Positions 1 to 14,612 of a DNA stretch of 14,612 bases are shown here, one piece after another (position 1 is the stretch's first letter; every line of letters begins with the position of its first letter). The stretch covers positions 1 through 14,612 of the forward strand of contig CALKDJ010000076.1 of NCBI GenBank assembly GCA_938084195.1, given 5' to 3'. Origin of the DNA: an uncultured Methylophilaceae bacterium (GTDB taxonomy: Bacteria; Pseudomonadota; Gammaproteobacteria; Burkholderiales; Methylophilaceae). Below the pieces are notes generated by a model. The model made no database searches, was not told where the DNA came from, and saw only the letters and a list, made by a program, of their open reading frames with translations. A program made the position numbers and the translations under genes.

Positions 1-1012
1 TGAGGTCTGATGCGATCTTTCTTAAATGCGGAATGATTGTTTCTTCATATAAAGCAAGTCTTGCTTCTGCAACATTAGAATATGTTTGACTGTCAGGAAC
101 GCCTACTAACTGGCTAGGTACACCAAAGCATAGAGCAATATCTGTGGCACTCATATGTTTTAGGGTTGCGAAGTCCATATCCTTGGGACTCAGACCCATT
201 TCTTTCCAATCAAAGTCTCCCTCTAATAACATAGGTCTGCCTGCATTACCTGCACCACTGAATCTATTGTTTAGGTCTGTAAGTAGTTGTTGCCTTTGTG
301 ATTCTGTAAGGTTAACAGCGAAGCCTGCATCATCTTGTGGTTTGAAAACAACAGCACCACTTGGTCTTGCACCATTTTGTAAAAGATTGACATTGTGCTT
401 GCTAGCCATGTTGAATTGATCTACCTCAACTGCTGCTGCACTTAACGGACTAAGACCATAATAATCATCTAGTGGATGCCATAGTTTAATGTGTTTGAGT
501 TCGCTAAAGCCGTTCTCTTGATCTATAAGATATGTGTGAGCCACCCTACCATTGACCATGTATTCGTATTTCTCAGGTATAGGCTTACCACTGCCTTTGA
601 TGTTTATGCGATCAGGTCTTAATTGATGCAGTTCTTTTGGAGCACCCATGTCGCTACCAGTCTTGAGAATGTAAGCATTACCACTTAACAACACATATCC
701 AAATAAACTGCTAAAAAATTCACTGTAAGATTGCAATGGGTTAGGTCGCATAAGAAGATCAATCAAGGGATGTTCTTCTATGATTTGATCGCCTACTTTA
801 AGAACAAAAGGAACAGCACTTGCACCTTTACTTATCTCATTAACGCATCTATAAACAATAGCGTTCTTTAGGTAGCCTTCTTTTGCTAGGTCTTGGTATT
901 TGTAGGTTTTAGCTTCTTCGGTACCAACACCAAAATAACCCATCATGTTTGAATTTTTTTGTTCAACAGGTTTAGTGTTAAACAGTCTTTGAAAAAATGT
1001 TTGATCTGCCAT
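1..1012 (-). CDS. HK97-family phage portal protein, partial (C-terminus beyond the window)
   Basis: The minus strand is open without a stop from the ATG at 1012-1010 to the window edge, giving the first 337 residues. The product fits the HK97-type portal family (Phage_portal), which forms the dodecameric ring at one capsid vertex through which DNA is packaged and ejected. Visible family features are the N-terminal segment with NAIVYRCVNEIS near residue 50, HPLIDLLMRPNP near 81, the long region with GNAYILK near 111, LRPDRI near 131, the WHPLDDYYGLSPL block, and the later FGVPSQLVG stretch. Its ATG overlaps the terminase stop as TAATG, and a GGAG lies about nine bases upstream, so translation is probably coupled to the terminase. 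Terminase followed by portal is the usual packaging order. The family call is firm; the protein is incomplete only because the window ends. Confidence 0.9.
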   Translation of the reverse strand, partial: MADQTFFQRLFNTKPVEQKNSNMMGYFGVGTEEAKTYKYQDLAKEGYLKNAIVYRCVNEISKGASAVPFVLKVGDQIIEEHPLIDLLMRPNPLQSYSEFFSSLFGYVLLSGNAYILKTGSDMGAPKELHQLRPDRINIKGSGKPIPEKYEYMVNGRVAHTYLIDQENGFSELKHIKLWHPLDDYYGLSPLSAAAVEVDQFNMASKHNVNLLQNGARPSGAVVFKPQDDAGFAVNLTESQRQQLLTDLNNRFSGAGNAGRPMLLEGDFDWKEMGLSPKDMDFATLKHMSATDIALCFGVPSQLVGVPDSQTYSNVAEARLALYEETIIPHLRKIASDL

Positions 1013-2238
1013 TAGCTTATTCTCCAGTTTACATCACCTTTTGATCTGCTTAGTTCAGTTATACCCCAAACTAATGCATCTAATCTATCAGGACTTGGTC
1101 TTGTTTCCCCTATATAGCTACACATTTGTGATTCTAATTCAGGAAAATAACCTATATGATGAACTCGCCTTTGCTCATAAAGTGCAGCAATAGGTTCTGC
1201 TCTAATAAGCTTGCCTCTTGTCTCTCTTACAGACCTGTAAGGAATGTTTAAATCCATTCCCCTTAATAGTCTTTCCACCAAATCGCCACCATTATTTGTT
1301 TCTGCTACTATTCTATCTGCATCCCAGTCATAATAACAATTTATGGCTTTTTTTGCCCAAGCATCAGGCGAATATTTACCTGTTGCATCTTCAAGTACAT
1401 AATACTCATTATTGTGGTCTTTGCCAACTACCACAATGCCAGTCTCATCTGAGTCCTCGTTGTTTGTAACTGCGGGATCAATGGCTACAATTATCTGCTT
1501 TAATTCTTTTTCTGTATCTTCAGGTAGTCTGGCTTCATCTATAAGCGAACTTGTCCATAAGGCACCTTCAAGATTCTCTATTATTTCTGCATATAATTCT
1601 TGTCTACCTAAAGTTGTGCCTTCATATTTTTCTCTCAACATAGCTAATGCACTATCTGCTAAATTGGCTTCATTCTCAAAAGTGCTGCCTGTTGTTACGG
1701 CAACATCTTCTCTTGCAACCAAGTCTCTTATAATTTTAGTTGGTTTAGGCGTGGTTGTAATAATACATTGTGGGTTGTCGCCGAGCCTTAATCCAAACAT
1801 CAACTGATCAAAAGCTTCAGGGTATCTCCAAGCTGCCACTTCATCACACCATGCTCTATGAAACTGAGGTCCCCTTAACCTCTCAGGCTCTGATGCAGCA
1901 TAGCCTACTATTTTTGAGCCGTTGTGTAGTCTTATTTCACTCATGCTTGATGAATAACCTTTGATGTCTTTTGACTCAGATAAACATTCTTTTGGGATTA
2001 TATTAACCAAACCACTAGGACCACCGAAACAAACTCTCCGCAAATCCCCTGCCGTAGGAGCAACAACTGCACATATTGTATTAGGGTTTCTGAGTGCATA
2101 TAAAGCTATGTCTTGTGCACCTGTCCTAGTTTTTCCCCAGCCACGACCAGCTAATATAAGCCATATATAATGTGGCGTTTCTTTTGGTTGTAGCTGTTTG
2201 ACTCTAGCAGTTTCTAACCAATCAGTGCGTAACTCCAT
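1012..2238 (-). CDS. terL: Terminase large subunit (packaging ATPase-nuclease)
   Basis: This is the motor that translocates phage DNA into the prohead and cuts the concatemer. Numbered from the ATG at 2238, the ATPase domain has Walker A AGRGWGKT (30-37), Walker B with CDE (131-133) and coupling motif TTTPKP (161-166). The C-terminal RNase H-fold nuclease shows acidic residues D254 (VAIDPA), E313 (VAETNNGG) and D384/D387 (DRLDALVW). The 408-residue length suits the family. An in-frame ATG at 2325 would add 29 residues but would overlap the small subunit gene by about 100 bases. The protein starting MELRTDWLETA matches the usual terminase N-terminus, so 2238 is preferred, leaving a 17-base overlap. 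The stop overlaps the portal ATG. Confidence 0.95.
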   Translation of the reverse strand: MELRTDWLETARVKQLQPKETPHYIWLILAGRGWGKTRTGAQDIALYALRNPNTICAVVAPTAGDLRRVCFGGPSGLVNIIPKECLSESKDIKGYSSSMSEIRLHNGSKIVGYAASEPERLRGPQFHRAWCDEVAAWRYPEAFDQLMFGLRLGDNPQCIITTTPKPTKIIRDLVAREDVAVTTGSTFENEANLADSALAMLREKYEGTTLGRQELYAEIIENLEGALWTSSLIDEARLPEDTEKELKQIIVAIDPAVTNNEDSDETGIVVVGKDHNNEYYVLEDATGKYSPDAWAKKAINCYYDWDADRIVAETNNGGDLVERLLRGMDLNIPYRSVRETRGKLIRAEPIAALYEQRRVHHIGYFPELESQMCSYIGETRPSPDRLDALVWGITELSRSKGDVNWRIS

Positions 2239-2785
2239 TGCCTTGGCTTCTGCGTTGTTCTTCAACTGAGTCAAGGAGTTCCATAGCTCTTCTGAAGGCG
2301 TCTGTGTTTTCTGTGAATTTAGCATCTATATTGTGTGTAGCTTCTCCTAAAGCAAGTTTAGTTATCCTTTGTGCAATTGATACTGCGTTTGCCAATGATG
2401 TAATATCGTTTGCCTTTAATGATTTTTTTCCATTCTGCATAGCGACACTGTTTTCTTGTATCATTATTCCTACTGTAGTGAATAAACCTTTCGCTAATGA
2501 AATAGTGGTGTTATCAATTTTTATTGATTCAGATGATAGTTTTTTTATTCTTTCATCATCTAGCTTTCTTTGGAACTCAGCTCTAAATTGATCTTTTTGC
2601 ACTTTCCACTTCTCATCCCTTGCAGTTCTGTAGAGTGTAGATTGTGCCACTTTATATTTTGCAATTAAATCATCAAGTGTTGGGAATAATTTATCGTAAC
2701 CTTCACCAGTGCCTTGCACAAAATCATTCCTGATCTTCGCTTTGATAGTCTCCGTAAGTTTATTCTTAGATGTTTTTTTGTTCAT
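2222..2785 (-). CDS. terS: Probable terminase small subunit
   Basis: The gene lies directly upstream of the large terminase gene, overlaps its start, and encodes 187 residues. Small terminase subunits bind the packaging site in phage DNA and hand it to the large subunit. Residues 37-62 look like a helix-turn-helix with the pattern LDDLIAKYKVAQSTLYRTAR followed by DEKW, common in phage small terminases. A basic, probably helical region follows, compatible with an oligomerization domain. The ATG at 2785 is chosen; the frame stays open to a TTG at 2848, but that extension lies in the AT-rich divergent control region and has no clear ribosome site. The assignment relies mainly on position and the HTH, because small subunits are poorly conserved. 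Confidence 0.75.
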   Translation of the reverse strand: MNKKTSKNKLTETIKAKIRNDFVQGTGEGYDKLFPTLDDLIAKYKVAQSTLYRTARDEKWKVQKDQFRAEFQRKLDDERIKKLSSESIKIDNTTISLAKGLFTTVGIMIQENSVAMQNGKKSLKANDITSLANAVSIAQRITKLALGEATHNIDAKFTENTDAFRRAMELLDSVEEQRRSQGNGVTH

Positions 2786-2865
2786 AATTTCTTGAATATT
2801 ACCAGTATAGTATTCCAAAAACGCTTTTAAAACAAAGAAATTGATCAATATTAGTATAAATATTC

Positions 2866-2937
2866 CATTAAGGGGTTTACATTATTAGAAAAATGATGAT
2901 AATGAATATATTAATTGATAATTTAGAGGTAAATAAA
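2866..2937 (+). promoter_or_regulatory. Promoter and leader of the replication operon (copy 1 of a repeated element)
   Basis: A -35-like TTTACA (2876-2881) and a -10-like GATAAT (2898-2903) are separated by 16 bases. Upstream is the box TATTCC (2861-2866) followed by AAGGGG. The leader carries ATATTAATTGATAA at 2908-2921, then the ribosome site AGAGGT (2925-2930). The same arrangement recurs at 12434-12497, which is the main reason for treating it as a real promoter. A variant upstream box occurs at 9933. Confidence 0.7.
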
Positions 2938-3153
2938 ATGACAAACTTAAACTACAATCAAGCTATAACCAAGTTCAATACTAGGGTTAAATCACAAATA
3001 CCACAATACGATAAAGTTGCATCTGAAGAAAATAGTTCAGAGCGTATGGGTGGTTGGTTGATACGCGACATCAATAACATGATCATCGGTTTCGTTGATA
3101 ATCGTGGTGGTGTACAAGTTCATGATTATATTGATGCATCTAAAGCATCGTAA
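2938..3153 (+). CDS. Small hypothetical protein, first gene of the replication operon
   Basis: A 71-residue protein of unknown function. It starts at the ATG at 2938, preceded by AGAGGT with seven bases spacing. An upstream in-frame ATG at 2893 is rejected because it lies within the predicted promoter, before the expected transcript start. The N-terminal part is polar; residues 36-65 contain a compact segment, RMGGWLIRDINNMIIGFVDN, with alternating hydrophobic residues that may form beta strands. No signal peptide, membrane segment or catalytic motif is visible. It is the first gene of a co-directional run leading to the replication initiator and primase-helicase, so it is probably expressed early. 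I do not recognise the family. Confidence 0.65.
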   Translation: MTNLNYNQAITKFNTRVKSQIPQYDKVASEENSSERMGGWLIRDINNMIIGFVDNRGGVQVHDYIDASKAS

Positions 3154-3167
3154 CAAAGGAGCAAATA

Positions 3168-3545
3168 ATGAATAAAGAATTAATAAATAAAACAGTTGAA
3201 ACTGAATTAAACAGATTCGGTATGCGTAAATACACTCAAGGTACATTTTTAATAAGTTATTTTATGTATGGTGGTACAGAGGTAGATGGTCACTTTATAG
3301 AGGGTAATGGTTGGGATCTTTATCCAAGGTTTGCCGATGGTATGAGGACTTACGACTATACACATTCAAAAGAGTGTTTGGATATCGCTAAAAAATATGG
3401 ACATACACATTATCAGCTAGTGAAAAAAATGTACTTAGATGCTGCAGATGGTAGTGGTTGGATGGATATGAACAAAATAGTCAAAGGTAAATTCGTTGAT
3501 ACTTTCGGTGTCAAGGTTGATTACAAATCTTTGCAAGCTAACTAA
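3168..3545 (+). CDS. Hypothetical protein, replication operon
   Basis: A 125-residue soluble protein of unknown function. The ATG at 3168 has an excellent ribosome site, AAAGGAG, at 3155-3161. The sequence is rich in aromatic residues and glycine (for example FMYGGTEVDGHFIEGNGWD near residue 32, and DGSGWMD near 94) and lacks membrane segments or cysteine clusters. It sits 14 bases after the preceding small gene and eight bases before the replication initiator, so the three genes are probably on one transcript. No family was recognised; a role in replication or host takeover is suggested only by location. Confidence 0.7.
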   Translation: MNKELINKTVETELNRFGMRKYTQGTFLISYFMYGGTEVDGHFIEGNGWDLYPRFADGMRTYDYTHSKECLDIAKKYGHTHYQLVKKMYLDAADGSGWMDMNKIVKGKFVDTFGVKVDYKSLQAN

Positions 3546-3553
3546 AGCATCTC

Positions 3554-4180
3554 ATGTCAATAGAATGTTTAAATCAAGCTCTAAAGGTAAAAGGTCTTAC
3601 GCCTACGAAAAAATTCATATTAGTCATATTAGGTAATTATGCTGATGAGAAGGGTACTTGTTATCCTTCTTATCGCCACATCGCTGATATCGTTGGTCTT
3701 AAAGATACCAAGGGAGTGCAAAGAGCTATCAAAGAGTTTGAGCAAAAAGGTTACTTAACCATTCAGCACAGGGTGAATGATAAAGGTGCATATACTTCTA
3801 ACAGATACCACCTTTCACTAGCTGTAGGCTCTGAAACCCCTAGGGGTGATGAAACCCTGAGGGAGGGGGTTCAAGAACCCTTTAATACTAAAGATGATAC
3901 AAAAACTTTAACTATTAATGAAGAAGTTTTAGCTTTTAACGAATTTTGGGAAATATATCCTCGGAAAATTGGAAAGTTCCAAGCTAAGAAGTCTTTTTTG
4001 AAATATGATGAAAAACATTACGGGAAAATAATATATGCAACGAAAGTGTTTGCGATAGAAAATATGAATACTGAGGAAAAATTCATACCACACCCAACAA
4101 CTTACTTAAATCAACAAAGGTATCTAGATTATGTTGATAAGCCTTTAAAAAATAAAACTTTAAACAACCTCGCAGGATAA
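3554..4180 (+). CDS. Phage replication initiator (winged helix N-terminus, lambda O/DnaT-like layout)
   Basis: The 208-residue protein has two regions. Residues 15-86 form a winged helix of the HTH_36 type (LTPTKKFILVILGNYAD, then CYPSYRHIADIVGL, then VQRAIKEFEQKGYL). Residues 128-193 show the FNEFWEIYPRK ... KFIPHPTTYLNQQRY pattern found at the C-terminus of many phage replication proteins that recruit the helicase. A variable linker (about 92-125) separates them. By analogy with lambda O, the N-terminus would bind the origin and the C-terminus would load the replicative helicase. The primase-helicase gene follows after three bases. The linker DNA carries a GC-rich repeat cluster proposed here as the origin. 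No strong ribosome site precedes the ATG at 3554, so translation may be coupled to the upstream gene. Confidence 0.8.
   Translation: MSIECLNQALKVKGLTPTKKFILVILGNYADEKGTCYPSYRHIADIVGLKDTKGVQRAIKEFEQKGYLTIQHRVNDKGAYTSNRYHLSLAVGSETPRGDETLREGVQEPFNTKDDTKTLTINEEVLAFNEFWEIYPRKIGKFQAKKSFLKYDEKHYGKIIYATKVFAIENMNTEEKFIPHPTTYLNQQRYLDYVDKPLKNKTLNNLAG
3831..3960 (+). other. Candidate replication origin inside the initiator gene
   Basis: The linker-coding part of the initiator gene contains a cluster of GC-rich repeats unlike the surrounding AT-rich DNA. There is a perfect 12-base palindrome ACCCCTAGGGGT (3836-3847), a repeated TGAAACCC (3832-3839 and 3850-3857, 18 bases apart), and a further GGGGGTTCAAGAACCC inverted repeat (3865-3880). 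An AT-rich stretch follows to about 3960. Lambda has the same arrangement: iterons inside gene O between the two domain-coding parts, next to an AT-rich unwinding region. This is an inference from layout; a regulatory hairpin in the mRNA is the main alternative. Confidence 0.45.
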
Positions 4181-4183
4181 ATT

Positions 4184-5890
4184 ATGGATATCAGCAAAAC
4201 TCTTTCAGAAAACAGAATTGACCTTAAACACCAACAAGAAGGGAATCAAAAAGTTAAATGTCCACAATGTCAACCACCCCACAATCCTAGAGACACGCCA
4301 CTCTCAGTAACTATAAATTCAGATGGTGTTGTTTGGAATTGTCATCATTGTGAATGGAAAGGTGGTAAGAAAACAGGCGGACTGCACACACCATATAAAA
4401 AGAAGGAATACATAAAACCTAAAGAGCCTGTAGTTAGCAGTGATCAGTTTATGCTCAATTACTTTAAGAAAAGGGGTATCAGTGAACATGTCATCAAGGA
4501 ATTTAAAATATTTAATGAAAACAATTGGATAGGTTTTCAGTATTTTGATGAAAATGGTTCTTTGGCTAATATCAAGTACAGAACAACGGAAAAACAATTT
4601 AGACAAACACCAAACACTAAATCCACCCTGTATAACTTTGATAGGATATGTAACTCAGATACTGTAATTTTCACTGAGGGTGAAATGGATGTCCTTTCAT
4701 TGGCTGAGTGTGGTATTAATTATGGAACAACCCTACCTAATGGTGCACCAAAAGAATACAAAGGTGATAAAAATGATGCAAGGTATAAAGCACTTGAAAA
4801 TTGTAAGTTAGTTGCGAAGAAAATAGTTTTGTTCACTGATAACGATACAAGTGGCAAAGCTTTGCACAAAGAATTGCTACATAGGTTTGGTAAAGACATA
4901 TGTTGGTATGTGCAAATTCCTGATAATTGTAAAGATGCAAATGATGTTTTGGTTAAACATGGTGCTATGAAACTTAGAGAGATCATAGAGGGTGCTGAAC
5001 CATATCCTATAGAAGGCTTACACACTGCTAGAGACTATTATGATCAGATTAATGACTTATATGAAGGTAACTACGAAAAACCCACTGAGATTGGCTTAGA
5101 AGGTCTAGACGATATATATAAGCCAATGACTGGAACATTCTGCGTGATAACTGGAATACCGAATCATGGTAAGTCTGCTTTCCTTGATCAATGTCTAATA
5201 AAGTTGGCTGAGAATCAAAATTGGTCATTTGCTTTATTTTCTCCTGAGCACTCAACATCAATGCACATAAGAAGATTATTACAAATGTACACTGGAAAAT
5301 CTTTTGATGAAGGGTTCAGTAATAGAATGACAAAAACTGAAATGGTTGCTGCCTTAGAATTTATACACAAACATTTTTATTTCATTGAAACTAAAGATGC
5401 TATACCTTCAATAGATTTGATACTTAACATAGGCAAGAGTGCCATTTACAAACATGGTATTAAAGGTTTGGTTATTGACCCATTCAATGAAGTGTCAGCC
5501 ATAAGGAGTGGAAACCAAAGGGAAGATGAACACATAAGAGATTTTATTTCTTTGTGCAAAAGATTCACAAGAATATATGAAATATGTTGTTGGGTAATTG
5601 CACATCCGACTAAACTTCCCAAAAGTCAAGATGGTTCTTATACACCACCTACTGCATATGACATCAGTGGTGCTGCACATTGGCACAATCAAGCTGATGC
5701 AGTTTTGACAGTACATAGAGATTTTGATAATAACAGCACGAGTGTTATAACTAGAAAAATAAGAGAGCAAGGCTTATATGGTAAAATCGGCGAAGCTAAA
5801 TTTACTTATGACTTGAACAAACATATATTCAAAAAATACGAAAATGAAGAAGATGACTGGGATGATTATGTTGGCAGGTTTGGAGGTTAA
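4184..5890 (+). CDS. Primase-helicase, T7 gp4-like
   Basis: A 568-residue bifunctional replication enzyme that would unwind the fork and lay RNA primers. The N-terminus has a zinc ribbon with C26/C29 (CPQC) and C53/C56 (CHHC). The TOPRIM primase domain has EGEMD (165-169) and DND (219-221). The C-terminal RecA-like DnaB-family helicase domain has Walker A TGIPNHGKS (323-331), Walker B LVIDPFN (429-435), a glutamine/histidine-type motif around IAHPTK (472-477), and GAAHWHNQAD followed by RKIREQG, the likely arginine-finger region. Length and domain order match T7 gp4. It follows the initiator gene after three bases and ends tail-to-tail with the modification operon, the two stop codons overlapping. 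Confidence 0.93.
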   Translation: MDISKTLSENRIDLKHQQEGNQKVKCPQCQPPHNPRDTPLSVTINSDGVVWNCHHCEWKGGKKTGGLHTPYKKKEYIKPKEPVVSSDQFMLNYFKKRGISEHVIKEFKIFNENNWIGFQYFDENGSLANIKYRTTEKQFRQTPNTKSTLYNFDRICNSDTVIFTEGEMDVLSLAECGINYGTTLPNGAPKEYKGDKNDARYKALENCKLVAKKIVLFTDNDTSGKALHKELLHRFGKDICWYVQIPDNCKDANDVLVKHGAMKLREIIEGAEPYPIEGLHTARDYYDQINDLYEGNYEKPTEIGLEGLDDIYKPMTGTFCVITGIPNHGKSAFLDQCLIKLAENQNWSFALFSPEHSTSMHIRRLLQMYTGKSFDEGFSNRMTKTEMVAALEFIHKHFYFIETKDAIPSIDLILNIGKSAIYKHGIKGLVIDPFNEVSAIRSGNQREDEHIRDFISLCKRFTRIYEICCWVIAHPTKLPKSQDGSYTPPTAYDISGAAHWHNQADAVLTVHRDFDNNSTSVITRKIREQGLYGKIGEAKFTYDLNKHIFKKYENEEDDWDDYVGRFGG

Positions 5891-6336
5891 TCTTTAATTG
5901 TTTTCTTAGCTACTCTATCTCTTAATTCTGTTGATGAAAATGAATGTTCTCTTTTATTAAAATATACTTTTACGCTTTCAATATCACACCCAGTAAAATT
6001 CGTTCCTTTATATTCTTCACCCACGAATCTTATATCAGGCTTTACAAGTAAGAGCATATCAACTATGTCTTGCTCAGTTGAGAAGGGTATAACACAATCT
6101 ACATACTCTACAGCTTGTAACTGCACCCATCTTTCAAATATGCCTTGTATTGGTTTATTTTTTTTATCAGGTCTATCTAATGTTGGGTCATTCAAAAGAC
6201 CAACTACTAAATAATCACAATTCGCTTTTGCTTCTGCTAACATTGATACATGTCCTGCATGTAAAATATCAAATGTGCTACATGTATATCCTACAATTTT
6301 TTTTAATTTTTTATTTTTTTCAATCTCAGATAACAT
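5887..6336 (-). CDS. HxGH nucleotidyltransferase, glycerol-3-phosphate/choline-phosphate cytidylyltransferase-like
   Basis: This approximately 149-residue enzyme belongs to the nucleotidyltransferase superfamily that includes TagD (CDP-glycerol), choline- and ethanolamine-phosphate cytidylyltransferases and the adenylyltransferase half of HldE (ADP-heptose). Numbering from the GTG at 6339, it has GYTCSTFDILHAGH (17-30) with the HxGH signature at 27-30, ERWVQLQAVEYVDCVIPF (69-86), and a C-terminal R130 followed by SSTELR, matching the family's R...STT motif. It would join a phosphorylated sugar or alcohol to CMP (or AMP). The ATG at 6336, with GAAGG upstream, is preferred over the GTG. It is the last gene of the modification operon and overlaps the kinase gene, suggesting that it activates that enzyme's product. 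The exact nucleotide and substrate cannot be read from sequence. Confidence 0.8.
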   Translation of the reverse strand: MLSEIEKNKKLKKIVGYTCSTFDILHAGHVSMLAEAKANCDYLVVGLLNDPTLDRPDKKNKPIQGIFERWVQLQAVEYVDCVIPFSTEQDIVDMLLLVKPDIRFVGEEYKGTNFTGCDIESVKVYFNKREHSFSSTELRDRVAKKTIKD

Positions 6337-7330
6337 CACATAAACCTTCTATTTTTTGCAAACATAATTTTTTATCATCTGTATATTTATAAAAACGAAT
6401 CCAATGTGTTAACTCCAAAGATTTCATAGGTATATTTTTATATCTCGCCCTCATGTAATCATTGCCCTCAATCCTTCCAAACATGATATTGAACCTTTCA
6501 CATGACATTGATAGTTTACTGATATCTAAGAGCCAACTCGTATAATCATTTTTGTTATATATCGGGTCAATGTTGTAAATTTTTTTATCTGATGTTATGT
6601 AGTTATCAATTGATGCGTCTCCATGACAAAATGATTTGTTTTCATTCATATAATCAATATCAGGTAAAAATTCTATAAGACTGCGTGATAAGTTCGCATT
6701 GTCAATGTGTTCAATCAGTCTATCTATATAAACATCAAAATTATTTTCGTTTAATTTAATGTTTTTATAAGTTTCAATTTGATCACATATTTTTGATATG
6801 TTGTTGTCATTAAGTTTTTCAATGTAATCCATTGTTATAGTACCACCAACTAGCTTATGAACTTTCGGTACAGGCAAATTTAATGCTTCTGCTTTTTTAT
6901 ACCAATCAATCACATCAATCGCGTTGCTTTGCGTTTTGTATACTAAATCGTTTTGTCGCAATACATATGATCCACTCATGCCATATAATCTTTCTACTTT
7001 TAAATCTGCAAATTCTTGTGGTTTTAATGCTTTGTCGTCAACATAGTATGCTCCTAAGATTTTATTGAATGATAATTGATCGTATTTGACTTTATGTTTT
7101 TCTAACCATGACTCTATTTGTTTTCTATATTTATCATCTGCTTTTTTGTAATCACCACCACAGCTTAGTTGACCCCTCGCTGTCAAAATTATAATTTCCC
7201 AACCATTTTCATGGAGTTCATTTATTTTTTCTATGACAGGTGTGACTGGTTTTGAATTATCCCAATCTCTGTTCAGAGTAACAGAGATGGTGTCGTCTAA
7301 ATCACATACTATTCTTTTTTCGTGATTCAT
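6326..7330 (-). CDS. Fusion of HAD phosphatase and APH-fold kinase
   Basis: The 334-residue protein joins two enzymes. Residues 1-110 are a HAD phosphatase resembling the EcbF/BcbF capsule-biosynthesis type: DLDDT (10-14, nucleophile D10), ILTARG (48-53), K90 and YYVDDKA (95-101). Residues 115-334 are a kinase of the aminoglycoside phosphotransferase/choline kinase fold: a glycine loop GMSGSY (117-122), likely K132, a hinge with TMDYIE (166-171), the catalytic loop CHGDASIDN (235-243, base D238) and metal-binding D255 in YNIDP. Kinase plus phosphatase plus the next gene's nucleotidyltransferase is the standard logic for making an activated sugar or phospho-alcohol. The gene overlaps both neighbours (29 and about 11 bases) and has GGAAG before its ATG. 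Both catalytic sets look intact; substrates are unknown. Confidence 0.8.
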   Translation of the reverse strand: MNHEKRIVCDLDDTISVTLNRDWDNSKPVTPVIEKINELHENGWEIIILTARGQLSCGGDYKKADDKYRKQIESWLEKHKVKYDQLSFNKILGAYYVDDKALKPQEFADLKVERLYGMSGSYVLRQNDLVYKTQSNAIDVIDWYKKAEALNLPVPKVHKLVGGTITMDYIEKLNDNNISKICDQIETYKNIKLNENNFDVYIDRLIEHIDNANLSRSLIEFLPDIDYMNENKSFCHGDASIDNYITSDKKIYNIDPIYNKNDYTSWLLDISKLSMSCERFNIMFGRIEGNDYMRARYKNIPMKSLELTHWIRFYKYTDDKKLCLQKIEGLCDVI

Positions 7331-8096
7331 AAGCTTTCTTCCATTGAATTATCGCTTCCAATCTTTTGTTGTCACCTTCTTCAGTTGTCCAATTAGGGTT
7401 TATCTTATATTTAAGTTTTACAAAATCAGGAAATTCGTTTTGTAATGTTTTGTAACACAATTCATGGGTCTGATTATTTCTAAATACTGAGTTGCCACCT
7501 TTTTTTCCGTGACTATGACTGAATGCGTAATTGTATAAGATCAAATTTTTTTTTCCTTTCGTAAGAAGCGATAACAATGCATAAAAATCTTCAAAATTTT
7601 TAGCTCCTGTTTTTTTATACATACCATCAAAACTTAGATTGTTATCTTTGAAGGTTTTAGTGTTTATTGCATAACATGAATATGATCTTTGTATTTCTTT
7701 TGTACTTTCTAAAACTCTATTATTGCCTGCCCTATCACTTATACCGACCCAAATATAATCATCAAGTTTATTTTCTAATTCTTGTAACATTGATTCATAA
7801 GCATGCGGATTCATTCTCCTTAATTTATTTTCTGAGTTCCTTTCATAAAATAAACATTGGTCATCAACGATAAATATTTTTTCATCTTCATATTTATCAA
7901 TAATTTTTTGTCTTGTATCTGCGATACCATCAGTTACACCAAGATCAACGATCTTAGCCTTGCGGTTATAATATTTTAATAAATCAACCCTTGATGAATC
8001 TGTGGCGAGATATGTTATATCTTGTATGTCAGGGGGCAAATTTTTCCACGATTTTTGGTTATCTTCTCGCATGTATGTAGGAATAATAATTTTCAA
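7302..8096 (-). CDS. TET-associated-type glycosyltransferase (GT-A fold)
   Basis: A 264-residue GT-A-like glycosyltransferase. The N-terminus KIIIPTYMRE (2-11) is the nucleotide-binding start typical of GT-A enzymes, TDGIADTRQKII (55-66) resembles the conserved R-containing segment of the TAGT family, and IFIVDDQ (74-80) supplies the metal-binding acidic motif at D78/D79. EDFYALLSLLTKG (169-181) resembles the catalytic-site ED-x-D segment, and FSHSHGKKGG (192-201) is a His motif. TAGT enzymes occur beside phage TET/JBP oxygenases and are predicted to glycosylate the hydroxylated base. The start is a TTG overlapping the oxygenase stop as TTGA, implying strict coupling. The GT-A fold is well supported; TAGT membership depends on the motif pattern and neighbour and should be tested by profile search. 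Confidence 0.75.
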   Translation of the reverse strand: MKIIIPTYMREDNQKSWKNLPPDIQDITYLATDSSRVDLLKYYNRKAKIVDLGVTDGIADTRQKIIDKYEDEKIFIVDDQCLFYERNSENKLRRMNPHAYESMLQELENKLDDYIWVGISDRAGNNRVLESTKEIQRSYSCYAINTKTFKDNNLSFDGMYKKTGAKNFEDFYALLSLLTKGKKNLILYNYAFSHSHGKKGGNSVFRNNQTHELCYKTLQNEFPDFVKLKYKINPNWTTEEGDNKRLEAIIQWKKAYESRKKNSM

Positions 8097-9016
8097 TTAA
8101 TTTTATCCCCTTCTTTTCTTTTCTTTGCCCTTTCAAGTTCTTCTTCCATAGTCTTGCAATATTTAATATTTTCTCTGTAATAACAAACTATAGATACTCT
8201 TTCGTATGGTGTTTTAGAATCCATTTTTGTATTACCATGAACTTGATGCACATCAAAGTAACAAACATCACCACTACTCAAATCAAAAGCACAGTCATAT
8301 CTAGGCATAACTGTATACCCACCTTGATATTTACCTGCACTCAAAACTGCTAAATTGCCCAACCCTTCTTTTAAATCTCCAGCATCTGTGTGATATGCGG
8401 TTTGAAAATTTTTATTAACTGTAACTGTGCTGAAAACTGTATCAGTGATAATAAAATCTTTACTGCTTTGATCTACAACTTTTTTTTGTGCTTGATATCT
8501 TTCAGGGCATGCTTCTTCAAACATATGGCTTATAAATTTCAAAAAAGGTATAGATTTACTAAACGCATCTTTATTTTTTTCTGTAAAAGCTGTTTGCCTA
8601 CAGTAAGGGAATCTAGTATTCCTATCAAAATAGCCTGCTATCCCTGAATTCACTTTTTTTGCCCTCATTACCTTGCTCAGAGTTCCGTCTTGTTTTATCT
8701 CTCTGTATCTATGGGTTGATATAGTTTTGTGACCTATTTGATCATCGCTATCTAGAGGACCTGCTGCTGTTCCCCTGTTCTCAGTTTTTGTTGCTGCGTT
8801 TCTTAAGTTGTAAAATGCAGTTTCACAAACTTCTTTTGGAATTTTACCTTTTCTGAAAAAAAATAATGGTTCGCCATCATCAGTATAAGCATCGCAATCA
8901 TCGTTGATTAATATCTTATAATCATTATCTGTCGCATACCTGCCCCTAAGATTATCAGTTTCTTTTTTAGTTAATACAGGCGATAAGGTTAATTTAGGAA
9001 TTTCTATCTGATTCAT
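8093..9016 (-). CDS. TET/JBP-like 2-oxoglutarate/Fe(II) dioxygenase
   Basis: A 307-residue oxygenase resembling the TET/JBP family, which oxidizes the 5-methyl group of cytosine or thymine in DNA. The double-stranded beta-helix core shows the iron-binding HTD (H209, D211), followed by GNLAVLSAGKYQGGYTVMP (220-238), SSGDVCYFDVHQVHGN (247-262) with distal ligand H260, and YERVS with R273 as the likely 2-oxoglutarate-binding arginine. The TENRGTAAG segment (78-86) resembles the conserved N-terminal part of phage members. The C-terminus (about 288-307) is a charged, lysine/glutamate-rich tail. There is little Shine-Dalgarno sequence before the ATG, which lies inside the ParB-like gene (23-base overlap), so translation is probably coupled. 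Whether it acts on 5-methylcytosine or thymine is not visible. Another 2-oxoglutarate oxygenase family is the alternative; the context makes DNA the likely substrate. Confidence 0.82.
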   Translation of the reverse strand: MNQIEIPKLTLSPVLTKKETDNLRGRYATDNDYKILINDDCDAYTDDGEPLFFFRKGKIPKEVCETAFYNLRNAATKTENRGTAAGPLDSDDQIGHKTISTHRYREIKQDGTLSKVMRAKKVNSGIAGYFDRNTRFPYCRQTAFTEKNKDAFSKSIPFLKFISHMFEEACPERYQAQKKVVDQSSKDFIITDTVFSTVTVNKNFQTAYHTDAGDLKEGLGNLAVLSAGKYQGGYTVMPRYDCAFDLSSGDVCYFDVHQVHGNTKMDSKTPYERVSIVCYYRENIKYCKTMEEELERAKKRKEGDKIN

Positions 9017-9623
9017 TTTTTACTGCGTTGAAAACAATATCAGAGTAATTATCTTGATTGTATTTATCTTTTAATTTATCTAACATATTTTTGAATTGTA
9101 CTAATGTATCAATATCATATAACAACATAAATTGTTTTATATTGGTTTCAGGTATTTCAAAATCGTCAGATATGCTTAATGAACTGTAATTCTCATCAAC
9201 CTCTGGAGCATCAAACTTCAATAATTCACTGTTTATTTTTTGTATTTCTTCAAAATCAAAACCAGTCAATTTCAAATCAAAATCGCCTTCAACTAATTTA
9301 TCAAACTCAACTGCTAATTGTGTAGAATCCCAAGACGAAAACTCTTGTGCTTTGTTATCCATTATTCTGAAAGCTGTTTTTTGTGATTCTGTCAAACCTT
9401 TAGCGACCTTCACAGGTACTACATCAAGGTTCATTAATTTCGCTGCTTTCAATCTTGTGTGTCCTGCTAAGATTATAAATTCTTCATCAACAACTATAGG
9501 AACTTGCCAACCGAAATTCTGTATACTATCAATTACACGCTGTACAGTTTTTGCATTCGTTCTGGGATTGTTTTCATATGGCACAATTTTCTTTATATCA
9601 GTTTCAGTGATTTCAAATTTCAT
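8994..9623 (-). CDS. ParB/sulfiredoxin-fold protein, phage DNA-modification type
   Basis: The N-terminal 100 residues form a ParB/Srx domain: VPYENNPRTN (14-23), DSIQNFGWQVPIVVD (32-46), and AGHTRLKAAKLMNLDVVPV (53-71), with the GHTR motif at 54-57, then MDNKAQEFSSWD (88-99). This variant, with GHTR in place of the GERR-type motif of chromosomal ParB, is common at the N-terminus of phage DNA methylases and near other DNA-modifying enzymes. There is no ParA gene or visible parS site, so plasmid-type partition is unlikely. The acidic C-terminal half (100-209) carries no methylase motif. In this operon it probably targets or assists base modification on DNA, perhaps through nucleotide binding; that is inference. 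It starts six bases after the HTH gene and has AAGG about ten bases before the ATG. Confidence 0.82.
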   Translation of the reverse strand: MKFEITETDIKKIVPYENNPRTNAKTVQRVIDSIQNFGWQVPIVVDEEFIILAGHTRLKAAKLMNLDVVPVKVAKGLTESQKTAFRIMDNKAQEFSSWDSTQLAVEFDKLVEGDFDLKLTGFDFEEIQKINSELLKFDAPEVDENYSSLSISDDFEIPETNIKQFMLLYDIDTLVQFKNMLDKLKDKYNQDNYSDIVFNAVKNESDRNS

Positions 9624-9629
9624 TTTTTA

Positions 9630-9845
9630 CTAGCCTTCATTTATATTATAAAAATCATTCGGAGCCACAACTCCCTCAGTAACATCATGCAAAATAACCA
9701 TCTCATTGTGCCTGGGTATTCGCGTTCCTAATATCCATTTAGCTAAAGTACCTTGTGGTATTCGCACCCCTTTAGCCATTTCTATCTGATCAATAAATGA
9801 CATTTGAGTGTAATTATTTTCTTTTAGGTATTGTTGTAATTTCAT
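9630..9845 (-). CDS. Small Cro-like helix-turn-helix protein heading the modification operon
   Basis: A 71-residue protein with one predicted DNA-binding domain. Residues 14-47 fit a Cro/CI-like HTH: a helix around MSFIDQIEMAKG, a turn, and a recognition-helix-like IPQGTLAKWILGTRIPR (29-45), whose ending resembles the W...G.R.P pattern of repressor HTH domains. It is the first gene of the leftward operon, and an intergenic control region of 138 bases separates it from the rightward recombination operon. This suggests that it regulates its own operon, the divergent one, or both. The ribosome site is weak (GGAA). DNA-binding specificity is unknown; repeats in the adjoining control region are candidate operators. 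Confidence 0.75.
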   Translation of the reverse strand: MKLQQYLKENNYTQMSFIDQIEMAKGVRIPQGTLAKWILGTRIPRHNEMVILHDVTEGVVAPNDFYNINEG

Positions 9846-9864
9846 AATTTATATTCCAAATAGT

Positions 9865-9893
9865 ATTATATGTTTTAATTAATATTTTGAACA
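9865..9893 (-). promoter_or_regulatory. Possible promoter of the modification operon
   Basis: On the minus strand a perfect TATAAT (9870-9865) lies 17 bases from a weak -35-like TGTTCA (9893-9888). Transcription would begin near 9858, giving a leader of about 13 bases before the HTH gene ATG at 9845. The region is very AT-rich, so the -10 match could be chance; the correct spacing to the first gene is the main support. Confidence 0.35.
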
Positions 9894-9902
9894 GTCTAAA
9901 TT

Positions 9903-9943
9903 AACACTTTATTTTTTACGAAACACTTTATTTATTCCGTAAA
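9903..9943. promoter_or_regulatory. Candidate operator: direct and inverted repeats in the divergent region
   Basis: The 12-base sequence AACACTTTATTT occurs twice, at 9903-9914 and 9922-9933. Overlapping it, TTTACG (9915-9920) and CGTAAA (9938-9943) form an inverted repeat around a 17-base spacer. The repeats lie between the leftward HTH gene and the rightward recombination operon and next to a TATAAT for the latter, where a repressor would be expected to bind. Whether the HTH protein binds here is unknown. Confidence 0.4.
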
Positions 9944-9977
9944 GGGTTTATAATGATGTTACATAATAAAATGAGGT
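9933..9977 (+). promoter_or_regulatory. Putative promoter and ribosome site of the recombination operon (variant of the repeated element)
   Basis: The box TATTCCGTAAAGGGTTTA (9933-9950) resembles the start of the elements at 2861 and 12435. Here a perfect TATAAT (9949-9954) overlaps the end of the box, so the box would act as spacer or operator and not as the -35 site; any -35 near 9926-9931 is weak. An alternative -10, CATAAT, lies at 9962-9967. A good ribosome site, GAGGT (9973-9977), precedes the ATG at 9984. Confidence 0.45.
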
Positions 9978-9983
9978 AATAAA

Positions 9984-10769
9984 ATGAAAAATAATCCATT
10001 TGAAGTTCATGGCATAGAACACTTATCTGCTAGTGCCATCAATCAATTCATAACCAATCCTGCTTCTTGGATTCTTAAGGTTAGCGGTCATAGAGGTATA
10101 CCAAATCCTGCCATGTGGCGTGGCACTGTTATAGATGATGCTATATGCAAATCTTTTGAAAATGATTTGTCTATAGAAAAGAAATTACAAAGATCAATTT
10201 CTAATTCAGAGTATGATTTTGATTCTTTATACGAACACCATAATGCAACTTATGATTATGAAATAGATGCTGTAGAAAAAGAAAAGAATAATTTACAGAG
10301 ATATTTAGAAGTTGCTATACCATTTTATGCCAAGCTTGGAAAACCCCAAGAGTGCCAAAAAAGAATTGAAGTAGAATTTGAAGATATACCTGTGCCTATC
10401 ATTGGGTATATTGATCTTCAATACGAAGGTATTACTAGAGATATAAAGACCACTGGTCGGCTTATGTCTAAGATACCCTCAACAATCTGTCGTCAGCTTA
10501 GCCTTTACGCCTTTGCTGAGGATAGTGTTCCGTATGCTGATTTCATACATGTTACGAAAGCGAAAGCCGAAGTTGTATCTATTGAAATAACAGATATTGA
10601 AAAAAGAGTGGATGAATTGAAGAAAGCTGCATTCTCTATGATGAATGTTCTTTCATATTCAGATGATATTAACCAAGTGGCAAGTTTGTTCTATCCTGAT
10701 TTTGACGATTGGCGTTGGTCAAACCCAATAGACATAGCTGCTGCGAAAAAACTATGGAGAATAAAATGA
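9984..10769 (+). CDS. PD-(D/E)XK exonuclease, Cas4/RecB-like
   Basis: A 261-residue nuclease of the RecB/Cas4-type PD-(D/E)XK superfamily. Visible motifs are the N-terminal LSASAINQFITNPASWIL (14-31), MWRGTVIDDAI (44-54), a glutamate-rich strand RIEVEFE (127-133), GYIDLQ (141-146) with D144, RDIKTT (152-157) giving D153 and K155, and QLSLYA (171-176), the Q...Y motif. Together they form a complete active site. Phage enzymes of this type degrade one strand at DNA ends and work with a single-strand annealing protein, whose likely gene follows directly with an ATGA overlap. It is the first gene of the second plus-strand operon and has a GAGGT ribosome site. Exonuclease direction and partner are inferred. 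Confidence 0.8.
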   Translation: MKNNPFEVHGIEHLSASAINQFITNPASWILKVSGHRGIPNPAMWRGTVIDDAICKSFENDLSIEKKLQRSISNSEYDFDSLYEHHNATYDYEIDAVEKEKNNLQRYLEVAIPFYAKLGKPQECQKRIEVEFEDIPVPIIGYIDLQYEGITRDIKTTGRLMSKIPSTICRQLSLYAFAEDSVPYADFIHVTKAKAEVVSIEITDIEKRVDELKKAAFSMMNVLSYSDDINQVASLFYPDFDDWRWSNPIDIAAAKKLWRIK

Positions 10770-11446
10770 GTGCTAATTACAAAGAAATTTGGGACACCTT
10801 AAACAAGGTGAGCATGGATAAAATAAAAGATAAAAAAGGTAAATTTGATTATCTCAGTTGGACTGATATGTGGCAAGAGATACACAAATACTTTCCTGAA
10901 GTAGATTATGAATTTAAAGAATTTGATAATCCAACTTATGGAACTATGGATTGTTTGGTATATCCTGATGGCTCTGCATCGGTACATTGCAAAGTTACAA
11001 TCAAAGGCGTAACTAGAACTATGTGGTTAGCAGTTACTGACTACAATAACAATGCAAAGAAGGACTGGAATGTAGTTGATATTGCTAATACAAAAATGCG
11101 ATGTCTAACTAAATGTATGTCTATGTTTGGACTGGGTGCACACATATATAGAGGTGAGGATTTAGAAGATAGGGTTGAAACTAAAGAAATAAAAAACACT
11201 ACTAATCAACAAAAAACAAATGGATTCATATTAAAAAGAATTGATGATGATGAAGTCTCTATAGATGGAACACCTGTAGATTATATCCAATCTATTAGAG
11301 TTCAAATGGCATTACTTGATGAACCCAAACGCAAAGAATTATTTTCATTAAATACAGCAGAGATAGAAAGAGCATATCTTTCAATTGAAACTAAGGATGT
11401 AAGCTTGAAAGATTCGTATGAAAAGATGGTGGACTTGTATGCCTAA
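10766..11446 (+). CDS. DUF1071/Sak-like single-strand annealing protein
   Basis: The 226-residue protein resembles the DUF1071 family of phage single-strand annealing (Sak/Rad52-like) recombinases. Supporting segments are FDYLSWTDMWQEIHKYFP (27-44), the strand-rich core with YPDGSASVHCKVTIKG (66-81), AVTDYNNNA (89-97) and VDIANTKMRCLTKCMSMFGLG (104-124), then IYRGEDL (127-133). The C-terminal half is variable and probably flexible. It starts at the ATG at 10766, overlapping the nuclease stop as ATGA, with GGAGA just upstream; an earlier in-frame ATG at 10709 lies inside the nuclease gene and is not needed. Exonuclease plus annealing protein matches the lambda Red-type recombination pair. Assignment is from remembered family motifs. 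Confidence 0.75.
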   Translation: MSANYKEIWDTLNKVSMDKIKDKKGKFDYLSWTDMWQEIHKYFPEVDYEFKEFDNPTYGTMDCLVYPDGSASVHCKVTIKGVTRTMWLAVTDYNNNAKKDWNVVDIANTKMRCLTKCMSMFGLGAHIYRGEDLEDRVETKEIKNTTNQQKTNGFILKRIDDDEVSIDGTPVDYIQSIRVQMALLDEPKRKELFSLNTAEIERAYLSIETKDVSLKDSYEKMVDLYA

Positions 11447-11708
11447 ATTAACTTTGAATGATTGCGTGTATCTTTGTATGCGTGATAATGGTTGGTGGAC
11501 TTTTTGGAAGTTGCAACAAAAAATAAAAGACAAGACTGGTGTTTTTTATGGAGAACCATCAATCAGTGCTGCGATCAGAGACTTAAGAAAAGAACCTCAA
11601 AGAAAAAAATATAACCTTGCAAATTTTGGGGAAGTGGTTGAAAAAAGAAAAATTTTCAATAGCAAAGGTTTTGAATATAAATTAATAGGAGAAAAAAATG
11701 GAAGATAA
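11439..11708 (+). CDS. Small winged-helix-like protein
   Basis: An 89-residue basic protein with a likely winged helix. Residues 3-50 (LTLNDCVYLCMRDNGWWTFWKLQQKI followed by EPSISAAIRDLRK) have the spacing of helix-turn-helix, and residues 60-85 (EVVEKRKIF to FEYKLIG) could be the wing strands. The ATG at 11439 lies within the end of the annealing-protein gene (8-base overlap) and has GGTGG upstream. The gene ends 11 bases into the next. It may be a transcription regulator or a DNA-binding accessory of recombination; the sequence does not separate these. No closer family was recognised. Confidence 0.65.
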   Translation: MPKLTLNDCVYLCMRDNGWWTFWKLQQKIKDKTGVFYGEPSISAAIRDLRKEPQRKKYNLANFGEVVEKRKIFNSKGFEYKLIGEKNGR

Positions 11709-12075
11709 ACAATATGATGATGAAAAGAAAGGCTATTTGTGGCATGAGAATGATGCAACTATAGAAAGGAAGGGTAGCTTCGTTATCAATGGCGAAAAAA
11801 AATATGGTGCTATTGTCAAAAGTTTTAGCAAACAAGGTCAGCCTAAATATGAAATGATGATGTCCATAGGCTTGATGCACTTAAACACAGATAAAACTAA
11901 TGATAGAACTCCTGATATGGGTGGAAAAGTAACCATTGATGGAGTGATCTATAAGCTAGGTTGTTGGGCGAAGGAAACCAGTAATGGCAACCCGTTTACA
12001 AGCCTTGGTTTTCGTGAAGTTGAGGAAGATCAAAACGAAGAAAATCTAGACCTAGCTAAAAAGATACCTTTTTAA
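11698..12075 (+). CDS. Possible single-stranded DNA-binding protein with SSB-like C-terminal tip
   Basis: A 125-residue protein starting at the ATG at 11698, with AGGAG six bases upstream. The middle (residues 20-107) is predicted to be mostly beta strand: ATIERKGSFVINGEKKYGAI, then NDRTPDMGGKVTIDG and LGCWAKETSNGNPFTSLGF. This resembles DUF736-like and small phage ssDNA-binding proteins with an OB-like core. The C-terminus becomes acidic (EVEEDQNEENLDLA) and ends KKIPF, like the acidic tail plus D-x-x-PF tip by which bacterial SSB recruits repair enzymes. Its place between the annealing protein and an HNH nuclease supports an SSB role. The family is not recognised with certainty. Confidence 0.55.
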   Translation: MEDKQYDDEKKGYLWHENDATIERKGSFVINGEKKYGAIVKSFSKQGQPKYEMMMSIGLMHLNTDKTNDRTPDMGGKVTIDGVIYKLGCWAKETSNGNPFTSLGFREVEEDQNEENLDLAKKIPF

Positions 12076-12076
12076 A

Positions 12077-12421
12077 TTGCCGCAAAAAACTTTTAAAGAT
12101 AGCAAACATCTTGCATGGATAAGAACATTGCCTTGTCTGTTATGTAAAGCAGGTTTTTATTCTCATTCTAATGTTGTGCAAGCACATCATCTTCTTAAAC
12201 CTTATGATGGTGTGCGTGGAATGTCTTTAAAAGCAAATGACCGAAATGCAATTCCTCTTTGTGTTTTTCACCATTCACAATTACATACCAAATTTGGCAA
12301 TGAATACAAATTTTTTTCAAGCTACGGATTGCCTGAAACATTCGGACAAGAATGGGCGAAGAAATTATGGGAGAAAAAATCAATAATAGATGAGCAAGAG
12401 GACGATAATTTACCCTTTTAA
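12077..12421 (+). CDS. HNH nuclease, Ref/DUF968-like, with acidic PF tail
   Basis: A 114-residue zinc-binding HNH-type nuclease resembling P1 Ref and other phage recombination nucleases. Motifs are CLLC (20-23), QAHHLLKPYDGVRGM (35-49), NAIPLCVFHHSQLH (57-70) with C62, H65, H66 and H70, and then YGL (83-85). Ref-type enzymes cut at RecA filaments or recombination intermediates. No ATG occurs before residue 49, so the TTG at 12077, one base after the previous stop, must be the start; no clear ribosome site is present and translation is probably coupled. The C-terminus EQEDDNLPF imitates the SSB tip, as does the preceding gene product. It closes the recombination operon. Confidence 0.75.
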   Translation: MPQKTFKDSKHLAWIRTLPCLLCKAGFYSHSNVVQAHHLLKPYDGVRGMSLKANDRNAIPLCVFHHSQLHTKFGNEYKFFSSYGLPETFGQEWAKKLWEKKSIIDEQEDDNLPF

Positions 12422-12433
12422 AAATAATTAAAT

Positions 12434-12520
12434 AATTCCAAAAAGGGGTTTACATCTTTCAGAAAATGAGCAATAATGAACTCATATTAATTGATAAACG
12501 CCCTAAAAAGCGAGGAGAAA
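12434..12520 (+). promoter_or_regulatory. Promoter and leader of the ArdC-N operon (copy 2 of the repeated element)
   Basis: ATTCC (12435-12439), AAGGGG and TTTACA (12449-12454) are followed after 17 bases by AATAAT (12472-12477). The leader motif ATATTAATTGATAA (12484-12497) is identical to 2908-2921. The ribosome site GAGGAG (12513-12518) precedes the ATG at 12525. Close similarity to the promoter at 2866 over about 60 bases supports the call. Confidence 0.75.
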
Positions 12521-12524
12521 AAAA

Positions 12525-12824
12525 ATGATAAACTTCCAAACCAAAAAAGAATACACTGGTGGAAACCTAGACTTACTTGCAGAAGCAGGTTACTCAGAAG
12601 GCGATTATGTTCTTACTTTTAAACAAGCTATGAATGTATTCAAAGTAACTGGCGATATGCTGAAAGGTCTTAAGGGTTTAGGCACCTCATTGTTCTTTTA
12701 CAAAGAAGAAATCAATGAAGAAACTGGCGAGAAAGAAAAAGTCAGAAGATACTTTACTGTGTTCAATGTCAAAGATGTTGAAAGAGTTATTCAAGAAAAT
12801 AAACTTATCAAGAAAGCAGCTTAA
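12525..12824 (+). CDS. Free-standing ArdC N-terminal domain protein (putative anti-restriction/ssDNA-binding)
   Basis: A 99-residue protein resembling the N-terminal domain of ArdC anti-restriction proteins. The match runs through almost the whole length: the region NLDLLAEAGYSEGDYVLTFKQ (14-34), VTGDMLKGLKGLGTSLFFYK (41-60), and RRYFTVFNVKDVE (74-86), corresponding to the ArdC pattern of tfkQA, KG..GT..ffyk and yyTVFNv. In ArdC this domain binds single-stranded DNA and is usually joined to a metallopeptidase; no peptidase motif is present here. It could protect entering or replicating phage DNA. It has its own promoter with GAGGAG, and its stop codon lies inside an intrinsic terminator, so it is a single-gene unit expressed separately from the genes behind it. 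Confidence 0.75.
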   Translation: MINFQTKKEYTGGNLDLLAEAGYSEGDYVLTFKQAMNVFKVTGDMLKGLKGLGTSLFFYKEEINEETGEKEKVRRYFTVFNVKDVERVIQENKLIKKAA

Positions 12825-12840
12825 CAGCTGCTTTCTTTTT
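12810..12840 (+). terminator. Intrinsic terminator overlapping the ArdC-N gene end
   Basis: AAGAAAGCAGC (12810-12820) pairs perfectly with GCTGCTTTCTT (12827-12837) across a six-base TTAACA loop, and a run of T follows. The stop codon TAA (12822-12824) lies in the loop. The 11-base perfect stem makes it the only clear rho-independent terminator in the window. Confidence 0.9.
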
Positions 12841-12850
12841 GGAGAATCAA

Positions 12851-13099
12851 ATGAAAATAAAACAACTTGAAAATATCCATGGTGATGAATGTCTTGGTAA
12901 ACAAGATAGAATTAACGCAAAAGGTCTTATTGACTTAGCATTAATATTTGCTAGGAACAATATGGAAATGTTTTTTAATAGCCAGCTTATGAAACAGACA
13001 ACCTACACAGAGGTTGATATGGACAGATTGGTTGATAACTTTATTAATGACAACACTGCAAGTTTAGAGTTGTTAGATGCAGACGGAGATCCTAAATGA
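12851..13099 (+). CDS. Small hypothetical protein
   Basis: An 82-residue protein starting at the ATG at 12851, with GGAGA (12841-12845) as ribosome site; a TTG at 12839 would lie in the terminator and is rejected. The composition is acidic to neutral and predicted mostly helical (LIDLALIFARNNMEMFFNSQ around residues 26-45), with several methionines. It ends with an ATGA overlap onto the DUF3846-like gene, so the two are translationally coupled. No catalytic motif or known family is visible. Because a terminator stands just upstream, it is read either by antitermination or from an unseen promoter. Confidence 0.65.
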   Translation: MKIKQLENIHGDECLGKQDRINAKGLIDLALIFARNNMEMFFNSQLMKQTTYTEVDMDRLVDNFINDNTASLELLDADGDPK

Positions 13100-13452
13100 A
13101 AAAAATACAAGTCATATTAATTGACCCTTTTGATCAAAGCCTATCTTATATAGATATATCTGAATCCAATCTACAAGATTATTACAAAGCAATGCAATGT
13201 GATTGTTTTGATGTGGTGTATCTAGGTGGTGGTGTCATTATGTATGTAGATGATGAAGGTCTACTTAAAGACAATATGTACTTTAAGCTAGGTCAAGGAA
13301 ACTATGCAGGCAGATCTATTCTTGCCAATGAAACAGAAGATGGTGGTACTACTGATTGCATGCTAACTATAGAAGAAGTTAGAGAAAAGCTAGAGTGGTT
13401 GCCTGAAGGTCATGTAGAAGAGCCACTTATGAAATTTATACCCTTTAATTAA
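13096..13452 (+). CDS. DUF3846-like protein
   Basis: A 118-residue protein matching the DUF3846 pattern: an N-terminal IQVILIDPFDQ (4-14) strand, DYYKAMQCDCFDVVYLGGG (28-46), a YVDDEGLLKD segment (50-59), and a C-terminal LTIEEVREKLEW. DUF3846 proteins are common small phage proteins, often near ArdC-type and other early genes; their function is unknown. The ATG overlaps the previous stop as ATGA. It ends FIPFN, resembling but not matching the SSB-type tip, since a residue follows the F. The family recognition is from memory of the pattern, and no activity can be proposed. Confidence 0.7.
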   Translation: MKKIQVILIDPFDQSLSYIDISESNLQDYYKAMQCDCFDVVYLGGGVIMYVDDEGLLKDNMYFKLGQGNYAGRSILANETEDGGTTDCMLTIEEVREKLEWLPEGHVEEPLMKFIPFN

Positions 13453-13463
13453 TAGGAGTAATT

Positions 13464-13670
13464 ATGTATATATACAACAAAGAACAAATGCAAGAGCTTG
13501 ATCAAGTAGCTGATGAAAGATTGGTTTGGGAATATATATCATGTAAAAATGATATTAAAAAATCACTTATATCTGAAGGACATGCCGACATAAACAATGT
13601 TGATAGTGTATTTCAAGAATATATATCACTCAAAGAACAGGAGATGAGAAATGAATACTATTGTCTATGA
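13464..13670 (+). CDS. Small hypothetical protein
   Basis: A 68-residue protein with a strong ribosome site (AGGAG, 13454-13458) before the ATG at 13464. It is strongly charged and predicted helical (YNKEQMQELDQVADERLVWEY from residue 4; SLKEQEMRNEY near the end). Its last 20 bases overlap the start of the next gene. There is no recognised domain. It begins a chain of short overlapping genes reaching the window edge, a pattern typical of phage early host-takeover genes. Confidence 0.6.
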   Translation: MYIYNKEQMQELDQVADERLVWEYISCKNDIKKSLISEGHADINNVDSVFQEYISLKEQEMRNEYYCL

Positions 13671-13827
13671 TGTTTACCAATATTTTCCACATATCGGCAG
13701 ATATGGAGAGCATAAAAAAATAGCAACTTACAATAAAAAATCAGATGCAGAAAGACGAGTAGATCAAATATGGCACAATGGTCAAACTGCAAGCTATGAA
13801 AAAAGAGAGGTAAAAGATGTCATTTAA
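13651..13827 (+). CDS. Small hypothetical protein, 58 residues
   Basis: The ATG at 13651 has AGGAGATGAG just upstream and begins inside the previous gene. The protein reads MNTIVYDVYQYFPHIGRYGE, a lysine-rich region, then a segment resembling DAERRVDQIWHNGQTASYEK, and ends at the TAA at 13825-13827. It lies in a different frame from both neighbours, yet its strong ribosome site and tight overlaps make it convincing: without it the stretch would be an unexplained gap of nearly 150 bases. Aromatic and basic composition suggests a small nucleic-acid or protein-binding factor, but no family is recognised. Confidence 0.65.
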   Translation: MNTIVYDVYQYFPHIGRYGEHKKIATYNKKSDAERRVDQIWHNGQTASYEKREVKDVI

Positions 13828-14005
13828 TGATGAATTTTTAGGTCTAACTGCGGTAGAGAAAAAAATTGTAAAACTTTCTATTAAATATCAAATTGACTTA
13901 ATGAGCATGACCATAGAAGAAGTTTCAAATATTTTAACGCTTAAAGATTGGAAAGATTTACACGATTTTATGAAAAATGGTGGCAGAGAAAGGGTATTAC
14001 ACTAA
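13817..14005 (+). CDS. Small hypothetical helical protein
   Basis: A 62-residue protein starting at the ATG at 13817, inside the end of the preceding gene, with AGAGAGG about eight bases upstream. The sequence (LTAVEKKIVKLSIKYQIDLM, then TIEEVSNILTLKDWKDLHDF) is predicted to form several amphipathic helices and has a basic end, GGRERVLH. It ends TAATG, overlapping the next ATG. Function is unknown; the helix pattern could suit a small regulator, but no HTH can be claimed. Confidence 0.6.
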   Translation: MSFNDEFLGLTAVEKKIVKLSIKYQIDLMSMTIEEVSNILTLKDWKDLHDFMKNGGRERVLH

Positions 14006-14184
14006 TGAGCAGACTATTAACAGAAATAGATACTTGTGACGAATGTAATTGTAAATCAAATGAACTATATTTAAATTTTGCTGGACATGTCTTATGTGTT
14101 GATTGTGAGTCAGAATATGCTTATAGACATGCTCATCATTACGAATTAGAAAATATTGAAATGTTAGAAGAAAAATTAAAATAA
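14005..14184 (+). CDS. Small zinc-ribbon-like protein
   Basis: A 59-residue protein starting at the ATG at 14005, overlapping the previous stop as TAATG; an earlier in-frame ATG at 13948 would lie inside the preceding gene and is rejected. It has a likely zinc-binding site: C11 and C14 (CDEC, with C16 nearby) and C31/C34 (CVDC), with the intervening LYLNFAGHVL giving two short strands. The C-terminus is helical and acidic. Small zinc ribbons in phages commonly bind nucleic acid or host RNA polymerase, but nothing here fixes the role. Confidence 0.65.
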   Translation: MSRLLTEIDTCDECNCKSNELYLNFAGHVLCVDCESEYAYRHAHHYELENIEMLEEKLK

Positions 14185-14193
14185 ATTGCACTA

Positions 14194-14373
14194 ATGGATA
14201 TAAATAACTTAACTAAAGAAGAAAAAAAACTTTTAAGAGCCTGCATACTTGTACATATTGAATTTTCTACTAGTACAAAAACTGATAAATCTCACGAAAT
14301 GGGAAGCAGATTAGTAAATTTAGCTAACAAGTTAAATATCACCACAGGCTACGAAGATTTTTTTAACAAGTAA
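14194..14373 (+). CDS. Small hypothetical protein, 59 residues
   Basis: The ATG at 14194 follows the zinc-ribbon gene by nine bases and lies in the TAATG pattern common here. The product begins MDINNLTKEEKKLLRACILV and ends ITTGYEDFFNK; it is predicted helical in its first half. Its TAA overlaps the next ATG as TAATG at 14371-14375. No ribosome site stands out, so it is probably translated by coupling. Unknown function; support is the chain of exact overlaps and same-strand arrangement. Confidence 0.5.
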   Translation: MDINNLTKEEKKLLRACILVHIEFSTSTKTDKSHEMGSRLVNLANKLNITTGYEDFFNK

Positions 14374-14471
14374 TGGAAGCATTTATATATTTAGTAATAG
14401 GATTCTTAGCACTTTATGGTGCTTGTGCTATGTTTTTGTTAATGGTTTTATGGGTTAAAGGCAAGCTTTGA
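14373..14471 (+). CDS. Putative single-helix membrane peptide, 32 residues
   Basis: The ATG at 14373 overlaps the preceding stop. The product, starting MEAFIYLVIGFLALYGACAM and continuing FLLMVLWVKGKL, is almost wholly hydrophobic up to a basic end (KGK), consistent with one inner-membrane helix with its C-terminus in the cytoplasm. Phages encode many such peptides, some acting in lysis control or superinfection exclusion; which applies is unknown. The short length lowers confidence, although hydrophobic composition and overlaps on both sides argue for translation. Confidence 0.45.
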   Translation: MEAFIYLVIGFLALYGACAMFLLMVLWVKGKL

Positions 14472-14608
14472 AAGATACCAATACAAAAAAATGTATAGAT
14501 TATCTAGGGCAATGTGGTGGTGATGTAGAATATTATGAATACTACGAGGATGGCAGATGGTGGCATGGTCACGAATGCTCTGACTGTGGTGAAATACAAA
14601 GTGGATAA
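14468..14608 (+). CDS. Putative small Cys/His-rich protein, 46 residues
   Basis: A TTG at 14468 overlaps the membrane-peptide stop as TTGA. The frame encodes 46 residues ending at the TAA at 14606-14608. Cysteines at 9 and 16 and the later ECSDCGE with C37/C40, plus nearby histidines in WWHGHE, could bind zinc. The middle is rich in tyrosine and acidic residues (DVEYYEYYEDGRWW). A TTG start is used elsewhere in this window by convincing genes (12077, 8096). Support is compositional and positional only. Confidence 0.45.
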   Translation: MKDTNTKKCIDYLGQCGGDVEYYEYYEDGRWWHGHECSDCGEIQSG

Positions 14609-14612
14609 GGGG

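What the first reader, a model, noticed from the sequence alone, without database searches (positions are those of the whole stretch)
5887..9845. A compact six-gene operon predicted to build a hypermodified DNA base
One leftward unit, five of its genes overlapping, encodes an HTH protein, a ParB-fold protein, a TET/JBP-like oxygenase (HTD 209-211, H260, R273), a TAGT-like glycosyltransferase, a HAD-APH fusion and an HxGH nucleotidyltransferase. TET/JBP oxygenases with TAGT glycosyltransferases are known from phages and linked to oxidized, glycosylated pyrimidines. The added donor-activating enzymes suggest that the phage makes its own decorating group. The combination is not one I can match to a described modification, so it may be a new one. 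It sits as a self-contained block between two plus-strand replication and recombination operons.
Basis: partly seen in the sequence, partly recalled or inferred. Interest (0 to 1): 0.88.

Follow-up and report, generated by a model that had tools for sequence, protein, structure and literature searches.

The report
Phage kit for sugar-decorated DNA bases
A phage carries a compact gene set that probably oxidises a base in its own DNA, makes an activated sugar and attaches it, and in related phages the oxidising core is kept while the decorating genes are swapped, which suggests a plug-in way of disguising phage DNA.

Summary
The six-gene operon is real and the family calls hold: HTH, ParB, TET/JBP oxygenase, TAGT glycosyltransferase, HAD-APH fusion, HxGH nucleotidyltransferase (NT). 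Best reading: ParB and TET hydroxylate a pyrimidine in DNA, HAD + APH + NT build a nucleotide-activated sugar, and TAGT transfers it.

(1) In 83 related records the ParB-TET core is constant (ParB in 74 of 75 testable), but the downstream genes are exchanged: TAGT types in 28, amino-acid:DNA-transferase and/or kinase types in 46; the window's own set in 6. (2) No cytosine-C5 methyltransferase was found in the 83, and sister cassettes resemble 5-hydroxymethyluracil chemistry, so thymine is a likelier target than 5-methylcytosine. (3) The HAD and APH domains are homologous to parts of the donor module of phage RB69, whose DNA carries arabinose; RB69's nucleotidyltransferase is replaced by another fold and its isomerase was not found. 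The HAD-APH + NT pair also occurs near hydroxymethylase-type genes elsewhere.

Sugar, base and chemistry are unproven. New variant of a known kind: phage TET/TAGT hypermodification with a self-made donor.

The parts
9630..9845 (-). HTH (XRE-like) protein, 71 aa, first gene, possible operon regulator
   Evidence: HTH_3 0.0012, below cut-off; phrog_2967 regulator 0.00034; the HTH cluster (c5) recurs just upstream of ParB in the close relatives L001-L004, L006-L012, L021, L022, L026 and others
8994..9623 (-). ParB-N domain protein, 209 aa, probable DNA-recruiting partner (inferred)
   Evidence: PF02195 over cut-off; phrog_620 4.8e-47 and phrog_498 DNA methyltransferase 3e-41; PADLOC MTase_II 4e-28; upstream of TET in 74 of 75 records with at least 700 bases there
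8093..9016 (-). TET/JBP 2OG-Fe(II) oxygenase, 307 aa, HxD 209-211, H260, R273
   Evidence: PF12851 4.8e-25; motif invariance; H...R pattern 83 of 83; H.D.GD pattern 79 of 83, three of the other four still show HxD by eye and one (L090) has ambiguous letters
7302..8096 (-). TAGT glycosyltransferase, 264 aa, TTG start, invariant D78-D79
   Evidence: PF20691 3.1e-9; GT-A-type model pLDDT 94.2 with TarS/TarP/RmlT the best Foldseek matches; D78 D79 invariant in 36 sequences
6326..7330 (-). HAD phosphatase (EcbF/BcbF-like, 1-~110) fused to APH-fold small-molecule kinase (~111-334)
5887..6339 (-). HxGH nucleotidyltransferase, 150 aa (TagD/RfaE-domain-II-like)
   Evidence: PF01467 3.1e-11; rfaE_dom_II 1.4e-22 and g3p_cytidyltrns 2.8e-15, both below cut-offs; PDB ethanolamine-phosphate and glycerol-3-phosphate cytidylyltransferases
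9846..9983 (.). divergent intergenic region before the operon; two 19-nt direct repeats at 9903-9940
   Evidence: repeats not found in the matching regions of L003, L004 and L006, so no operator is claimed
4184..5890 (+). flanking primase-helicase, convergent neighbour, conserved in relatives
   Evidence: phrog_239 6.6e-80
9984..11446 (+). flanking PD-(D/E)XK-like (just below Pfam cut-off) and Sak single-strand annealing genes (two ORFs)
   Evidence: phrog_10230 2e-26; PF12705 21.6 of 22 bits; PF06378 3e-28

Best explanation
A phage DNA-hypermodification operon. Step 1 (inferred): the ParB-domain protein brings the TET/JBP oxygenase to DNA, and the oxygenase hydroxylates a 5-methyl group in place, more likely that of thymine (to 5-hydroxymethyluracil) than of 5-methylcytosine. 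Step 2 (inferred): the HAD domain removes the terminal phosphate from a host sugar phosphate, the fused APH-type kinase re-phosphorylates the sugar, most likely at its anomeric carbon, and the HxGH enzyme turns the sugar-1-phosphate into an NDP-sugar. Step 3 (inferred): TAGT transfers that sugar to the hydroxymethyl group. The HTH protein probably controls the operon. The ParB-TET core is a chassis onto which related phages plug different decorating cassettes. Shown here: families, active-site residues, fold, conservation, cassette exchange, and homology of HAD and APH to the RB69 arabinose module. Not shown: substrate base, sugar identity, any enzyme activity.
For: Families and motifs. Near relatives keep HTH-ParB-TET and the flanks but swap the rest: window vs L006 has TET 87%, primase-helicase 80%, TAGT only 30%, no HAD-APH, and NT only as a distant HxGH-cupin fusion (32% over 69 aa). 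Census of 83 records: 28 TAGT-type, 46 ADDT- and/or kinase-type, 3 FkbM, 3 APS-kinase type, 3 cut short. C5 methyltransferase PF00145 in 0 of 83, two of them complete phage genomes (HTVC112P, P12024L). Thymidylate-synthase family over cut-off in 0 of 20. TET of L009, with ADDT + kinase, is 64% identical to the window's, so the core probably makes the same base for both cassette types; 5hmdU DNA kinase acts on 5hmdU (passages of PMC7653180). HAD-APH followed by NT in 14 of 14 records, near a gene annotated deoxyuridylate hydroxymethyltransferase in AB434P2, a thymidylate-synthase-family gene plus an AGT-type glucosyltransferase in L099, and TAGT in L098 and L101. A profile of HAD-APH matches RB69 ORF051 (3.7e-25) and ORF052c (5.4e-11). 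A TAGT-HAD-[NTP_transferase-APH]-TET arrangement exists in isolated phage DLP6, and the L008 cassette is TAGT-HAD-[NTP_transferase-APH]. A sister cassette fuses the HxGH enzyme to a mannose-phosphate-isomerase-type cupin.
Against: No activity or nucleoside data. Kinase fold matches do not separate sugar kinases from choline/ethanolamine kinases, and the NT resembles alcohol-phosphate cytidylyltransferases as much as sugar-1-phosphate ones. NT relatives are found in 130 phage records, but HAD-APH over at least 80% of its length in only 3, so NT often works without it; in the ones opened, Ab1-TPeters, Va1 and CRP-6, I saw no such pair in the annotation. Sources name some HAD-APH relatives capsule biosynthesis phosphatase, and several relatives lie on long contigs (up to 388 kb) whose context I did not open. 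RB69's SIS isomerase family was found in 0 of 11 records, so a pentose is not indicated on its own. RB69-type DNA is now reported as 5-arabinosyl-dC without the methylene, so the module does not by itself imply a hydroxymethyl acceptor. The thymine inference rests on absence in mostly fragmentary contigs and on sister cassettes whose P-loop kinase is only weakly classified: best Pfam below cut-off, no HMUDK_hel match, and best PHROG named terminase small subunit (phrog_800, 5e-9). HAD-APH + NT also occurs next to a C5 methyltransferase-family gene in L099.
Confidence: 0.58

Rival explanations
1. The oxygenase acts on 5-methylcytosine made by a host or unseen phage methyltransferase, giving glycosylated 5hmC, as in the metagenomic phages of Burke et al. 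2021 (recalled).
For: TET next to an HhaI-type methylase exists in Methylophilales phage Melnitz-3. Most records are fragments. L099 carries HAD-APH + NT with a C5 methyltransferase-family gene.
Against: 0 of 83 TET-core records hold PF00145, including contigs of 54, 54, 47 and 44 kb and two complete phage genomes. 46 of 83 sister cassettes carry ADDT and/or a kinase; 5hmdU DNA kinase is known and the tie of ADDT to 5hmdU is recalled (Lee et al. 2018).
Confidence: 0.2
2. The donor is not a sugar but a CDP-alcohol (CDP-ethanolamine, CDP-choline or CDP-glycerol type). APH makes the phospho-alcohol, the HxGH enzyme adds CMP, and a phospho-alcohol ends up on the base, perhaps through the TAGT-fold enzyme.
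For: Best PDB sequence hit of NT is ethanolamine-phosphate cytidylyltransferase. Sources name some close relatives glycerol-3-phosphate cytidylyltransferase. Choline/ethanolamine kinases are among the top fold matches.
Against: A HAD phosphatase has no obvious place in that route. TAGT is a GT-A-type glycosyltransferase, and TAGT of T6-type phages is assigned to glucose transfer (passages of PMC13216743). The HAD-APH profile scores the RB69 kinase ORF052c at 32.2 bits against 17.2 for the best solved kinase matched in the APH part. Bit scores of two searches, so a rough comparison.
Confidence: 0.12
3. TAGT uses host UDP-glucose, and HAD-APH and NT act later, editing the attached sugar (for example adding a nucleotidyl or phosphate group) rather than making the donor.
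For: 17 of 83 TET records have TAGT with no labelled donor genes after it, so TAGT can evidently use a host donor in those phages.
Against: HAD-APH + NT also occurs with quite different transferases and base routes. The comparable RB69 module is thought to supply the donor.
Confidence: 0.08
4. The genes modify a cell-surface glycan or serve another purpose, with TET unrelated to them.
For: Some HAD-APH relatives are named capsule biosynthesis phosphatase by sources. Nearest solved TAGT folds include teichoic-acid transferases. HxGH enzymes in cyanophage sugar clusters are read as NDP-sugar makers (passages of PMC7824862).
Against: The genes overlap TET in one operon. TAGT directly follows TET in window, L001-L004, L008, L026 and others. 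None of the Pfam matches of the six proteins at or above cut-off is a membrane or export family.
Confidence: 0.03

Closest known systems
Phage TET/JBP + TAGT systems predicted by Iyer et al. 2013 and tested by Burke et al. 2021 (both recalled; papers not held)
   Same: TET/JBP oxygenase with glycosyltransferase in phage
   Different: Here no C5 methyltransferase was found (0 of 83 records), there is a HAD-APH + HxGH donor pair, and a ParB partner in 74 of 75
RB69/Mosigvirus arabinose module (PMC6024577 section 3.4 read; PMC13390438 passages)
   Same: HAD and APH domains are homologous. A NTase is coupled to the kinase. DNA pyrimidine decorated with a sugar other than glucose (RB69).
   Different: RB69 has an NTP_transferase-APH protein, a separate HAD and a SIS isomerase, and makes its base at nucleotide level. 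The window has HAD-APH fused, an HxGH NTase, no SIS found in relatives, and TET in place of a nucleotide-level route.
Shewanella phage Thanatos pentose-modified cytosine (PMC12838424 passages)
   Same: A 561-aa protein with predicted glycosyltransferase and phosphotransferase domains and a sugar-activating enzyme are linked to a DNA sugar modification
   Different: Deoxypentose on cytosine, with a hydroxymethyltransferase/thymidylate-synthase gene; not compared by sequence here
Stenotrophomonas phage DLP6 locus and cassette of L008
   Same: TAGT 46% (DLP6) and 60% (L008) identical; HAD; APH; NTase; TET
   Different: NTase is of the NTP_transferase type fused to APH; TET is last in DLP6
Thymidine hypermodification in phages Vi1, M6 and Phi W-14 (Lee et al. 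2018, recalled; cited in PMC7653180 and PMC9599517 passages)
   Same: Sister cassettes on the same TET core carry ADDT and P-loop kinases
   Different: Those phages make 5hmdU at nucleotide level before replication (recalled); here the base would be made in DNA by TET, and the window's cassette is glycosyl-type
Kinetoplastid base J (JBP thymine hydroxylase + glucosyltransferase; recalled)
   Same: Works like it if thymine is the substrate: hydroxylate T in DNA, then glycosylate
   Different: Unrelated host; phage would make its own donor; transferase family TAGT

Membership tests
TET/JBP oxygenase | Profile match over curated cut-off | tested here: met
   PF12851 88.1 bits vs 34.9
TET/JBP oxygenase | HxD...H iron ligands and 2OG-binding Arg | tested here: met
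   H209, D211, H260, R273 invariant in nine sequences; in the census H...R 83 of 83; H.D.GD 79 of 83 by pattern, three more with HxD by eye, one ambiguous. Roles of the residues recalled
TET/JBP oxygenase | Oxidises 5-methyl of thymine or 5mC in DNA | not testable with these tools
   no enzymology
TAGT glycosyltransferase | PF20691 over cut-off | tested here: met
   37.5 bits vs 27.5; the L026 orthologue scores below cut-off at 20.5
TAGT glycosyltransferase | GT-A fold with acidic metal-binding motif | tested here: met
RB69-type arabinose donor module | HAD and APH kinase homologues | tested here: met
   A2 profile hits ORF051 3.7e-25 and ORF052c 5.4e-11
RB69-type arabinose donor module | NTP_transferase-type nucleotidyltransferase | tested here: not met
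   window has an HxGH enzyme instead; met in L008, and in DLP6 by alignment to L008
RB69-type arabinose donor module | SIS arabinose-5-phosphate isomerase | tested here: inconclusive
   PF01380 in 0 of 11 cassette A-C records including complete DLP6, control rings 14 of 14; the window's relatives are fragments, so it could lie elsewhere in the phage
RB69-type arabinose donor module | ORF003c-type arabinosyltransferase | not tested
   window carries TAGT; no search for ORF003c was made
5mC-dependent TET/GT phage system (Burke type) | Phage C5-cytosine methyltransferase | tested here: not met
   PF00145 in 0 of 83 related records; mostly fragments; window's own assembly not held
Thymidine hypermodification (Vi1/M6 type) | dUMP hydroxymethylase (thymidylate-synthase family) | tested here: not met
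   0 of 20 records over cut-off, one weak 13.1-bit match; mostly fragments
Thymidine hypermodification (Vi1/M6 type) | ADDT transferase or HMUDK kinase | tested here: inconclusive
   none among the ten window proteins scanned; 0 of 11 cassette A-C records for PF18724 but no control rang; ADDT-labelled genes in 39 of 83 TET-core relatives

The most novel reading that the evidence does not exclude
In these phages the TET/JBP enzyme is an in-DNA thymine hydroxylase, recruited by ParB, that makes 5-hydroxymethyluracil as a universal docking point. Lineages exchange whole chemical cassettes behind it (sugar with self-made donor, amino acid, phosphate, possibly methylated or sulfated groups). The window's cassette makes its own nucleotide-sugar, not host UDP-glucose, and yields a base J-like nucleotide with an undescribed sugar.
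Probability: 0.4. Interest if true: 0.87.

Novelty: new variant of a known kind. Interest (0 to 1): 0.7.

Why it matters
If true, it adds another way of supplying the sugar for phage DNA (HAD-APH + HxGH) next to host UDP-glucose and the RB69 module, whose precursor is still described as unclear (PMC13390438 passages). The swap of nucleotidyltransferase fold between otherwise equivalent sets gives a direct handle on that open question. The constant ParB-TET core with exchangeable cassettes suggests phages change the chemistry of their DNA by swapping one to five genes while keeping the rest, which would help explain how fast modification-dependent defences are outrun. A phage thymine-hydroxylating TET enzyme would be a useful tool and a comparison for kinetoplastid JBP.

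Tried and rejected
Whole-window megablast against 50,697 phage records: no match. Own assembly not held; the nearest record G001 is a 14 kb fragment. No tRNAs, no Rfam hits. PDB by sequence gave nothing useful for TET (no match) or TAGT (four weak doublecortin matches). Genome contigs for HAD-APH, sought to name the sugar, gave only 4 loci. L099 and L100 look phage-derived and L101 prophage-like by eye, and L098 is a 4.4 kb contig with TAGT and an HMUDK_hel protein, so no capsule cluster helped. Kinase fold matches are tied between sugar, choline and aminoglycoside kinases, so they do not choose the substrate; families not listed there are not excluded. NT profiles are below cut-off for both heptose-1-P and glycerol-3-P enzymes, so neither name is adopted. 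The 19-nt upstream repeats were considered as an operator and dropped. Promoter and terminator scans found no more than shuffles. A first, too strict TET motif pattern matched 32 of 84 sequences, window included; the relaxed one is reported. In one search the NT pattern also missed L026 and L027, whose end motif reads slightly differently, and the HAD-APH pattern missed L008, which has the HAD only.

Census caveats: duplicate loci of one contig, L015 and the window were left out. Cluster labels come from Pfam scans of representatives, not of every member. Unlabelled genes are skipped and strand is not required, so TAGT alone (17) includes P12024L, where an N6/N4-type methylase follows. The NT-cupin gene of L005-L007 was hidden in the census by an overlapping opposite ORF and was identified. 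The PF18724 search had no positive control. PADLOC shows no defence system in the ten proteins scanned, only the ParB-methyltransferase similarity. One notebook count (other ADDT/kinase cassettes, 22) is wrong; 15 plus 7 kinase-only is right. The rivals overlap with each other.

Literature: the listings did not show this combination in titles or abstract starts (one search found no paper). Most subscription papers, Iyer 2013 and Burke 2021 among them, are not held, so prior description cannot be excluded.

Full report
What is there. Six minus-strand ORFs fill 5887-9845: HTH (9630-9845), ParB domain (8994-9623), TET/JBP oxygenase (8093-9016), TAGT glycosyltransferase (7302-8096), HAD-APH fusion (6326-7330) and HxGH nucleotidyltransferase, NT (5887-6339). 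Five of the six overlap. The NT ORF meets the plus-strand primase-helicase ORF tail to tail with a 4 nt overlap. Upstream, the operon is divergent from a plus-strand PD-(D/E)XK-like gene and a Sak annealing gene. The left end of the window carries a large terminase gene and, by eye, a portal-like gene, so this is a tailed phage.

Relatives: constant core, exchangeable cassette. TET-based scans of IMG/VR plus two named phages gave 83 distinct records after duplicates, L015 and the window were removed. The script found ParB among the three genes before TET in 74 of the 75 records with at least 700 bases there, and the listing shows it next to TET; the exception is phage P12024L. What follows TET varies: TAGT alone 17; TAGT + HAD-APH + NT 6 (L001-L004, L026, L027); HxGH-cupin fusion + TAGT 3; TAGT + HAD + NTP_transferase-APH 1; TAGT + FkbM 1; ADDT and/or P-loop kinase, with or without GATase, GNAT, an amidoligase-like protein (my reading; no Pfam or PHROG hit) or DAO, 46; FkbM alone 3; an APS-kinase cassette 3; cut short 3. 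The exchange is recent in places. Window and L006 share TET at 87%, ParB at 71% and primase-helicase at 80%, yet their TAGTs are 30% identical, L006 lacks HAD-APH, and its HxGH enzyme is a distant one fused to a cupin. Window and L026 keep the same cassette at 60% TET identity (TAGT 66%, HAD-APH 54%, NT 70%).

Which base. The TET core of the window is 64% identical to that of L009, whose cassette has ADDT (amino acid:DNA transferase, PF18724) and a P-loop kinase. 5hmdU DNA kinase phosphorylates 5-hydroxymethyl-dU in DNA (passages of PMC7653180); that ADDT-type transferases act on 5hmdU is recalled. PF00145 was found in 0 of the 83 census records (20, 50, 13), while the same search rang in 10 of 14 control genomes and found the L099 gene in its genome. 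It was also absent from complete DLP6. The thymidylate-synthase family, which includes the nucleotide-level hydroxymethylases, was over cut-off in 0 of 20. Together this favours thymine hydroxylated inside DNA. It is an inference: HTVC112P and P12024L are complete genomes, but the IMG/VR contigs carry no rating of 90% completeness. The P-loop kinase is weakly classified, its best PHROG being named terminase small subunit. And a TET directly after an HhaI-type methylase exists in Melnitz-3.

What the last two genes do. HAD-APH is followed by NT in 14 of 14 records in which both could be placed: window, L001-L004, L026, L027, L098-L101, AB434P2, and AB434P3 and MT837767 by their coordinates. The reverse does not hold: NT relatives occur in 130 phage records, HAD-APH over at least 80% of its length in 3. 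The neighbours of the pair differ: TET + TAGT in the window; in Agathobaculum phage AB434P2 a gene annotated deoxyuridylate hydroxymethyltransferase, of the thymidylate-synthase family; in L099 another thymidylate-synthase-family gene about 3 kb away, an adjacent AGT-type glucosyltransferase and, after NT, a C5-methyltransferase-family gene, with a like arrangement in L100 by eye; in L098 TAGT and an HMUDK_hel protein; in L101 TAGT and, by eye, two ParB-like genes. A pair that travels with different base-hydroxylation routes and different transferases is best read as a donor-making module.

Link to a characterised modification. A profile of 26 HAD-APH proteins, RB69 not among them, finds RB69 ORF051 (annotated phosphoheptose isomerase, but HAD-like) at 3.7e-25 and RB69 ORF052c at 5.4e-11, 32.2 bits. 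The best solved kinase matched in the APH part with such a profile scores 17.2 bits. RB69 DNA carries arabinose, and ORF055c (SIS isomerase) and ORF53_52c were proposed to make its donor (PMC6024577, section 3.4 read). A 2026 paper reports mono- and di-arabinosylated dC in relative NP, corrects the RB69 linkage, and calls the precursor unclear (PMC13390438, passages). Shewanella phage Thanatos has a pentose on cytosine and a protein of similar domain make-up (PMC12838424, passages). In L008 and in isolated phage DLP6 the same set of activities, TAGT, HAD, APH and an NTase, occurs with an RB69-like NTP_transferase-APH protein and with TET. So the window has an equivalent set in which the NTase fold is replaced by the HxGH type and HAD is fused to APH. 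HAD removing a terminal phosphate, APH phosphorylating the other end and an NTase activating it is the logic of moving a phosphate from C5/C6 to C1. A choline-type route would not need the HAD. The fusion of an HxGH enzyme with a mannose-6-phosphate-isomerase-type cupin in the sister cassette also points to sugars. The SIS family was found in 0 of 11 records searched, so I do not claim arabinose.

ParB. The ParB-domain protein resembles the N-terminal part of phage DNA methyltransferases (phrog_498; PADLOC MTase_II). I infer that it is the DNA-recruiting partner for TET in trans.

Against this reading. Nothing was measured. The kinase fold and the NT sequence are equally compatible with alcohol substrates. 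Sources name some HAD-APH relatives capsule biosynthesis phosphatase, and I did not open the context of the long contigs among them. TAGT-only cassettes (17 of 83) show that a phage donor pathway is not always needed. The census is a best-scoring sample and cluster labels rest on representatives.

Novelty. Phage TET/TAGT systems, TET-derived bases as starting points for further modification, and phage-made donors are all known or predicted (Iyer 2013, Burke 2021, recalled; RB69, read in part). The combination TET + TAGT + HAD-APH + HxGH NT, the swap of NTase fold, the exchangeable cassettes on a ParB-TET core and the case for thymine were not seen in the search listings. I class it as a new variant of a known kind.

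Noticed in passing
L084:8942-11542 (also L086, L092): After ParB-TET: a protein that looks sulfotransferase-like by eye (no Pfam or PHROG hit), an unclassified protein, then an APS kinase (PF01583, 5.8e-19) and an HxGH protein. Possibly a cassette that makes PAPS and sulfates the DNA base; unproven.
   Followed up: partly
L045-L048, L068, L069, L087: ParB-TET followed by the P-loop kinase alone: predicted phosphorylated 5hm-pyrimidine as a possible end product.
   Followed up: partly
L013 (HTVC112P), L091, L093; L081: ParB-TET followed by an FkbM-type methyltransferase, alone or after TAGT: possibly O-methylation of the hydroxymethyl or sugar.
   Followed up: no
L009:10914-13049, L012, L021, L022: 712-aa fusion (L009) whose C-terminal half is ADDT and whose N-terminal half matches only PHROG 3650 of unknown function; it looks PLP-enzyme-like by eye.
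   Followed up: no
L039:8894-10470: ADDT-like protein next to a DAO-type FAD oxidoreductase and the kinase, as if an attached amino acid were oxidised.
   Followed up: no
L102:3709-4095 (RB69 ORF051) and phrog_1238: Annotated phosphoheptose isomerase in many T4-like phages, but the sequence matches the HAD half; probably a mis-transferred name.
   Followed up: partly
L103:4649-4948: In phage DLP6 a stretch without annotation between TAGT and the NTP_transferase-APH gene encodes a HAD match (41% identical to the window HAD over 100 aa).
   Followed up: partly
L112:999-1316 and 1344-2975: Pseudoalteromonas phage XG4 (unannotated record) carries HAD + NTP_transferase-APH relatives at its start.
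   Followed up: no
window:9903-9940: Two adjacent 19-nt direct repeats (84% identical) in the divergent promoter region; not found in L003, L004 or L006.
   Followed up: partly
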